Source of the DNA: an uncultured Eudoraea sp.
GTDB taxonomy: Bacteria > Bacteroidota > Bacteroidia > Flavobacteriales > Flavobacteriaceae
Assembly (NCBI RefSeq): GCF_947490415.1
Contig: NZ_CANLGX010000003.1
Coordinates: 1 to 64,000 of the forward strand
DNA length: 64,000 nt
Reading direction: 5' to 3'
Shown here in pieces: positions 1 through 64,000 of the stretch. The translations under genes and the position numbers were made by a program. The notes beneath the pieces were generated by a model. That model saw only the letters and a program-made list of their open reading frames with translations. It did no database searches and was not told the DNA's origin. Within the stretch, counting starts at the first letter, position 1; the number at the start of each line of letters is the position of its first letter.

Positions 1-923
1 AATAGCACCACCTCTGCTTTTTCCATCTTCTCATAGGTTCTCTCAATTCCTATGCGCTCAACAGTATCAAGAGTCTCCCTGATTCCGGCAGTATCTATAA
101 ACCGAAACCCAATACCTCCAATGGTTATTTCATCTTCTATGGTATCTCTGGTGGTACCTGCAATTTCCGATACAATGGCACGCTCTTCATTTAACAGTGA
201 ATTTAAAAGAGTAGATTTACCTACATTAGGCTCCCCTACAATAGCTATGGGAATCCCGCTTTTTATTACATTTCCCAGGGCAAAAGAATCTACCAGTCCT
301 TTTAGAACGCTTTCAATTCTGCTTAGTAAACCCTGAAATTCTTCTCTGTCAGCAAATTCAACATCCTCTTCAGCAAAATCCAACTCCAATTCAATCAAGG
401 AGGCAAAGTTTAAAAGTTCTTCCCTCAGGAGTTTAATTTCATTGCTGAAACCTCCCCGCATCTGTTGCATGGCAATTTTATGAGATGCCTCGTTTTCACT
501 TGATATTAGATCTGCCACTGCTTCGGCCTGACTCAGATCCATTTTACCGTTCAAAAATGCACGCAAGGTAAATTCACCTGCATTTGCCATACGGCAACCA
601 TTCCTGATGAACAATTGGATTATTTGTTGTTGGATGTATATTGAGCCATGGCATGAAATTTCAACTACATTCTCTCCAGTATAACTGTTTGGCCCTTTAA
701 AAATGGATACCAGGACCTTATCTATAGTAGTATCTCCATCCATTATATAACCTAAATGGATGGTATGCGTATTTACTTTTTTTAAATCTTTCCTGCTAAC
801 AGACCTGAATAATTTTGAAACCAAAGAAATGGCTTCTCTTCCGGATAATCGAATAACCGCTATGGCACCTGCACCGGATGGTGTGGCTAACGCAATTATG
901 GTATCCTTGGAAATCATAGACAT
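1..923 (-). CDS. mnmE: tRNA modification GTPase MnmE (N-terminal part; runs off window edge)
   Basis: MnmE works with MnmG to modify wobble uridine 34 of certain tRNAs (cmnm5U formation). The 307 visible residues read [21 protein letters not shown] at the start, typical of the family's formyl-folate-binding domain, then the helical domain and the inserted G domain with GEPNVGKST (about residues 229-237), GTTRDTIED and [10 protein letters not shown] followed by VERIGIE. The family is about 450-470 residues, so the rest of the G domain and the C-terminal cysteine motif lie beyond position 1. Two in-frame ATGs (923 and 917) are possible starts. A TAnnTTTG box ends only 8 bases before the first ATG, so the leader would be very short. 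Confidence 0.97.
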
Positions 924-930
924 ATTTTTG

Positions 931-938
931 CAAAAATA
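931..938 (-). promoter_or_regulatory. Putative -7 box (TATTTTTG) of mnmE
   Basis: On the minus strand the sequence TATTTTTG fits the Bacteroidota -7 consensus TAnnTTTG. No good TTTG -33 element is visible 19-20 bases upstream. The box lies 7 bases before the first ATG of mnmE. Confidence 0.4.
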
Positions 939-1105
939 GGGAAAAGCCAGTTATCCCCTGTATAATAGATTTTATGGGCTTCATGTTATAAAACGGCGCT
1001 AATCAAAAGATTATCTTTTTAATTATCTAAATATTCCTAAAATAGTGTGTAACATTTTATAAAAAATCACGTCTTATATATAACATCATCAAAATCAATC
1101 AAAAA

Positions 1106-1468
1106 ATGGAAGTTATCAATCAAAGAACAATGCGCGCCGACAGGCAACTGCTCGTTATTACGCATTTGACGCAATTATTAAATTATATCATTGGGTTTGG
1201 TGGCTTAATAACCCCCTTAATTATATGGCTGACTTCAAAGAATTCCGTAGATAGTTTGGATGAACATGGAAAGGCTGTTCTTAATCTACAACTAAGTTTA
1301 TTACTTTACATCGTCTTGAGTATTCCTGCTATTCTATTATTTGGACTTGGCATACTTACATTAATCGGGACAGGCCTACTTGGCTTTATAATGCCCATCG
1401 TGAACGCCGTAAAAGCTTCTAGAGGAGAGTCTCCCAGTAATTTCATGACCATACCTTTTATTAAATAA
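1106..1468 (+). CDS. DUF4870 domain-containing membrane protein
   Basis: A 120-residue protein of the DUF4870 family, whose biochemical role is unknown. A polar N-terminus (MEVINQRTMRADRQLLVITHL) is followed by a hydrophobic segment at about residues 20-42. A conserved-looking soluble stretch with DEHGKAVLNLQLS follows, then two further hydrophobic segments at about 67-100. This matches the usual short three- to four-helix topology. It stands alone between divergent mnmE and convergent dnaN and shares a bidirectional terminator with dnaN. Confidence 0.85.
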   Translation: MEVINQRTMRADRQLLVITHLTQLLNYIIGFGGLITPLIIWLTSKNSVDSLDEHGKAVLNLQLSLLLYIVLSIPAILLFGLGILTLIGTGLLGFIMPIVNAVKASRGESPSNFMTIPFIK

Positions 1469-1485
1469 CATATGAAACAAAAAAA

Positions 1486-1503
1486 TCCCGCCAAACAGCG
1501 GGA
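1486..1503. terminator. Bidirectional Rho-independent terminator between DUF4870 gene and dnaN
   Basis: Six-base-pair GC-rich stem TCCCGC/GCGGGA (1486-1491 with 1498-1503) around loop CAAACA, flanked by an A run on the left and a T run on the right. It can therefore terminate both the rightward DUF4870 transcript and the leftward dnaN transcript. Confidence 0.85.
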
Positions 1504-1525
1504 TTTTTTATATTATTTATTGCCT

Positions 1526-2644
1526 TTAGTTATTAAGCATCACCGGCATTACCAGCATGGTTACCATTTCCCCCTCGTCAAGGCCATCTATTGGCGTTAG
1601 TATACCGGCTCTGTTGGGAAGACTCATTTCCAAACATATTTCTTCTGAGGTCAGATTTCCCAACATTTCTACTAAAAACCGGGAATTAAATCCAATTTGC
1701 ATGTCGTCTCCCTGATAGGAGCAGGTTAGCCTTTCTTCCGCTTTATTACTGTAATCAATATCTTCAGCGGAAATATTCAATTCGGCTCCGGCAATTTTCA
1801 GCCTTATTTGATGCGTAGTTTTGTTAGAGAAAATAGAGACCCGCCTTACTGAACTCAATATTTGATTCCTGGAAATGGTCAATTTATTTGGATTCTCTTT
1901 TGGAATTACAGCCTCGTAATTTGGGTACTTTCCATCTATAAGACGGCAAATGAGTTCTGTATTGTCAAAACTAAATTTGGCATTACTATCGTTGTATTCT
2001 ATTTTCACCATTTCCTCACTGCCCGCAAGAATACCTTTTAAAAGGTTTAATGGTTTTTTAGGCATTATAAATTCAGCTACTTCAGAAGCTTTAACATCGT
2101 TACGCTGGTATTTTACCAACTTATGGGCATCTGTGGCCACAAAAATCAAATGCTCTGATGAGAATTGAAAGAACACCCCACTCATTACCGGTCTTAAATC
2201 ATCATTACCGGCAGCAAAAATTGTTTTATTTATGGCATTGGCAAGAATATCGCCCATAATATTGGTAGAACTGGGATTCGCAAGTTCTACTGCTTTAGGG
2301 AATTCTGCACCATCTGCATAAGCCAGTGCATATTTACCGTGGTTAGAACTGATCTCTACCGTATTATTATCTTCGACGACGAATGTCAGTGGCTGTTCCG
2401 GAAAAGTCTTTAGGGTATCCAGCAAAAGCCTTGCCGGTACTGCTATTGTACCCTCTGAATCCGAATCTACCTCCAGGACAGAACTCATTGTGGTCTCCAG
2501 ATCGGAGGCAGAAACTGTGAGTTTGTTCTTACTTAGGACAAATAGGAAATTATCAAGAATAGGTAAAGTATTACTGTTATTAATAACCCCACCCAAAACC
2601 TGAAGTTGCTTTAATAAATAAGTGCTGGATACTATAAATTTCAT
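1526..2644 (-). CDS. dnaN: DNA polymerase III beta subunit (sliding clamp)
   Basis: Ring-shaped processivity clamp of the replicative polymerase. The 372 residues match the family length. Typical clamp features are MKFIVSSTYLLKQLQVLGGVI at the start, the middle segment GVFFQFSSEHLIFVATDAHKL, and the C-terminal LTPIDGLDEGEMVTMLVMPVML that lines the hydrophobic partner-binding pocket. It follows gldG on the same strand with a 119-base gap, so it may have its own promoter (a TATATTTG box is readable on the minus strand at 2717-2724). No dnaA or recF is adjacent. Confidence 0.98.
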   Translation of the reverse strand: MKFIVSSTYLLKQLQVLGGVINNSNTLPILDNFLFVLSKNKLTVSASDLETTMSSVLEVDSDSEGTIAVPARLLLDTLKTFPEQPLTFVVEDNNTVEISSNHGKYALAYADGAEFPKAVELANPSSTNIMGDILANAINKTIFAAGNDDLRPVMSGVFFQFSSEHLIFVATDAHKLVKYQRNDVKASEVAEFIMPKKPLNLLKGILAGSEEMVKIEYNDSNAKFSFDNTELICRLIDGKYPNYEAVIPKENPNKLTISRNQILSSVRRVSIFSNKTTHQIRLKIAGAELNISAEDIDYSNKAEERLTCSYQGDDMQIGFNSRFLVEMLGNLTSEEICLEMSLPNRAGILTPIDGLDEGEMVTMLVMPVMLNN

Positions 2645-2763
2645 TCGTTATTTATGCTTTTTTTGATTGATTCCTTTTTAACAATTTGTGATATTATTGT
2701 ATGAAATCCAATTAAACAAATATATCCTAAATGTCCTAGTGTATAAAACAAACTTATTAACAC

Positions 2764-4431
2764 TTAGGCGGTGTATTTTCTCTTTCTAAAATAGTTAAAA
2801 ACCAAACCGAAAAAGATAACAAGTACTACGGGAATACCAACGTTAATCAATTGCCACTTTGTTTTTTGTTCAACAATTTTTTCCGGATCCAATAATGCGA
2901 TTTTTACTTTCTTATTTCTAATGTTTATAAGTCCGGTGTCATCCAAAAGATAATTGATGCTATTCACCAAAAATTCCTTGTTTCCATAAAAATTATTGGT
3001 CCATTTGTCATACCCCAACTCAAGTGGTCTGTTGTTCCTAATTTGGTTTTTTATTACATCTCCATCTGCAACCACGAGCATCTTATTATCATTCCCTTTG
3101 AGTTTAGTGCCTTCTAGTTTTATAGGAACAATTCTATTGATAAATGCAGAATTAAATGCACCTTCAATAAGCAGTACCACAGGCTTATTGCCATCATTGT
3201 AAATTTCTTTATTTGGAGGGGTATTAATAATGTCTAAACTTATCATTTTTGGTATGCCTTCGGGCCTTGAAAGCGGTGAACTCGAATACAGTACAGTTTT
3301 GCGATAGGAATTGGCAATAGTATCAATACTATTTGCAAATTGAAAGCGAAGTGCCTCCAGATTATTATTAACCGGGTGGTTATTGGGTGAGAGAACCATA
3401 GGATTGTAAAACCAGGGTACCGGATTATATTGAGAATTGTTCCCTTCACCCGTCGCCAGTACTATTTGTGTGAAATATAAATCATTAATAAGCACCGGAT
3501 TTATCCTGAATCCATATTTAAAGAAAAAATCATTCAGGTTAAGGTCTCTTGGAAAAGCCATAGAACTGCCTTTTGAATTAAAGAGACTGTCTAATTCTAT
3601 GGCTACCTGATCTATTAACCAAATAGATTTTCCACCATTTACGATAAATTGATCCAACACATATTTTTCTTTATCGGTAAAAGCCTCTGTGGGTTTGGCA
3701 ATAAGCGCCAGATCGTATTCCTTTAGCTGATCCAATACTTTTTGAGGATTTTTTTCTACCGAATCCAGGGTGATCGCCCCTATATTGTAGTAATCCCTTA
3801 TGGTAGTAAGAAAGTCAGCCAGATAAATATCCTGCAATTCTCCATTGCCTTTTATTACCGCTACTCTTTTTTTTGTTTTAATTGCCAGTTTAGTAAAAGC
3901 ATCTGCAAAGGCATATTCTAAATTTTGTACAGAATTATTCACCCGCTCTTCTGAAGAAGCTCCCAATTTATTTTTTAAAAGAGGAACTTTAATGGTTTTA
4001 TTATTATAGTTGACCATGGCCCATGGGAAAAGAATTTCCTGAGATACCCTTCCATTTTCTTCAACTGTTATATTCGCCGGAGTTAGTCCCAGACTTTGTA
4101 ATTCAGCAATAGTGGCTTCGGGCTGGGAGTTATCCGAGAGAGGGTCAACAAAGTTATATTTTACATTATTATTTATGGAAGCAAATTCCTCTAATATCTG
4201 TTTGGTTTCCGCTTTTAGTTTTGCAAATTCGGCAGGCAATTCACCCTTCAGGAGTACATCAATTACAATAGGTGAATTAAAAACTGATACCGCTTCTGAT
4301 GCCTGCTCGGACAGCGTGTATCGCTTATCTTCTGTAAGATCTATTCTTGAATAAATTAAACTTGCACCTACATTAACCAATATAAATACGAGCAATGCCA
4401 AACCATTGGTAAGTAACCTACTTCGCTTCAT
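2764..4431 (-). CDS. gldG: Gliding-associated ABC transporter auxiliary component GldG
   Basis: GldG is known, with GldF and the ATPase GldA, as an ABC transporter linked to gliding motility in Flavobacterium. The 555 residues begin with a membrane segment (about 10-28) followed by the conserved YSRIDLTEDKRYTLSEQ motif. A large periplasmic ABC_transp_aux-type domain follows, and the protein ends with a membrane helix (about 528-547) and a short basic tail. Its ATG overlaps the stop codon of gldF by one base (TAATG), indicating translational coupling. gldA is not in the window. Confidence 0.95.
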   Translation of the reverse strand: MKRSRLLTNGLALLVFILVNVGASLIYSRIDLTEDKRYTLSEQASEAVSVFNSPIVIDVLLKGELPAEFAKLKAETKQILEEFASINNNVKYNFVDPLSDNSQPEATIAELQSLGLTPANITVEENGRVSQEILFPWAMVNYNNKTIKVPLLKNKLGASSEERVNNSVQNLEYAFADAFTKLAIKTKKRVAVIKGNGELQDIYLADFLTTIRDYYNIGAITLDSVEKNPQKVLDQLKEYDLALIAKPTEAFTDKEKYVLDQFIVNGGKSIWLIDQVAIELDSLFNSKGSSMAFPRDLNLNDFFFKYGFRINPVLINDLYFTQIVLATGEGNNSQYNPVPWFYNPMVLSPNNHPVNNNLEALRFQFANSIDTIANSYRKTVLYSSSPLSRPEGIPKMISLDIINTPPNKEIYNDGNKPVVLLIEGAFNSAFINRIVPIKLEGTKLKGNDNKMLVVADGDVIKNQIRNNRPLELGYDKWTNNFYGNKEFLVNSINYLLDDTGLINIRNKKVKIALLDPEKIVEQKTKWQLINVGIPVVLVIFFGLVFNYFRKRKYTA

Positions 4432-5162
4432 TACCTGGAATGATTTTTTAATTGAACAATTGCAAAAAACAGAAAGAGTACAGACAAACTAAGGAAATAA
4501 ATTAAATCCCTGCTGTCTAAAACCCCTCTTGAAATCCCTTCAAAATGCGATTTCATTCCTAATGACATTACAAATTGCGTGGTACCACCATCAGTGAAAA
4601 GTGTTGAAACCCCTTCGAATCCATAATAGAACATAAAACAAACAACCAAGGCAAGGATAAAAGCAACGATTTGACTTTCGGTTAATGTGGATGTGAAAAT
4701 TCCAATAGCTGTGTAGCTCATGGCTAAGAAAAACAGTCCAAAATATGATCCATAAATAAGACCCCAATCCAAATTGCCCTGTGTAATGCCTAATTGCGAA
4801 ATACAAATGCTATAAAGGAAGGTTGGAATCAGTGCAATTACAACAAGAAATAATGCACCGAAAAACTTACCGTAAACGGTTTGTCCTAAACTAACTGGTT
4901 TTATATAAAGCAATTCTAATGTGCCAGCTTTCTTTTCCTCGGAAAAGCTCTTCATGGTCACTGCAGGAATCAGGAACAAAAATACCCAGGGAGTTAAAAG
5001 GAAAAAATTACTCAAATCTGCAAAACCGTATTCAAATATGTTAAAATCACCTTTAAACACCCATAAAAACAAACCATTGAGCACCAGGAAAAAGCCGATA
5101 ATCAAATAACCGACGGGGGTCATAAGGAATGAAAGTACTTCTCTTTTAAATATGGCAAGCAT
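4431..5162 (-). CDS. gldF: Gliding-associated ABC transporter permease GldF
   Basis: Integral membrane permease partner of GldG. The 243 residues start MLAIFKREVLSFLMTPVGYL and hold about six hydrophobic segments. They include the ABC-2 permease signature region MKSFSEEKKAGTLELLYIKP (about residues 66-85), which is typical of this family. It lies 4 bases downstream of the monooxygenase gene and overlaps gldG by one base, so SAM hydrolase, monooxygenase, gldF and gldG form one leftward transcription unit. Confidence 0.95.
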   Translation of the reverse strand: MLAIFKREVLSFLMTPVGYLIIGFFLVLNGLFLWVFKGDFNIFEYGFADLSNFFLLTPWVFLFLIPAVTMKSFSEEKKAGTLELLYIKPVSLGQTVYGKFFGALFLVVIALIPTFLYSICISQLGITQGNLDWGLIYGSYFGLFFLAMSYTAIGIFTSTLTESQIVAFILALVVCFMFYYGFEGVSTLFTDGGTTQFVMSLGMKSHFEGISRGVLDSRDLIYFLSLSVLFLFFAIVQLKNHSR

Positions 5163-5166
5163 AGGT

Positions 5167-5463
5167 TTATTTTACTGATTTAATTCTGTTCACACTCCAG
5201 GCTTCGGCCTTTTCTTCAAACAATAATTTCGTTTTCCCCCAAACATTTCTAAAGAATTCAGATTTTCTATAAGCATCCAGGTTTTCTTCTTTTTCCCAAT
5301 GACTGTAGGTGAAGAAGATGTTTGAATGTTCTCTGTCCTGGTATAGTTCAAGGAAAAGACAGCCTTCAAAATTTCGGATAAAGCTTTTGGTTTCTTCAAA
5401 AATTTGCTCAAAACTAGCAATATTTTCTTTCTTTAATGTCAACTTAACGATGCGTATCAGCAT
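5167..5463 (-). CDS. Putative quinol monooxygenase (ABM family)
   Basis: A 98-residue dimeric alpha-beta-barrel protein of the antibiotic biosynthesis monooxygenase (YgiN-like) type. Diagnostic features are an opening strand (MLIRIVKLTLKK), the CLFLELYQDREHSNIFF strand pair and the WEKEENLDAYRKSEFF helix. Related proteins act on quinols or are cofactor-free oxygenases; no substrate can be inferred here. Its ATG directly abuts the stop codon of the SAM hydrolase gene, and gldF follows after 4 bases. Confidence 0.85.
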   Translation of the reverse strand: MLIRIVKLTLKKENIASFEQIFEETKSFIRNFEGCLFLELYQDREHSNIFFTYSHWEKEENLDAYRKSEFFRNVWGKTKLLFEEKAEAWSVNRIKSVK

Positions 5464-6294
5464 TTATAAAAAGTTTATTATAATGGTATCTCTGTAATCC
5501 AAACCCAATAGGGTAGAGGCGCCCCCAACCGTGTTCAGATCGCTCTTATAAATAGCTAGTTCTAAATAGTCAGACGAATTGAAAAGGGCCAATAAATCTC
5601 CCGGACCCTTTCGCTGGTTTTTTCCAAGGTCGAAATTTATTATGTCGCTATACCTGTTATGGATTTGACTGATTTTTCTATTTCTCGCGTTAATTTCAAA
5701 TTTTCTCCCATTCCGGTAGGCTTCAAACAGGCTTCTCTGAATATTTGTTATCACATTTCCATAGTTGTCTATATAAATAACACTCCCAACAATTGTTTTA
5801 CCCTCGTTTGTTATTCTTGGAGCAAATTCTTTGAGTTCTTTTAAGTCTTCAAATGATTTACCAACAACCTCCAACTTTCCTCCGCGCACTATATGGCATG
5901 CAACCTTGACAAATATGTCCAGTACAGGAAAGGATCCATTCACGGGGTTCGGAATATTTATTTCAACAACTTTTTCGGGTTTAATTTCTGAAGTTATTAG
6001 ACTAATTACCCCATTATTGGCACTTATGAAATAGTGGTTATCAACCAATACAGCAATATGCTGGTTTTCAATGGTGGGTTCAGAATCTACCCCAACAATA
6101 TGAATGGTTCCTTCCGGAAAAGCCTTGTAAGAGTTTTTAAGAATATAAGCGCATTCCTGAATATTAAAAGGGCTTACGGCGTGTGTGATATCAACAATTT
6201 TAGCATCCGAAAGCTCTTTATAAATAGTCCCCTTAAGGGCTCCTACAAAATGGTCTTTATATCCAAAATCTGTAGTTAAAGTAATGATCGCCAT
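5464..6294 (-). CDS. S-adenosyl-l-methionine hydroxide adenosyltransferase (DUF62/SAM-HAT)
   Basis: Members of this family hydrolyse S-adenosylmethionine to adenosine and methionine; fluorinases are relatives. The 276 residues show the family start ITLTTDFGYKDHFVGALKG with the SAM-binding Asp, the second motif HAVSPFNIQECAYIL, the GVDSEPTI segment, and the C-terminal domain strand VIYIDNYGNVITNI. It heads a leftward operon and is divergent from phoH across 129 bases. Confidence 0.92.
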   Translation of the reverse strand: MAIITLTTDFGYKDHFVGALKGTIYKELSDAKIVDITHAVSPFNIQECAYILKNSYKAFPEGTIHIVGVDSEPTIENQHIAVLVDNHYFISANNGVISLITSEIKPEKVVEINIPNPVNGSFPVLDIFVKVACHIVRGGKLEVVGKSFEDLKELKEFAPRITNEGKTIVGSVIYIDNYGNVITNIQRSLFEAYRNGRKFEINARNRKISQIHNRYSDIINFDLGKNQRKGPGDLLALFNSSDYLELAIYKSDLNTVGGASTLLGLDYRDTIIINFL

Positions 6295-6423
6295 GCAGCA
6301 CTGTTGATATTTTTTTAACTATTCAAACCGATTTTTACTTAAGTTTGTTTGACAAAATTACGTGAAAAAAACAGCCTACAGAAATTTATCTTACGGCATA
6401 CATCAATTAAATAAATCTATTCT

Positions 6424-7377
6424 TTGAACGAACTTAACTTAGAACTTACTGCGATTAGTCCAAGGGAATTCTTCGGACATCAAAACGAAAACATTAATCT
6501 CTTAAAAAAGTATTTTCCCAAATTAAAAATAGTAGCCAGAGGAAGCAAAATAAAAGTTTTTGGCGATGAACCTCTGCTGGACGAGTTTGATAAGCGGTTT
6601 CATATGCTTACGGCCCATTTTACCAAATACAACACCCTAGACGAAAATGTAATAGAGCGATTGCTTACAAGCAACGGTAAAGGAGAATATGAATCTTCTG
6701 AAAGTAGCGGAGACATTATTGTTCATGGGGTTAATGGTCGTTACATTAAAGCAATTACAGCCAACCAAAGAAAATTGGTTGATTCTACTGAAAAAAATGA
6801 CCTGGTATTTGCAATAGGTCCTGCAGGTACGGGTAAAACCTATACCGGGGTGGCATTAGCGGTGAGGGCATTAAAGAATAAAGAGGTTAAAAGGATCATT
6901 TTAACACGGCCTGCGGTTGAGGCTGGAGAAAACCTTGGATTTTTACCCGGAGACCTGAAAGAAAAACTGGATCCATATATGCAGCCTCTTTATGATGCGT
7001 TGCGGGATATGATACCTGGTGAAAAACTTATTCATTATATTGAAAACGGAACCATACAAATTGCCCCGTTAGCTTTTATGCGCGGACGAACTTTGGACCA
7101 TGCATTTGTAATCCTTGATGAGGCGCAGAATACGACGCATGCCCAGATGAAAATGTTCCTTACCCGTATGGGAAAGAATGCTAAATTTTTGATTACCGGC
7201 GACCCCGGACAAATTGATTTGCCACGAAGAGTCATCTCCGGCCTAAAAGAAGCATTATTAATCCTTAAAAGTGTTCCGGGGATACAAATTATATATCTGG
7301 ATGATAAAGACGTGATTCGCCATAATCTTGTGAAGAAAGTAATAGATGCCTATAAAAATATTGAGCATCAAAACTAG
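6424..7377 (+). CDS. phoH: PhoH family ATPase
   Basis: Cytoplasmic P-loop ATPase related to the helicase fold and often linked to RNA metabolism. The 317 residues carry Walker A GPAGTGKTY (about residue 132), Walker B VILDEAQN (about 228-235), and the family motifs LTRPAVEAGENLGFLPGD and LITGDPGQIDLP. The start is TTG: an in-frame TAA at 6412-6414 leaves no ATG or GTG option that keeps the conserved N-terminus. purC follows after 9 bases, so the two are likely co-transcribed. Confidence 0.95.
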   Translation: MNELNLELTAISPREFFGHQNENINLLKKYFPKLKIVARGSKIKVFGDEPLLDEFDKRFHMLTAHFTKYNTLDENVIERLLTSNGKGEYESSESSGDIIVHGVNGRYIKAITANQRKLVDSTEKNDLVFAIGPAGTGKTYTGVALAVRALKNKEVKRIILTRPAVEAGENLGFLPGDLKEKLDPYMQPLYDALRDMIPGEKLIHYIENGTIQIAPLAFMRGRTLDHAFVILDEAQNTTHAQMKMFLTRMGKNAKFLITGDPGQIDLPRRVISGLKEALLILKSVPGIQIIYLDDKDVIRHNLVKKVIDAYKNIEHQN

Positions 7378-7386
7378 TTTAGCGAT

Positions 7387-8337
7387 ATGGGCGAGACATT
7401 AATGACAACAAATTTTAATTTCCCTAACCAAATAAGTGTATACAAGGGAAAAGTTAGGGAAGTATATCGATTAAAAAATGATCTTTTGATCATGATAGCA
7501 ACAGACCGCTTGTCTGCTTTTGATGTTGTCATGCCTAAAGGAATTCCATACAAGGGCCAGATACTCAATCAGATTGCTACCAAAATGATGAAGGCTACTT
7601 CAGATATAGTTCCAAATTGGTTATTGGCCACTCCGGATCCAAATGTAGCTATTGGCCAGGCCTGCGAACCATTTAAGGTTGAAATGGTAATACGGGGATA
7701 TCTTTCGGGGCATGCGGCTCGTGAGTATAAAGCCGGGAAAAGAGCGCTCTGTGGTGTTCCGATGCCCGATGGAATGATTGAAAATGATAAGTTTAAAGAA
7801 CCAATCATAACCCCCGCTACAAAAGCCGAAGAGGGAAATCACGATGAAGACATTTCCAGAGAAGATATCATAAAGCGGGGTATTGTATCAGAGCAGGATT
7901 ATGAAATCCTCGAAAATTATACCAGGGCATTATATAAGAGAGGCACGGAAATTGCAAAACAGCGAGGTTTACTCCTGGTTGATACCAAATACGAATTTGG
8001 AAAAAACAAAGCAGGTGAAATTCTATTAATTGATGAAATTCATACTCCTGATTCTTCCCGCTACTTTTATGCGGAGGGATACGAAGAAAGACAGAGTAGG
8101 GGAGAAGGTCAAAAACAACTTTCTAAGGAATTTGTTCGTCAATGGTTGATTAGTAATGGATTTCAGGGGCTGGAAGGACAAACGGTTCCCGAAATGTCTG
8201 ATGAGTACATTATTACAGTTTCTGAGCGTTATATTGAATTGTACGAGAATATCACAGGAGAACCATTTGTAAAGGCAGATATCTCAAACATTCAAGAGCG
8301 TATTGAGAAGAACGTCTTGAAGTATTTGGAAAAGTAA
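7387..8337 (+). CDS. purC: Phosphoribosylaminoimidazole-succinocarboxamide synthase
   Basis: SAICAR synthetase, which joins aspartate to CAIR in de novo purine synthesis using ATP. Visible motifs are [27 protein letters not shown] split over residues 19-45, VRGYLSGH-type loop [16 protein letters not shown], and [10 protein letters not shown] followed by [14 protein letters not shown]. The length of 316 residues is normal for the Bacteroidota form. The first ATG is at 7387; a second at 7402 begins [10 protein letters not shown] and is an equally plausible start. Confidence 0.97.
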
Positions 8338-8355
8338 TTACCATAATCCACATAA

Positions 8356-8378
8356 GTAAAATCCCCCGATGATTTTAC
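8356..8378 (+). terminator. Rho-independent terminator after purC
   Basis: Eight-base-pair stem GTAAAATC/GATTTTAC with a seven-base loop, followed by ATTTTTAATTTA, 18 bases after the purC stop. The stem is AT-rich, so it may be a weak terminator. Confidence 0.6.
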
Positions 8379-8421
8379 ATTTTTAATTTAAATTTGTCAG
8401 ATAGCTATTTTTATTTTGTGC

Positions 8422-9405
8422 TTATCTTTTGATTACCTGTTGTTGTTTTAATTCGTCAATAAGGTCATTTTCCACTTTAAACTCCTTCCAATATCTTAAA
8501 ATAGTTTGTTCTTTAAAAGAATATTCTGGTTTAATACCTTTTAACAAATAATCGGCAATCATTTTAGGTTCGTTAAAACCGGAGCAGGCTCTTGCTGCTG
8601 TGGTGCCTGAGCATCGAGCATTAACTTCAAAAACATAAGGCTTTCCATCTTTTAAGTTTAACTCTACATTGCACGCTCCAAAAGGTTTAATCACCTCCAA
8701 TATTTTTCTAACTTCTTCTTCTATAACATCATTTTTAATGGTGAAACATTTGTAAGTTTCACCACCTTTTAAAATTCTTCGCATAACAATTACACCTTCG
8801 CAAGAACCGTTTAAGTTAATGCTGCCGCAGGTGTATTCATCACCTTCTATGTATTCCATTATTATATAGTTGGAAATGTCACTTTCAATTTTTTTTAAAG
8901 CCTTCTCCCATTTAACACTGTTTTTGATTAAAAATTTATTCTTTGCTCTTGCGCCACCAACTCTTTGTCTTAATATAAATGGATAGCTCTCTTTACTCGG
9001 ATTAAATTTTTCAGCTAAAAAAGTAATAGGAACATTGACACCGGATCTCATAAGATGTTCAAAAGCCAGTTGTATATCGTCAGACAGGGTAATTACTTCT
9101 GGTCTACTTACTACCACCTTAGTTCCAATTTTATCAAAGAGATGCCTATTTAAGGATAGCGGCATCAACTCAGGATCCGACCCTGGAAACAAAAGTGAAA
9201 TTTTTTCATTTTTGCATATCTCCAAGAGTTTTGGTATATAATTATCCGTGTTTGCATATGGAATTAAATAAGCGGTTTTTGACAGATAAAGCCCCGCTGC
9301 CAAATGATCTGCATCTAACCCTATAATATTATAGTTAGAATCTTCCAATGACTTAATAATATTCATGCCAACTCCTCCTCCAACTGCAGTAACTGCTATA
9401 TTCAT
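8422..9405 (-). CDS. ATP-grasp domain protein, carbamoyl-phosphate-synthase-like
   Basis: The 327-residue protein starts with a nucleotide-binding pre-ATP-grasp fold (MNIAVTAVGGGVGMNIIKSL, GLDADHLAAGLYLS). The ATP-grasp core includes FILRQRVGGARAKNKF, IIMEYIEGDEYTCGSI, ACNVELNLKDGKPYVFEVN and NARCSGTTAARA. Such stand-alone enzymes ligate a carboxylate to an amine and commonly occur in surface-glycan or natural-product loci; its substrate is unknown. It has no partner genes: it sits alone between purC and an integrase remnant beside tRNA-Met, which suggests it is cargo left by an integrated element. Confidence 0.85.
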   Translation of the reverse strand: MNIAVTAVGGGVGMNIIKSLEDSNYNIIGLDADHLAAGLYLSKTAYLIPYANTDNYIPKLLEICKNEKISLLFPGSDPELMPLSLNRHLFDKIGTKVVVSRPEVITLSDDIQLAFEHLMRSGVNVPITFLAEKFNPSKESYPFILRQRVGGARAKNKFLIKNSVKWEKALKKIESDISNYIIMEYIEGDEYTCGSINLNGSCEGVIVMRRILKGGETYKCFTIKNDVIEEEVRKILEVIKPFGACNVELNLKDGKPYVFEVNARCSGTTAARACSGFNEPKMIADYLLKGIKPEYSFKEQTILRYWKEFKVENDLIDELKQQQVIKR

Positions 9406-9493
9406 ATATTTAGTATTTTAATTTTTTGTAATCCTGTTCATTATGTTACCAAAAAATGAGACATGGTTATAAACTATTTTTCATTTATAAGAA

Positions 9494-9700
9494 CTAAGAT
9501 AAAAAATCTTTGATGTGTATGAATGATCTTTTGGTCACATGGGTGTAAATCTTGGTCGTTATGTTAGAACTATGACTCAAATGATGTTAAATATGCCTGA
9601 TATTCCTTCCATTTTCCAATAGAAGGGCCACAAAACTATACCTAAGCATATGAGATGGAACTATTGTTCGGCTACCGGACTTTTCAGCTGTTGTAGCTGA
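9494..9700 (-). pseudogene. Remnant of tyrosine recombinase/integrase (C-terminal catalytic part)
   Basis: Translating the minus strand from about 9700 gives TIVPSHMLRYSFVALLLENG, an in-frame TAA (9587-9589), then LSHSSNITTKIYTHVTKRSF and a stop at 9494-9496. This aligns by eye with the C-terminal catalytic block of tyrosine recombinases: the HxLR box (HMLR), the LLENG helix, the GHSS-like box and the catalytic tyrosine in IYTHV. The internal stop, the missing N-terminal domains and the G-to-L change in the second box show it is dead. It lies directly beyond the 3' end of tRNA-Met, a classical integration position. Confidence 0.8.
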
Positions 9701-9709
9701 ATTAAAAAA

Positions 9710-9729
9710 GCCGAGACCTAAATCTCGGC
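9710..9729 (-). terminator. Terminator downstream of tRNA-Met
   Basis: Perfect seven-base-pair stem GCCGAGA/TCTCGGC with a six-base loop, followed on the minus strand by TTTTTTAATT. It lies 14 bases beyond the tRNA 3' CCA. Confidence 0.85.
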
Positions 9730-9743
9730 AATCTATTAAATAC

Positions 9744-9820
9744 TGGTAGCGAGAGGGAGACTTGAACTCCCGACCTCAGGGTTATGAATCCTGCGCTCTA
9801 ACCACCTGAGCTACCTCGCC
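9744..9820 (-). tRNA. tRNA-Met (anticodon CAT)
   Basis: The minus strand folds as a cloverleaf: acceptor GGCGAGG with TCTCGCT, D arm GCTC...GAGC, anticodon arm CAGGA-TTCATAA-CCCTG, T arm GGGAG-TTCAAGT-CTCCC, discriminator A and an encoded CCA (9744-9746). The anticodon is CAT. The elongator Met form is most likely; a tRNA-Ile with modified CAT cannot be fully excluded. Oddities are G-U pairs at both ends of the acceptor stem and an A-C mismatch at 31-39. Confidence 0.93.
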
Positions 9821-9839
9821 AAAGGCTTTAAAATGCCTG

Positions 9840-9871
9840 CAAATATAAAGGTTAATTTCTTGTCCGTCAAA
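9840..9871 (-). promoter_or_regulatory. Promoter of tRNA-Met (TTTG-N20-TATATTTG)
   Basis: On the minus strand TTTG (9868-9871) is followed after exactly 20 bases by TATATTTG (9840-9847), matching the Bacteroidota consensus. The tRNA begins 20 bases downstream. Confidence 0.8.
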
Positions 9872-9955
9872 ATTCAATGATCAAAATTAATATGTCCGAT
9901 TTATTTTTTTATCATATTTAAATATATATATTGTCCAACATAAATATGTTGTGGA

Positions 9956-10339
9956 ATGAGTGATAAAATAAAATTTGAAATTGAGTTTGTAATACAGTCT
10001 TCTCCCCAGTTGTTGTACCAGTATCTGTCAACGCCATCGGGACTGTCTGAATGGTTTGCAGACAATGTAAATTCTCGTGGTGAAATATTCAACTTCATGT
10101 GGGATGGATCTGAAGAGGAGGCCAAACTCTTAAAAAAGAAAAGTGATGAATTCATAAAGTTTACATGGTCGGAAAATGAGGATGATAGTTTTTTTGAGAT
10201 GCGGATTATTGTTGATGAAATCACGAAGGATGTATCTCTTTTTATAACTGATTTTGCAGAAGAGGATGAAATTGATGAAGCAAAAATGTTATGGACAAAC
10301 CAGGTATCCGATCTTAAACAAGTACTGGGTTCCAAGTAA
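9956..10339 (+). CDS. START-like (AHSA1/SRPBCC fold) domain protein
   Basis: A 127-residue acidic protein of the START-like type found throughout Flavobacteriia. It begins MSDKIKFEIEFVIQSSPQLL, then LYQYLSTPSGLSEWFADNV, a helix-grip pattern with the SEWFADxV signature of AHSA1-like proteins, and ends with a long C-terminal helix (TNQVSDLKQVLG). The ligand is unknown. A terminator follows immediately, so it is probably monocistronic. Confidence 0.85.
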   Translation: MSDKIKFEIEFVIQSSPQLLYQYLSTPSGLSEWFADNVNSRGEIFNFMWDGSEEEAKLLKKKSDEFIKFTWSENEDDSFFEMRIIVDEITKDVSLFITDFAEEDEIDEAKMLWTNQVSDLKQVLGSK

Positions 10340-10367
10340 TATAAAATTAATTTTAACAGTATATTTG

Positions 10368-10385
10368 GCCTTGATTTATCAAGGC
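10368..10385 (+). terminator. Rho-independent terminator abutting the next start codon
   Basis: Seven-base-pair stem GCCTTGA/TCAAGGC with loop TTTA, followed by seven T residues (10386-10392). The ATG of the aminotransferase gene begins at 10393, directly after the T run. Confidence 0.85.
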
Positions 10386-10392
10386 TTTTTTT

Positions 10393-11235
10393 ATGGTTAA
10401 TTTCAATGGACAAATAGTAGATGATAATGCCCTCTATCTGAATGGTAAAAATAGAGGCTTACTTTATGGTGATGCTCTTTTTGAAACACTTAGGGTAGTA
10501 AACGGGAAGATTATTTTTTGGGAAGATCATTATTTAAGTCTAATGTCCTCCATGCGGATATTAAGAATGGAGATACCAATGTCTTTTACCATGGAGTTTT
10601 TAGAAGAACAAATATTAAAAGCAGTTCCCACAGGGGCAGAAAGCAATTCGGCCCGAATTAGGATTACGGTATTCAGGAATAATGGGGGCTCCTATAAACC
10701 GGAAAGCAATGAAGTATCCTATATTATTGATGCAGATCTTTTAACAAATCCGTATTATTTTTTAAATGAAGACAGTTATGAAGTGGAACTATTTAAAGAT
10801 TTTACAATAAGTAAAAACATGCTTTCCAATCTTAAAACAACCAACAGAATCCTGAATGTTGTGGGTAGTGTTTATGCAAAAGAGAATGGCTATAGTAATT
10901 GTTTGTTGTTAAATGATTCCAAGTCGGTAACTGAAGCACTTAACGGGAATATTTTCCTTGTAAAAAATAATGTTTTAAAAACGCCACCTCTAGAAGACGG
11001 CTGTATTAAAGGTATTGTAAGAAAAAAAATATTGGATATTCTCAACAAAATTGACACTTATGAATGCCAGGAGATATCCATTTCCCCATTTGAACTTCAG
11101 CAGGCCGATGAATTATTCATTACAAACAGTGTTATGGGAATACAACCAATAACAAAATATCGCAAGAAGACTTTTGAAAACAAAGTGGCTAAAGATATTT
11201 TGGGGAAACTAAATGCTGCCGCCAGGTTTAATTAA
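10393..11235 (+). CDS. Class IV PLP-dependent aminotransferase (aminodeoxychorismate-lyase-like)
   Basis: A 280-residue fold-type IV enzyme. It has the family start NFNGQIVDDNALYLNGKNRG, then LLYGDALFETLRV. The likely PLP lysine is in SNLKTTNRILNV, with the SVTEALNGNIFLV and PLEDGCIKGIVR motifs downstream. Close families are PabC, D-amino acid and branched-chain aminotransferases; the short form fits PabC best but substrate specificity is unproven. The start matches the family N-terminus although a terminator T run ends at the preceding base. Its 3' end overlaps convergent yqgE by 8 bases. Confidence 0.88.
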   Translation: MVNFNGQIVDDNALYLNGKNRGLLYGDALFETLRVVNGKIIFWEDHYLSLMSSMRILRMEIPMSFTMEFLEEQILKAVPTGAESNSARIRITVFRNNGGSYKPESNEVSYIIDADLLTNPYYFLNEDSYEVELFKDFTISKNMLSNLKTTNRILNVVGSVYAKENGYSNCLLLNDSKSVTEALNGNIFLVKNNVLKTPPLEDGCIKGIVRKKILDILNKIDTYECQEISISPFELQQADELFITNSVMGIQPITKYRKKTFENKVAKDILGKLNAAARFN

Positions 11236-11788
11236 GACTAGGATTTTCGGGCGCATTAGACCACAATAAATAATCACCACCGAGTTCCAGCATTTTTTCT
11301 TTCCAGAAAGCTATTGTAGATTTTTGGATGATATTACTCTCATATTCATTTTTTACTACAATCCAGGATTTTGAATCCAGTTCCTGATCAAGCTGCAGTG
11401 ATGACCATCCCGAATACCCCAGAAAAAATCGTATATCCGTGTTAGTGATCACCTTTTGGTTAATGAGTTTTACAGTTTTATCAAAATCACCACCCCAAAA
11501 TATTCCATCTGATATTTCAATACTGTTATCAATAAGGTGCGGTACCTTGTGAATAAAATAAAGATTGTCTTGTTCTACTGGTCCTCCGTTGAATACCTGG
11601 AATGGGACATCTATATCTTCAATAAGATCACTAATGTCATAATTCAGTGGCTTGTTAAGAATAAATCCTACCGATCCTTCATCATTATGCTCTGCCAAAA
11701 GAACGACAGATCTATTGAAAGAAACATCTCCTGTAAGCGTAGGTTCTGCAATCAGCAATTTCCCTTTTTTGGGTTTTAAACTTATCAT
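11228..11788 (-). CDS. YqgE/AlgH family protein (UPF0301)
   Basis: A 186-residue conserved cytoplasmic protein of unresolved function. The family start KPKKGKLLIAEPTLTGDVSF is present, with SVVLLAEHNDEGSVGFILN, the FNGGPVEQDNLYFIH block and FFLGYSGWSSLQLDQEL. It is separated by about 110 bases from HU on the same strand, with the HU terminator in between, so it is likely transcribed separately. Confidence 0.93.
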   Translation of the reverse strand: MISLKPKKGKLLIAEPTLTGDVSFNRSVVLLAEHNDEGSVGFILNKPLNYDISDLIEDIDVPFQVFNGGPVEQDNLYFIHKVPHLIDNSIEISDGIFWGGDFDKTVKLINQKVITNTDIRFFLGYSGWSSLQLDQELDSKSWIVVKNEYESNIIQKSTIAFWKEKMLELGGDYLLWSNAPENPSLN

Positions 11789-11856
11789 AGCTCTATTAAT
11801 ACTTTTAAAAATAAGATAAATCTAGTAAATAACAAAAACCCATATAAATTAAAAAA

Positions 11857-11877
11857 GCGCCCCGGTTTATGGGACGC
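11857..11877 (-). terminator. Terminator downstream of the HU gene
   Basis: On the minus strand GCGTCCC pairs with GGGGCGC (one G-U pair) around a seven-base loop and is followed by TTTTTT. It lies 24 bases beyond the HU stop codon. Confidence 0.85.
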
Positions 11878-11901
11878 TTTCATATATTTCGAAAAGATGG
11901 A

Positions 11902-12174
11902 TTAGTTTACAGCGCTGCTTAAATCAGAACCTGCTTTAAACTTAACTACATTTTTAGCTGCAATTTGTATAGTCTTTCCAGTAGAAGGATTTCTTCCTTC
12001 TCTGGCATTTCTTCTAGAAACAGACCAAGATCCAAAACCTACTAGAGATACTCTATTCCCTTTCTTAAGTGATCCTTCTACGTTCCCTAAGAAAGACTCC
12101 AACGCCTTTTTTGCTGCTGCTTTAGTGATGCCAGCACTGGCTGCCATCGCATCAATTAATTCTGTTTTGTTCAT
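11902..12174 (-). CDS. HU family DNA-binding protein
   Basis: A 90-residue histone-like nucleoid protein. It starts MNKTELIDAMAASAGITKAA and has the hallmark RRNAREGRNPSTGKTIQI arm that wraps the minor groove, with VSLVGFGSWSVSRR just before it. Length and sequence are canonical, so it is probably one of the main HU proteins. It has a well-formed promoter (12219-12248) and an upstream pair of direct repeats. Confidence 0.96.
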   Translation of the reverse strand: MNKTELIDAMAASAGITKAAAKKALESFLGNVEGSLKKGNRVSLVGFGSWSVSRRNAREGRNPSTGKTIQIAAKNVVKFKAGSDLSSAVN

Positions 12175-12218
12175 AATTTTAAATAAATTAATAGTTGTTA
12201 AATAATTTTAAGCTTGAA

Positions 12219-12248
12219 CAAATTTATACGGATTTGCGGTTAAGACAA
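12219..12248 (-). promoter_or_regulatory. Promoter of the HU gene (TTG-N19-TAAATTTG)
   Basis: On the minus strand CTTG (12246-12249) is followed after 19 bases by TAAATTTG (12219-12226), matching the TTTG-N19/20-TAnnTTTG consensus except for one base in the -33 element. Confidence 0.7.
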
Positions 12249-12272
12249 GTAAAACTGGGGTAAATCAGCGTT

Positions 12273-12303
12273 TTTGTTGATAACTTAAAACGTTTGTTGA
12301 TAA
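12273..12303. repeat. Tandem 11-bp direct repeat upstream of the HU promoter
   Basis: TTTGTTGATAA occurs at 12273-12283 and again at 12293-12303, exactly 20 bp (about two helical turns) apart. Read on the minus strand each contains TTATCAACA, one base from the DnaA-box consensus TTATCCACA. The pair lies about 60-90 bp upstream of the expected HU transcription start. Confidence 0.75.
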
Positions 12304-12350
12304 AGTTGGGTTTTTTTGGCTGATTCTCCAAGCCCAATGGTCATGGGGCT

Positions 12351-13298
12351 TTAGGTCATATGGGCTGATTCTTTGATTTTAAGCCCATTTAAAACATCAA
12401 TAACAGCCATTTTCCGTTTACCTGGAAGCTGTAATTCTGTCAGGTAAACATACCCTCCCGGGGAGGCGACTTTTAGCTCTTTTTTAGTGAAATGAACAGT
12501 TCCGGGTTTAAAATTATGCTCCTCCTTTTCCCATTTAGCTTTGTATATTTTTATTGTAATTAATTCGTCTTCGTTGTTCAAATTTGTCCAGGCAGTTGGG
12601 AATGGGCTAAGTCCTCGAATATGATTGTATATTTTCTCAGGAGATTCTTCCCAATCTATTTTACAAGTTTCTTTATTGATTTTATCTGCAGTTTTAAATT
12701 GGCGGTCCAAAGGCTGTTTTTTTGTTACAACCTGGTTATTTTCAATCAGGGATACCGTCTTTAAAACTAATCCCGCTCCGAGGGACATTAATTTATCGTG
12801 CAGATCTCCCGCAGTATCATCTGGTCCAATCTCTGTTGTTTCTTGCAAAATAAGTTCGCCTGTATCTATTTTCTCATCTATAAAAAATGTAGTAACACCT
12901 GTTTCCTTTTCCCCATTAATTATTGCCCAGTTTATAGGAGCGGCCCCTCTATAGTCAGGTAATAATGAAGCATGAAGATTAAATGTACCATATTCGGGCA
13001 TAGACCATACTTGTTTTGGTAACATTCTAAATGCTACCACAATTTGAAGGTTAGCCCTTAGTGATCTTAATTCATCAAGAAATTCCTTATCCTTTAAATT
13101 AGTTGGCTGCATTATATGTAAGCCAGCTTTTTTTGCATATTGTTTAACGGAAGATTCATGTATTTTTCGACCTCTTCCTGCAGGTTTGTCGGGTGCTGTA
13201 ATTACTCCTACAACTTGGTAGCCCTCTTGGACCAGCTTTTCTAAAGTAGCGACAGCAAATTCCGGGGTGCCCATAAATACTATTCTCAAGTTTCTCAT
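12351..13298 (-). CDS. fmt: Methionyl-tRNA formyltransferase
   Basis: Formylates initiator Met-tRNA using 10-formyl-tetrahydrofolate. The 315 residues contain RIVFMGTPEFAVATLEKL, the lysine-rich loop APDKPAGRGRKI, the catalytic region FNLHASLLPDYRGAAPINWA and GVTTFFIDEKIDTGELILQ, and a C-terminal OB-like domain. Its ATG overlaps the recQ stop by 4 bases, indicating coupling in the order ATPase - recQ - fmt. Confidence 0.97.
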   Translation of the reverse strand: MRNLRIVFMGTPEFAVATLEKLVQEGYQVVGVITAPDKPAGRGRKIHESSVKQYAKKAGLHIMQPTNLKDKEFLDELRSLRANLQIVVAFRMLPKQVWSMPEYGTFNLHASLLPDYRGAAPINWAIINGEKETGVTTFFIDEKIDTGELILQETTEIGPDDTAGDLHDKLMSLGAGLVLKTVSLIENNQVVTKKQPLDRQFKTADKINKETCKIDWEESPEKIYNHIRGLSPFPTAWTNLNNEDELITIKIYKAKWEKEEHNFKPGTVHFTKKELKVASPGGYVYLTELQLPGKRKMAVIDVLNGLKIKESAHMT

Positions 13299-15199
13299 CT
13301 TTGAAGGCTATATTCATTTTTTGAATTAATAGTAATTTTACCGTCCTCTAGCAACATTTGAAGTGTTTTTAATATCAAGAGCTCATTTTGCGGTAATTCC
13401 TGGATAATGTCTCTTGAACTACTTTCTTTCATTTCCAATAATTCAATAATATCACTTTTTATTTCAAGAAAATTGGTATAGTCAAGTTTCTTTTGGTTAT
13501 TACAAACATCACAATTATTACAACGTTCATCAGTTTTTTCACCAAAATACGATAGCAGTTGTCGATTTCTACACAACTTGTCATTTTTTATATAACCAAG
13601 CATGCTTTCAACCTTATTTACCTTTGTTTGCAACTGCATTTCTACTTTCTTTGAAAAATTATTAATGGTAATGTCATCTTCCCTGGGTACCAGGAAAACG
13701 AGTTCCAGATCTCTGTTATTTGCTTTTAAACTTATGACCTTATCTTTATCCAGTTGTTCCAGGTCATTTAATATTTTTTCTTCTGAAAGTGAAGTTTTTT
13801 TTGAAATTAAAAGCGTATTTATTTTTGTTTCAAAATCAAAAATCCCTCCATAAGTTCTTAAAATGGTTTGTGCGAATGGTACAATGCTCTGATGTCTTTC
13901 CAGGTAGTCTAAGAGGGCGTTTTTAGAAAATAAAAATTGTACAGTTGTTTTACGGGAAAAATTTTGCGATAAGGATATCACAGAATTTTGATCAAGAATG
14001 CGTAACCCATTATATGCCATAGGTGAATTGAGCTTATAGAGGTGACAGAATTCTTCAAATCGAAACTGAAATATTTCTTCAGTCAGAGTTCCATAGGGTA
14101 TTTGAAAATAATTATTGAGTTTATTATAAAGTAATTTCAAAAATTTGACATCGGGCAATACTTTTAAAAATTGGCTTTTTAGTTGTAATTCATCGTCTTT
14201 GTTGGTTATCATTATGGCTTTAGCCGGGAGACCATTTCTCCCTGCCCTGCCAGCTTCCTGGTAATAATTCTCCAGACTTTCCGGGATTTGATAATGAATT
14301 ACCAAAGTAACATCGGCTTTGTCAATTCCCATTCCAAAGGCATTTGTGGCCACCATTATTCTTACCTTATTATTGAGCCATAAATTTAGTTTCTTCTCCT
14401 TTTCTTCTTTTGGAATACCCCCGTGATAAAAGGTAGCAGAAATATTTTTTTTATTTAAAAAAGCAGCGATTACCTGAGCCATTCTTCTGCTGCGCACATA
14501 TATAATACCACTTTGGTCTGTATTCTTGCATAACTCATACAGACGCCTTTGTTTATCTTCTTCCCAAATTACCCCAAAATATATATTTTTCCTGCTAAAC
14601 GAATCTTTGAAAATTTGATGTTCTTTGAACTTAAGATTCTCGGTAATATCCTGGGCAACTTTTGCGGTGGCAGTGGCTGTAAGTGCAATTACAGGAACTT
14701 CTGGTTTAATATCCCGCAAAAGAGAACAATTTAAATACGCCGGTCGAAAATCATTTCCCCATTGAGAGATACAGTGTGCTTCATCTATCGCAATAAGATT
14801 AATCTCCATTTGAGCAATCCTGTCTTTTACTATTTCCTGTTGTAAACGTTCAGGTGATAGATATAAGAATTTATAATTTCCGTAAATACAATTGTCTAGC
14901 AGATTATTTAAATCTTCTCTGGAAATACCTCCTGTTAAGGCAATGGACTTAATACCTATATCCTTCAATTGCTGAACCTGGTTTTGAATAAGGGCTATTA
15001 ATGGCGAAACAACAATGCATAATCCTTCACCGGCCATCGCCGGAATTTGATAACACAAAGATTTACCTCCCCCTGTAGGTAAAAGCGCAAGCACATCTTT
15101 ACCATTTAACACAGCATCTATTATAGCTTTCTGAGATCCTTTAAAGTCTTCATAATCCCAATATTTTTTTAAGATTTCTTGCGGATCCCTCATTGTCAA
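13295..15199 (-). CDS. RecQ family ATP-dependent DNA helicase
   Basis: A 634-residue 3'-5' helicase. Visible motifs are Walker A LLPTGGGKSLCYQIPA (about residues 39-54), the DEAH-type box AIDEAHCISQWGNDFRP, TATATAKV, and QEAGRAGRNGLPA (motif VI). A zinc module (CRNRQ...CNNCDVC) sits far downstream at about residues 544-566, after roughly 200 residues of linker, and no clear HRDC domain follows. In E. coli RecQ the zinc cysteines follow the helicase core directly. The gene overlaps both neighbours by 4 bases. Confidence 0.93.
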   Translation of the reverse strand: MTMRDPQEILKKYWDYEDFKGSQKAIIDAVLNGKDVLALLPTGGGKSLCYQIPAMAGEGLCIVVSPLIALIQNQVQQLKDIGIKSIALTGGISREDLNNLLDNCIYGNYKFLYLSPERLQQEIVKDRIAQMEINLIAIDEAHCISQWGNDFRPAYLNCSLLRDIKPEVPVIALTATATAKVAQDITENLKFKEHQIFKDSFSRKNIYFGVIWEEDKQRRLYELCKNTDQSGIIYVRSRRMAQVIAAFLNKKNISATFYHGGIPKEEKEKKLNLWLNNKVRIMVATNAFGMGIDKADVTLVIHYQIPESLENYYQEAGRAGRNGLPAKAIMITNKDDELQLKSQFLKVLPDVKFLKLLYNKLNNYFQIPYGTLTEEIFQFRFEEFCHLYKLNSPMAYNGLRILDQNSVISLSQNFSRKTTVQFLFSKNALLDYLERHQSIVPFAQTILRTYGGIFDFETKINTLLISKKTSLSEEKILNDLEQLDKDKVISLKANNRDLELVFLVPREDDITINNFSKKVEMQLQTKVNKVESMLGYIKNDKLCRNRQLLSYFGEKTDERCNNCDVCNNQKKLDYTNFLEIKSDIIELLEMKESSSRDIIQELPQNELLILKTLQMLLEDGKITINSKNEYSLQR

Positions 15200-15759
15200 T
15201 CTTTCTTCACCTCATTTAACAAAAAAGAAATACGCTCTTCCACAGTGCCAGTTGGAATAATAACCGGCTCATAATCATATCTCATATAAGTCTTTTTTAA
15301 GTGGTCATAAATTTCAATGGCCTCCTCAAAGCTTTCTAATCTTTCATTGTCAGATACATATATCTTTTCCCATGGAGGCAGGATTACAACTTTATCATAT
15401 CTGTTGGTTGTACACGCTTCTTCAAAATCACGGGGGTAACTTTGGTCAAAATAGTCCATATAAGCCAAAACATCTGGAATACCGCGGTCAAAAAAGACAT
15501 AGGGAATATTCATATTAACGGACTTGCTATATTGTTCCATCCTGCGGCTAAGGATTCTTTGATTAAATTCAAAAGGATCTTTGACAAAAGCAAGTGGATT
15601 GGAAACAAAGGAATCAGGATTACCCTTTTCTTTTGCCTCAAGAGTCATACTTCTCACAATCTCGTGAAAACAGGTATAACCAAGTGCTTCAAGTTGCTGT
15701 ACAATGACCGTTTTTCCAGTACTCGGCCCTCCCGTAATAACTATTTTTTTAGATTTCAA
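15196..15759 (-). CDS. AAA/NadR-like P-loop ATPase
   Basis: A 187-residue protein with Walker A ITGGPSTGKTVIVQQLEALG at residues 8-27, resembling the AAA_28/NadR-kinase group. Other landmarks are CFHEIVRSMTLEAKEKGN, the VFFDRGIPDVLAYMDYF block (Walker B-like Asp followed by Arg) and the C-terminal TGTVEERISFLLNEV. The substrate is unknown; kinases acting on small metabolites are the nearest guess. It heads the ATPase - recQ - fmt run, each junction overlapping by 4 bases. Confidence 0.85.
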   Translation of the reverse strand: MKSKKIVITGGPSTGKTVIVQQLEALGYTCFHEIVRSMTLEAKEKGNPDSFVSNPLAFVKDPFEFNQRILSRRMEQYSKSVNMNIPYVFFDRGIPDVLAYMDYFDQSYPRDFEEACTTNRYDKVVILPPWEKIYVSDNERLESFEEAIEIYDHLKKTYMRYDYEPVIIPTGTVEERISFLLNEVKKD

Positions 15760-15846
15760 TAACTAAATTTTACAATCACAAAAGTAATCAATGCGAGCAA
15801 GCATAAAAAATTGATCACGAAGCTTTATATTTGTAAAAACTTTTAA

Positions 15847-16134
15847 ATGGATACTGAGAAATCAGATGATTTTTACCTTAGACTCAAAGAAGAATTACTT
15901 AAAAGTAACAGCTGGCCAGCAGATTACTTATATAAATTTATAGTTCCCACAGACCGGGATAAAATCACCCAAATACAACAAATTTTTGATAATACAGGAG
16001 CTGTTATTGAATCTAAACAATCCAGTAAGGGTAAATATACGAGTCTTTCAATTATGGTAAATCTTGCAAATCCTGATGCGGTTATAGAAAAATACAAAGA
16101 AGTTGGCCTCGTTGAGGGCGTAATATCTTTATAA
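15847..16134 (+). CDS. DUF493 (YbeD-like) family protein
   Basis: A 95-residue protein with the DUF493/YbeD ferredoxin-like fold, a possible regulatory domain. Segments seen are FYLRLKEELLKSNSWPADYL, then YKFIVPTDRDKITQIQQIF, and a final strand GLVEGVISL. A TATATTTG -7 box (15826-15833) precedes the ATG by 13 bases. It is divergent from the ATPase gene. Confidence 0.88.
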   Translation: MDTEKSDDFYLRLKEELLKSNSWPADYLYKFIVPTDRDKITQIQQIFDNTGAVIESKQSSKGKYTSLSIMVNLANPDAVIEKYKEVGLVEGVISL

Positions 16135-16221
16135 ACTGGTATAACTGGGATAATTTTCCTAATTTGCAACCGTTATAGAGATACTTCCTTTACATATATT
16201 TAATCAGAATTATATAGAAAT

Positions 16222-16875
16222 TTGAATCCAGTAGAAAACCTAGAGTACAATACTGAGCGCGAAAAGCTCATTATTCCCGAATACGGTCGCCATTTTCAAA
16301 AAATGGTAGATCATGCCGTCTCTATAAAAGACGATGAAGAGAGAAATAAAGTGGCAAAGGCCATTATTAGTGTCATGGGTAACCTTCAACCTCATTTGAG
16401 GGACGTACCCGATTTTCAGCATAAACTTTGGGATCAACTATTTATTATGTCCGACTTTAAGTTGAAAGCTGAATCACCTTTTCCCATAACTCCAAAGGAA
16501 GTCCTGCAAGCAAGACCTGATCCATTGGAATACCCACAAAACCATCCTAAATACCGTTTTTATGGCAATAACATAAAGCGAATGATAGATGTAGCCATTG
16601 GATGGGATGAAGGCGATAAGCGGGCAGGGCTGGAATATGCTATAGCTAATCACATGAAGAAGTGTTATCTTAATTGGAACAAGGATACCGTAGAGGATAA
16701 AGCAATTTTTAAGCACCTTTATGAACTAAGTGATGGAAAAATAGATTTAGCTGCTGATGGTGTTAACCTTACTGATAGTGGACAGTTTCTTAAATCACGG
16801 ATTTCAAAATCCAATAGGACCAGTTCCCCAAAAAAGGGCCAGCGAAATACTAACAGAGGTAAAAAACGGTATTAA
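16222..16875 (+). CDS. DUF4290 domain-containing protein
   Basis: A 217-residue Bacteroidota-specific protein, usually found just upstream of murA as here (15-base gap). It starts NPVENLEYNTEREKLIIPEY, continues GRHFQKMVDHAVSIKDDEER and has YPKYRFYGNNIK-like HPKYRFYGNNIKRMI. The tail from about residue 190 is basic and low-complexity (SNRTSSPKKGQRNTNRGKKRY), which suggests nucleic-acid contact. The start is TTG; no ATG lies between it and the upstream in-frame stop at 16201. Function unknown. Confidence 0.88.
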   Translation: MNPVENLEYNTEREKLIIPEYGRHFQKMVDHAVSIKDDEERNKVAKAIISVMGNLQPHLRDVPDFQHKLWDQLFIMSDFKLKAESPFPITPKEVLQARPDPLEYPQNHPKYRFYGNNIKRMIDVAIGWDEGDKRAGLEYAIANHMKKCYLNWNKDTVEDKAIFKHLYELSDGKIDLAADGVNLTDSGQFLKSRISKSNRTSSPKKGQRNTNRGKKRY

Positions 16876-16890
16876 ATATTTCTTCCTTAA

Positions 16891-18198
16891 ATGGGAACAT
16901 TCAAAATTGAGGGCGGCCATAAACTTCATGGGGAAATAACCCCACAAGGCGCTAAAAATGAGGCATTACAAATTCTTTGTGCGGTTTTGCTTACCCCGGA
17001 TGAGGTAGTCATAAACAACATTCCGGATATTCTTGATGTTAACAAGCTAATCTCCTTACTAGAAGACCTGGGAGTAAAAATCCAGAAAAAAGGCAAAGGG
17101 TCTTATTCTTTTAAAGCAGATGACATTAATCTGTCTTATTTGCAATCTGAACAATTTAAAACTGATGGCAGGGGATTAAGAGGCTCTATTATGCTGGTAG
17201 GCCCTTTATTAGCCAGATATGGCAAGGGTTACATTCCTAAACCAGGAGGTGATAAGATAGGTAGGCGCAGATTAGATACCCATTTTGAAGGATTTATTCA
17301 GTTGGGTGCAAAATTCCGATATAATAAAGAGGAGCATTTTTATGGGGTAGAAGCCAAAAGACTAAAAGGCACCTATATGCTTTTAGATGAGGCATCGGTT
17401 ACAGGTACCGCTAACATTGTTATGGCAGCTGTCCTGGCAGAAGGGCAAACAACTATTTACAATGCAGCATGTGAGCCTTATCTGCAACAATTGTGCAAGA
17501 TGCTAAACCGGATGGGAGCAAAAATTTCCGGTATTGGGTCTAATTTATTGGTTATTGACGGGGTTCTGAATTTGCAAGGCACAGAGCATACCATGTTGCC
17601 GGACATGATAGAAATAGGGAGTTGGATAGGTCTTGCAGCAATGACCAAAAGCGAATTAACGATCAAGAATGTCAGCTGGGACGACTTAGGTCAGATTCCA
17701 TCGGTTTTTAGAAAATTGGGTATTTCTCTGGAAAAAAGAGGGGACGACATTTACATTCCTGAACATAAAGAGGGTTATAAAATTCACAACTATATTGATG
17801 GTTCTATTTTAACTATCTCAGATGCACCCTGGCCCGGGCTCACCCCGGATCTGTTAAGTATTATCCTTGTTATTTCAACACAGGCCAAGGGCGAAGTGCT
17901 CATCCATCAGAAAATGTTTGAAAGCCGTTTGTTCTTTGTAGATAAGTTAATAGATATGGGGGCAAAAATTATTCTTTGCGATCCACACAGGGCTACTGTA
18001 ATTGGCCACAATTTTAAATCCACATTAAAGTCTACAACCATGGTATCCCCCGATATCAGAGCCGGAGTATCCCTTTTAATTGCCGCTCTATGCGCAAAAG
18101 GAACATCAATCATCCATAATATTGAGCAGATAGACAGGGGATATGAGGATATTGACAATCGTCTAAGGGCAATTGGCGCTAAGATTGAAAGGATGTAA
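16891..18198 (+). CDS. murA: UDP-N-acetylglucosamine 1-carboxyvinyltransferase
   Basis: First committed step of peptidoglycan synthesis: enolpyruvyl transfer from PEP to UDP-GlcNAc. The 435 residues show FKIEGGHKLHGEITPQGAKN with the conserved KNE triad (Lys-Asn-Glu). The RGLRGSIMLVGPLLARYGKG loop follows, then LDEASVTGTANIVMAAVLAEG. The fosfomycin-target position, usually a Cys in GGCxIG-type loops, reads KPGGDKIGRR here, with Asp replacing Cys as in known fosfomycin-resistant MurA variants (established for other species). Cytoplasmic. Confidence 0.96.
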   Translation: MGTFKIEGGHKLHGEITPQGAKNEALQILCAVLLTPDEVVINNIPDILDVNKLISLLEDLGVKIQKKGKGSYSFKADDINLSYLQSEQFKTDGRGLRGSIMLVGPLLARYGKGYIPKPGGDKIGRRRLDTHFEGFIQLGAKFRYNKEEHFYGVEAKRLKGTYMLLDEASVTGTANIVMAAVLAEGQTTIYNAACEPYLQQLCKMLNRMGAKISGIGSNLLVIDGVLNLQGTEHTMLPDMIEIGSWIGLAAMTKSELTIKNVSWDDLGQIPSVFRKLGISLEKRGDDIYIPEHKEGYKIHNYIDGSILTISDAPWPGLTPDLLSIILVISTQAKGEVLIHQKMFESRLFFVDKLIDMGAKIILCDPHRATVIGHNFKSTLKSTTMVSPDIRAGVSLLIAALCAKGTSIIHNIEQIDRGYEDIDNRLRAIGAKIERM

Positions 18199-18257
18199 CA
18201 AAAGGAGTTATAGACCTCCTATTTTTATGGAGGCATACTATTCTTAAAATCTTAAAA

Positions 18258-18581
18258 ATGAAAAATCCGGCTTGGGAAAAACTACCTCTGATTAGCAATG
18301 ATTTGGGTCAAAAGAAAAGATTTGAATTGCTCGTTGAAGGCGAAACTGCATTTATAGAATATATCCAGGCCAAGAATAATATTATATATCTCACCCATAC
18401 CGAAGTACCCCGCACTTTAGAAGGGAATGGTATAGGAGCTATTATTGTATCCAAAACTCTTGAACATATCAGGGAAAATGGATTTAAAATAGCTCCCTTA
18501 TGTCCTTTTATTGCTGCATACCTTAAGCGTAATCCAGGTAAAGCAGATGGTTTATTAGCTCCGGGGTTTTCGGTAGGCTAG
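18258..18581 (+). CDS. GNAT family N-acetyltransferase, YjdJ type
   Basis: A 107-residue minimal acetyltransferase of the Acetyltransf_CG kind. It has ELLVEGETAFIEYIQ, a histidine-rich-family strand IIYLTHTEVPRTLEGNGIGA carrying the acetyl-CoA loop, and IAPLCPFIAAYLKRNPG with the near-invariant cysteine-proline pair. The substrate is unknown. It lies 59 bases after murA and faces convergent pirin. Confidence 0.88.
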   Translation: MKNPAWEKLPLISNDLGQKKRFELLVEGETAFIEYIQAKNNIIYLTHTEVPRTLEGNGIGAIIVSKTLEHIRENGFKIAPLCPFIAAYLKRNPGKADGLLAPGFSVG

Positions 18582-18641
18582 AAAAAATATCAATAATAGT
18601 AAAAGTCCAAATTACCAAAAGGCTCTTAATTGATTATCAAA

Positions 18642-19643
18642 TCATTCACGTTCTACAACATCTCCGTTTGGGTACTTAGCAAACCTTCCCTTTTCTCTTG
18701 GATGAACGTTGTCTGCATGTGGCCAGGGCCAGCCACCAAATTGCGTAAGCCTGTATTCCTCCATGGCTTGTTGAATTTCCAGCTGCGTATTCATAACAAA
18801 GGGGCCGTACTTAGCAACCGGTTCGTTTATAGGTTTTCCCTGCAATAATAAAAAGTGTGATTTCTTGCTGCCATTTTCTAATGTAACTTCTGCATCTGAA
18901 TTAAGCTCCACACCGTGATTGGGTTTAATCACCTGCTCACCAATCTTAACTTCTGCACCGTCGTAATAATATAGGGTACGGTTTAAATTTGAAGATGCAG
19001 GAGGCAAATTAAATGTTTCGTTTTCATCCATATGAATATTCCATATGGCCACTTCGTTATCAGAATTTGCTGCCCAGGAATTGGGCGCGGGATCTGGTGC
19101 AGTCTTTCCGGAATAGCTACCTGCAATTATTTTTACTGTAGTATTATTGATCTTAACAAGGGGGATATCCTCATGCCAGAGCATTTTAAAATGTGGGTCA
19201 ACAAATTTATCTGTTTTTGGTAGGTTGATCCAAATTTGAAACAATTCCAACGGATTATCCTTATCTGTATTGAGCAAAGGGAACATTTCAGAATGCTGAA
19301 CCCCCCTGCCAGCAGTCATCCATTGTACATCACCCTGTCCAAATCTACCAGCAGCTCCTAATGAGTCTGAATGATCACAATACCCTTTATTTACAATTGT
19401 AACCGTTTCAAAACCTCTGTGCGGATGATAAGGAAACCCGGGAATGGTATGTCCGTGATACATTCTCCAACCATCTTTTATAGTGAAATCGTTGCCCAGG
19501 TTACGCCCTTCAAGAGATACGTCGGGTTCCATTGCACTATTTCCCTTTGGGTAATGATCTAAATGATAAACACAGAACAAAAACGGGTCTTGCGTTTCCC
19601 ATGGGAAACCTAAAGGAAATATTCGTTTGACTGGGTTACTCAT
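18642..19643 (-). CDS. Pirin family protein
   Basis: A 333-residue bicupin. The N-terminal cupin holds the metal ligands in FPYHPHRGFETVTIVNKGYC and GRGVQHSEMFP, preceded by GDVQWMTAG. Pirins are iron-binding; some act as quercetinases or redox-linked regulators. The role here is open. It is rather long for the family because of an extended start and C-terminal tail (YRLTQFGGWPWPHADNVHP). Confidence 0.9.
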   Translation of the reverse strand: MSNPVKRIFPLGFPWETQDPFLFCVYHLDHYPKGNSAMEPDVSLEGRNLGNDFTIKDGWRMYHGHTIPGFPYHPHRGFETVTIVNKGYCDHSDSLGAAGRFGQGDVQWMTAGRGVQHSEMFPLLNTDKDNPLELFQIWINLPKTDKFVDPHFKMLWHEDIPLVKINNTTVKIIAGSYSGKTAPDPAPNSWAANSDNEVAIWNIHMDENETFNLPPASSNLNRTLYYYDGAEVKIGEQVIKPNHGVELNSDAEVTLENGSKKSHFLLLQGKPINEPVAKYGPFVMNTQLEIQQAMEEYRLTQFGGWPWPHADNVHPREKGRFAKYPNGDVVERE

Positions 19644-19717
19644 AGTTTTAAATTTTTGATGTTTTGATAATTTTTTTGTAGTTACTTAAAGTTACATTCC
19701 AAATAAAATTTCACATA

Positions 19718-20164
19718 TCAATCATGGATTGCGGTATTAATTTCAACCCAATTCTCTTCAGGGTCTTTAATATAAATCTGACGCACTCCATCTGCACGGT
19801 CTGTAACGGCATTCTTTTTTCCGGGCCAGTCCCAATAAGGGATATTTTTCTCTTCCAGATAAGAAATGAGACCATCCAGGTTTTGTGTTGCCAGGCACAG
19901 ATGCATACTTTTATTATTTTGACGAATCACGGAATCTTTACCTATAAGGTGAAGTTGAGAATTTCCATGTATACTAAACCATCTAAATCCTTGTGCTGCA
20001 GAAGGATGAGGAATTTCCTTTAGTTTTAATATGTTAGCATAGAAGTCTCCGGTCTTTTTGAGATCTGTCACTATAAAAGAATAATGGTCGTATTGAAAAT
20101 CAAAGTCCTGGGCATACGATTTTGAAAAATAGCAAATTAAGAGTAAGAGCATTAGTTTTTTCAT
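19718..20164 (-). CDS. Exported VOC (glyoxalase/bleomycin resistance) family protein
   Basis: A 148-residue protein with a clear signal peptide (MKKLMLLLLICYFSKSYAQ) followed by one VOC domain. Its landmarks are the YDHYSFIVTDLKKTGDFYAN start, HLCLATQNLDGLISYLEE in the middle and QIYIKDPEENWVEIN at the end, with candidate metal ligands His and Glu. Most VOC enzymes are cytoplasmic, so export to the periplasm is unusual. The substrate is unknown. Confidence 0.85.
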   Translation of the reverse strand: MKKLMLLLLICYFSKSYAQDFDFQYDHYSFIVTDLKKTGDFYANILKLKEIPHPSAAQGFRWFSIHGNSQLHLIGKDSVIRQNNKSMHLCLATQNLDGLISYLEEKNIPYWDWPGKKNAVTDRADGVRQIYIKDPEENWVEINTAIHD

Positions 20165-20209
20165 AGGAAAGGGTTTTGAATATTTTTTTAGGCACTTATA
20201 AATAATGCA

Positions 20210-21130
20210 TTATTGATTATCATAAGATACAAAAGCAAAGTGTTTGCTATCGGGCGACCAGGAGGGGACATTAATTGTTCCCTGTCCGCCTAAAAAAAGG
20301 CAAAGACTTTTAATTTCTTTTGTATTTAAATCGTAGAGTCTCAATGCAACGGATTTTAATGGAGGATGACGGTCTCCCTGATCTTCCAGATAGGAAATAA
20401 AAACAAAATACTTTCCATCAGGTGAGGGATGTGCAAACCAATTTGAATAGGCATCATTGGTTAATTGTTCGTTTTCGCTACCATTGGGTTTCATTCTCCA
20501 AATCTCCATTTTACCGGATTGCATTGAATTGTAATAAATGTATTTACCATCCGGGGAATATTCAGGGCCATCATCCAGACCCGGGCTGTTGGTGAGGCGT
20601 TCCTCTTCACCTCCCTGAATTGAAATTCTATAAATATCATAGTTATTATTGCGACTTGCGGTATATACAACGGCATCACTCCCGGGAGACCATCCGTGCC
20701 AGTAGGATGGATATTCTAATGTCACAAGTTGAGGTGTGCCTCCTTTTAAAGGTAATGTATAGATTCGGGAAGTGCCGGACTCCACGCCCTCTATAGGATC
20801 ATTATTACTAATGGCCAGCATAGTGCCATCAGGAGAAATTCCGTGGTCATTATTACATCTCACAGCAGCTCCTGTATCTATTTGCTCCTTTGAACTTCCA
20901 TCAATTTTTATCCTGTATAAAAGTCCATTTTGATTGAGAATTAAGAAGTTCCCATCAGGACTCCAGTTGGGGGCTTCAAAGTGAGCCTTTTCCTCATATA
21001 TTACTTTTCGTTCCCCCGTTTCTATTGAATAAACTTCCAGCATTGATTTAAGCTGGGATGATTGTCCAAAATTTTGTCCCGCACCCATAATAAAGAGAAT
21101 TACCAGAATTTTGTTAAATATCACATTCAT
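20210..21130 (-). CDS. TolB-like beta-propeller protein (PD40 repeats), exported
   Basis: The 306 residues begin with a signal peptide (about 1-22, ending NFGQ) and then carry at least five WD40-like PD40 repeats marked by W/SPDG turns: [55 protein letters not shown], and a last [11 protein letters not shown]. Such propellers bind proteins or polysaccharides in the periplasm. It is a single-gene unit followed by the VOC gene on the same strand. Confidence 0.88.
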
Positions 21131-21202
21131 AATATTCAGAGTTTAGTTTATACAATGACTTTCAATTCCAGATACCTAAATTATGAATAGATAACAATTA
21201 TT

Positions 21203-21634
21203 TTACCCTACAAAGTCTATCTTTTTATGAGCTCCATCACAATAGGGTTTGTTAGCCGATGCACCACATCTGCATAACGCCGTTACCCCGCTTTTACTTT
21301 CAGTCTTACCACTGGCATCCTTTACTTCTAAATTGCCATGCACCAAAAGGGGGCCATTGGTCATTATTTCTACGCGGGTATTATTAGTTTCTTCTTCGGA
21401 ATTTTTTGTTTCTTCTTTCATAGTATAGGTTAGCGCCCCGGAAGGGCATTTATTAATTTGTGATTTTAATTCATCAATAGTTGCATTTTCTGGTTCAATC
21501 CAGGGTTTCTTATTCGGATCATACACTTTCGGCAAGGTATGCACGCAAATAGCAGAATGGACACACTTCTTTGGTTTCCATACTACAGTTAGATCACCCT
21601 TTGAATATTCTTTAATTATTTCTCTTTCTGCCAT
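21203..21634 (-). CDS. Fused (4Fe-4S) mono-cluster / CDGSH iron-sulfur protein
   Basis: A 143-residue fusion. Residues about 10-75 form a YjdI-type ferredoxin-like domain (VWKPKKCVHSAICVHTLPKV and INKCPSGALTYT). Residues about 85-140 form a CDGSH domain with CRCGASANKPYCDGAH, the 3Cys-1His [2Fe-2S] ligand set. Between them is a Glu/Lys/Asn-rich linker. The cytoplasmic role is probably redox or Fe-S related. It ends 24 bases before a gap leading to the TolB-like gene and follows the amidohydrolase closely. Confidence 0.9.
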   Translation of the reverse strand: MAEREIIKEYSKGDLTVVWKPKKCVHSAICVHTLPKVYDPNKKPWIEPENATIDELKSQINKCPSGALTYTMKEETKNSEEETNNTRVEIMTNGPLLVHGNLEVKDASGKTESKSGVTALCRCGASANKPYCDGAHKKIDFVG

Positions 21635-21658
21635 AATTTATAAGTTATTCTTTATACT

Positions 21659-23092
21659 TTATTCATAGTTATCTCCCACTGGTGGTGGCCCCGGAGGAAT
21701 ATTTGGTTCGTAGACCTCGCCACCCTTCCGTTCTATATATTCATTCTTAACTTTTTCTATTAATTTTTGATCCTCAAAGAGATCAACAGCGGTCATGCTT
21801 AAAGCTTTAGCAGCGTAGGTCATCCCTTTATGACCAATACTCATTCCACCACACGCTACTACTGCCCACGAATGCCATGGAGTATCTTTTGGCGCTACAG
21901 TTACACTTAAATTTATGTTAGGAACATTCCAACTTACATCACCCACGTCTGTTGACCCACCGCCGGGGTGTTCTTTGGTTTCCTTCAGCGGATTAATTTT
22001 GCTGTCCATTCCTATCTGAGGCTTTTTTGTAACCTCCTGAATCTTTTTGCCAAAGGCCTGTTCTTCATCTGTATATGTGATATCCCCCAAATATTCCAGG
22101 TTCTTTTGCATGATTTCCTCACCTGATCTATTTACCAAAACTTCATAAATTCCGGAAATAAGGGAAATCTTGTAATCTACATTCGCCATTACTGCTGCGC
22201 CTTCGGCCATTTTCTGAACCCTTTCGTATACAGGCATTACTCCGCTTCGCTTAGTGTCTCTTACACGCACCCAAAGTTTAGAATAATCAGGTACTACATT
22301 AACTACTTGTCCACCATCTTGAATATGGTAATGAATCCGTACCGTTGGTTTAATATGTTCCCTGTAGTAGTTAATTCCTGTGGTATATAATTCTAAGGCA
22401 TCGGAGGCACTTCTTCCATTCCAGGGATCAGCAGACGCATGTGCCGCCTGACCAAAAAATTCAACTTTAAAGTCAACCAGGGCCAATGTACTTTGTGCAT
22501 CGGCTTCTGTATTGTCCGCCGGATGCCAACTTAGGTTAACATCAACATCATCCCATAAGCCATCGCGTACCATCCAAACCTTTCCAAAATATTTTTCTTC
22601 TGCCGGAGTGCCAAAAAATTTAATAGTCCCTTTAATTTTGCCCTCTTCTATGAGCTCTTTTACGGCCACCGCAGCGCCAAGACTGGCAGTTCCAAATAAA
22701 TTATGGCCACAACCGTGTCCGGCTGCTCCTTCATTTAAAGCTTCCTTTGTAGGTTGTGCCTTTTGGGATATTCCCGGCAGGGCGTCAAATTCACCTAAAA
22801 TACTTATAACCGGTTTTCCGGATCCATAAGTTGCTATAAAGGCAGTGGGCATTCCGGAAACGCCGCGCTCAACAGAAAAACCGTTCTTTTCTGCATAGTC
22901 AGCTAAAATTACCGAAGATTGTTTTTCATTAAAAGCTGTTTCAGCAAGAGCCCATACAGAATCGCTAATAGCTATTAGTTCTGCATTGTGCTTTTCAATA
23001 GATTGTATAATTTCTTTTTTGTTGTTGCTTATTTTTTGAGCAGAGGCTGTAGAAGTTAGAATCAACAATAATCCAAAGAGTAATTTTCTCAT
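21659..23092 (-). CDS. Exported M20D amidohydrolase (AbgB-like)
   Basis: A 477-residue metal-dependent amidohydrolase related to the aminobenzoyl-glutamate hydrolase subunit AbgB. It has a signal peptide (MRKLLFGLLLILTSTASAQ), the metal-site motifs GEFDALPGIS and AAGHGCGHNLFGTASLGAA, and the dimerisation-domain segment FFGQAAHASADPWNGRSA. The C-terminal HPGGGSTDVGDVSW and PWHSWAVVACGGMSIGHKG blocks follow. A short proline-rich tail (PNIPPGPPPVGDNYE) ends the protein. Periplasmic location is predicted; substrate unknown. Confidence 0.9.
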   Translation of the reverse strand: MRKLLFGLLLILTSTASAQKISNNKKEIIQSIEKHNAELIAISDSVWALAETAFNEKQSSVILADYAEKNGFSVERGVSGMPTAFIATYGSGKPVISILGEFDALPGISQKAQPTKEALNEGAAGHGCGHNLFGTASLGAAVAVKELIEEGKIKGTIKFFGTPAEEKYFGKVWMVRDGLWDDVDVNLSWHPADNTEADAQSTLALVDFKVEFFGQAAHASADPWNGRSASDALELYTTGINYYREHIKPTVRIHYHIQDGGQVVNVVPDYSKLWVRVRDTKRSGVMPVYERVQKMAEGAAVMANVDYKISLISGIYEVLVNRSGEEIMQKNLEYLGDITYTDEEQAFGKKIQEVTKKPQIGMDSKINPLKETKEHPGGGSTDVGDVSWNVPNINLSVTVAPKDTPWHSWAVVACGGMSIGHKGMTYAAKALSMTAVDLFEDQKLIEKVKNEYIERKGGEVYEPNIPPGPPPVGDNYE

Positions 23093-23267
23093 ATTTTTAA
23101 AAAAGAATTAGAATTGGTAATCAATCCAATAAAAATACATTTTTTTGCTGGGTAATGTCTTTAACAATCATAAAAAGTCTCTAACCCTTTGGCCAACGCC
23201 TTTTAAAGAATTAAATCACTGAATTCTTTAAGGAGCATGTTAATTTGCCAGATGTAACCAAAAGGAT

Positions 23268-24578
23268 TCAGTTTAGTGCTTCTTTGTATATTCTAAGGCA
23301 GCGTTCACGGGCCATTTTATGATCCACCATCATTTGGGGATATGTCAATTCCTGTAGTTCAGGAACCCATTTATTGATGTATTCTTTTTGTTGATCAAAT
23401 TTTTCTACTTGTGTAAGGGGATTAAAGATCCTGAAATACGGCGCTGCATCTACGCCACTCCCTGCAGCCCATTGCCAGTTTCCAATGTTGCTGCTAAGTT
23501 CAAAGTCTAAAAGTTTTGAAGCAAAGTAAGCTTCTCCCCAACGCCAATCTATTAATAAATGCTTACAAAGAAAACTTGCTACCAGCATTCGTACCCGGTT
23601 ATGCATAAACCCCGTAGAATTAAGTTCCCTCATTCCCGCATCAACAAGGGGGTATCCTGTTTCCCCTTTTTTCCACATTTCAAATTCCTTTTCATCATTT
23701 CGCCATGGGATTCTATCATATTTTGGTTTAAAAGCTTTATAAACAGTATGCGGAAAATGCCATAAGATTTGCATAAAAAATTCGCGCCAAATCAATTCAT
23801 TTAAAAAAGTCTCATTCCTGGCACTTAGGGCTTTTAACACTGTTTGTCGCGTAGAAACGGTCCCAAATCGCAAATGGGGCCCTAACTTGGAGGTGCCTTT
23901 TTCTATGGCCGGAAAGTTTCTGGTTTTTTCATATGAATTAAGTAATGATGGAGAAATATCATAAGCAGGAACAGCAATTTCAGATCTTTTAAATCCTATT
24001 TCTTCCAGTAACAGATTAGGCAAATCTGCTTGTTTGAACACCCTGTTTAATAACGACTCGGAGTCATAAGCCATAACCGGCTTATCTGTTTTGAATTTTT
24101 CTTTCCACTTGCGCATATATGGCGTATAAACCACATAGGGTTTGCCATCATCTTTAACTATTTCATTCTCCTCAAAGATTACCTGATCTTTAAAAGTTTT
24201 GAATTCGATTCCGGATAATTTTAGTTCTTGTGCAATCTCACTATCCCTTTTTTGGGCATAAGGTTCATAATCCCTGTTGGTATATACATTTTGTATGTCA
24301 TATTGATTGGTAAGTTTTTTAAAAATATCCAGGGGATTGCCATAATAGATGCCAATTGAGCATTGATACTGCTCTTTCATCTTCTTTCTCATTTCCTGTA
24401 AAGAATCGTAAATGAAAGTAACCCGCGCATCATTTTCCGGAAGCGATTGAAGTATTTCAGTATCAAAAATAAAAATGGGCAATACCGGATGGCTTCCTTT
24501 CAGAGCATTGTACAGCCCGGCATTATCATGGAGCCTTAGGTCTCTCCGAAACCAAAAAACACTTACTTTTCCTTGCAT
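23268..24578 (-). CDS. Cryptochrome/photolyase family protein (CPD photolyase-like)
   Basis: The 436 residues have the standard two-domain plan. The N-terminal antenna domain starts VFWFRRDLRLHDNAGLYNAL; the C-terminal FAD domain shows GPHLRFGTVSTRQTVL, ELIWREFFMQILWHFPHTV, GYPLVDAGMRELNSTGFMHN and WQWAAGSGVDAAPYFRIFNP. This is the pattern of class I/III DNA photolyases, which repair UV dimers with light. It is the last gene of the SRPBCC - SDR - photolyase operon; its ATG directly abuts the SDR stop codon. The operon carries operator A at 25804-25833. Confidence 0.93.
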   Translation of the reverse strand: MQGKVSVFWFRRDLRLHDNAGLYNALKGSHPVLPIFIFDTEILQSLPENDARVTFIYDSLQEMRKKMKEQYQCSIGIYYGNPLDIFKKLTNQYDIQNVYTNRDYEPYAQKRDSEIAQELKLSGIEFKTFKDQVIFEENEIVKDDGKPYVVYTPYMRKWKEKFKTDKPVMAYDSESLLNRVFKQADLPNLLLEEIGFKRSEIAVPAYDISPSLLNSYEKTRNFPAIEKGTSKLGPHLRFGTVSTRQTVLKALSARNETFLNELIWREFFMQILWHFPHTVYKAFKPKYDRIPWRNDEKEFEMWKKGETGYPLVDAGMRELNSTGFMHNRVRMLVASFLCKHLLIDWRWGEAYFASKLLDFELSSNIGNWQWAAGSGVDAAPYFRIFNPLTQVEKFDQQKEYINKWVPELQELTYPQMMVDHKMARERCLRIYKEALN

Positions 24579-25274
24579 TTAGTTAATATTGAGGGTAGAC
24601 AAGCCTCCGTCTACACCTATTACCTGTCCGGTTATCCAACTGCTTTTATCACTAAGCAAAAAAGTCGCAATATTGGCAATATCCTCAGGATGGCCTACTC
24701 GTTTGAGAGGATGGCGTTCGGCCATACTTTCTTTTTTTCGATCATTATTTAATAAGCGGCCTGCCAGCTGGGTATCTACAAGAGAGGGAGCAATGACATT
24801 CGTTCGAACTTTAGGCGCATATTCTGCGGCTAGAGATTTTACAAAACCCTCTATAGCACCTTTGGCAGCAGATACACTTGTATGAAACGGCATTCCTGTA
24901 CCTACGGCGACCGTACTGAAGAACACCATACTAGAATTATCTGCCATCCGGCCGATGATGTCTTTAACAACCCTTACCATACTAAAAAAGTTAAGTTGCA
25001 TATCTTCCTCAAAGTTAGCCATGCTAAGCATTTTTAGAGGTTTTAAGTTAATACTGCCGGGGCAATATACAAATCCATGAAGTTCCTCAGGCAATTGCGC
25101 AGTATTCAATGAGTCAGTTAATGCGTCAAATTGAATATATTCTACGTTCAGATTCTTCAAACCATCTGCACTTCTGGACGCTACATAAATTGTATGGGTT
25201 TCCTGTAATTGTTTTACTATAGATAAACCAATACCATAGGATCCTCCGATTAATAATATATTTTTCTTCATCAT
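24579..25274 (-). CDS. SDR-family protein lacking the usual catalytic tyrosine
   Basis: A 231-residue Rossmann-fold protein: the nucleotide-binding loop is LLIGGSYGIGLSIVKQL and the C-terminus has SSWITGQVIGVDGG, both typical of short-chain dehydrogenases. In the usual YxxxK active-site position the sequence reads HTSVSAAKGAIEGF, so the lysine is kept but valine stands where tyrosine is expected. It may be an inactive, binding-only or altered enzyme. It overlaps the SRPBCC gene by 4 bases and abuts the photolyase gene, so it belongs to the light-linked operon. Confidence 0.88.
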   Translation of the reverse strand: MMKKNILLIGGSYGIGLSIVKQLQETHTIYVASRSADGLKNLNVEYIQFDALTDSLNTAQLPEELHGFVYCPGSINLKPLKMLSMANFEEDMQLNFFSMVRVVKDIIGRMADNSSMVFFSTVAVGTGMPFHTSVSAAKGAIEGFVKSLAAEYAPKVRTNVIAPSLVDTQLAGRLLNNDRKKESMAERHPLKRVGHPEDIANIATFLLSDKSSWITGQVIGVDGGLSTLNIN

Positions 25275-25771
25275 GAAATGGATTTTATACTTAATTTATT
25301 GGAGGAGTCCTTCATACGTCCGAAAATTTCCTCAAGTTTCATTTCGCGGTATGCGAATATTTTTTCCAGTTGTTTTTTAACCAGCATGGGATGTGCTAAT
25401 TGGCCCAAAATTCCAAAGGGTAACTTGTAGTCAATGATATCCTCCATTTCTACCCCACCTGAAACGGGATTTATAAAATGCTTGTGATGCCAAAGTGCAT
25501 ATGGGCCAAACCTTTGTTCATCTACAAAGTATTCACCTTCCTTAACATGTGTGATTTCGGTGACCCATTTTGTTGTTATTCCGGCAAACGGAGCAACTGA
25601 ATATTGAATGATCTGACCTGGAAACATATCCCTGTCGGCACCGTTTAAAATATGAAAACCCATGTGGTCCGGCGTGATAAGCTTCAGATTTGCGGGATTT
25701 GATAAAAAATTCCATGCCTCATCCTGAGTAATGGGTAAGGTTTGCCTGGAATGTAGTTGATATAACTTCAT
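25271..25771 (-). CDS. SRPBCC family protein
   Basis: A ligand-binding helix-grip protein of about 166 residues. I chose the ATG at 25771 (MKLYQLHSRQTLPITQDEAW), which fits the family start. An upstream ATG at 25834 would place codons inside the operator. Landmarks are LTIPDHMGFHI-like KLITPDHMGFHILNG, WVTEITHVKEGEYFVDEQRFGP split around residue 75, and the end FAYREMKLEEIF. It is first in the SRPBCC - SDR - photolyase operon, a frequent flavobacterial arrangement; the ligand is unknown. Confidence 0.88.
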   Translation of the reverse strand: MKLYQLHSRQTLPITQDEAWNFLSNPANLKLITPDHMGFHILNGADRDMFPGQIIQYSVAPFAGITTKWVTEITHVKEGEYFVDEQRFGPYALWHHKHFINPVSGGVEMEDIIDYKLPFGILGQLAHPMLVKKQLEKIFAYREMKLEEIFGRMKDSSNKLSIKSIS

Positions 25772-25785
25772 TAAAATGTTTTTAA

Positions 25786-25793
25786 CAAAATTA
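25786..25793 (-). promoter_or_regulatory. -7 box (TAATTTTG) of the SRPBCC-SDR-photolyase operon
   Basis: On the minus strand TAATTTTG matches TAnnTTTG, 14 bases before the chosen start codon. The expected -33 region falls inside operator A. Confidence 0.6.
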
Positions 25794-25803
25794 AGAGCAA
25801 TAT

Positions 25804-25833
25804 TGTTTAATAAAAAATTAAATGTGTTAAACA
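25804..25833. promoter_or_regulatory. Operator A: 30-bp inverted repeat shared with the second photolyase operon
   Basis: Arms TGTTTAAT (25804-25811) and GTTAAACA (25826-25833) are separated by 14 AT-rich bases; extended by one base outward the arms are TTGTTTAA and TTAAACAA. The same 30-bp layout recurs at 62943-62972, with 25 of 30 positions identical by hand alignment. It lies 10 bp upstream of the -7 box and covers the -33 position, as expected for a repressor site. Confidence 0.75.
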
Positions 25834-25963
25834 AATAGTAAATGTAGCCTTATTTTATCGTCGGAGATAGAGGTGGGATAATCCCATACAATGGTGCAAT
25901 ACGACTTATGATCGGGAAATTTGTAGTCCGATGCGTGATTTTTGTATATTTCTGGAATAAAGT

Positions 25964-27112
25964 ATGATGATTTCCAAATTATATATTTTAAGTTTTTTCC
26001 TTCCTGTCTTCTTTTTAAATGCCCAGGTGAGCGCCACTACTATTGGGACTTTGCCGGAAGATGTTCTGGAATCCTCCGGGCTTATTTATTACAACAACAA
26101 ACTCATAACTCATAATGATTCAGGAAATTCTCCTCGATTGTATGAAGTAGATACCTTAAGTTCACAGATTATCCGGACAATCACTATAGACAATGCCACC
26201 AACATAGATTGGGAAGATATAACACAGGATGATACTTATATTTATATTGGAGACTTTGGTAATAATACCGGCAACAGACAAGACCTTACCGTTTATAGAG
26301 TGGCTAAATCTGATTATGACGTTTCGAATACAATAAGTGCTGAAAGAATTGACTTTTCCTACGAAGATCAAACGGATTTTACAGAGATTCAGAATTCTGA
26401 CTGGGATGCAGAAGGCATGGTTGACTTTAAGACTCAGTTACTCATATTTACAAAACAATGGCAGACTAATGGTACAGTAGCATATTCCATACCTAAAATT
26501 CCGGGATCTTATTCAGCTAAGAATATGGGATTTTATGATGTCTCTGGTCTGGTTACAGGAGCAGCATACAACAAATTCTCAAATGTGTTGATGTTATTGG
26601 GATATTCATCTCAATTACAACCTTTTATTGTTCGGATAAGTGAACTTCCGATAAATTTTTCATTTAACGGGACGGAGGAAAAGTTGGGTTTGGGCATTGG
26701 GTTTTCACAGGTAGAGGGAATCACCTATTCGGATTCAAACACATACTATGTTTCTTCTGAGCGTTACCAAAATAACCTTCCTCCCATAACTCTTGCTTCT
26801 CAACTATATACTTTTGACACCGACGACGCCCCTCAGGAAACTGCAGAAACTCCGGCAGATGCGGAGAAAGAAGAAAATGAATTGATTATTTTCAGAGCCT
26901 TTGGTTCAAATGAACTTCAGTACGATCTTAATTCAAATGCGCCATTGTTTGGACGAGCAATATTTGACATTACCGGGAAAAGAGTTAGACATACGCATGG
27001 AAGTTTAATTGAAAATAACAGCATAGATCTAAGCGGATTAGGGAGTTCCGTGTATTACTTAACCTTTTATCTGCAGGGCGTAACAATATCTAAACCATTT
27101 ATACTGGACTGA
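25964..27112 (+). CDS. Secreted beta-propeller-like protein with T9SS type A sorting domain
   Basis: A 382-residue exported protein: signal peptide (MMISKLYILSFFLPVFFLNA), a central domain with DWEDITQDDTYIYIGDFGN and NSDWDAEGMVDF repeats suggesting a propeller-like fold, an acidic linker (DDAPQETAETPADAEKEENE, about residues 288-308), and a C-terminal sorting domain ending GSSVYYLTFYLQGVTISKPF. The last element directs secretion by the type IX system, which fits a gliding flavobacterium. Exact activity unknown. Confidence 0.85.
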   Translation: MMISKLYILSFFLPVFFLNAQVSATTIGTLPEDVLESSGLIYYNNKLITHNDSGNSPRLYEVDTLSSQIIRTITIDNATNIDWEDITQDDTYIYIGDFGNNTGNRQDLTVYRVAKSDYDVSNTISAERIDFSYEDQTDFTEIQNSDWDAEGMVDFKTQLLIFTKQWQTNGTVAYSIPKIPGSYSAKNMGFYDVSGLVTGAAYNKFSNVLMLLGYSSQLQPFIVRISELPINFSFNGTEEKLGLGIGFSQVEGITYSDSNTYYVSSERYQNNLPPITLASQLYTFDTDDAPQETAETPADAEKEENELIIFRAFGSNELQYDLNSNAPLFGRAIFDITGKRVRHTHGSLIENNSIDLSGLGSSVYYLTFYLQGVTISKPFILD

Positions 27113-27169
27113 AGCTTTCTTTGAGCATTATTTAAGGATTTGTTAACAAGGGAAATACCCCATTATATT

Positions 27170-27177
27170 TAGTTTTG
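27170..27177 (+). promoter_or_regulatory. -7 box (TAGTTTTG) of the DUF2911 gene
   Basis: TAGTTTTG fits TAnnTTTG and lies 25 bases before the ATG. A TTTG at 27139-27142 is too far (27 bases) to be an ideal -33 element. Confidence 0.5.
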
Positions 27178-27202
27178 TCATAACTATAAAACCTATTAAA
27201 TA

Positions 27203-28045
27203 ATGAAAAAACTATCACTATTGATCTGCATCGTTATGGGATCTATTTCTATGAACGGACAGATAACAACACCGGCGCCCAGCCCATCTGCAAAGATTAT
27301 GCAAACGGTTGGATTGACCGATGTAACCGTAGAGTATTCAAGACCTTCAATGCGGGGAAGGACTATTTTTGGAGATCTTGTTCCTATTGACAAATTATGG
27401 AGAACCGGAGCCAACAAAAATTCCATGGTAACTTTTAGCGATGATGTTACTATTGGCGGTCAAAAAGTTAAAGCAGGGTCCTATGCAGTATTTACGAAAC
27501 CGGGAACAACATCCTGGGAAGTAATTTTCTATTCTGATACTAATAACTGGGGAACTCCAGAAAATTGGGATGATTCAAAAGTAGCGGCAAAGACCACGGT
27601 AGAGGTAATGTCTTTACCATTTGACGTGGAATCCTTTACTATGAGTATTGATGCTTTACACAATGATGGAGCAACTCTGGGGATTTATTGGGAAAAAGCT
27701 TATGTAGGTGTTCCCTTTGAAGTACCTACTGAAGAGAAGGCAGTTAAGAGTATTGAAAATGTCATGAATGGACCAACAGCTAATGATTATTTTGCAGCAG
27801 CTTCTTATTACCATGAAGAAGGTAAAGACCTGTCCAAAGCTAAGGAATGGATTGATAAAGCGGTATCAATGAACGACAAAGCGTATTGGATGACGAGGAG
27901 GCAATCTCTGATTTACGCTAAAATGGGTGATACCAAAGGCGCTATTGAAGCGGCTAAGAAATCTATGGCAGTAGCAGAGGCGGCCGGCAATGCAGACTAT
28001 GTAAAAATGAACAAGGACTCTCTTAAAGAATGGGGGGCATTGTAA
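27203..28045 (+). CDS. DUF2911 domain-containing exported protein
   Basis: 280 residues: signal peptide (MKKLSLLICIVMGSISMNGQ), then a DUF2911 domain (VTVEYSRPSMRGRTIFGDLV, LWRTGANKNSMVTFSDDV and GSYAVFTKPGTTSWEVIF). A C-terminal TPR-like helical part (about residues 185-275) with AKEWIDKAVSMNDKAYWMTR follows. The domain is frequent in Bacteroidota periplasmic proteins but has no known activity. A strong terminator follows the stop codon. Confidence 0.9.
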   Translation: MKKLSLLICIVMGSISMNGQITTPAPSPSAKIMQTVGLTDVTVEYSRPSMRGRTIFGDLVPIDKLWRTGANKNSMVTFSDDVTIGGQKVKAGSYAVFTKPGTTSWEVIFYSDTNNWGTPENWDDSKVAAKTTVEVMSLPFDVESFTMSIDALHNDGATLGIYWEKAYVGVPFEVPTEEKAVKSIENVMNGPTANDYFAAASYYHEEGKDLSKAKEWIDKAVSMNDKAYWMTRRQSLIYAKMGDTKGAIEAAKKSMAVAEAAGNADYVKMNKDSLKEWGAL

Positions 28046-28068
28046 AATATTCTAAATTCTAAGAATTT

Positions 28069-28097
28069 AAAACCCCTCCCTTTTTGGTTGGGGTTTT
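28069..28097 (+). terminator. Rho-independent terminator after the DUF2911 gene
   Basis: AAAACCCC (28069-28076) pairs with GGGGTTTT (28090-28097), followed by further T residues. It is bidirectional in form and may also serve the leftward symporter gene that ends at 28160. Confidence 0.8.
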
Positions 28098-28159
28098 TTT
28101 ATATCATCTAAGAACTAGTATCATTAATTAAATGTACTATCTCCGGATGTCAGAATTTA

Positions 28160-29866
28160 TTAGGATTTAATTGGAGGGTTCTTATGAAGCCTGTCAAATG
28201 ATTCAAGTACTATTGCCAGGAGAATCACCAGTGCACATCCAAAAGCATTGAGCCACAAATATGACATCCAATCTAAATACCATACAAGAATTACGGCTAC
28301 CTGGGTAATAATAGCGGCAATAAAAACGGCATTTCCTTTTACAAATCTAAAAAAGAAGGCCAGTAAAAATATTCCCAAAACGTTACCGTAGAAAATAGAA
28401 CCAATGATATTTACCAATTGTATTAAATTATCAAACAGGTTTGCTACACAGGCTATGAGAATAGCAACTATCCCCCAAAGCAAGGTAAATAACTTGGAAA
28501 CCTTCACATAGTGCTCGGGTGAAAATTCATCTTTTTTATTTCTTTTATAAAGGTCCAGGGCAGTAATTGTGCCAAGGGCATTTAATTCTGAGGCAGTGGA
28601 GGACATGGCTGCAGATAGAATTACAGCCAATAAGAGTCCTACTAAGCCTTTTGGTAGATAATTTAAGATAAAATGGATAAATACATAATCCTTATCGTTT
28701 GTTTCAACAACATCATCTGCCTTTCTTATCATAGCCTTTGCTGCTTCCCTGTTATTTTTCTCCCTTTCAATGATCAGGAGCATTTCGTTTTTAGCTTCGG
28801 CAGTAGCGGCTTGGTCGTTTAAATCCATGGCCGATGAAAACTGATCCTGCACCATTTTCTTTTCAATTTCCAGATTCTTGTGACCTTCCTCCAATAATTT
28901 ATAATCTTCTGCATAGGAAGTTTGCATTATTGCATTCGTAGCTGCAGGATTAAAATTTAAGGGGGACGGATTATATTGATAGAATACAAAAACCATAACC
29001 CCAACCAGGAGAATAAAAAATTGCATAGGTATTTTGAAGATCCCATTAAAAATAAGGCCTAACTGGCTCTCTCTGATGGATTTACCGGAAAGATAGCGCT
29101 GTACCTGACTTTGATCGGTCCCAAAATAGGCAAGAGCTAGGAACATCCCACCGGTAATGCCGCTCCAGAAAGTATATCTGCTCTGTGTATTTAAACTAAA
29201 ATCCAGGATGTTAAGTTTATCACTTGCACCTGCAATCTTAAGGGCTTTGGTGAATGTGATATCTGCAGGCAAATAACCCAGAATAAAAAAGAAGGCAATA
29301 AACATCCCGGTCATAATAACAAACATCTGTTGTTTTTGGGTAACACTTACTGCATTTGTACCACCGGAAACGGTATAAATAATTACTAAGGAACCAATAA
29401 TAATATTAAGGGTTTTTAAATCCCATCCCAGGACGGCAGAGAGGATAATTGAGGGTGCAAAGATGGTAATACCCGCCGCAAGGCCTCGTTGTATTAAAAA
29501 TAATATGGCAGCAAGAGTACGGGTTTTAAGATCAAACCTTCTTTCAAGAAATTCGTAGGCAGTATATACTTTTAATTTGTGATATAGAGGAATAAATACA
29601 ATACATATAATTATCATGGCCAATGGAAGTCCGAAGTAGAATTGAACAAAACCCATTCCATCGTGAAAAGCCTGACCGGGTGTGGAGAGAAAGGTAATAG
29701 CACTGGCCTGAGTTGCCATTACGGATAGGCCAATCGTCCACCATTTTGACTGATTGCCCCCAAGTACATAATCATTTACATTTTTATTCCCTCTGGTTTT
29801 CCAGACCCCATAAACAACTATAAATAATAGGGTTCCACCAAGTATAATCCAGTCTATTTTCCCCAT
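28160..29866 (-). CDS. Sodium:solute symporter (SSS family)
   Basis: A 568-residue membrane transporter with about 13 helices. The N-terminal GTLLFIVVYGVWKTRGNKNV and the LGGNQSKWWTIGLSVMATQA block are typical of SSS carriers such as sialic acid or sugar transporters. Between helices, about residues 310-390, lies a long Glu/Lys-rich, probably coiled-coil insertion (EEGHKNLEIEKKMVQDQF and following). The gene starts one base after the stop of a 34-residue microprotein gene, downstream of a PIG-L deacetylase; together they suggest uptake of an amino-sugar-like solute (inference). Confidence 0.92.
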   Translation of the reverse strand: MGKIDWIILGGTLLFIVVYGVWKTRGNKNVNDYVLGGNQSKWWTIGLSVMATQASAITFLSTPGQAFHDGMGFVQFYFGLPLAMIIICIVFIPLYHKLKVYTAYEFLERRFDLKTRTLAAILFLIQRGLAAGITIFAPSIILSAVLGWDLKTLNIIIGSLVIIYTVSGGTNAVSVTQKQQMFVIMTGMFIAFFFILGYLPADITFTKALKIAGASDKLNILDFSLNTQSRYTFWSGITGGMFLALAYFGTDQSQVQRYLSGKSIRESQLGLIFNGIFKIPMQFFILLVGVMVFVFYQYNPSPLNFNPAATNAIMQTSYAEDYKLLEEGHKNLEIEKKMVQDQFSSAMDLNDQAATAEAKNEMLLIIEREKNNREAAKAMIRKADDVVETNDKDYVFIHFILNYLPKGLVGLLLAVILSAAMSSTASELNALGTITALDLYKRNKKDEFSPEHYVKVSKLFTLLWGIVAILIACVANLFDNLIQLVNIIGSIFYGNVLGIFLLAFFFRFVKGNAVFIAAIITQVAVILVWYLDWMSYLWLNAFGCALVILLAIVLESFDRLHKNPPIKS

Positions 29867-29867
29867 A

Positions 29868-29972
29868 TCAACTGTATGAGGTCATTATAAAATAAAAAAT
29901 AAGAATGTAAATAGTATTGAGTACCAATACAAGTGTATATTCTTTTTTCCAGGTAAGTTTCTCCAGCATCAT
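29868..29972 (-). CDS. 34-residue single-helix membrane microprotein between deacetylase and symporter
   Basis: Not large enough for standard ORF calling. The minus strand encodes 34 residues: a short charged N-terminus (MMLEKLTWKKEY) and one hydrophobic stretch (TLVLVLNTIYILIFYFIM), then TSYS and TGA. The start ATG overlaps the PIG-L stop (ATGA) and its own stop is one base from the symporter ATG, so translation is tightly coupled on both sides. The topology suggests a helper subunit of the symporter, as small membrane proteins assist other carriers; this role is inference. Confidence 0.7.
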   Translation of the reverse strand: MMLEKLTWKKEYTLVLVLNTIYILIFYFIMTSYS

Positions 29973-32503
29973 TTACCTTTAATATCTGTAGTGTTATCTA
30001 TTTGTTCTTTTCCTAAAGATAAAATATTAGCAAATATCTTATAAGCTCCGGAAACCCCTGCAGGAAGTTCTCTAAAAAAACTTATTCCGGTATATATATA
30101 ATTTCCTTTACCATATGGTGCTACAAGAAGCGCTCCATTGGTTGATGATTCTCCTTTGTCATTCATCTGCAGAATAGGTGTGAATTTGGGATCCCATTCA
30201 TCAGGAAAGTAAAGCCCTCTCTCCTGAACCCAACCCTCAAAGTCTGAATTAGAAATGGCATTGGGAAAATTAATAACTGAATGGTCACTTGCAATAATCT
30301 TTACATCAGAATCCTCATTAGTAATGCGGTCCCTGGATAATTTAAGAGGGTAGGGGGCGAGATCTTTAAAAGAGGCGTCTCTGCGTCCTGCAGTGTTGTA
30401 TTGTACAATAAGGTTCCCTCCCTGCTCTACATATTCCAGTAAAAAACGCTGTTTAAATTTAAGCTCTTCAACAACGTTATATGCCCTGATTCCCGTAACA
30501 ACCGCGTCATATTTGTTTAGACTACCCGATTCTATATCTGCGGGATCAATTAGATGAACAGTATAACCTATCTGCTCCAAGCTCTCGGGAACCTCATCTC
30601 CGGCACCCATTATATAACCAATATGCTCTCCCACTTTCTTGATGTTCAGTCTTACAACTTTGGCTTCAGAGGGAAGTAAAACTGTTTGGGTAGGAATATG
30701 GTCATACGCAATCTCTATTAACTCTCTATCTAATTCTTTGCCATCAATTCTGATAATAGGTGTAATCGTACTTTCATCTTCCTGGGACGGCGGGGTTAAG
30801 GTAAAAACAAGTGTCTTTTCATCACCCTTGTTTGCAATTTCAAATTCTATAAATTCTTCATCTACCACCCAACCATTATTATGGCCCAATTTCACATTTC
30901 CTTTAAGTCCGTTTTTATGAGCCGTAATTGTAACTGGGATTTTTCTGGGAGTTCTGTCTGCAAATATCAAAACCTTGTCACTAAATTTTGCGGTAGCTTC
31001 CGGTATAATCTCAAAGGGCTCATAAAGTTCCCCTTTATCAGGTTTTGAATATCTGTGAATAACCGGTTTTTCTATTTTTATGGAATACCCATCGAATCCC
31101 AATTCAAAGCTTGCATGAAAAGGGGGTATCGTTTCGGGGCTTCCAATTATTTCTGGTTGATTCACTTTATACATGCCAAGGCTTCCCTTTTCTGTAAGCC
31201 AATAAGGACTTGTGTATTGCTCCGTTTCAGGTATTTTCAGATCCAATACAAGGTTCTTTTTTTGATTATTAGCTAAGAGTATATTATTCTGGTTAAAAGA
31301 ATTAGAGGCAAGAGAAACAGAATTAAATGAAATAGGAGCATTACTTCGATTAAGAACCTCAATATTTATTTTTACTGTACTACCGGGATATGCATTTGAC
31401 ACTTCAGATGAAGCTTCAAGATATAGTCCGCAAACAGTGAGAATAATATCCTGCAGTTCTTTTAATTTAATTTGTTTCCAATGATCATCCTCTAGAGTAG
31501 CGAGCAATTTATGTGCTTCCAGTAATTCCGGTAGGTGTTTTGACGGATTTACAAAGTCAAAATTTTCTTCTACTGAAACCAATATTTTGCCAATAGCTTC
31601 ACCTCCTTTAATCCTTGACCAGCTTGTATCGATTCCTTCAAAAATATTAGATTTATCATTTGGCAGATCCCCGGACAACAATTCTATATATTCATCCTGA
31701 CTACCTCTGTCGGACATTCTGCCAAACCCCTGACTCAAATGCTGACTGCTTGCAATAGATGCAATTTCGTTGTTAGAAAGCCCCTTCATGGGATAATAAA
31801 CCCCAACATCTAAATTTATCATTTTGGATTTATCGGCTTTTTCAAAATTCTCAGGACTCCCATAGAACCACCATGATGTATTGTAGAACAATCTTTTGGG
31901 TTGCCAAAGACTTACTTTATCCAATTGTTCAGGATATGCATTTTGATCATTAACTAGATCAAAAGCCTCTACACTTAGCATTGCTGAAGAGGTATGGTGT
32001 CCATGAGTTGAACCGGGTGTTCTGTGATCAAAACGATTTACAATAACATCTGGTTTGAAATTTCGAAGGACCCAAACAACATCGCCCAAAACGGCCTTCT
32101 TATCCCATATTTTTAAAGTTTCATCAGGGTGTTTTGAATACCCAAAATCATTTGCCCTGGTGAAAAACTGTTCTCCACCGTCAACTCCTCTCGCCGCCAG
32201 TAATTCTTCTGTTCTTAAAACCCCCAGTAGTTCCCTAAGTTCCGAACCTATAAGGTTTTGCCCTCCATCACCTCTGGTGATAGATAAATATCCGGTCCGG
32301 GCTTTAACTTCGTTTGAAAAGTATGAGATTAACCTGGTATTTTCATCATCAGGATGTGCTGCAATATACAGAGCAGAGCCCAAAAAGTTTAGTTTTTGTA
32401 ATGAATGATAAATATCGGAAGAAGTGCTTTTTTTTGGCACTTGGGTTAAAGCAGTGTGTAGTCCAAAAAATAGCCCTATACAGAGTGCCAGAAAATAACG
32501 CAT
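29969..32503 (-). CDS. Large exported PIG-L (LmbE-like) deacetylase
   Basis: An 844-residue protein with a signal peptide (about residues 1-20). The N-terminal zinc deacetylase domain has the AAHPDDEN motif (about 46-53), the DGGQNLIGSE segment and FDHRTPGSTHGHHTSSAMLS with further metal-ligand histidines. Beyond about residue 340 come beta-rich immunoglobulin-like modules. The C-terminal region (about 610-830) resembles a ThuA/glutamine-amidotransferase-like fold (YDAVVTGIRAYNVVEELKF). Family members remove acetyl groups from N-acetyl sugars. First gene of the microprotein-symporter operon. Confidence 0.9.
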   Translation of the reverse strand: MRYFLALCIGLFFGLHTALTQVPKKSTSSDIYHSLQKLNFLGSALYIAAHPDDENTRLISYFSNEVKARTGYLSITRGDGGQNLIGSELRELLGVLRTEELLAARGVDGGEQFFTRANDFGYSKHPDETLKIWDKKAVLGDVVWVLRNFKPDVIVNRFDHRTPGSTHGHHTSSAMLSVEAFDLVNDQNAYPEQLDKVSLWQPKRLFYNTSWWFYGSPENFEKADKSKMINLDVGVYYPMKGLSNNEIASIASSQHLSQGFGRMSDRGSQDEYIELLSGDLPNDKSNIFEGIDTSWSRIKGGEAIGKILVSVEENFDFVNPSKHLPELLEAHKLLATLEDDHWKQIKLKELQDIILTVCGLYLEASSEVSNAYPGSTVKINIEVLNRSNAPISFNSVSLASNSFNQNNILLANNQKKNLVLDLKIPETEQYTSPYWLTEKGSLGMYKVNQPEIIGSPETIPPFHASFELGFDGYSIKIEKPVIHRYSKPDKGELYEPFEIIPEATAKFSDKVLIFADRTPRKIPVTITAHKNGLKGNVKLGHNNGWVVDEEFIEFEIANKGDEKTLVFTLTPPSQEDESTITPIIRIDGKELDRELIEIAYDHIPTQTVLLPSEAKVVRLNIKKVGEHIGYIMGAGDEVPESLEQIGYTVHLIDPADIESGSLNKYDAVVTGIRAYNVVEELKFKQRFLLEYVEQGGNLIVQYNTAGRRDASFKDLAPYPLKLSRDRITNEDSDVKIIASDHSVINFPNAISNSDFEGWVQERGLYFPDEWDPKFTPILQMNDKGESSTNGALLVAPYGKGNYIYTGISFFRELPAGVSGAYKIFANILSLGKEQIDNTTDIKGK

Positions 32504-32618
32504 GTTTTTTTTATAAGATAGTGCTCAAATATAGAGATATTACTAGTGCCTCAACAATATTTAAAACTTCTTTAACAACTTATAATAATTCACTATGCTG
32601 ATGTTGTTCATTTGCCGA

Positions 32619-33128
32619 TTAATTAATCAGCAAAACACCCTTTTGAAGCATAAGACTATTGGGATACGTCAATAATTCTGAATCATCATTTCGCAAATGA
32701 ATATGAAATGCCTTAATATCCTCAATAACATAGTTCCCATCGTACTCAATTTCCTTGTCCATTATTTTAATGCGATCGCCTATTTTAAAGGGAAAAGAAA
32801 AGTAAAGAATAATGCCAGCCGTAACATTGCTTAAAATTGACCATTGAGCAAATATGGCAACACCAATAACTGCAAAGACGGAGGAAAAAATAAGGCCAAG
32901 CTCTCTGAAATTAACCCCCCAAATAAATATAATTACTGCAAGCCCAACAACGCTAAGGCCAAAAGAGACATATTTTATAATCAATCTGGTGCGTACTTTA
33001 TTTAAGTCGCTAACGCTGCCTACTTTACGAATAGTCTTAGACAAAATAAACTTTAAGACCAGTAATGCTACTAAAGTGATAACCGTCGCTAAAAGTTCAC
33101 TCTTATGATTTAAAATAAATTCTTCCAT
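32619..33128 (-). CDS. Small mechanosensitive channel (MscS family)
   Basis: 169 residues: about three membrane helices (residues 15-32, 50-70, 78-110), then the MscS pore-lining and beta-domain pattern VIGVAIFAQWSILSNVTAGI, YFSFPFKIGDRIKIMDKEIE and NDDSELLTYPNSLMLQ. It lacks the long C-terminal cytoplasmic domain of E. coli MscS, ending just after the beta domain. It follows the lipoprotein gene by 5 bases on the same strand and probably shares its transcript. Confidence 0.88.
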   Translation of the reverse strand: MEEFILNHKSELLATVITLVALLVLKFILSKTIRKVGSVSDLNKVRTRLIIKYVSFGLSVVGLAVIIFIWGVNFRELGLIFSSVFAVIGVAIFAQWSILSNVTAGIILYFSFPFKIGDRIKIMDKEIEYDGNYVIEDIKAFHIHLRNDDSELLTYPNSLMLQKGVLLIN

Positions 33129-33133
33129 AGACT

Positions 33134-34090
33134 TTATAACCCTAATCGCTCTCTTAAAATTATATCTTTATTTCCATTTTGCTGCCAATAAGGCGTTTTA
33201 AGGAGCTTAATTTTTGTAGCCTTAGAGGTCAGTATTTTAGCATTTGTACCAAAACCACTTTTAAATTCCTCCGACCAACTTTCTATGGTATGAGGAAAAG
33301 CCGTACCGAAGTTAATGGTAAGAGTGCGATCTAATTCGGGATAGGTTAAGGTATACGAACTAATTCCATCTTGCGCTGTAAGGGAGGCTATGGCCTTAAA
33401 GGGTTTGATCTTTTTATGAGCTACCCTGATATATTCTAATGAAGGAATAACTTCCAGTTCGCCCTGAGGAAGCCCGCCAGGGTTTATTCGTAATTTATTC
33501 CACAACTCATTTTCCAAAATGTTTTTTTCCATTTTAAATTCCTGATCTGCTTCGCCTTCAAAATAAGAATGTGCTTCATACTCAAAATCTTCTCTGTTAT
33601 TCAACTGAGCATAAACATGTCCGCACCATTCCTGAACAGAAGCAGATATTTTTATCGCATGCTGATTATCTTGAACCGGATAAAATGAACTGCTCATAAT
33701 AGAATAAGGATAAATACCCGTAAAGTATTTTTTAGTACTGTTCAATTTTAGTACCGGAATATTATCAGGATTATTTCTATCTGCCTTAACTTGTTTATCT
33801 GCCAAAAATGGTTCCGTAACAAAAATTAATACTGCATGTCCATCTCTTAGTTCCCCATATCTGGCCTGTTCCAGTTTATAGGAGGTGATTTCCGCTTCTC
33901 CTGAATACCAATAATCTTTAAACTCCCTTGAAAGAAGATTTGGTTTTGCGGTTTCAGAATTATTTTTCAGGCTTTCAGCATCAACAATTTCAGTTCCTTT
34001 GGAGCTGGCTTTCACTTCACAGGACATAAAGACAAACGGTACGGATAAGGCTACAAAGAGTAAAATTAGATTACTGATAAAAAATTTCAT
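33134..34090 (-). CDS. Putative lipoprotein of a Bacteroidota family often named after Maf
   Basis: 318 residues with a lipoprotein signal (LFVALSVPFVFMSCEVKA; the lipid cysteine is at about 24). No enzyme motif is seen. The mature part contains YWYSGEAEITSYKLEQARYG, SIMSSSFYPVQDNQHAIKIS and SVQEWCGHVYAQLNN. My recollection is that homologues are often labelled septum formation inhibitor Maf, but there is no Maf motif (SASPRR) in it, and a true maf gene lies 1.1 kb upstream. The name probably spread by adjacency. Confidence 0.75.
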   Translation of the reverse strand: MKFFISNLILLFVALSVPFVFMSCEVKASSKGTEIVDAESLKNNSETAKPNLLSREFKDYWYSGEAEITSYKLEQARYGELRDGHAVLIFVTEPFLADKQVKADRNNPDNIPVLKLNSTKKYFTGIYPYSIMSSSFYPVQDNQHAIKISASVQEWCGHVYAQLNNREDFEYEAHSYFEGEADQEFKMEKNILENELWNKLRINPGGLPQGELEVIPSLEYIRVAHKKIKPFKAIASLTAQDGISSYTLTYPELDRTLTINFGTAFPHTIESWSEEFKSGFGTNAKILTSKATKIKLLKTPYWQQNGNKDIILRERLGL

Positions 34091-34123
34091 AGGAATTAAA
34101 TTTTGACCAAAACTAGTTAAAAA

Positions 34124-34222
34124 CTACTGGTTCACCATGTCCATTAACGTTTTGTAAACTAAATGTGCAGGAAGGCCAACTAAATTGGAGTAGGGTTCAT
34201 TCTACCTATTTCATTTGGAATA
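34124..34222 (-). pseudogene. Remnant of a second, diverged maf 3' end
   Basis: The minus strand reads NLVGLPAHLVYKTLMDMVNQ then TAG (34124-34126). The intact maf ends NVVGLPTHLVYKTLKEIID. Block 34145-34201 aligns with 35154-35210 of maf at 45 of 57 bases by hand count. Upstream the remnant breaks up by indels and stops (homology fades at about 34222). The two blocks are about 1.0 kb apart and flank the DUF6090 gene. Confidence 0.8.
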
Positions 34223-34246
34223 TTGAGTATATTAATTATACACGTC

Positions 34247-34999
34247 TTATCCTTTCGTTAGTTCTGATTCTATCTGAGACTTAAGTTTTTCTAATACATA
34301 AACTGTTCCGTCAAATCTGTTTGATTCAGTTTTCAACGATTCTAGTTTAAATGTCAATATATTCCACATTTCAAGATTGTCATATAATTGAGCAAACTCT
34401 GTTCTAGGACCTCCTTTAATTAAATCTTTCCTATAGTCTTTTAATGCAATCTCACTGTAATTAATATTTTTAATAAAAAACGGTTCTATCGTATTCTGAT
34501 ATTGAACATTATTATAATTATTAGTGTACTCTATATGCTTTAATGCTTTAGAATAGTTCTTGAAGCAGGCTTTTAGACTTTCGTTTTTTATTTTGGATAA
34601 ATAGCCCTGTTTTAAGAATTCATTCGTTATTGGAAATGAATATTGACTTGTCCAATTTGTGGCTGTAGCTCCTAAAAGGTTTTTCAATACTTCCAAGGAA
34701 TCTAAATTTTTGGAATTTAAAATTCTTAATGCTCTTTGATTCTTATGAATTAATGTATCGTTATCCTTCTTTTGCCTTATAGCTGAAGCTATTTCTTGAT
34801 CCAGTTCAATACTAATTCTCTCATAATAGTTAATAATACTGTTTTGTTCGATCCGACCCGAGTTCCAATTGTTAATACTCAATGCCAATAAAATACCCAC
34901 AACCACAAGAATAATTTCACCGATGGCGTATTTTAAATACTTTCCAGTGTTATTATTTTCCATAACGTCAAATCTGATTCTTCTAAAAAATTTAATCAT
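34247..34999 (-). CDS. DUF6090 family membrane protein
   Basis: 250 residues: a basic start MIKFFRRIRFDVMENNNTGK, then one membrane helix (about 25-45, YAIGEIILVVVGILLALSIN followed by NWN), the DUF6090 signature common in Flavobacteriaceae. The rest is a charged, mostly helical soluble part with many Asn, Lys and Tyr. Function unknown. Codon use looks more A/T-rich and Asn/Lys-rich than neighbours, and it sits between a maf remnant and intact maf, suggesting insertion or local duplication. Confidence 0.82.
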   Translation of the reverse strand: MIKFFRRIRFDVMENNNTGKYLKYAIGEIILVVVGILLALSINNWNSGRIEQNSIINYYERISIELDQEIASAIRQKKDNDTLIHKNQRALRILNSKNLDSLEVLKNLLGATATNWTSQYSFPITNEFLKQGYLSKIKNESLKACFKNYSKALKHIEYTNNYNNVQYQNTIEPFFIKNINYSEIALKDYRKDLIKGGPRTEFAQLYDNLEMWNILTFKLESLKTESNRFDGTVYVLEKLKSQIESELTKG

Positions 35000-35042
35000 A
35001 GGTTCTATTTGTGGTTTGATTACTTCCTAAAGCGGGTATCTC

Positions 35043-35069
35043 AACCAAAGGTCTGCCAGACCTTTGGTT
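35043..35069. repeat. Near-perfect 13-bp palindrome upstream of the DUF6090 gene
   Basis: AACCAAAGGTCTG (35043-35055) is followed, after a single C, by its exact reverse complement (35057-35069). On the plus strand it runs into TTTTGTTT; on the minus strand no T run follows. It could be a terminator, a palindromic repeat or a relic of the insertion that brought the DUF6090 gene. Confidence 0.7.
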
Positions 35070-35135
35070 TTGTTTCACAAAATTACGTTTCGATAATCCA
35101 AAGAATTTTATCAGTCGTTCATAATAGCTACGTAA

Positions 35136-35723
35136 TTAATCAATTATTTCTTTTAACGTCTTGTAAACTAAATGTGTGGGAAGCCCTACTACATTGGTAT
35201 ATGATCCTTTGATTTCCTCAATCCCAATTAACCCAATCCAGTCCTGGATGCCGTATCCCCCGGCCTTATCAAAGGGTTTATATTCTTTTATGTAATGCCG
35301 AATCTCTTCATCGGTCAAATCTTTAAATTTAACCAGTGTACTGCTATCTATTAATATTTGATCATTGGCGCGGGTGAAACAGACCGAAGTAATAACCTCA
35401 TGCCAGTCGCCAGACATTGATTTTAACATTAAATAGGCTTGCTTTTCACCTTCTGGTTTACCTAAAAATTTATCCTTGTGCCAAACCACGGTATCTGAAG
35501 TGATTAATAAATCATCTGAATTAAGCTCTGGCAGGAAGGGTTTTGCTTTTAGTCTGGACAGGAAGTTAGCGATAGCTACCCCCTTTAAATGCTCCGGATA
35601 AATTTCTTCTACAGGCTTTAGGCGTACCTCAAACTCGAGACCTAATCTTTTAAAGAATTCCTGCCTTCTTGGAGATGCAGAAGCAAGAATAATATGAAAA
35701 TTCTTTACCTTTTCACTAAGCAT
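35136..35723 (-). CDS. maf: Maf family nucleoside triphosphate pyrophosphatase
   Basis: Maf-like housecleaning pyrophosphatase that hydrolyses non-canonical nucleotides. I chose the ATG at 35723 (MLSEKVKNFHIILASASPRR), four bases after the phosphatase gene stop; an earlier ATG at 35744 would overlap that gene. Landmarks are SASPRRQEFFKRLGLEFEV, LLITSDTVVWHKDKFLGKP with the catalytic Asp, and the end GLPTHLVYKTLKEIID. About 195 residues, normal length. Confidence 0.94.
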   Translation of the reverse strand: MLSEKVKNFHIILASASPRRQEFFKRLGLEFEVRLKPVEEIYPEHLKGVAIANFLSRLKAKPFLPELNSDDLLITSDTVVWHKDKFLGKPEGEKQAYLMLKSMSGDWHEVITSVCFTRANDQILIDSSTLVKFKDLTDEEIRHYIKEYKPFDKAGGYGIQDWIGLIGIEEIKGSYTNVVGLPTHLVYKTLKEIID

Positions 35724-35727
35724 AATA

Positions 35728-36255
35728 CTAATCGTTGGCTGCACTGAAATTAGTATACCAATCGCCTCGCACTTTCAGGACCTGCTCAATAACATCTCTT
35801 ACACATTCATCCCCACTATACCTGTGCGATATGTAATCGCATACCTCTTTGACTTCCTGCACCGCATCCTGCGGGCATGAGGCGATAGCTGCTAATTTCA
35901 TAGCTGGAATATCCGGCAGATCGTCACCCATATAAAGAACATTTTTGGAATCGATGTTGTGCTTGGATAAATAGGCTTTAAAAGGCTCTTCTTTATGGGC
36001 CGCTCCAAGATAAATATCCGTAACGCCAAGTCCTTTCAGTCTTACTCTTACGCCTTCATTAGTCCCTCCGGAGATTATGCAGACATTATACCCTTTTTGA
36101 ATTGCCGTTTTCAGGGCATAGCCATCTTTTACGCTCATTTTACGAAGCAATTCCCCCTCTGAGGTAATTAGTACATTGCCATCTGTAAATACCCCATCTA
36201 CGTCAAATACAAATGTTGTGATATCCTTTAAAATTTGTTTATAGCTTTTTCCCAT
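35728..36255 (-). CDS. KdsC-like HAD phosphatase (3-deoxy-manno-octulosonate-8-phosphate phosphatase)
   Basis: 175-residue C0-type HAD phosphatase of the KdsC family, which removes phosphate from KDO-8-phosphate in lipopolysaccharide inner-core synthesis. Motif I is TTFVFDVDGVFTDGNVLI, motif II IISGGTNEG, motif III/IV KNVLYMGDDLPDIPAM. It overlaps DUF2520 gene by 17 bases upstream and precedes maf closely, a gene order seen across Flavobacteriia. Confidence 0.9.
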   Translation of the reverse strand: MGKSYKQILKDITTFVFDVDGVFTDGNVLITSEGELLRKMSVKDGYALKTAIQKGYNVCIISGGTNEGVRVRLKGLGVTDIYLGAAHKEEPFKAYLSKHNIDSKNVLYMGDDLPDIPAMKLAAIASCPQDAVQEVKEVCDYISHRYSGDECVRDVIEQVLKVRGDWYTNFSAAND

Positions 36256-37003
36256 GGGTTTTTTGAATTGAATTACTTAATACAGAATAGATATTCTTAT
36301 GACTTTCCTTTTTTAACAGATCGAGGTGCTGATCAATAGTGGTCTGATCATGACGCATAGCAGGACCCGTCTGGGCTTTTAGGACGGACATTTCTGTTGC
36401 TTTTTTAGCTGTTTCCAGAATTAAAGGTTTTAAAATATTAAATGAGATCCCCGCCTCGTTACAGATATCACTCCCGATTAAATACAAATGATTGGTAAAG
36501 TTATTGACAAAGACTGCCGCCAAATGCACTAACTTTCGCTGATTGGATGACATGATTTGTATATGATCTGAAATAGAACCTGCCAGTTCTTCCAACATTT
36601 TGTAATCCTCACTACTTTCTGCTTCAATACAGATGGGAACTTCACTAAAGTCAACTTTTCGCTCTTTGCTGATAGTTTGCAAGGGATAAAAAACACCTCT
36701 TCTTACCGAAGCTGGAAGTGCCGATAGGGGCATGGTTCCTGAAGTGTGCACCACCAGACCTGATTTATTTTTAAAATGCTGTGCTACAGTGGATATGGAA
36801 CCATCATTTACAGCGATAATATAGATATCTGCATCTGAAATATGTTCATAGTCTGTTGTGGTTTCCGGACAATTTTTAAAAGGCGTTAATTTTTTTTTAT
36901 CGCGTCCTATGACTTGAATTATTTTAACCCCCTTTTTGTTGTGCATAGCAGTAAAAAGCTGCTGTGCAACATTTCCGGTGCCCGTAAGTACTATTGAAAG
37001 CAT
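36239..37003 (-). CDS. Rossmann-like and DUF2520 domain protein
   Basis: 254 residues from the ATG at 37003 (a TTG two codons earlier is possible). The N-terminal nucleotide-binding fold starts MLSIVLTGTGNVAQQLFTAM; the C-terminal DUF2520 helical domain has LVHLAAVFVNNFTNHLYLIG and GPAMRHDQTTIDQHLDLL. The family resembles ketopantoate-reductase-like dehydrogenases; its reaction is unknown. Its 3' end overlaps the KdsC-like gene by 17 bases, giving a compact DUF2520 - kdsC - maf operon. Confidence 0.9.
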   Translation of the reverse strand: MLSIVLTGTGNVAQQLFTAMHNKKGVKIIQVIGRDKKKLTPFKNCPETTTDYEHISDADIYIIAVNDGSISTVAQHFKNKSGLVVHTSGTMPLSALPASVRRGVFYPLQTISKERKVDFSEVPICIEAESSEDYKMLEELAGSISDHIQIMSSNQRKLVHLAAVFVNNFTNHLYLIGSDICNEAGISFNILKPLILETAKKATEMSVLKAQTGPAMRHDQTTIDQHLDLLKKESHKNIYSVLSNSIQKTHGKKL

Positions 37004-37106
37004 GTTCAAAAGTACAATATTTATAATGTTAACCTCACTTTAAAAATTAACAATATTGTTTAACTTTTTAAGACGGTAAGTGTAATTTTAAATCACAAAA
37101 AGGCCT

Positions 37107-37114
37107 TACTTTTG
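37107..37114 (+). promoter_or_regulatory. -7 box (TACTTTTG) of ccsBA
   Basis: TACTTTTG fits TAnnTTTG and lies 30 bases before the ATG chosen for ccsBA. Codons before that ATG overlap this box, which supports the downstream start. Confidence 0.55.
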
Positions 37115-37144
37115 CCTCCGGAATTCAAATTTATCTCTATTAAG

Positions 37145-40100
37145 ATGAAAGAACTATTCAAGAAGTTTTTCTTTTCTACCCGTTTAATGGCGGTTCTTTT
37201 CATTGTTTTTGCTACCGCCATGGCATTTGGTACATTCATAGAGAGTTGGTATAGTACGGAAACTGCAAGAATCTGGATCTATAATACCACCTGGTTTGAG
37301 TTGATCATGGTTTTTTTTGTAATCAACTTTGTTGGTAATATTTTTCGTTATCGTCTATTGCGCAAAGAAAAATGGCCGGTTTTATTACTCCACATCTCAT
37401 GGATTTTAATAATTGTTGGCGCCTTTGTCACCCGATACATAAGTTTTGAGGGTATGATGCCTATTCGGGAAGGTCGTACAGAAAATGTTTTCTATTCTGA
37501 AAAAACCTTTCTTACCGTATTTATTGATGGAGAAATAGCAGGGGAGCCTAAACGAAAGATCCTTGAAGATGACCTTATCGTAACTCCTGAAGCCATAAAG
37601 TCTAATTTACCCTGGACATCAGATTTTAACGGACAAGAAGTTGCCATTGCTTATGATGGTTTTATTGAAGGAGCCAAAAATGACTTGATTCCTGATACTA
37701 AAGGAAATTATTATTTAAAAATAGTGGAAGCCGGAGATGGTAACAGGCATGAGCATTATCTGGAAAATGGAAAAATAGCAAATATCCATAATATTCTTTT
37801 TTCCTTAAATAAGCAGACAGATGGTGCGGTAAATATTATTACAACAGATAGTAGTTATCAAATTAAAGCTCCTTTCGAAGGAAGCTTTATGCGAATGGCA
37901 GATCAGTATCGCGGCAAGGTATTAAAAGACAGTTTGCAGGAGCTTCAATTACGATCGCTTTATAATATGGGGGGGATGCAATTTGTTATACCCGAGCCAC
38001 TTGTTCAGGGTTCTTACGGGGTTGTAAGCGTGCCGGAAAATGAAATTACACCAGCCACCCAGGATGCTTTGGTTCTTAAAATAAGCAGTAATGGTGAAAC
38101 GGTTACGAAAAAACTGCTGGGAGGTAAGGGTTCAAGCAAGTATTCAGAAAAATTTAAAGTTGGCGGTCTTGATTTTAGCCTTCGATATGGATCAAAAGTT
38201 TATCAATTGCCTTTTAGCATTAAACTGAACGATTTTATTGCCGAGAAATACCCAGGCACAGAAAAAAGCTACGCCTCCTTTATGAGCAAAGTTACCGTAG
38301 AAGACGAGCGGCCATTTGATTATGATATTTTTATGAATCATATTCTTGACCATAAGGGATACCGGTTTTTCCAGGCAAGTTTTGATCCGGATGAGCGCGG
38401 AACCGTTCTTTCAGTTAATCATGACTTTTGGGGCACCTGGATTACCTATATGGGGTACTTTTTATTATATATGGGCCTAATGGGGATCATGTTCTTTGGC
38501 AAAACCCGATTTAAGGAGTTGACCCAAGGGTTAGATAAATTAAAGAAGCAAAAGGCAGTGGCTTCGGCTATAATGCTTTTTGGGGTTTTAAGCCTGAATG
38601 CCCAGGGAAAAACTCAGGACGGGGGCCACAATCACCAAAGCACTCCAAGTCAGCAGCAACTAGATTCCCTTTTAGATGCTTCCACAGTTTCTAAAGAACA
38701 TGCCGCGAAATTTGGAGAATTGGTCATACAAGACGACGGCGGAAGAATGAAACCGCTAAATACATTTTCTTCTGAGTTACTTCGCAAACTAAGTTTTAAG
38801 GATACCTATAAAGATCTTAATGCCGATCAGGTATTTTTATCTATGATGTTAAATCCGGCCCTTTGGTACAATACAGAATTTATAGCCCTTGATAAAAAAG
38901 GACAAAATGATAGCCTCCGGGGTATAATAGAAGTAGAAGGATCTCAGAGATTCGTAAAAGCCACCGATTTTTTTGACTCCCAAGGGGCTTATAAACTGGC
39001 ACCTTACCTACAAGATGCTTATGCCACCAGTACTCCGGATAAATTTCAACAGGATTATAAAGATGTTGATTTACGCCTTGGGCTTTTAAACAGGGCACTA
39101 AGCGGAGAAATTATAAAAATCTTCCCTTTGTTGAATGATGAGAATAACAAATGGGTTTCTGCCATAGAATACAGGTCCGGGCAATACAAAGTATCTGACT
39201 CACTTTATGCGAATTTCATCAAAAATGCTGTTCCTTACTATTTGCTCTCACTTCAAAGGGCAATCGCAAATGACGACTATTCAGAAGCGGATAAACTATT
39301 GGCTGCGTTTCATCAGAATCAACAAAACCATGGCAGTGAGGTGCTTCCTTCAGAGAATAGGGTAAAGGCAGAAATTATTTACAACAAGCTCGATATTTTT
39401 AATCGCCTATATAAATACTATGCCCTTGTTGGTATCCTTATGTTCTTTGTTCTTGTATTTACAATTTTTAGGGAAAGAAGGATATGGAATATAGCGACGT
39501 ATTTTTTTAAGGGAATAATTTATATATTTTTTATCTGGCATACGTCCGGATTAATTTTACGTTGGTTTATTTCCGGCCATGCTCCATGGAGTGATGCTTA
39601 TGAAAGTATCCTTTATGTATCCTGGGCTACCATGGGGATGGGATTATTATTAGGCAGGAAAAGTAATATGACCATTGCAGCATCGGCCTTTGTTACTTCC
39701 ATGTTATTGTGGATTGCACATCAAAGCTGGGTTGATCCGTCAATAGCAAATCTCGTCCCTGTTTTAGACAGTTACTGGCTAATGATCCATGTGGCGGTTA
39801 TAGTTGGTAGTTACGGGCCGCTTACCGTTGGGATGATTCTTGGAATAGTTTCTCTTTTGTTAATTATTCTTACCAATACTAAGAACAAAGCACGGATGGA
39901 ATTAAACCTGAAGGAACTCACAATAATTAATGAACTTTCAATTACCGTTGGACTCATTATGCTGACAATAGGAAACTTTCTCGGGGGGCAATGGGCCAAT
40001 GAAAGCTGGGGGCGCTATTGGGGTTGGGATCCTAAAGAAACCTGGGCCCTAATTTCAATAATGATATATGCCTTTGTAATACATACCAGACTGGTACCTG

Positions 40101-40318
40101 GATTACGTGGAAGATGGACATTTAATTTTCTAACTATCCTTGCTTTTGGAAGTATTATGATGACCTATTTTGGGGTAAACTTCTATTTGGTGGGGCTCCA
40201 TAGTTATGCCAGCGGGTCTCAGGTAATTACTCCTGTCTTTGTTTGGTATACACTATTTGGGGTATTGCTTTTAGGAGGAATTAGCTATTGGCGGTATAGA
40301 TTGAACTACCTCAAATAA
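37145..40318 (+). CDS. ccsBA: Fused cytochrome c synthetase CcsBA (ResB-CcsA)
   Basis: System II cytochrome c maturation, exporting haem and attaching it to CXXCH motifs outside the membrane. 1057 residues from the ATG at 37145. The N-terminal CcsB/ResB part has membrane helices near residues 12-35, 48-68 and 80-98, then a large periplasmic part and another helix at about 430-450. A linker rich in His/Gln (GGHNHQSTPSQQQ) follows. The C-terminal CcsA part has about eight helices and the haem-handling WGRYWGWDPKETWAL motif at about residues 955-969. The eight-haem cytochrome at 51.6 kb would be one client. Confidence 0.94.
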   Translation: MKELFKKFFFSTRLMAVLFIVFATAMAFGTFIESWYSTETARIWIYNTTWFELIMVFFVINFVGNIFRYRLLRKEKWPVLLLHISWILIIVGAFVTRYISFEGMMPIREGRTENVFYSEKTFLTVFIDGEIAGEPKRKILEDDLIVTPEAIKSNLPWTSDFNGQEVAIAYDGFIEGAKNDLIPDTKGNYYLKIVEAGDGNRHEHYLENGKIANIHNILFSLNKQTDGAVNIITTDSSYQIKAPFEGSFMRMADQYRGKVLKDSLQELQLRSLYNMGGMQFVIPEPLVQGSYGVVSVPENEITPATQDALVLKISSNGETVTKKLLGGKGSSKYSEKFKVGGLDFSLRYGSKVYQLPFSIKLNDFIAEKYPGTEKSYASFMSKVTVEDERPFDYDIFMNHILDHKGYRFFQASFDPDERGTVLSVNHDFWGTWITYMGYFLLYMGLMGIMFFGKTRFKELTQGLDKLKKQKAVASAIMLFGVLSLNAQGKTQDGGHNHQSTPSQQQLDSLLDASTVSKEHAAKFGELVIQDDGGRMKPLNTFSSELLRKLSFKDTYKDLNADQVFLSMMLNPALWYNTEFIALDKKGQNDSLRGIIEVEGSQRFVKATDFFDSQGAYKLAPYLQDAYATSTPDKFQQDYKDVDLRLGLLNRALSGEIIKIFPLLNDENNKWVSAIEYRSGQYKVSDSLYANFIKNAVPYYLLSLQRAIANDDYSEADKLLAAFHQNQQNHGSEVLPSENRVKAEIIYNKLDIFNRLYKYYALVGILMFFVLVFTIFRERRIWNIATYFFKGIIYIFFIWHTSGLILRWFISGHAPWSDAYESILYVSWATMGMGLLLGRKSNMTIAASAFVTSMLLWIAHQSWVDPSIANLVPVLDSYWLMIHVAVIVGSYGPLTVGMILGIVSLLLIILTNTKNKARMELNLKELTIINELSITVGLIMLTIGNFLGGQWANESWGRYWGWDPKETWALISIMIYAFVIHTRLVPGLRGRWTFNFLTILAFGSIMMTYFGVNFYLVGLHSYASGSQVITPVFVWYTLFGVLLLGGISYWRYRLNYLK

Positions 40319-40467
40319 TCAGGCTCTTTCTACAGAATTCTATTTTAGGACCATTGATCAAAAGGTTTTATTTATAACTATCCTCTGTTCATCATTAATT
40401 ATGATATTAGTGAAACACTTTTATATTTTTAATATTTTTAAACCATAATTTATTTGCACATAAATAC

Positions 40468-41022
40468 ATGGCCGGATTAAAGTTAAAATGGAATTCAGAT
40501 AAAATATTAAGTCTCTCAGCAATGAGTGTAAGTGTTTTGACCCTTATAATTTTTATCTATCAGACTAACTTAATGAGTAAGCAGAATTATCTGTCTATTT
40601 TGCCCTATGTGCAAATATCCACCTCAGATGATAAAGCTGAAAACACTTTTTCATTGGATATTAAAAATCACGGAGTTGGTCCCGCTATCATTGAATCTGT
40701 TATCATTTATTACAAAGGTGAAAAGCACGATCTTAGGGATTACGATAACTATTTATATAATTATCTCAAATCTGAAATGCCGGTTTTAGATAGTGTTAAA
40801 TTCTTTTCCTCTTCAACCCTGGATAAGGGCATAGCCATTCCTGCTAATTCTAGCTATAACGTGTTTAGTGTACAGGATTCTGAAAAGGATTATAATTTGC
40901 TTACAACAAGCCTTGGGGAACTATTAAGGAATGGATTACGTTATGAAATTACATATCGATCAATTCAAAACGAACGCTGGATGATTTATAACAATTCAGA
41001 AGGACCGGAGAAATTAGACTAG
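40468..41022 (+). CDS. Hypothetical membrane-anchored protein
   Basis: 184 residues with one hydrophobic helix near residues 13-32 (LSLSAMSVSVLTLIIFIYQT) and then a soluble extracytoplasmic domain beginning NYLSILPYVQISTSDDKAEN. The strand pattern (TFSLDIKNHGVGPAIIESVI) recalls small beta-sandwich proteins. I do not recognise a named family; function unknown. It is single, with no coupled neighbour. Confidence 0.75.
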   Translation: MAGLKLKWNSDKILSLSAMSVSVLTLIIFIYQTNLMSKQNYLSILPYVQISTSDDKAENTFSLDIKNHGVGPAIIESVIIYYKGEKHDLRDYDNYLYNYLKSEMPVLDSVKFFSSSTLDKGIAIPANSSYNVFSVQDSEKDYNLLTTSLGELLRNGLRYEITYRSIQNERWMIYNNSEGPEKLD

Positions 41023-41222
41023 GAGTTAGAGACTTTTAGTAAGCCGAATCCGAATATTTCATTCATTTTTCTACTTCAGAAAATATTTGCATCTTTGTTT
41101 TATCATGAAGTAATAGAAATTATGTTAGTAATAGATGTCATCGGGGTAGTTACCGAAAAATAATCTCCATCCCTGGAAGATTATATGACATTTCTTTCTT
41201 CAATTAATATAATTTCTATAAA

Positions 41223-42632
41223 ATGACACATCAGAATAAAATTACATTCAATAAACTTTTCAGGTATTTTATTATAGCCATTACCGGTAAGGAAACCGAA
41301 TTCACTACTGGTAGTATCCGTAAGGCAGTTTTTATGCTTTCCATACCCATGATTCTGGAAATGATGATGGAATCTATATTCGCTATTGTTGATATAGCCT
41401 ATGTATCCAGGGTAAGTGTAAATGCGGTGGCCACAATAGGCCTCACGGAATCTGTTATCACCCTGGTATATGCTATTGCCATAGGCCTTAGTATGGCTGC
41501 AACTGCAGTCGTAGCAAGAAGGGTAGGTGAGAAAGACCTTAAAGGTGCCAGGCAAGCTGCTATGCAGGCAATTCTGTTGGGGATAGCAGTGGCTGTTTCT
41601 ATAGGCGCAGTGGGCTTTCTATATTCTAAGGAAATATTAGCACTTATGGGTGGGGAACCCGACTTAATTGCCGAGGGCTATGGCTATACCAAATTGCTTA
41701 TAGGAGGTAATATCACAATAGTTTTACTTTTTTTAATCAACGCTATATTCAGAGGGGCAGGTGATGCCTCTGTGGCAATGTGGACATTGGTTCTATCAAA
41801 CGGACTTAATATTATCCTGGATCCTGTTTTTATTTTTGGCTGGGGTCCAATTCCTGAATTTGGTGTTATGGGAGCAGCTATAGCCACAAATATTGGTAGA
41901 GGTACTGCCGTAATTTTCCAGTTGGGGATCTTATTTTTTGGCTGGAGCAGAATTAAATTAGCAGTTAGTGATATCGTATTAAGAACAGGCGTAATGCTTA
42001 ATCTTATAAAGGTTTCCTTGGGAGGTATCGCTCAATTTTTGATAGGTACTTCAAGCTGGGTCTTTTTAATGCGGTTAATGTCCGAATTCGGCAGCGAAGT
42101 ATTGGCCGGATATACTATTGCTATTAGGGTTATGATGTTTACTTTCATGCCTGCCTGGGGAATGAGTAATGCGGCTGCCACATTAGTAGGGCAGAATTTG
42201 GGAGCGAAACAACCTGAAAGAGCGGAGAAATCGGTTTGGATTACCGGAAAATATAATGCCTATTTTATGCTGGCTGTTTCTTTAATCTATCTCTTTTTTG
42301 CTCCTGAAATAATAGGCCTTTTTACTAATGTTACCAGCGTTGTTGAGAATGGGGCACTTTGTTTACAGGTTGTTGCTGCAGGTTATATCTTTTACGCTTA
42401 TGGGATGGTTGTCTCTCAGGCTTTCAATGGGGCAGGAGACACAAAAACTCCCACAAAGATTAATCTTATTGCCTTTTGGGCATTTCAATTACCCTTTGCT
42501 TATTTGGCCGCAATTACTTTTGAATTAGGTGCTCTGGGGGTATTTCTGGCCATAACACTTGCCGAAGTAATGCTGTCTGTAATCGCGATCATCTGGTTTA
42601 GAAAAGGCTATTGGAAAAAAGTTCAGGTATAG
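41223..42632 (+). CDS. MATE family efflux transporter
   Basis: 469 residues, 12 predicted membrane helices in two repeats, typical of MATE (NorM/DinF-like) cation-coupled exporters. Landmarks are RKAVFMLSIPMILEMMMESI, INAIFRGAGDASVAMWTLVL, and the second repeat QAFNGAGDTKTPTKINLIAF. The substrate is unknown; the family exports drugs and metabolites. The trans-sulfuration enzyme gene follows after 36 bases in the same direction. Confidence 0.93.
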   Translation: MTHQNKITFNKLFRYFIIAITGKETEFTTGSIRKAVFMLSIPMILEMMMESIFAIVDIAYVSRVSVNAVATIGLTESVITLVYAIAIGLSMAATAVVARRVGEKDLKGARQAAMQAILLGIAVAVSIGAVGFLYSKEILALMGGEPDLIAEGYGYTKLLIGGNITIVLLFLINAIFRGAGDASVAMWTLVLSNGLNIILDPVFIFGWGPIPEFGVMGAAIATNIGRGTAVIFQLGILFFGWSRIKLAVSDIVLRTGVMLNLIKVSLGGIAQFLIGTSSWVFLMRLMSEFGSEVLAGYTIAIRVMMFTFMPAWGMSNAAATLVGQNLGAKQPERAEKSVWITGKYNAYFMLAVSLIYLFFAPEIIGLFTNVTSVVENGALCLQVVAAGYIFYAYGMVVSQAFNGAGDTKTPTKINLIAFWAFQLPFAYLAAITFELGALGVFLAITLAEVMLSVIAIIWFRKGYWKKVQV

Positions 42633-42668
42633 CCTATTTTTGTAACTTTATGCATTAATAGAATTCGT

Positions 42669-43847
42669 ATGAAACATAACAATAAGGGGATTAATACAAT
42701 ATGCACCCATGTTGGTGAATTAAAGGATAACGAGTACAAAGGAGCTACTTCTCCCTTGTATATGAGCACCTCATATGCCTTTGAAGATGTGGATATTAAA
42801 AGGTATCCCAGATATTTCAACACTCCTAACCAAATGGCCTTGTCTCAAAAAATAGCAGCTTTGGAACATGCAGAGGATGCAATGATATTTGGAAGTGGAA
42901 TGGCTGCTGTAAGTACAGCACTGCTTGCTTTTTTAAAGGCTGGTGATCATGTGGTATTGCAAAACATGTTATATGGAGGCACACAGAACTTGGTTACAAA
43001 ACAATTTGAAAAGTTTGGGATATCATACTCATTTACTGAAGGTTTAAAATCATCAGATTTTGAAGCAAAAATCAAGGAGAATACAAAGGTTATTTATATT
43101 GAAACACCGTCTAATCCTTTATTGACCATCACAGATCTGGCCGCTGTCGCAAACATTGCGAAAAAGCACAACTTAGTCTCCATGATAGACAATACCTTTG
43201 CGAGTCCGGTAAATCAAAATCCAATTGATTTTGGTATTGACGTGATTATCCACAGTGCCACAAAGTATATGGGAGGACATTCAGATATTTGTGCCGGAGC
43301 TGTTGCTTCATCCAAAGTAAATATGGAGCGGATTTTTCAATTAGCAATAAATCTTGGCGGAAGTCTTAGCGATTATACCGTATGGCTGTTGGAGCGTAGT
43401 ATAAAGACCATGGGGATTCGGGTCAAATGTCAAAATGAAAATGCAATGAGGCTTGCCGAGTATTTAGAGGGGAATGTGAATATTAAGCAGGTTAATTATC
43501 CCGGTCTGGCTTCTCATCCTGATCATGCTTTAGCCAAATCTCAAATGCATGGCTTTGGCGGGATGCTTTCCTTTGAACTTAAGGAGTCAATTGATGCTAC
43601 TAAATTCCGAAAGGCACTTAAACTTATTAAATCTTCCATGAGCTTGGCAGGTGTCGAAAGTACTGTACTTTCACCAACTCAGACTTCACATGCGCTGTTA
43701 TCGGAAGAAGATCGATTTAAGCAGGGAATTGCCGACGGATTAATTCGCTTTTCTATTGGTATCGAAGAACCGGAAGATCTAATAGCAGATATAGATCAGG
43801 CTTTGGAACAGGTAAAAGCCAAACAACCAGCTTTAAATAGTCAATAA
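42669..43847 (+). CDS. Cys/Met-metabolism PLP-dependent enzyme (trans-sulfuration family)
   Basis: 392 residues of the cystathionine synthase/lyase family. Seen are YPRYFNTPNQMALSQKIAAL (the usual NPT region, here NTPN), AMIFGSGMAAVSTALLAFLK, YIETPSNPLLTITDLAAVA, and the PLP lysine in HSATKYMGGHSD (about residue 199). Homologues are cystathionine gamma-synthase, gamma-lyase, beta-lyase or O-acetylhomoserine sulfhydrylase; sequence alone does not decide. bshB1 follows after 19 bases, suggesting joint sulfur/thiol metabolism. Confidence 0.9.
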   Translation: MKHNNKGINTICTHVGELKDNEYKGATSPLYMSTSYAFEDVDIKRYPRYFNTPNQMALSQKIAALEHAEDAMIFGSGMAAVSTALLAFLKAGDHVVLQNMLYGGTQNLVTKQFEKFGISYSFTEGLKSSDFEAKIKENTKVIYIETPSNPLLTITDLAAVANIAKKHNLVSMIDNTFASPVNQNPIDFGIDVIIHSATKYMGGHSDICAGAVASSKVNMERIFQLAINLGGSLSDYTVWLLERSIKTMGIRVKCQNENAMRLAEYLEGNVNIKQVNYPGLASHPDHALAKSQMHGFGGMLSFELKESIDATKFRKALKLIKSSMSLAGVESTVLSPTQTSHALLSEEDRFKQGIADGLIRFSIGIEEPEDLIADIDQALEQVKAKQPALNSQ

Positions 43848-43866
43848 ATTACCAGATAAATACCAA

Positions 43867-44589
43867 ATGAAGTTAGACATTTTAGTTTTCGGAGCACATC
43901 CTGATGATGCGGAGTTAGGAGCAGGGGCAACTATAGCCAAAGCCACTGCACAAGGCAAAAAAGTGGGGATAGTTGATTTGACCAGAGGAGAATTAGGCAC
44001 CCGGGGATCTGCTGAAATCAGGGATAAGGAGGCCGAAAACGCAGCAAAAATATTAGGGATAGCCGTTAGGGAGAACTTGGAATTTGCTGATGGCTTTTTT
44101 AGGAATGATAAAGACCATCAACTGGCCGTAATTCAATTAGTGCGAAAATACCAACCAGACATTGTATTGTGTAACGCAATCAAAGACAGGCATATAGATC
44201 ATGCCAAGGGAAGTAAATTGGTAAGTGACGCTTGTTTTCTTAGCGGATTGATAAAAATAGACACCAAGTTACCGGGTGATGACGAATGGCAGTTACCCTG
44301 GAGGCCTAAACAAGTTTATCACTATATTCAATGGAAAAACCTGGAGCCTGATTTTGTTGTTGATGTATCTGGATTTATTGAACTAAAAATGAAAGCTATT
44401 TCGGCTTATGCCTCACAATTTTATGATCCTGACAGTAAAGAACCCAATACGCCTATAAGCAGTAAAAACTTTACGGATAGTATTGCTTATAGAGCCAGGG
44501 ATTTAGGGCGTTTGGTTGGGGTTGAATATGGAGAAGGGTTTACGACGGAACGTCATATAGGCGTTAAAAATCTCTGGGATATTTTTTAG
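43867..44589 (+). CDS. bshB1: Bacillithiol biosynthesis deacetylase BshB1
   Basis: 240-residue zinc deacetylase that turns N-acetylglucosaminyl-malate into glucosaminyl-malate for bacillithiol. Visible are LDILVFGAHPDDAELGAGAT (Zn ligands His, Asp), RGELGTRGSAEIRDKEAENA, and IKDRHIDHAKGS. Other bacillithiol genes (bshA, bshC) are not in the window. Its 3' end overlaps convergent histidine kinase gene by 4 bases. Confidence 0.95.
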   Translation: MKLDILVFGAHPDDAELGAGATIAKATAQGKKVGIVDLTRGELGTRGSAEIRDKEAENAAKILGIAVRENLEFADGFFRNDKDHQLAVIQLVRKYQPDIVLCNAIKDRHIDHAKGSKLVSDACFLSGLIKIDTKLPGDDEWQLPWRPKQVYHYIQWKNLEPDFVVDVSGFIELKMKAISAYASQFYDPDSKEPNTPISSKNFTDSIAYRARDLGRLVGVEYGEGFTTERHIGVKNLWDIF

Positions 44590-46676
44590 ACTGCCTGACT
44601 ATAACTTTTCTCCCTTTTGGGGAGTGTGAAAAAGAAACAGCTACCTTTGCGCAGGGCACTTTCTACCCAAATGCTACCGCCGTTCTTCTCTACCATTTCT
44701 TTACAGAGAGCCAGTCCAAGACCTGTCCCTTTTTCATTAGCTGTACCATAGGTAGTGATATTCGAATTCTTTTCAAAAAGGTTCTTTACTGTAATTTTAT
44801 CCATCCCAACACCTGTATCTTTAATTGAAACCTCCCATAGATTATCGCGTTCACGTGCCGATATAGTTATCATCCCATTTTGTGGTGTAAATTTTAAAGC
44901 ATTGCTGATAAGATTCCTCACAACAATATCAATTTGATTGCTATCAGACCATGTAAGTGTATTTTCCACAAGCTCGCTTACAATTTTTATTGACTTCTTT
45001 TTCGCAATTTCAGAAAGTAATTTAATATTTTCAGAAACCAGTGATTCAAGAGCCATGATTGAAGGCTTGGTTACAGAACCGTTCATCTGGGTATGTCCCC
45101 AGCTAAGTAGGTTATTTAAGGTAAATGAAATGTGATCAACGTCTTCCCTTAATTTAGGAACAAACTCTAAAAATTCATCAGTCTCAATATCGCCATCAGC
45201 ATAAAGCCTTAACAGTTCTTGAAGAGCCCCTACAGGACCTCGAAGGTCATGTCCTATTATAGAGAACAATTTAGTTTTTGTTTCATTACTGTCCTGCAAT
45301 TCAGATTCTCGTTTTTCCAGAATTTCTTTTTTGGCCTCTAGTTCCTTGTTAAGTCGTTTTTGGATTTTCTCTGCCCGATATACCAAAATTATAATTATTA
45401 TAAACACTACTAATATGGCTAGTGCTGCTATGATATAGCGCTGTTGTTGAGCTAATGCTTTTTCATTTTCCTCTATAAGCGTTTGCTTCTGTTTATCATA
45501 TTCAGTTTTGGTTTTAAGCATGGTTAAACTCTTCTTATTCTCATTTCTGGACAAGGTATCAGAAAGTTTTTGATAGAGTTCATGAAAGATTAAAGCCTCT
45601 GAGTAGTTCTTTTTATTTTTATTTATTCTGTAAAGAGTATAAGCGCATTTTTGAGTCCCTTCCATAAACTGTATTCTGTCAGATATTGCATAAGCCTGAA
45701 GTGCAATTTTCTCAGAAATACTATCCTTACCCTGCCCTAAATATGCCTCAGCCATTCCATTATAGAGGTCAATTTTACCACGGTTATCATCCAGATCTCT
45801 ATGTAATAATTCGCTCTGGTTATACCAATAAAGAGCCCATTTATACTTATTTTCTTTTAAATATATTTTGCCTTTAATTTCGTAGGTAAATGCCAGCCAA
45901 TCTATTATTTTGTGCTTTTCAAAAATGCCAACGCTTGAATTAATATTAAACATTGCATAATCTAGTTTACCCATATCTGCATAGACTGAGGCCAGATTAC
46001 TTAAGGTTTCTGCTATAATAATCTCATTTCCTAGCTCCCCATTAATTTTTTTGACTTTTTTGTAAAAATCCAGGGATTGTTCATAGTCCTTTTGTGAGGC
46101 ATATAGGTTGGCGATGTTCTCATTCATAATGGACAACATCTCTTTATCGTCTATTTCTTCCGCAATTTCAATTGCTTCCAGGTAACCCGTTAAAGCATGG
46201 GCATAGTTACCTTTATAAGCATTTTCTCCAGCAAGATTGTTAATGATTCTAAGGCTTAGATCTTTATTTCCAAGTTCTTTGGCAATCTCGTGAGCTACTT
46301 CATAATTGTAAATCGCTTTATCAGAATCTCCCTTATCAGAAAAGTAATCCCCCAAACGAAGTCTGGATCTGCATTCGCCTTCTTTGTAACCAGAATCAAT
46401 ACTTAATTGAAGCGCCTCTTTGGAAAGGAGTAACAGGCTATCAGTATTATAATATCTAAGTTGTGACCCTAATTCATTCAAGAGGTCGATATAAAGGGTG
46501 TCTTTTTTAGAAAAGTCTTTATGGGCCCTAAGTTCCCGGATACTGTCTTTGTATTTTTTTTGCAGTTCCTGCTGAGCATAGGCATCTGTAATGCTGCAAA
46601 TAATGAGTATAACAATTGCAGCATGCTTAATGACGTCTATAAAATGTTTCCGGATGTAGGTCAAAATAAAGGGCAT
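44586..46676 (-). CDS. TPR-containing sensor histidine kinase (no adjacent regulator)
   Basis: 696 residues. A signal/anchor region (about 12-34, ending ITDAYAQ) is followed by a periplasmic array of about seven tetratricopeptide repeats (residues 80-390). Then come a membrane helix (IIAALAILVVFIIIIILVYR, about 415-434), a coiled coil and the kinase. The H box is FSIIGHDLRGPVGALQ, the N box VVRNLISNALKF, then VSIKDTGVGMD and GTGLGLALCKEMVEKNGG. There is no receiver domain and no response regulator gene nearby, so its partner is elsewhere. Confidence 0.93.
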   Translation of the reverse strand: MPFILTYIRKHFIDVIKHAAIVILIICSITDAYAQQELQKKYKDSIRELRAHKDFSKKDTLYIDLLNELGSQLRYYNTDSLLLLSKEALQLSIDSGYKEGECRSRLRLGDYFSDKGDSDKAIYNYEVAHEIAKELGNKDLSLRIINNLAGENAYKGNYAHALTGYLEAIEIAEEIDDKEMLSIMNENIANLYASQKDYEQSLDFYKKVKKINGELGNEIIIAETLSNLASVYADMGKLDYAMFNINSSVGIFEKHKIIDWLAFTYEIKGKIYLKENKYKWALYWYNQSELLHRDLDDNRGKIDLYNGMAEAYLGQGKDSISEKIALQAYAISDRIQFMEGTQKCAYTLYRINKNKKNYSEALIFHELYQKLSDTLSRNENKKSLTMLKTKTEYDKQKQTLIEENEKALAQQQRYIIAALAILVVFIIIIILVYRAEKIQKRLNKELEAKKEILEKRESELQDSNETKTKLFSIIGHDLRGPVGALQELLRLYADGDIETDEFLEFVPKLREDVDHISFTLNNLLSWGHTQMNGSVTKPSIMALESLVSENIKLLSEIAKKKSIKIVSELVENTLTWSDSNQIDIVVRNLISNALKFTPQNGMITISARERDNLWEVSIKDTGVGMDKITVKNLFEKNSNITTYGTANEKGTGLGLALCKEMVEKNGGSIWVESALRKGSCFFFTLPKREKSYSQAV

Positions 46677-46836
46677 GGGTTACTAACCAGTTCTATAAAT
46701 AAAATTACAGCTGTGATGCCTAATGGTCTAATTTATGTTGTGAAACGCCGAATTTTGTGTGTTTTATCGACCTTACCGTGCATTTCATCGGTATTTTTAA
46801 AAATATTGATGATTTTTCGTTGATTTATGGCGATGT

Positions 46837-46855
46837 TGGTTTATGGTCTAAACCA
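46837..46855. repeat. Short inverted repeat in the kinase/tRNA-His spacer
   Basis: TGGTTTA (46837-46843) and TAAACCA (46849-46855) flank TGGTC. The nonamer ATGGTCTAA occurs at 46723-46731 and at 46843-46851. These could be regulator half-sites for the leftward histidine kinase gene, but support is weak. Confidence 0.4.
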
Positions 46856-46886
46856 TGGTACAGCTCTAAAAATTTCAGGAGTTTAG

Positions 46887-46918
46887 TTTGAAACAATGGG
46901 TAAAAAAAATTACCTTTG
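46887..46918 (+). promoter_or_regulatory. Promoter of tRNA-His (TTTG-N20-TACCTTTG)
   Basis: TTTG (46887-46890) and TACCTTTG (46911-46918) are separated by exactly 20 bases, the same spacing as at tRNA-Met. The tRNA begins 15 bases after the -7 box. Confidence 0.82.
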
Positions 46919-46933
46919 CCAGCGCTTACAAAT

Positions 46934-47008
46934 GGTGGTTGTAGCTCAGCTGGTTAGAGCGCTGGATTGTGGTTCCAGAGGTCGCCGGTTCGAACCCGGT
47001 CTTCCACC
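46934..47008 (+). tRNA. tRNA-His (anticodon GTG)
   Basis: Cloverleaf with the extra 5' G (46934) that pairs with C73, D arm GCTC...GAGC, anticodon arm CTGGA-TTGTGGT-TCCAG with anticodon GTG, and T arm GCCGG-TTCGAAC-CCGGT. No CCA is encoded. The acceptor stem shows two U-U oppositions (5-68 and 6-67). Confidence 0.93.
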
Positions 47009-47023
47009 CTTAATAATTGTTTA

Positions 47024-47049
47024 AAGCCCTGTCATTATTGATGGGGCTT
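47024..47049 (+). terminator. Terminator after tRNA-His
   Basis: An 11-base-pair stem (47024-47034 with 47039-47049, two G-U pairs) around loop TTAT is followed by ATTTTTTGC. It lies 15 bases after the tRNA. Confidence 0.85.
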
Positions 47050-47122
47050 ATTTTTTGCGTTCCTCCTGGTCTACTTTAACAAAAACTGTAAAAGAATGAA
47101 ATGTACTGGCTGGTCAATACCT

Positions 47123-48691
47123 TTATTTGGAAGGGGTAATATCTACCTCAACACGATCTTCCCTGTTTGCAATTTCCCAGGCTGTGTAAAAGATTAGTCG
47201 CGAACGACTTTCCAGCGCATCATAGTTTATTTTATTCGGTGTGTCTCCAGGTCTGTGATAATCTTCATGTGTACCACTAAAATAAAAAATGACTGGAATA
47301 TTATTTTTCGCAAAATTGTAATGGTCGCTTCGGTAATAATAACGATTGGGATCATTTTCATCGTTATAAGTATAATCTAATTTCAGCTGCGAATATTTGT
47401 CATTAACATCTTCCGACAGTTCATGAAGCTCCTTACTTAACTTATCAGAACCAATAAGATAGACATAATTTCCGTCACGCTCATATTTAGGATCAATGCG
47501 TCCAATCATATCTATATTGAGGTTGGCAACAGTTTGAGAAAGAGGAAAAACAGGATCATTATCTGTATAGTACTTTGATCCAAGCAATCCTTTTTCCTCA
47601 CCGGTAACATGCAGGAATACTATAGATCGTTTTGGTCCGTTACCGGAATCTGCAGCCAGTTTAAAAGCTTCGGCAATTTCAAGCATAGCAACGGTTCCGG
47701 AACCATCGTCATCTGCACCATTATTAATGTCACCATTGTTATTAACTCCTATATGATCTAAATGTGAAGATATGACTATAAACTCATCGGGTTTTTCAAA
47801 ACCACGAATAACTGCCACAATATTTTCCGACGATACGGCCTCATTATTGCTTTTAATATTAAGAGATATGGGCTGTGAAATTATTTTGGAAGTCCGCTCT
47901 TGTTTAATGGCAGGGAATAAATCTTTTATCATGGTTTCGTTAAGCAGAACTAATGCCGCATTGTGTTCTTCAAGCTTTAGTTCCATCTTCATTTTATCAC
48001 CCCCTTTCAAATAGTCATAATATCTTTTATAACGCCCGTAATTGTCAGGATCATAATAAAGTACGCCTTTCACTCCTTTACTTCTGGCTAATTTTAATCT
48101 GGCCGCAGCAGCATCAGACTTATTACTCCAAACAGATTTTTTAGAACTTCCTGAAATCAGATAGGTGCCGTCTTCATTCACAGGCTCTCCGGACTTTATT
48201 AATATAAGCTTCCCCGATACGTCTAATCCTTCATAATCTGAGTAAACCTGGTCTTCTATCCCGTAGCCTGCATAAACAATTTCACTAAAATCTCCTTCAA
48301 TAGGTGTAAATGTTAAAAAATCGGTTCCTAACTCATATTCAGTTGTTCCCGCCATTATAGCACCAACAGGCAATTTGGGAAATTCCAACGGAACTTCCTG
48401 AAAATAGTTACCATCTTCTTTTGCCGCAGGGATATCCATTGCCTCATAATTAGATTTTAGGTATTCTGCCGCTTTTTTTTGTCCCGGTTGCCCTGTTTCT
48501 CTACCCTGAAATTCATCTGATGCATAGATATATAAATGTTCCTTAAGCTCTTTTTCGGTAATTGTTACTGCATAGCCCCGTGGATCTAAAGTTACATTTG
48601 CAGAAGTAGTATCGGTTAGTTCTGCAACTGTTTTCTGAGATGAGTTACAGGCAAAAAAAAGGGCAAAGAGAATTAATGATATTTTTTTCAT
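47123..48691 (-). CDS. M28 family metallopeptidase lipoprotein with PA domain
   Basis: 522 residues. The lipoprotein signal ends ALFFACNSSQ with the lipid Cys near 15. A protease-associated domain (about 110-270, SGKLILIKSGEPVNEDGTYL) is inserted before the zinc peptidase core. Metal ligands lie in VISSHLDHIGV, NGADDDGSGTVAMLEIAEAF, VTGEEKGLLGSKYY, NIDMIGRID and GTHEDYHRPGDT, a full M28 set. It is likely an outer-membrane- or periplasm-anchored aminopeptidase. Transcribed away from a long divergent spacer. Confidence 0.93.
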   Translation of the reverse strand: MKKISLILFALFFACNSSQKTVAELTDTTSANVTLDPRGYAVTITEKELKEHLYIYASDEFQGRETGQPGQKKAAEYLKSNYEAMDIPAAKEDGNYFQEVPLEFPKLPVGAIMAGTTEYELGTDFLTFTPIEGDFSEIVYAGYGIEDQVYSDYEGLDVSGKLILIKSGEPVNEDGTYLISGSSKKSVWSNKSDAAAARLKLARSKGVKGVLYYDPDNYGRYKRYYDYLKGGDKMKMELKLEEHNAALVLLNETMIKDLFPAIKQERTSKIISQPISLNIKSNNEAVSSENIVAVIRGFEKPDEFIVISSHLDHIGVNNNGDINNGADDDGSGTVAMLEIAEAFKLAADSGNGPKRSIVFLHVTGEEKGLLGSKYYTDNDPVFPLSQTVANLNIDMIGRIDPKYERDGNYVYLIGSDKLSKELHELSEDVNDKYSQLKLDYTYNDENDPNRYYYRSDHYNFAKNNIPVIFYFSGTHEDYHRPGDTPNKINYDALESRSRLIFYTAWEIANREDRVEVDITPSK

Positions 48692-49020
48692 AGAATTAGA
48701 ATGCTAAACTTTAGAAAATTCCCCAAAAATAGTGAAAAGAAAATGAATTATAATGCGGGATAAAGAAACTAAATATTTGAATTTCACAAACCTAAAATAA
48801 GATTCGTGTACCATTTCGGTGATGCAAAAATGAAGGTTTACAAATATGAATTATACAAGTCATTCCACCGGATAAATATTTAGTAACAAAACCTAAAATC
48901 TCACTGCAAAAACTACTATTATCCAACTTTGCAGATCATATTTAATGAGAATATTTTGTACATTTAGAGATTAATTTTTTCGTTATAAAATTCTATTAAT
49001 TATAATAATAAAACCGGGTT
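48692..49020. other. Divergent intergenic region
   Basis: A 329-base AT-rich spacer between the leftward peptidase and rightward glycine-zipper genes. A possible peptidase -7 box TATTTTTG is readable on the minus strand at 48724-48731. No ORF or RNA gene was recognised. Confidence 0.6.
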
Positions 49021-49542
49021 ATGAAATTATCTTATTGCAAATATTTATTAGTTTTTGGTTCTTTATTATTTGGAGCTAATTATGGCACATATGCTCAGGA
49101 GCAATCTCTTGGGTCCATGGTTTCAAAAAAAGTGGGCTTATACGTTTTTCCTGCCAAAGACCAAAGTGCTGAGCAACAAGCACAGGATGAGTCTTATTGC
49201 TATAAATGGGGCGTTGAGCAAAGTGGCATAGATCCTTTAAATCCTCCACAAGTACAAGCGCAACAAGTGCAAACTGGTCCGGACGGTGCTGCCGTTGGCG
49301 GCGCAGCCAGGGGAGCATTAGCAGGTGTGGCCATTGGTGCAATTGCTGGCGATGCCGGGAAAGGTGCAGCTATTGGTGCTGCGTCCGGTGCTATGGCAGG
49401 ACACAGAGCAAGCAGGATAGGCCGGTCACAACAACAACAGGCAAACAACCAGGCGGCAGGCCAGGCAGAAGCAGATATGATAAATAGCTTTAAAAAAGCT
49501 TACAGCGCATGCCTTCAAGGAAAAGGGTATACTGTTAACTAA
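49021..49542 (+). CDS. Exported glycine-zipper protein
   Basis: 173 residues: signal peptide (about 1-26, ending TYAQE), a middle part rich in Gln (SAEQQAQDESYCYKWGVEQS), and then a glycine-zipper membrane-like hairpin, VGGAARGALAGVAIGAIAGD followed by AGKGAAIGAASGAMAG (about residues 100-135). The tail is QQQ-rich and ends AYSACLQGKGYTVN. Similar proteins are small outer-membrane or periplasmic proteins of unknown role. The next gene starts 34 bases downstream. Confidence 0.82.
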   Translation: MKLSYCKYLLVFGSLLFGANYGTYAQEQSLGSMVSKKVGLYVFPAKDQSAEQQAQDESYCYKWGVEQSGIDPLNPPQVQAQQVQTGPDGAAVGGAARGALAGVAIGAIAGDAGKGAAIGAASGAMAGHRASRIGRSQQQQANNQAAGQAEADMINSFKKAYSACLQGKGYTVN

Positions 49543-49576
49543 TAACCAAAACCATATAATTATTAAATCAATTATT

Positions 49577-50362
49577 ATGAAGATTACTTCTATAAAAAAC
49601 TATTTCAACACCCTTTTTATGTTTTTGTTGATGGCGAATGCCTTTGGCCAGAATATGGAGGAGAATCTGAACTTATTGTTGATACGTGAAGATAAAGTAT
49701 CGCCTGCAATGGCAGATGAGTATGAAATGTCTCTGGCGGATCTTAAAAATTACCTGACTGATAACCAGGTAACGGGATTCAACTATTTTACACATATACA
49801 GGATAATTTTGAGTTTGTACATATAGTTCCCTTAAATAACCTGGAGGAGCTAAGTGAAGGAACCCGTGAGGCTCTGATAAAGAGGGTTAACAAGCCTGAG
49901 TTGAAACTCATCATGGATTATTTTGACCTCTCTTTAGACTCTTACAGGCATTATGTTGTTCAATATAAACCTGAATTATCTTATGTTCCTTCTACCCAAC
50001 AATGGGATGAGGGCAATACGTACAGGAAATGGCATTATTATCACTTCTACCCCGGATCAGAAGAAGAAGTTGAAGAGATACTTGCCGCATATAAACATTT
50101 GTATGAAACGAAGAATGTGGAAATGGGATTCAGAGTATTTGCCGGTCAAATAGGATTAGAGCGCCCGTCGTATATTTTGACAACCTGGGGTAAATCTCCT
50201 TTGGACTATCATCAGAACCTGGAAAAAACTTCAGAAATGTTAGGAGATAGCGGTGCCTTATTATGGTCTAAATTGATGGAATTAGTAAAAGAAGCTAAAA
50301 TTACAGAAGGCTGGTATCTGCCTCAGTATTCTTTTGCTCCTCAATTGAAGATGGCTGAATAA
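49577..50362 (+). CDS. Exported hypothetical protein with two ABM-like repeats
   Basis: 261 residues with a signal peptide (about 1-25, FMFLLMANAFGQ). The mature protein seems to hold two similar alpha-beta segments, LNLLLIREDKVSPAMADEYE... and RKWHYYHFYPGSEEEVEEIL..., each a strand followed by a helix as in dimeric alpha-beta-barrel proteins. This is my inference; I do not recognise a named family. It shares direction with the glycine-zipper gene and may form a unit with it. A long terminator hairpin follows. Confidence 0.75.
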   Translation: MKITSIKNYFNTLFMFLLMANAFGQNMEENLNLLLIREDKVSPAMADEYEMSLADLKNYLTDNQVTGFNYFTHIQDNFEFVHIVPLNNLEELSEGTREALIKRVNKPELKLIMDYFDLSLDSYRHYVVQYKPELSYVPSTQQWDEGNTYRKWHYYHFYPGSEEEVEEILAAYKHLYETKNVEMGFRVFAGQIGLERPSYILTTWGKSPLDYHQNLEKTSEMLGDSGALLWSKLMELVKEAKITEGWYLPQYSFAPQLKMAE

Positions 50363-50403
50363 ACAGGCCATTATTTTGTGTTAACAGATATTTTAGGAAT
50401 ATA

Positions 50404-50446
50404 GTAAAGGCCCAATGGGATTTATAGAATACCATTGGGCCTTTAC
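50404..50446. terminator. 15-bp perfect inverted repeat, bidirectional terminator candidate
   Basis: GTAAAGGCCCAATGG (50404-50418) pairs perfectly with 50432-50446 around a 13-base loop, midway between the convergent 49577 and DUF4136 genes. The T runs are weak (ATTTGTTAATTTT on the plus strand). Confidence 0.75.
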
Positions 50447-50509
50447 ATTTGTTAATTTTCATGCTTATCCCACTTATCAAAATAAATGGCCAGAAATAAT
50501 GAGAAACTT

Positions 50510-51097
50510 CTATTTAGGGGGTTGCACCGGATATTTCTTCATTAATTTCTTTACCCCTTTTGGAATAGTTTTCTCCCTTTTCTTTGGATTCTCATTAATT
50601 GTTTTGCTAGAGATACCCTGCCATATTAATTTTTTAGATTCCCCATCATAGACACTAACGACAAAAGTACCAACCTGATAATCACTTTCAGAATAACTAG
50701 TGGTAGCTGACCCCATGCCTATACCGCCACCATATCCCATACCATAGCCATAGCCCCATCTTCCGCCATATCCCATGCCACCTGTATAATTGGTGTATGC
50801 CGTTGTACTTGTTTTTTGATCTATAACAAGATATAAGGTTACAGCTAATTCACCTCCCTGTTCTACAAAGGTGAGATTCCTCATTTCGAATTCTTTGCCA
50901 AAACTATCCAGGATTCTTTGTTTATCCAGATCGTTGATCAGCTGGTCACTATTATCCTGCCAGCCTAAGAATGTAATTGTTTTAAACTTGGTAAAATCTA
51001 CTGTTTTGTCATAATCGCTGGTTACCTGGGCGTAAATTTGGCTAATGGTCAAAAAAGCCACTAAAAAAACAGAGAAACTAATAATGAATTTTTTCAT
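50510..51097 (-). CDS. DUF4136 domain-containing exported protein
   Basis: 195 residues: signal peptide (about 1-23, ending SQIYAQ), then a DUF4136 domain (YDKTVDFTKFKTITFLGWQD, QRILDSFGKEFEMRNLTFVE, VTLYLVIDQKTSTT). At about residues 117-142 there is a Gly/Tyr/Met-rich insert (GGMGYGGRWGYGYGMGYGGG). The domain resumes with GTFVVSVYDGESKKLIWQGI. Known members are often periplasmic lipoproteins of unknown role; the basic tail ends MKKYPVQPPK. Confidence 0.88.
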   Translation of the reverse strand: MKKFIISFSVFLVAFLTISQIYAQVTSDYDKTVDFTKFKTITFLGWQDNSDQLINDLDKQRILDSFGKEFEMRNLTFVEQGGELAVTLYLVIDQKTSTTAYTNYTGGMGYGGRWGYGYGMGYGGGIGMGSATTSYSESDYQVGTFVVSVYDGESKKLIWQGISSKTINENPKKREKTIPKGVKKLMKKYPVQPPK

Positions 51098-51589
51098 TGT
51101 TATTATGTTTTAAAGGAGTTAACATTTCTTTGAACTTATTCCGTAATTGTTACTATCCATCGCAATAGATAGATCAGAAATACAAAGATAAGACATAATG
51201 CTTAGACTTAAGATTCTTGGAATCAGGTCAATTTAACAATTATAAAAACAGTTATTATTTTCAAAAAGTGGAATATAAATATCATTCATAATTAACCTGC
51301 TTATTATCGTTGATATCGTGAAAGAACCATAAAACAGAAATAAGATGCCTACTGGTATTTGCCATTTTTTAACTCTTTAGCCTGGCAAATGATCAAAAAA
51401 ACGTGGAATTAGCAATCATAGAAATCCGGTGTTGATTTTGTTATTTATTATTAAAAAAGGCTACAAATATGCTCCTGCCAAATTTATTGAGTTTTAAAAC
51501 GGCAGTTATAATTTAATCTAATCGTATAATTTTCAAAACTAAATTTAGAGTTCTATCTTCGAATCAAAATAGAACGATTGAAAGTAAAA
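51098..51589. other. Long AT-rich spacer before the multihaem cytochrome gene
   Basis: About 490 bases without a recognisable gene or RNA. It holds the divergent start regions of DUF4136 and the cytochrome gene. A TATCTTCG, one base off the -7 consensus, lies at 51554-51561. Nothing else recognised. Confidence 0.6.
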
Positions 51590-53842
51590 ATGATTAAATA
51601 TTTTAGGCTGAAAAAATTTAAACCTTCAATTTTTACGATCTTCCCTAATATACTATTGGCACTATTCCTGGCTGCTTGCAATGGGCTCGAGAAGGAGGCT
51701 TATGTAAAGGTAGGGCAAGAATATCACGAGGCTTCCTTTGTAGGCTCAGCATCGTGCATAGAATGTCACCAACAAGAATATGAATTATGGGAGAATTCAC
51801 ATCACGATCAGGCAATGAAAATTGCAGATTCTACCACTATACTTGCTAATTTTGATAACACCACATTTACCCACAAGGGAGTTAAAAGCTCCTTTTTCAA
51901 AAAAGCAGGCGATTATTTTGTAAATACGCAAGGGGAGGACGGGAATTATTCTGATTTTAAGATTGTTTATACCTTTGGCTATACCCCATTACAGCAATAT
52001 ATTGTGCAGTTTCCAAACGGGGAATACAATTGCCTGCTTACTGCATGGGATACGGTTGAGCAAAAATGGTTTCATCTTCAACCCGATCTGGACATCAAAC
52101 ATGATGAATGGATCAATTGGTCCGGGGGGAGTCAGCGTTGGAATACCATGTGCGCTGATTGTCATTCAACGGACCTGCGTAAAAATTATGATTTGGCTGC
52201 AGGAGTATACAATACGACTTTTAGCGAAATAAATGTGGCATGTGAGGCATGTCATGGCCCTTCAAGTGCACATGTATCCTTCTATAATAAACAAGAGGAA
52301 AATGAAGCAAATGGTGTTTTGCCCCCTGAAATGTACATGGGTAGTTCTGTGCCACCCAAAGAGTTGGTAGATAAATGTGCCAGGTGTCATTCCAGAAGAA
52401 CAAACTTGACGCCGTATTTTGATTATACCGGTAATTTTATGGATCACTATTTTCCAAGAATGTTGGAAGATCCTTTATATGAATTGGATGGACAGATACG
52501 AGACGAAGTTTATGTGTATACTTCCTTTCTTCAAAGCAAAATGTACGGGCTTGGGGTATCCTGCAAGGACTGCCATGACGTACATTCCCTTAAATTAAAA
52601 AAGCAGGGCAATGACTTATGCTTAACATGCCATGTTCCGGATAAGTATAATACACCGGATCACCATTACCATGCAATGAATACAGATGCAGCTCTATGTG
52701 TTAACTGCCATATGGACGGTAAATTGTATATGGTGAATGATTACAGAAGAGATCATAGTTTTAGGATACCAAGGCCAGATCAATCTGTAAAATACAGTAC
52801 GCCAAATGCCTGCAATAAATGTCATGCGGATAAGACGGCCAAATGGGCGAGCGACTTTATAGTAGACAAATACGGCCCTGAAAGAGCGGATCATTTTTCT
52901 GATCATTTACTAAAAGGGTATACTGAAGACAATCAGGAATTCAAAAAGGTTTTTTCCGATAAAAAATATCCCGAAATAGCCCGGGCTACAGCTATAGGAC
53001 TTTATGCTAATACTTCAATTTCATATGAAGAAATACTTGATTTAACCAGGTATTTAAATGATTCATCAGTGTTTGTCAGAAATCAGACTGTAAGAGCACT
53101 AGAGACGATTGGAAGCAGCGACTTTTCGCCACAGGTTATTCCTTTATTAAAGGATTCTGTACGAGCGGTACGCATTTCAGCAGCGCACTACTTCAATACT
53201 ATTGACAGAACCAGTGTGGAACAATTGGAGGAATTTAAGAAGGCGAGCGGAGAGTATTTAACGGAACTTAATTTAAATTCTGATTTTCCTGCCGGTTTAC
53301 ATCAATTAGGGGTCTATCACCAAAGCCTTGGAGATTCGGATAAGGCTCTTGAGTTTTATGAGAAAGCAGTTTTAGAGGATAGCTATAATAACAGGTCCCG
53401 CATAAATCTGGCCCTAATTTATTTCCAAAAAGGACTGGTAGCTGAAAGCGAGGCTACGTATTTAAAGATTATTGAACAGGAACCCGATTATAGTTATCCC
53501 TATTATATGTTGGGCTTACTATACAACGAAACGAATAGAACGGATAAGTCATTAGAATATTTGGCTGCAGCCTGTTCCAAAGAACCACCAAATGCAAATG
53601 CTTATTACAATTATGCTCTTATGCTTCAGCAGAAAAATAATAATAATGAGTCTATCGAGATAATTGAAACCGGATTAAAAACGTTCCCTTATGATGAAAG
53701 ATTACTATATATAAAGCTCTTAGCTGAAATTAATTTGAATCAGTTAAATAGTGCGATGAATACATGTCGCCTCTTACTTCAAATCAATCCAAATAACAGA
53801 GATTATCAGTCAATACTGCAAAGGCTACAGCAGGGTTCCTGA
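51590..53842 (+). CDS. Octahaem c-type cytochrome lipoprotein with HEAT-like and TPR domains
   Basis: About 750 residues from the ATG at 51590 (a TTG four codons upstream is less likely). A lipoprotein signal (LLALFLAACNG, lipid Cys about 30) is followed by eight CxxCH haem sites: CIECH, CADCH, CEACH, CARCH, CKDCH, CLTCH, CVNCH and CNKCH, in the first 415 residues. Next comes a HEAT-like helical part (about 455-550) and then four or more TPRs (FPAGLHQLGVYHQSLGDSDK onward). Haem attachment would depend on CcsBA. It is likely a surface- or periplasm-facing electron-transfer protein; redox partner unknown. Confidence 0.92.
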   Translation: MIKYFRLKKFKPSIFTIFPNILLALFLAACNGLEKEAYVKVGQEYHEASFVGSASCIECHQQEYELWENSHHDQAMKIADSTTILANFDNTTFTHKGVKSSFFKKAGDYFVNTQGEDGNYSDFKIVYTFGYTPLQQYIVQFPNGEYNCLLTAWDTVEQKWFHLQPDLDIKHDEWINWSGGSQRWNTMCADCHSTDLRKNYDLAAGVYNTTFSEINVACEACHGPSSAHVSFYNKQEENEANGVLPPEMYMGSSVPPKELVDKCARCHSRRTNLTPYFDYTGNFMDHYFPRMLEDPLYELDGQIRDEVYVYTSFLQSKMYGLGVSCKDCHDVHSLKLKKQGNDLCLTCHVPDKYNTPDHHYHAMNTDAALCVNCHMDGKLYMVNDYRRDHSFRIPRPDQSVKYSTPNACNKCHADKTAKWASDFIVDKYGPERADHFSDHLLKGYTEDNQEFKKVFSDKKYPEIARATAIGLYANTSISYEEILDLTRYLNDSSVFVRNQTVRALETIGSSDFSPQVIPLLKDSVRAVRISAAHYFNTIDRTSVEQLEEFKKASGEYLTELNLNSDFPAGLHQLGVYHQSLGDSDKALEFYEKAVLEDSYNNRSRINLALIYFQKGLVAESEATYLKIIEQEPDYSYPYYMLGLLYNETNRTDKSLEYLAAACSKEPPNANAYYNYALMLQQKNNNNESIEIIETGLKTFPYDERLLYIKLLAEINLNQLNSAMNTCRLLLQINPNNRDYQSILQRLQQGS

Positions 53843-53976
53843 TAACATTAGGGTAGTACCGTCTTATTTTGATAAAATGGATTGTTTTTATACCTTAAAT
53901 AAACTTTCTGCAAATCATTTAGGAAAAAGTCAAAGCTTTACAAAAATTGGGTATACCAGGCAACAATTAATATACT

Positions 53977-53997
53977 AACTCCATTATAATTGGAGTT
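53977..53997. terminator. Weak hairpin after the molybdenum hydroxylase genes
   Basis: AACTCCA/TGGAGTT, seven base pairs with a seven-base loop, 17 bases after the iorB-like stop on the minus strand. There is no good T run, so function is doubtful. Confidence 0.35.
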
Positions 53998-54013
53998 CCT
54001 TCCTTGAAAATTC

Positions 54014-56263
54014 CTACCCCACTACCTGTCTTTCTGAAATAAACGGTTGATGGTAATGACGTTGTCCTGTTGCTTTGTACAAAGCATTGGCAAGTGCTCC
54101 CATAATAGGAGGGAACGGTGGTTCTCCAAGACCAGTTGGGTCTATGTTGTTTTGTACGAAATGTACGTCAATGGCTTTCGGTGCTTCACTATGGCGAATT
54201 AGCCTATACCTGTCAAAATTATTTTGCTCTGGCACCCCATCCCTGAAAGTGATGGCACTATACATGGCATGACCAATACCATCAACTACACCACCCTCGG
54301 CCAGGTTAATGGCAGCATCAGGATTTACGACGATGCCACAGTCTATGGCACAGTACACTTTTTGTACTACAGGTTTACCATTCTTAATGACCATATCCAA
54401 TACCTGAGCAACATAGCTGTTATGGCAAAAATAAGCAGAGACACCTCTATGGACATTTGAAATATCTTTGCCCCAGCCCGACTTTTCTTTAACCAACTCC
54501 AATACTCCGGCATAACGGCTGGCTTCGTAATCATTGTTTTCACCTACGGGATTTTCCTGGGCACGGTTCAATAACTCCAGCCTAAATTCAATAGGATCTT
54601 TGCCGGCTGCATCGGCTACTTCGTCCAGAAATGATTGCTCAGCGCCTGCTATAAAGTTAGATCTTGGTGCCCTGAATGCCCCAACAGTAATATTTGAATC
54701 TATAGTCCAATCCTCGGCCAGGTAATTCTCTACTGCTCCTGCCGGGAAGCGGTTTGCAGCCAGGGGACTTTCGGGAATACCGCCGGTTCGCACATGAAAA
54801 GCGATTAGGTTATTATCTGCATCCAATGCTGCTCTGTAGTATGCATGATAAGATGGACGGTAAACTCCCATTGTCATATCATCTTCACGTGAGTAGACCA
54901 GCTTAACAGGTGCTTTCATTTTCTGAGAAATCACCGCTGCCTCCGTAAGAAAATGTCCGTAAAGCCGCCGTCCAAAACCACCGCCCATACGCGTCATCTG
55001 AATATCCACTTTCTCCAGGGGCATCCCTAATCTTTCTGCGACACTTCGTTCCATGAATTCCGGGGTCTGTACCGGTCCAACAAGCTCTGCACCGTCTTCA
55101 GTAACATTTGCAAAGAAATTCATCGGTTCCATAGTGTTATGGGCGAGAAATGGACAGGAGTAGCTCCGTTCAATGACCTTTACCGCCTTTTTAAAGGCTG
55201 CTTCAGGGTTACCATCTTTGCGAACTACCTTCCCCGGTTTAGCTGCCAGTTCAGACATTTTTGCATTATGAGAATCGGTGTTTTCCATTCCTGCAGGAAA
55301 GTTTAGAGTCATTGACCGGCCGAAAAGACTCATATTTGTTGTAGTATCAGGTGCTTGTTCCCATTCTATTTGCACAGCTGTTTTTGCGTTCATAACTTCC
55401 CATGTCGTATTGCCAACCACCACCACGAGATCTGTAAAGGCACTATTGTCAAAAGCGCTTTTTTCGTAATCTTCATTGAATGTCTTAATAGTGAATACGT
55501 CTTTAATTCCGGGCATAGCCTTTGCCGAAGTAGCATCAATAGATTTTAGTTTCAAACCAAAAGCTGGCGGGTGTGCAATCATGGCGATAAGCATCCCTTC
55601 CTTTTGATAATCTAATCCATACAACGGTTTTCCGGTTACAATATTAAGACCATCCACATTCTTTCGGGAGGTGCCAATAATTGTGAAGTCCTTTATATCT
55701 TTTAGCGCTACTTCCTCAGGAACGGGAATTTTGGCAGCAGCGGAGGCCATTTCGCCATAGCCGGCCGATTTGCCGCTATTCTTATGTGTTAAAACACCTT
55801 TATCTGTGGTAATTTCAGCTACGGGCACTTGCCATGCCTGGGCTGCGGCCTCTTTTAGCATTTGTCTTGCAGTGGCCCCGGCCATGCGTAAACTCTGCCA
55901 TCCCTGTCTTATGGACTGGCTACCTCCGGCTAACTGACGGGTAAAAATAGCCGTATTCAAGGGGGCCTGTTCCACAAGTACGCTATTCCAGTCTATATCC
56001 AATTCCTCTGCTACAATCATAGGCATGGATGTCTTAACATTTTGCCCAATTTCAGGGTTAGGAGACATAATCGTGACCATACCATTTTCTCCAATTTTCA
56101 AATACCCATTGATGGTAAACCATTCTTTTGGCATATTCAATACTTGTTCCGGAGTTGGCTTACAGGAAGCGAGCCAACTAAAACCAAGCACCATTCCACC
56201 GCCGGCAAGTGCGGTACTTTTTAAAAAGGAGCGTCTGTTGTATGTTGTTTTAACGATTGTCAT
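54014..56263 (-). CDS. Molybdopterin-binding subunit, isoquinoline 1-oxidoreductase-like (xanthine dehydrogenase family)
   Basis: 749 residues with a twin-arginine signal (NRRSFLKSTALAGGGMVLG), so it is exported folded by Tat. Family blocks are IGENGMVTIMSPNPEIGQNV, QSIRQGWQSLRMAGATARQM, QMTRMGGGFGRRLYGHFLTE and the near-C-terminal GLGEPPFPPIMGALANALYK carrying the catalytic Glu. It oxidises heterocycles or aldehydes by hydroxylation at a molybdenum centre; the substrate is unknown. It is encoded 68 bases downstream of its iron-sulfur partner. Cofactor-maturation genes are not present. Confidence 0.93.
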   Translation of the reverse strand: MTIVKTTYNRRSFLKSTALAGGGMVLGFSWLASCKPTPEQVLNMPKEWFTINGYLKIGENGMVTIMSPNPEIGQNVKTSMPMIVAEELDIDWNSVLVEQAPLNTAIFTRQLAGGSQSIRQGWQSLRMAGATARQMLKEAAAQAWQVPVAEITTDKGVLTHKNSGKSAGYGEMASAAAKIPVPEEVALKDIKDFTIIGTSRKNVDGLNIVTGKPLYGLDYQKEGMLIAMIAHPPAFGLKLKSIDATSAKAMPGIKDVFTIKTFNEDYEKSAFDNSAFTDLVVVVGNTTWEVMNAKTAVQIEWEQAPDTTTNMSLFGRSMTLNFPAGMENTDSHNAKMSELAAKPGKVVRKDGNPEAAFKKAVKVIERSYSCPFLAHNTMEPMNFFANVTEDGAELVGPVQTPEFMERSVAERLGMPLEKVDIQMTRMGGGFGRRLYGHFLTEAAVISQKMKAPVKLVYSREDDMTMGVYRPSYHAYYRAALDADNNLIAFHVRTGGIPESPLAANRFPAGAVENYLAEDWTIDSNITVGAFRAPRSNFIAGAEQSFLDEVADAAGKDPIEFRLELLNRAQENPVGENNDYEASRYAGVLELVKEKSGWGKDISNVHRGVSAYFCHNSYVAQVLDMVIKNGKPVVQKVYCAIDCGIVVNPDAAINLAEGGVVDGIGHAMYSAITFRDGVPEQNNFDRYRLIRHSEAPKAIDVHFVQNNIDPTGLGEPPFPPIMGALANALYKATGQRHYHQPFISERQVVG

Positions 56264-56331
56264 TTTCTGTGATTTTATTTGTGCTTTAATAGTGAATGTC
56301 CAGATGAGGTCATCCGATCATGTCATAAAAA

Positions 56332-56796
56332 CTATGCGTTTTCAGTTTTCGCTGCAGTCTTGATTGCCGCTTTAATTCGCGTGTAGGTGCCGCAGCGACA
56401 AATGTTGCCATTCATAGCGGCCTCAATTTCTTCATCGCTGGGATTGGGATTGTTCTTAAGAAATGCGCTTGCAGTCATAATTTGACCTGCCTGACAGTAT
56501 CCGCACTGGGGGACGTCATGTTCCAACCAGGCTTTTTGTACAGGGTGATCACCCTTTTCGGATAATCCTTCAATAGTAGTGACAGACTGATTGCCTACCG
56601 AAGAAACGGGTAATTGACAGGAACGTACCGCAACACCGCTAACATGGATTGTGCAGGAGCCACATTGCGAAATACCACAACCGTATTTTGTGCCTACTAA
56701 ATTAAGATGTTCCCTCAGAACCCAGAGCATTGGTGTTGCCGGGTCTACATCTATTTGCTGTGTTTTTCCATTGATATTCAAGCTAAAATTTGCCAT
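56332..56796 (-). CDS. (2Fe-2S) subunit of the molybdenum hydroxylase (IorA-like)
   Basis: 154 residues from the ATG at 56796 ([18 protein letters not shown]), which fits the family start; ORF extension to 56826 adds ten unrelated residues. The N-terminal ferredoxin-type cluster is [15 protein letters not shown] and the helical-bundle cluster [10 protein letters not shown] with CRCGTYTRI. This small electron-transfer subunit pairs with the next gene product. Confidence 0.94.
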
Positions 56797-57185
56797 GATA
56801 ATAAGATGAGTGAATAATATGTTCAAAGTAGGGATTTTAACAATATCATCAAAGATTTTAATTAAATTATTTCCTGTGAATTGCTAACAAATAGGTGCTT
56901 TCAAAAGATAAAAACCAGGAATAATTAAAAGGATTTAGTTGTTCAATAACAATTGGGGTTTATGGCAAGAATTGGTGAATCCAAGAAACAAAATGTTTTG
57001 CAGGGACAAAGCTGTATTTTAAAAGAACCCATTTCATTATAAAAATGACCCCTATACTATTATTTTATATCTATGCTACACATATTAATGCCTATAGACT
57101 TGCTCTATTATAAAATTATCACAATCAATAGAATACACTTTAATATAGCGATCTGTTTTATTAACTTTAAAGAGTGTTAAAAAAA
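56797..57185. other. Intergenic region without recognised features
   Basis: About 390 AT-rich bases between the leftward IorA-like gene and the rightward 79-residue gene. No ORF, RNA gene or clear promoter was recognised; GTG at 57174 is a possible alternative start of the following gene. Confidence 0.55.
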
Positions 57186-57422
57186 ATGTTTGCTATGGAT
57201 TTAATAAATGAAGCACTTGCCTTTGAGAAAGCCAAAATGAATAATATGTCTACTAGTGACAGGGTGGCTGCAACAAGAGAAGCGAAACGTCTGATATTAG
57301 CTTTAAACGAGATTTATAAGAAATCTAAGGATACCAATCTTATGGATATAATGAAACGTTTAACAGTAAAGAAGAAAAAAATTGAGATACGCTTAAAAGG
57401 CAGACCTGATACAGCATTTTAA
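57186..57422 (+). CDS. Small helical hypothetical protein
   Basis: About 78 residues from the ATG at 57186 (57195 and GTG 57174 are alternatives). The sequence is predicted fully helical and strongly charged: MDLINEALAFEKAKMNNMST, then VAATREAKRLILALNEIYKK and a basic tail (KRLTVKKKKIEIRLKGRPD). The even codon pattern suggests a real gene. Family and function are not known to me. Confidence 0.65.
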   Translation: MFAMDLINEALAFEKAKMNNMSTSDRVAATREAKRLILALNEIYKKSKDTNLMDIMKRLTVKKKKIEIRLKGRPDTAF

Positions 57423-57496
57423 GTTTTGAAGTTGAATGTATTATGAACCGGGTTATAGCCCCGTTGTACTGATCCAGCGACAGTGTATTTTAGAGA

Positions 57497-57613
57497 TGGC
57501 TTGAAGCCGAGAAAGCAGGTGTTGCTCCTCCGATAGTTCTTGAAGCCACACTTCAAAAATCACTTCAATATACTTCACCGGAACATCTTAAGGGATATGA
57601 GGCCATTTTCTAA
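57497..57613 (+). pseudogene. Unidentified C-terminal coding remnant
   Basis: A 38-codon open tail reads WLEAEKAGVAPPIVLEATLQ, continues KSLQYTSPEHLKGYEAIF and ends at TAA (57611-57613). The preceding in-frame codon context has stops (TAG at 57491), and no start codon lies in frame. The pattern W-x3-A-x-G-V-x2-P vaguely recalls the C-terminus of 6-phosphogluconate dehydrogenases; this is tentative. It is probably the 3' end of a gene lost by deletion or frameshift. Confidence 0.45.
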
Positions 57614-57639
57614 TTACATTCAGATGTCAGTTCTTTTAA

Positions 57640-58890
57640 TTAAATAGAACTTGAAATCGTTTCAAGAATGCCTAATGCTGCTCTTTCTCCTGCAATCATT
57701 GCGGCGTTCAATGAACCATTCAGTTGCGTATCTCCGGCAAGAAAAATACCTGTAGTCAATCTGGTTTCTGACGGATGCATTTCGTATTGTAATCCATCCA
57801 GTATTGGCAGAGCCTGAGTTATGCAATAGTGTTTTATAAACGTATAAGAATCTGAACCACAATATTGTTGAAGTTCTTTTTGAATTCGCATTATTAATGC
57901 TTCTTCCGATAAACCGTGTTCCTTTACTACGGTAACAGATAATAATTCCTTCTTGCCTATTGATTCTGACGCCAGACTAGTATGGTAAAAAATATTATTA
58001 ATAAGGGCATCACTATCAGAAATAAGACCAATAAGCGGTTTCTCAATAGTTCTATTATTAGTTTCAAAATATAACGTATCACAAGATTTCCACTTAGTCT
58101 CTTTATTTTTTAGATTTAATACAAGTACACCGGGTTCTGTAGCGATGATTGTAAAGTGGCTCTCCAGTTCTGTTCCTTCTGCAAGAAATATTTTGTGGTC
58201 TTCCACAGATTTGACCTTTGTGTTGAATTGAAAGGTCGTTTGTTTTAAATTTTCCTTTAGTTGTTTTGGGATAGCTTCAATACCAGCTTTAGGCAATGTG
58301 GCAAAGCCTTCTCCAAACATTTTATAAACAAATTCAAACATTCTGCTTGATGTTTCCAATTCAGGTTCGAGGAATATTCCACTAAAGAAAGGTTTAAAGA
58401 ATTGAGAAATCATTTCCTCTGAAAAACCGAAATCCAATAAATATTGAAATGTTGTTTTTTCAGTTTTTTCGAAAGTTTCAGTTAAGGTCACTTTCTTTAA
58501 AAGTCTGTTTAGCCTGAGTACTTTCAATTTGTCCGAAAACGTTCCAATACCCGAAAACAATGTTGGAATGAGTAAGGATAAATTTCTTAAAGGATCACCA
58601 ATATTTTTTTTCTTACCATTATGAAAGATAGTTGCTCCAGGAATAAATTTCTGTAATTCCAATGCGTCGAGATTCAAATATTTCTGTGCTGCGGGATATG
58701 CCGTAAGTAATACCTGAAATCCGTGATCTAATTGGTAACCGTCTATTATATCTGTTTTAACTCTTCCACCAACTCTGTCGGTAGCTTCAATAATAACAGG
58801 ACTATAACCATTATCTTCTAAAACTCTCGCAGCTACAAGTCCGCTTACTCCGGCGCCAATGATATGTATTTTATAGTCTTGTTTATTCAT
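57640..58890 (-). CDS. NAD(P)/FAD-dependent oxidoreductase (amine-oxidase/desaturase-like)
   Basis: 416 residues. The FAD-binding Rossmann start is KIHIIGAGVSGLVAARVLED (dinucleotide GxGxxG), then IIEATDRVGGRVKTDIIDGY and GFQVLLTAYPAAQKYL. The C-terminal FAD motif is TGIFLAGDTQLNGSLNAAMI. Relatives include phytoene desaturase and protoporphyrinogen-oxidase-like enzymes; in this light-linked operon a role in pigment or quinone metabolism is plausible but inferred. It lies 119 bases downstream of the membrane-protein gene and may have its own promoter. Confidence 0.88.
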   Translation of the reverse strand: MNKQDYKIHIIGAGVSGLVAARVLEDNGYSPVIIEATDRVGGRVKTDIIDGYQLDHGFQVLLTAYPAAQKYLNLDALELQKFIPGATIFHNGKKKNIGDPLRNLSLLIPTLFSGIGTFSDKLKVLRLNRLLKKVTLTETFEKTEKTTFQYLLDFGFSEEMISQFFKPFFSGIFLEPELETSSRMFEFVYKMFGEGFATLPKAGIEAIPKQLKENLKQTTFQFNTKVKSVEDHKIFLAEGTELESHFTIIATEPGVLVLNLKNKETKWKSCDTLYFETNNRTIEKPLIGLISDSDALINNIFYHTSLASESIGKKELLSVTVVKEHGLSEEALIMRIQKELQQYCGSDSYTFIKHYCITQALPILDGLQYEMHPSETRLTTGIFLAGDTQLNGSLNAAMIAGERAALGILETISSSI

Positions 58891-59009
58891 ATCTATTATT
58901 GTTTACTATATTTTCGTAAATGATAATGAAAATTAGTGTTTTTATTATTGTCAAATATTCTAAAAGCATACCGTTCAAAATCAGACCAAAAACCAGAAAG
59001 AATTTTTAG

Positions 59010-59420
59010 TTACAGCTTGTTATATATACTCCAACAGAATATAAGTGTCCATAAGATTGTTCGCAACCAATTCCGTTTCACTAATTGTTTCAGGAGTGTT
59101 ATGTTGCTGTTATTTTTAAATATTTGATTATGGATAGGAACAAATTGTAAAAAGGTGGAAGCCCAAACTGCAATTACTAATGTAAGACTAACGATTGTTT
59201 CAATGGCCTGAAATTGGACCAATTGAATAACAGCAAGAATCAATTGACCAAACATTAAGGGAATTACTATTAAAGAAAGTCTTGAAGTATAGTGTTTATG
59301 CCATTTCATTAAATTATCCTTTTCATAATACAGAAAACCAGGATATACAACGAGTTGTATCATCCAAATAAGGACAACAAGTCCTGCGTCAAAAAGCAAT
59401 CTTATCGTATCTGTTTCCAT
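59010..59420 (-). CDS. Small four-helix membrane protein in the photolyase operon
   Basis: 136 residues, four predicted helices: about 10-30, 48-68, 73-95 and 117-134. A conserved-looking His-rich loop (MKWHKHYTSRLSLIVIPLMF) joins the first two helices. I cannot name the family. It follows the cluster-less photolyase relative by 8 bases, so it is co-transcribed; its role in light response or DNA repair is unknown. Confidence 0.75.
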   Translation of the reverse strand: METDTIRLLFDAGLVVLIWMIQLVVYPGFLYYEKDNLMKWHKHYTSRLSLIVIPLMFGQLILAVIQLVQFQAIETIVSLTLVIAVWASTFLQFVPIHNQIFKNNSNITLLKQLVKRNWLRTILWTLIFCWSIYNKL

Positions 59421-59428
59421 AGGTAATA

Positions 59429-60913
59429 CTAGAGCTTGGTTAAATATTTTTCTGCATTATCGATATGTTGTTGCCGTTTTTCAACAGGCATTTTATCAAA
59501 CATCGAAACGAGCATTCCTAATCTTGGGTTTTGTTTAAAAAAACTACGGTGCGTATCCATAAATCGCCAAAAGAGCCCATCCCATATCGCTTGCCATTCG
59601 CCTTTTTTGTAGTCGCTCATTTTCAATAAGTAGTTGCTGCCACTTATATAGGGTTTTGTGGCCATTAGTCCACCATCTGAAAACTGACTCATTCCATATA
59701 CATTTGGTACCATTACCCAATCATAACTATCTATGAAGAGTTCCATAAACCAGCGGTACACTTCATCCGGGTCGAATTCGCATAATAACATAAAGTTACC
59801 CAATACCATCAAGCGTTCTATATGGTGGCAATAGCCCGTCTGTAGTAATTTTTTGATAGTTTGATCCACAGGATAAATACCAGTTGTTCCATCATAAAAT
59901 GATTTAGGGATCTTTTTGTTAAATCCCCAAAAGTTACGCGTGCGTTCATCGCTTCCCCGGCTCTCATAAATGCCACGTATAAACTCGCGCCAACCTATAA
60001 TTTGACGTACGAAACCTTCTAAGGAATTGAGGGGTATGTTATTCGCTTTTGCAAAAGAGATACTTTGCTCTATTACTTCTTTTGGCGTAATCAATCCTAC
60101 ATTGAGGATTGGTGTTAATACGCTGTGATTTAAGATGGAATACTCTGCAACTATAGCGTCTTCATATGTACCAAATTCAATAAAACGTTGTTCTAGAAAC
60201 TGTTGAAACCACTTTTGGCTTGTTTCAAAATTTGCAGGATACATAGCGTGTTCTGTGAGTTGACCTACGTTATTTGAAAAATTTGCGGCTACATAGTCAC
60301 AAGCCTCTTTATAAAACCTGTCAACATCTGGAAACTGTATGGCCGGAGGTGTCTTTTTTGCCGGATATTTTTTTCTGTTTTCGGTATCAAATGTCCATTT
60401 ACCGCCTGCAGGCTTTCCGTCATAATCAATAAGAATATGCCTTTTAATTCTCTGATCTGTATAAAAGGAGGTTTGATGGTATTTCTTTTTATCACTTCGG
60501 AAAAAGGGTTGCAAATCTTCTTTAGTATTTAAGAATAATGGGGAATCGAAGACAGTTCTTTCTATGGTATGGCAGGTACATTCTTTTACAATTCGCTTTT
60601 GTAGCCAATTGTCAACCGGGTCGATATAGTTAATGTTTGTAACACCCTTTAGTGCCAGGTGCGGAATTAGTTTTCGGATATCAGAAATATGCTGTGTTGA
60701 TTCTATATAGACAACATCAATATTTTTAGAAGTCAGGAAGACTTCATAATGCTTCATTGTAGCTCTATGAAAAGCTATTTTCTGTTTATGGAAATTGTAT
60801 TGTTTAAAAAATAGAAACTCTTCAATTAGATATATAGTAAGACCATTCTCTAAAAGTGGAGAACGTTGAAAAAGTTGATGAGGAAAAATAATATTGATGG
60901 CTTCTCGATTCAA
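59429..60913 (-). CDS. Photolyase-related protein (DPRP type) lacking Fe-S cluster cysteines
   Basis: 494 residues of the bacterial (6-4) photolyase/cryptochrome FeS-BCP family (deoxyribodipyrimidine photolyase-related). It starts INIIFPHQLFQRSPLLENG and has FVRQIIGWREFIRGIYESRG, YCHHIERLMVLGNFMLLCEF, and VPNVYGMSQFSDGGLMATKP. In PhrB-type proteins four cysteines bind a [4Fe-4S] cluster. Here the first position reads TGIYPVDQ (about 344) and the CxxC...C stretch is replaced by MSDYKKGEWQAIWDG (about 429). The cluster appears absent. It overlaps the next upstream gene by 4 bases. Confidence 0.9.
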   Translation of the reverse strand: MNREAINIIFPHQLFQRSPLLENGLTIYLIEEFLFFKQYNFHKQKIAFHRATMKHYEVFLTSKNIDVVYIESTQHISDIRKLIPHLALKGVTNINYIDPVDNWLQKRIVKECTCHTIERTVFDSPLFLNTKEDLQPFFRSDKKKYHQTSFYTDQRIKRHILIDYDGKPAGGKWTFDTENRKKYPAKKTPPAIQFPDVDRFYKEACDYVAANFSNNVGQLTEHAMYPANFETSQKWFQQFLEQRFIEFGTYEDAIVAEYSILNHSVLTPILNVGLITPKEVIEQSISFAKANNIPLNSLEGFVRQIIGWREFIRGIYESRGSDERTRNFWGFNKKIPKSFYDGTTGIYPVDQTIKKLLQTGYCHHIERLMVLGNFMLLCEFDPDEVYRWFMELFIDSYDWVMVPNVYGMSQFSDGGLMATKPYISGSNYLLKMSDYKKGEWQAIWDGLFWRFMDTHRSFFKQNPRLGMLVSMFDKMPVEKRQQHIDNAEKYLTKL

Positions 60914-62025
60914 AATGCAATTTCTTTTTTACATTTTTTCCAAAAAGCAAAGAAAGATTGATAGTAGCCTCTTACAGAAAAAATCCAATCTCTTTTGGTT
61001 TCAATGCCCTTGTAATGTTTGTTTAATGGATGCTCTTTATAATAGATGCTCCCAAATTTATAAGCAGTCGTAAGTTCATTAAATTCTCCCACATATAGTT
61101 GCATATTCCCTATGTTTTTTGAAAGGTCAATTATAAAATCAATAGTCTTTTGAGACACAGGATATTGCTTAAAATGCGAAGGTTCCAGCAAGAGAATTCG
61201 ATTTGCAGAAAGCTCCTTTTTCCAAATGGGGTCTAAGTTGTAGAAATTATAAATAAGCGCTGGAAGTGCTGTATTTATTTTTATGGGTTTTTGCTCAGGA
61301 AGTGGTGTTGTTAACTCTAAAATTTCCGAAGCAAGCAGCACCTCTGGTATGGGTAAGTTTTCAAAATCATCATAGGATATATCAAGAAAAGTTCCTGTTT
61401 GATTACTATGGCAAAATTTATTGATGTTCTCCTGATTTGCATAATACTTCTTATTGCTGTTTGTGCCTGCCACCCATTGCCAACTAAGAGCATTGCTTGC
61501 CCAATCTGCATCTAGCAAATGATAGTACATCCATTGCGCAGGTGCTTTCCAATGGTTTTGAGCTACATTGCAGGCAATCGATGCAATGTACATTCGTAAA
61601 TGATTATGCAGGTAGCCGGTTTTGTAAAATTGATCAATAGCATTGTCGATAGCTTGAATACCCGTATCCGCAGCAGGCAAAGCCATAGAAAGCCCCTTGG
61701 TAATAACTGGCACTTGTAGTTGCTTTAAGTCTTGATTAATAGCATCGCCTTTGGCAATCCATACCAGTTGCCAATAATCCCGCCACGCTAATTCTTGAAC
61801 AAATTTTAAAATAGAATCAAGATGAAAACCACGCTTTAATAATTCTTGATAGACAAACTTAGTGGAAATAACACCTCGAGAAATATAAGGCGATAGATAA
61901 CTTACTGCACCATCCAGATAGTTTCTAGACGGGCCATAGGCAACTGGATCTATTGTTGCTATTCTCTCGAGTATAGCTTCAAATGTTGTTGGAAAATACG
62001 CTTTTGTATTTGTTTTATCATACAT
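60910..62025 (-). CDS. Short photolyase-like protein: FAD domain first, extra C-terminal domain
   Basis: 371 residues. Unlike normal photolyases there is no N-terminal antenna domain; the FAD domain begins almost at once (YLSPYISRGVISTKFVYQEL). Its landmarks are FVQELAWRDYWQLVWIAKGD, GYLHNHLRMYIASIACNVAQ, and HLLDADWASNALSWQWVAGT. Instead of the usual DAAPYFRIFNP the sequence continues NSNKKYYANQENINKF. Residues about 250-371 form a separate alpha-beta region (NRILLLEPSHFKQYPVSQKT). It overlaps both neighbours (1 and 4 bases). Confidence 0.88.
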   Translation of the reverse strand: MYDKTNTKAYFPTTFEAILERIATIDPVAYGPSRNYLDGAVSYLSPYISRGVISTKFVYQELLKRGFHLDSILKFVQELAWRDYWQLVWIAKGDAINQDLKQLQVPVITKGLSMALPAADTGIQAIDNAIDQFYKTGYLHNHLRMYIASIACNVAQNHWKAPAQWMYYHLLDADWASNALSWQWVAGTNSNKKYYANQENINKFCHSNQTGTFLDISYDDFENLPIPEVLLASEILELTTPLPEQKPIKINTALPALIYNFYNLDPIWKKELSANRILLLEPSHFKQYPVSQKTIDFIIDLSKNIGNMQLYVGEFNELTTAYKFGSIYYKEHPLNKHYKGIETKRDWIFSVRGYYQSFFAFWKKCKKEIAF

Positions 62026-62333
62026 TAACGCTTACTTATTTTATTACCGGAAATAGCTCTTTGTCTCGAGCATTTAAAGCGCGTGATATCTTCGCTTCGT
62101 TTTTTTAAGTGTTTTGTACTTACGCCACTATTAACACGTTTTCTCCAGCGTTTAAAACTAGATTCCTTAAGATTGCCACGCATCAATTTAATAACTTCTT
62201 TTTCTGGCAGTCCAAACTGAAATTCTATGGCTTCAAAGGGTGTTCTGTCTTCCCAGGCCATTTCGATGATCCTATCTAATTGTCTTTCTGTCAGTTCTTT
62301 TTCCAATATAATTTCTAAACTACTTTTTCCCAA
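62025..62333 (-). CDS. TIGR03643 (DUF2805) family protein
   Basis: 102 residues, basic. The N-terminal ELTERQLDRIIEMAWEDRTP and FEAIEFQFGLPEKEVIKLMR blocks match the TIGR03643/DUF2805 family, a helix-turn-helix-like small protein often next to photolyase genes. The C-terminal half is rich in Lys/Arg (FKRWRKRVNSGVSTKHLKKR), suggesting nucleic-acid binding. It overlaps the DUF2452 gene by 19 bases and the photolyase gene by 1 base. Confidence 0.85.
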   Translation of the reverse strand: MGKSSLEIILEKELTERQLDRIIEMAWEDRTPFEAIEFQFGLPEKEVIKLMRGNLKESSFKRWRKRVNSGVSTKHLKKRSEDITRFKCSRQRAISGNKISKR

Positions 62334-62719
62334 ATTTGATCAGTATTTAAATAGAAACTTCCCAGTGAATTAAAGTTGCATTGATCCGGTGCGATAATGG
62401 ATAAAAAAGTCTCGTTATTATCTCTTTTGTATAAATGATAGACCTCACCTATAAGGGGTTCAAAGGTAAACTTTGCGCTATAAATCAGGTTGTTATATTC
62501 AAATTCTTGCATTAATTGCTCATACTGCGCTCTTATTTCCAGATATCTTGTTTGAACCCTGTGGTTCAGGTTATTAATGCTTCTGTTTTTCCAAGCAATA
62601 GTATCTGGTGTTGTAATTACCGGTGCGCCAACATTCGTCGCGTATGGTTTTAGAAAAGCATCGTATTTTTGCATTTCATTATCAAAAACAACACTATCTG
62701 GTTTCTTTTTATCGGTCAT
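62315..62719 (-). CDS. DUF2452 domain-containing protein
   Basis: 134 residues, acidic to neutral. It has KPDSVVFDNEMQKYDAFLKP, then YATNVGAPVITTPDTIAWK, and the later strands TFEPLIGEVYHLYKRDNNET and LSIIAPDQCNFNSLGSFYL, the DUF2452 pattern known from Bacteroidota and eukaryotes. Function unknown. Its ATG is directly next to the stop of the 55-residue gene, within the light-linked operon. Confidence 0.85.
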   Translation of the reverse strand: MTDKKKPDSVVFDNEMQKYDAFLKPYATNVGAPVITTPDTIAWKNRSINNLNHRVQTRYLEIRAQYEQLMQEFEYNNLIYSAKFTFEPLIGEVYHLYKRDNNETFLSIIAPDQCNFNSLGSFYLNTDQIWEKVV

Positions 62720-62887
62720 CTATAACTCTTGCGCTTCTATTTTTTTCATAATCTCTTCCGCTTCATAAGCCTTTTGGTCGCTTAATTTTCTGTTACTGGT
62801 AGAAAGATCATAGGATTCTTTCATAAGCTTTTGATATTGCTCGTGTAACTTATCTTTTTCTGATTTCTTTTTAAATAATCCAAACAT
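62720..62887 (-). CDS. Lacal_2735 family small protein (first gene of the light-linked operon)
   Basis: 55 residues, missed by size filters. It reads MFGLFKKKSEKDKLHEQYQK, continues LMKESYDLSTSNRKLSDQKA and ends YEAEEIMKKIEAQEL, matching the small, all-helical Lacal_2735 family of flavobacteria. Function unknown. The stop codon directly abuts the DUF2452 ATG. Upstream are a TATCTTTG -7 box and operator B. Confidence 0.88.
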   Translation of the reverse strand: MFGLFKKKSEKDKLHEQYQKLMKESYDLSTSNRKLSDQKAYEAEEIMKKIEAQEL

Positions 62888-62929
62888 ATAGCAGATGTTA
62901 AATGCGATTCCTTACTTGGAAGCATCGCT

Positions 62930-62937
62930 CAAAGATA
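62930..62937 (-). promoter_or_regulatory. -7 box (TATCTTTG) of the second photolyase operon
   Basis: On the minus strand TATCTTTG matches TAnnTTTG, 42 bases before the Lacal_2735 start codon. The -33 position falls within operator B. Confidence 0.65.
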
Positions 62938-62942
62938 CAAAA

Positions 62943-62972
62943 TGTTTAACTAAAAATAATATATGTTAAACA
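62943..62972. promoter_or_regulatory. Operator B: 30-bp inverted repeat shared with the first photolyase operon
   Basis: Perfect arms TGTTTAAC (62943-62950) and GTTAAACA (62965-62972) around 14 AT-rich bases. Geometry equals operator A at 25804-25833. It lies 5 bp upstream of the -7 box and would cover the -33 site. Confidence 0.78.
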
Positions 62973-63136
62973 AAAAATTATAATGACCCCAACTGGCCTC
63001 TGAATTTTTGTAATTAGCTTTTGTATGGTTCGTAAATCCCAAACGGGAGTTCAATGAAACAAAACACTTTGCTTACACGACCCTGTTTTTGATTTACTCC
63101 GAAATTTCAAACGTTGTTTGATTTCTCCTTAAAACA

Positions 63137-63167
63137 AAAACGCTTCATCTGATTGATGACGCGTTTT
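63137..63167 (-). terminator. Second hairpin/terminator beyond tRNA-Ser
   Basis: Thirteen-base arms (63137-63149 and 63155-63167, one mismatch) around loop TGATT; on the minus strand it runs into TTTTTGTTTT. It follows the duplicated tRNA-Ser 3' end. Confidence 0.7.
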
Positions 63168-63169
63168 AT

Positions 63170-63188
63170 TTGCGGAGGAAGAGGGATT
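63170..63188. repeat. 19-bp direct copy of the tRNA-Ser 3' end
   Basis: TTGCGGAGGAAGAGGGATT at 63170-63188 is identical to 63330-63348, which covers the tRNA-Ser 3' acceptor and part of its T arm. The rest of the tRNA is not recognisable at the copy. It may be an attachment-site scar or a decayed tandem tRNA copy. Confidence 0.8.
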
Positions 63189-63264
63189 ACCTTTGGTGCT
63201 CCCTACAACCTCACATCCTGCAAATGTAACTTCCAACCCTTGCAGGATTGACATCTTAAAATTA

Positions 63265-63298
63265 AAAATCCCATTCAAGCGAGCTTGATGGGATTTTT
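63265..63298 (-). terminator. Terminator downstream of tRNA-Ser
   Basis: Stem of AAAATCCCAT(T)CAAG with CTTGATGGGATTTT with one bulged T, followed on the minus strand by TTTTTAATTTT. It begins about 35 bases after the tRNA 3' end. Confidence 0.82.
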
Positions 63299-63332
63299 TT
63301 CTTTCAAGCTGTAACGAAGTTACGCTTGGTTG

Positions 63333-63417
63333 CGGAGGAAGAGGGATTCGAACCCCCGGAGGTGTGACCCTCAACAGTTTTCAAGACTGCCGCATTCGAC
63401 CACTCTGCCATTCCTCC
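63333..63417 (-). tRNA. tRNA-Ser (anticodon TGA)
   Basis: The minus strand folds with acceptor GGAGGAA/TTCCTCC, discriminator G, anticodon TGA in loop CTTGAAA, a long class II variable arm (TGAGGGTCACACCTCC region) and T arm GGGGG-TTCGAAT-CCCTC. It does not encode CCA. An upstream TATATTTG -7 box is present on the minus strand (63431-63438). 85 bases. Confidence 0.95.
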
Positions 63418-63515
63418 CTTAATGCGAGCGCAAATATACTAACCTTTTTTATACCTTAAAAAGTTTGTTGACGATTTTCTTCTGCCGTTTATAGTATTAT
63501 TTATTTGCGACATCC

Positions 63516-63523
63516 TATTTTTG
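63516..63523 (+). promoter_or_regulatory. -7 box (TATTTTTG) right before the TauE/SafE gene
   Basis: TATTTTTG ends 4 bases before the ATG at 63528, so the expected transcription start coincides with or nearly abuts the start codon. No good TTTG is found 19-20 bases upstream. Confidence 0.45.
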
Positions 63524-63527
63524 CCAC

Positions 63528-64000
63528 ATGGAAGAATGGTATCATTATGTACTGCTCGTACTAGTAGGATTTGTAGTTGGTTTTATTAATACGGTAGCCG
63601 GCGGGGCATCTTTAATTTCATTGCCTTTTTTAATCTTTTTGGGATTACCTCCCAGTGTGGCTAATGGAACCAACAGGGTAGCCATTGTAATTCAGACCGC
63701 AATAGGTGTAGCCGGATTTAAGAGTAAAGGCGTCTCCACTTTTCCATTCAATATTTATTTGGGGATCTCAGCGCTTTTCGGATCTATTTTGGGTGCAAGC
63801 ATCGCCGTAGATATTAAAGGTGAAACATTCAATAAAATTTTAGCTATTATCATGCTCGCAGTGGTATTGATAATTGTTTTTAAACCTAAAATTAGTCTAG
63901 AGGATCTTACAGAACGTCTTACCGGTAAGTATTTATGGGTAGGTATTATTGCGTTTTTCTTTATCGGAATTTATGGCGGTTTTATCAATGCCGGAATTGG
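63528..64000 (+). CDS. Sulfite exporter TauE/SafE family protein (N-terminal part; runs off window edge)
   Basis: 157 codons are visible. The opening MEEWYHYVLLVLVGFVVGFI and NTVAGGASLISLPFLIFLGL, then PPSVANGTNRVAIVIQTAIG, match the first half of TauE/SafE (DUF81) permeases, which move sulfite, sulfoacetate or related organic anions. At least four hydrophobic helices are seen, and the second-repeat start GIYGGFINAGIG begins at the window end. Truncated at 64000. Confidence 0.92.
   Translation, partial: MEEWYHYVLLVLVGFVVGFINTVAGGASLISLPFLIFLGLPPSVANGTNRVAIVIQTAIGVAGFKSKGVSTFPFNIYLGISALFGSILGASIAVDIKGETFNKILAIIMLAVVLIIVFKPKISLEDLTERLTGKYLWVGIIAFFFIGIYGGFINAGI

Follow-up and report, generated by a model that had tools for sequence, protein, structure and literature searches.

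The 30-bp inverted repeat TGTTTAA-N16-TTAAACA, found in front of two photolyase-type operons in the 64-kb stretch of DNA analysed here (the window), is interpreted, with a probability of roughly 0.8, as an operator through which a CarH-like MerR/B12 protein controls a photoprotection regulon; the binding, the repression, the B12 ligand and the light signal are inferred. The operator and the regulon are real, and the evidence consists of the operator with its spacing and promoter registers, the content of the regulon, and the co-occurrence and linkage of the sites with carH; there are no binding, expression or light data.

The two operators of the window (Table 1), compared by eye, are identical at 25 of 30 positions. 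A pattern scan finds TGTTTAAY-N14-GTTAAACA at these two places only in the 64 kb, and 100 shuffles of the window gave no match. The preliminary description had reported this identity and the exact reading of both sites, the absence of any other copy in the window, and a photolyase-type operon behind each site, all of which is borne out by the letters, the pattern scan and the minus-strand operons present at both places. Operon 1 (SRPBCC-SDR-photolyase) extends from 25771 to 23268, and operon 2 (small ORF-DUF2452-TIGR03643-FAD_binding_7-DPRP) from 62887 to 59429. The first ORF of the latter is presumably Lacal_2735-like. From its strand and close spacing, the small membrane-type protein gene probably belongs to operon 2 as well, and the amine oxidase/CrtI-like flavoprotein gene is possibly its last member. 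On the opposite strand, a small protein of about 75 amino acids, assigned by eye to the F13 family, resembles, again by eye, another of about this length at about 7419-7640 of locus L024; in related genomes, this family lies within the TIGR03643-folE operon.

Table 1. Features of the two operons with their operators and promoter elements, and the small RNA of the same genome (positions are those of the window unless a contig is named).
Feature	Position	Strand	Basis or remark
Operator 1, TGTTTAA-N16-TTAAACA	25804..25833	minus, serves minus-strand operon	exact genome match; site before the same operon in 7 other genomes of the genus
-7-like element TAATTTTG	25786..25793	minus	10 bp after operator 1
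SRPBCC-like protein, operon 1 first gene	25271..25771	minus	weak Polyketide_cyc match, below cut-off
Short-chain dehydrogenase, operon 1	24579..25274	minus	domain match
DNA photolyase, operon 1	23268..24578	minus	only PF00875 match in the genome
Operator 2	62943..62972	minus, serves minus-strand operon	exact genome match; spacing scan of TIGR03643 loci
-7-like element TATCTTTG	62930..62937	minus	5 bp after operator 2
Small ORF, 55 aa, operon 2 first gene	62720..62887	minus	recognised by eye
DUF2452 protein, operon 2	62315..62719	minus	domain match
TIGR03643/DUF2805 protein, operon 2	62025..62333	minus	family match
FAD_binding_7 photolyase-type protein, 371 aa	60910..62025	minus	no N-terminal antenna domain found
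DPRP + FAD_binding_7 photolyase-related protein, 494 aa	59429..60913	minus	domain matches
Small membrane-type protein	59010..59420	minus	close spacing, same strand
Amine oxidase/CrtI-like flavoprotein	57640..58890	minus	domain matches
Small protein, F13 family by eye	57195..57422	plus	only a two-mismatch site upstream
Small RNA, ~115 nt	C4:527302-527419 = L023:8303-8420	minus	conserved stretch ending in terminator

Throughout the 3.89-Mb genome, the exact pattern TGTTTAA-N16-TTAAACA occurs at three places, C3:25804, C3:62943 and C4:527433, and not at the many that, according to the preliminary description, would have spoken against a shared operator. Both 7-base halves are also exact with a spacer of 17 at C4:177469 and of 18 at C1:691741 in a looser scan. 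Overall, this looser scan of the genome (TGTTTA-N17 to N20-TAAACA) shows no excess (10 matches vs. 11 in the control), nor does the N16 pattern with two mismatches (86 vs. 84). As loose counts match the controls, only exact N16 copies, or weaker ones that are otherwise supported, can be considered meaningful. The site C4:177469 was, therefore, retained, since it precedes a gene for a fasciclin-domain protein and contains a -7 element, TAGTTTTG; other weak sites of this genome were ignored unless supported by their position. One-mismatch copies are found before folE (C5:214595 and C5:214701) and before a small gene (C3:285206). The genome counts three folE matches (C3:499007, C5:215009, C2:268320), and, when the C5 and C3 copies were compared, operator-like sites were seen only at C5. 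Within the genus, 7 of 8 genomes have a one-mismatch site before the light-type folE, while 8 housekeeping folE genes have no site within two mismatches upstream. Divergent to folE at C5 stands an ORF resembling, by eye, the 55-aa ORF of operon 2. Another one-mismatch site, C3:514989-515018, is located between a peroxiredoxin gene and an HhH-GPD DNA repair gene.

In 80 genomes (this one and 79 relatives), the exact pattern is present 94 times, distributed over 41 genomes, against 2 occurrences of the reversed control (table summed by hand). Its spacing is conserved too: at the TIGR03643 loci (the best 30 of 39 places, the window's own included), a spacing of 16 gave matches with at most one mismatch at 14 of 30, the other spacings from 4 to 33 only 0 to 2, and the reversed control 0–1. 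The site is, thus, kept upstream of orthologous photolyase-type operons in relatives, as the preliminary description had proposed to verify, and its suggestion of one shared operator and one photoprotection regulon draws support, across many genera, from the conservation of the site, its spacing, the genes behind it and its promoter geometry.

This geometry is defined relative to the -7 element of Bacteroidetes (TAnnTTTG). The element begins 5 bp after the operator at 8 of 11 small-RNA sites, 9 of 11 TetR sites, 8 of 9 TIGR03643-type sites and 3 of 5 sites of the 55-aa ORF; these counts include operator 2 and allow another last base, the strict counts being 7, 4, 7 and 3, respectively. A distance of 10 bp characterizes the operon 1 sites of the same genus (7 of 7, and also operator 1 itself). 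The element is found inside the operator, abutting the right half-site, at 7 of 8 crtI sites, at the crtW-like site and at 4 of 11 fasciclin sites. The recurring promoter registers are +5, -15 and +10, and the overlap between operator and -7 element would suit a repressor.

The genes behind the sites were read at 77 places, using a slightly looser pattern without the Y/R positions and leaving out the site at 25804; of the 94 exact matches, the reading covered only those places that had been listed and retrieved. Gene classes were assigned once the sites had been inspected, without a random-gene control, and the small-DUF and 55-aa-ORF families were recognised by eye. The nearest genes are the small RNA, TetR_C-ABC1 kinase operons and fasciclin-domain proteins (11 sites each), operons of a 142-aa protein with TIGR03643 and sometimes folE (9), crtI(-crtB-crtZ) (8), SRPBCC-SDR-photolyase operons (7), 55-aa ORF operons (5), and others (15). 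Eight of these 15 also fit the regulon (crtW-like genes, folE, a sigma factor with crtI, carH itself and similar). By hand sorting, 70 of the 77 sites, or 59 without the fasciclin group, are consistent with the regulon and 7 precede other genes. At G061:C1:1649881 and G072:C52:10032, an exact site lies between genes that look PAS-domain-like and ECF-sigma-like by eye, followed by crtI. The TetR_C_23 protein (L023:7565-8224 and homologues) and an ABC1 kinase form a pair that in many cases follows the operator.

The third exact site of the genome, C4:527433, precedes no gene but a conserved stretch that is interpreted as a small RNA. Alignment and folding give a 5' hairpin carrying CTRTGAA in its loop, an unpaired core TTATTTATTGGTTAGGTTGTTT (also given as ATTGGTTAGGTTG) and a terminator. 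With RNAalifold, the 15-sequence alignment yields the terminator only, and a closer set of 10 sequences yields both hairpin and terminator. A covariance model built on these 10 sequences has matches in 56 of the 296 genomes searched at E 0.01, some of which are weak. Among the 52 of 60 matches that were read, 44 contain GGTTAGGTT, and a spacing-16 operator is present within 80 nt upstream in exact form in 35, with one mismatch in 6 and with two in 1. The remaining 10 have no such operator, although one of them (G006) has both half-sites at a spacing of 17. Without the 10 sequences behind the model and another 5 genomes known beforehand via operator or TetR loci, 27 of 37 have an operator with at most one mismatch (hand count). 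All 25 pairs change on both sides, and 94.7% of cells pair, vs. 46–55% when slid, a figure that leans towards the model because the alignment was fitted to it. In Rfam, searched with this genome's copy only, the best score was 19.1 bits against a gathering threshold of 105, and hits with E values of 0.7 or above were attributed to chance. A peptide gene was considered and rejected, because the frame, 35 aa long in this genome, is cut off within 3 to 10 codons in G020, G035, G046 and G027, whereas both the nucleotides and the helices are conserved. A very short leader ORF, starting with ATG or sometimes GTG, remains possible. A search of this genome for complements of the core gave 16 matches vs. 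24 in the control, and no target is, therefore, claimed. In G020 and G027, the site and the small RNA are retained in the absence of the TetR gene.

The best candidate for the regulator is a CarH-like protein, for which no binding data exist. The preliminary description had found no MerR/B12 gene in the window; of two MerR_1 matches in the genome, the CarH-like one lies outside it, at C4:491316-492263. The protein matches PF13411 (MerR_1, N-terminal DNA-binding, E 7.8e-14) and PF02607 (B12-binding_2 helical bundle, 38.2 bits vs. a cut-off of 23). The domain search did not report PF02310 at this locus, despite the fold match to CarH of Thermus thermophilus (TtCarH), its best solved relative (E 3e-12). 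The predicted fold (mean pLDDT 81) has 5c8e as best PDB match (E 8e-13, TM-score 0.52), and, with 72.8 bits, the protein does not reach the NCBIfam CarH equivalog cut-off of 400. As three other proteins with a B12-binding domain are encoded in the genome, cobalamin use is plausible. The gene is followed by crtI-crtB-crtZ, and crtI is present at 78 of 80 named carH loci.

Across the 80 genomes, 39 of the 56 that encode CarH carry the exact motif, vs. 2 of the 24 that do not (p 3e-7); at a completeness of at least 90%, the figures are 34 of 48 vs. 0 of 19. A CarH match with an E value above 1e-30 was scored as no CarH, which applies to G032, G056, G069 and G073, the last of which may be a fragment. 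These co-occurrence tests ignore phylogeny and rely on presence tables compiled by hand. In 17 of the 56 genomes with a CarH-like protein there is no exact motif, and some of these proteins have a visibly different DNA-binding region. For TIGR03643, which was rejected as a regulator, the motif is present in 23 of 37 genomes with it vs. 18 of 43 without. None of the six genomes that match TetR or TIGR03643 while lacking CarH has an exact motif.

Linkage provides further support. Eight of the 80 genomes have an exact site between carH and crtI. Among the named carH loci (the best 80 of at least 582), 21, including loci from Flavobacterium, Kordia and Psychroserpens, have a site near carH, which in 18 is just downstream (N16, at most one mismatch) and in all 18 is followed by crtI; the reversed control at spacing 16 gave 0 of 80. 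An exact spacing-17 copy occupies the carH-crtI gap at 5 loci, one of which (L349) was already counted for an upstream site. A signal at spacing 26 near carH was set aside, being read as largely due to the beginning of the carH reading frame, and some matches at spacing 17 fall inside carH. The 30 nearest named relatives of this CarH have no site near carH at spacing 16 and one at spacing 17, and the carH-crt region of this genome itself has no site with at most one mismatch; the crt operon, therefore, seems to have left the regulon in this clade. The earlier guess of a CarH/LitR-type regulator is, thus, well supported, as a CarH-like gene is encoded and its presence predicts the motif across genomes; binding, B12 and light are not demonstrated. 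A MerR/B12 gene close to the sites, which the preliminary description had proposed to look for, is present in several genera, where sites lie between carH and crtI; in this clade, carH is not linked to the operator.

Other explanations have to be weighed against this one. That the sites are merely chance AT-rich palindromes is practically untenable: when two mismatches are allowed, or the halves are shortened and the spacer is set at 17 to 20, the counts in this genome do equal those of controls, but the exact copies, the preferred spacing and the recurring promoter registers speak against it. The TetR_C_23 protein might instead be the regulator, repressing itself and other operons. Its gene stands directly behind 11 of the 77 sites, and the motif tracks it (31 of 39 genomes with TetR vs. 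10 of 41 without, p 8e-7), so that CarH and TetR presence both correlate with the motif, which counts against the CarH reading. Nevertheless, the motif occurs in ten genomes that lack the TetR_C_23 protein; G028, for example, has four sites, of which one precedes crtI. Neither of the two genomes that encode TetR without CarH carries an exact copy, and, in the genus of this genome, a terminator and the RNA stand between site and TetR_C_23 gene. Pfam at E 0.001 reports for this protein the C-terminal domain only, with no TetR_N helix-turn-helix, and its N-terminal domain may have lost the ability to bind DNA. Such a role is, thus, very unlikely. A response to oxidative or other stress, with CarH presence merely tracking lifestyle, appears highly improbable: some of the genes, fasciclin among them, have no obvious connection to light, and 7 of the 77 sites precede unrelated ones, but the carH-crtI gap sites and the photolyase and carotenoid content favour light.

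A rather unlikely variant places the CarH-like protein on the operator and leaves light sensing to a partner, such as the BLUF protein at C3:288875 (L024:10876-11325), encoded about 3.7 kb from the candidate site C3:285206; in Pseudomonas, a LOV protein is described as controlling a LitR (PMC9758184). This question depends on the cobalamin pocket, around which TtCarH is described as placing Trp131, Glu141, His132 and His177 (PMC10442372). In 129 CarH-like sequences, the equivalents of Trp131, Glu141 and His177 are invariant, which would be odd if no cobalamin were bound, and position 142 carries His in 127; at position 132, by contrast, 118 sequences have Gln and only 3 have His. H132A TtCarH is reported to stay mostly tetrameric in the light, an earlier report having differed (PMC10442372). 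With Gln132, either flavobacterial CarH releases DNA in another way, or a partner supplies the light signal.

The CarH-like protein, the preferred regulator, has counterparts elsewhere; the comparisons below are limited to the accessible portions of the papers cited. The system works like CarH/LitR, with binding, B12 and light inferred. It shares with CarH of Thermus thermophilus, Bacillus megaterium and myxobacteria the MerR domain, helical bundle and B12 Rossmann domain (PMC9304148, PMC10442372), the crt neighbourhood, an operator over promoter elements, and Trp131/Glu141/His177 in the pocket. CarH operators are described as tandem 11-bp direct repeats with TnnACA (PMC9304148), and the half-site TAAACA fits this core. 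The tandem arrangement was looked for and is not seen, the sites consisting of inverted TGTTTA/TAAACA at 18–19 bp; 11-bp direct repeats were seen, by eye, only at C3:285206. The differences from CarH are, thus, a 30-bp inverted repeat with N16 (sometimes N17) in place of three or four tandem repeats, Gln for His132, and a regulon extending to photolyases, folE, fasciclin proteins and a small RNA. As His132 and tandem repeats were tested for and are lacking, the system was not filed as canonical CarH.

Class II LitR of Pseudomonas (PplR1/PmlR2) likewise governs a light regulon with photolyase, short-chain dehydrogenase, FAD oxidoreductase, FolE and cryptochrome-like genes, through two separated half-sites near -35; it differs in its consensus, T(G/A)TACA-N12-TGTA(C/T)A, in lacking the second B12 domain and in being served by a LOV protein, and the accessible text does not name crt genes in its regulon (PMC9758184). 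Inverted repeats, as found here, are also noted at the operator of CarA in Myxococcus xanthus, which, however, acts without B12, and are degenerate in most of its relatives (PMC9304148). Among flavobacteria, light induces carotenoid genes in Chryseobacterium lacus, for which the part of the article at hand gives no operator and only speculates on the regulator (PMC7064467). MliR of the marine flavobacterium Bizionia argentinensis is MerR-like too, but is a coiled-coil MerR/TnrA-like regulator of iron homeostasis, with no B12-binding domain mentioned in the available passages (PMC9478572).

In the preferred reading, the CarH-like protein, presumably with adenosylcobalamin, would occupy both TAAACA half-sites in the dark and block transcription by masking either the -33 region or the -7 element. 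Light would break the cobalamin bond and free the promoter, switching on photolyases, carotenoid genes, an extra GTP cyclohydrolase I, fasciclin-domain proteins and the small RNA. That this amounts to a Flavobacteriaceae CarH-type B12 photoreceptor without His132, acting on an inverted 30-bp operator and on a regulon with an undescribed, structured small RNA of about 115 nt, is about an even bet. Judged from sequence alone, the inverted operator, Gln132 and the presence in the regulon of a small RNA above no Rfam threshold appear to be new. No description of the operator, of a Flavobacteriaceae CarH regulon or of the small RNA was recognised in open-licence papers, where the operator letters were not queried.

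Light control in Flavobacteriaceae is little known, one article speaking of an "unknown pattern" (PMC7064467). The operator, the promoter registers and the regulator candidate now make light responses in this family testable. The natural Gln132 form bears on the disputed need for His132 in light release by CarH. The small RNA may constitute a post-transcriptional arm and, if the above holds true, would be a light-controlled riboregulator.
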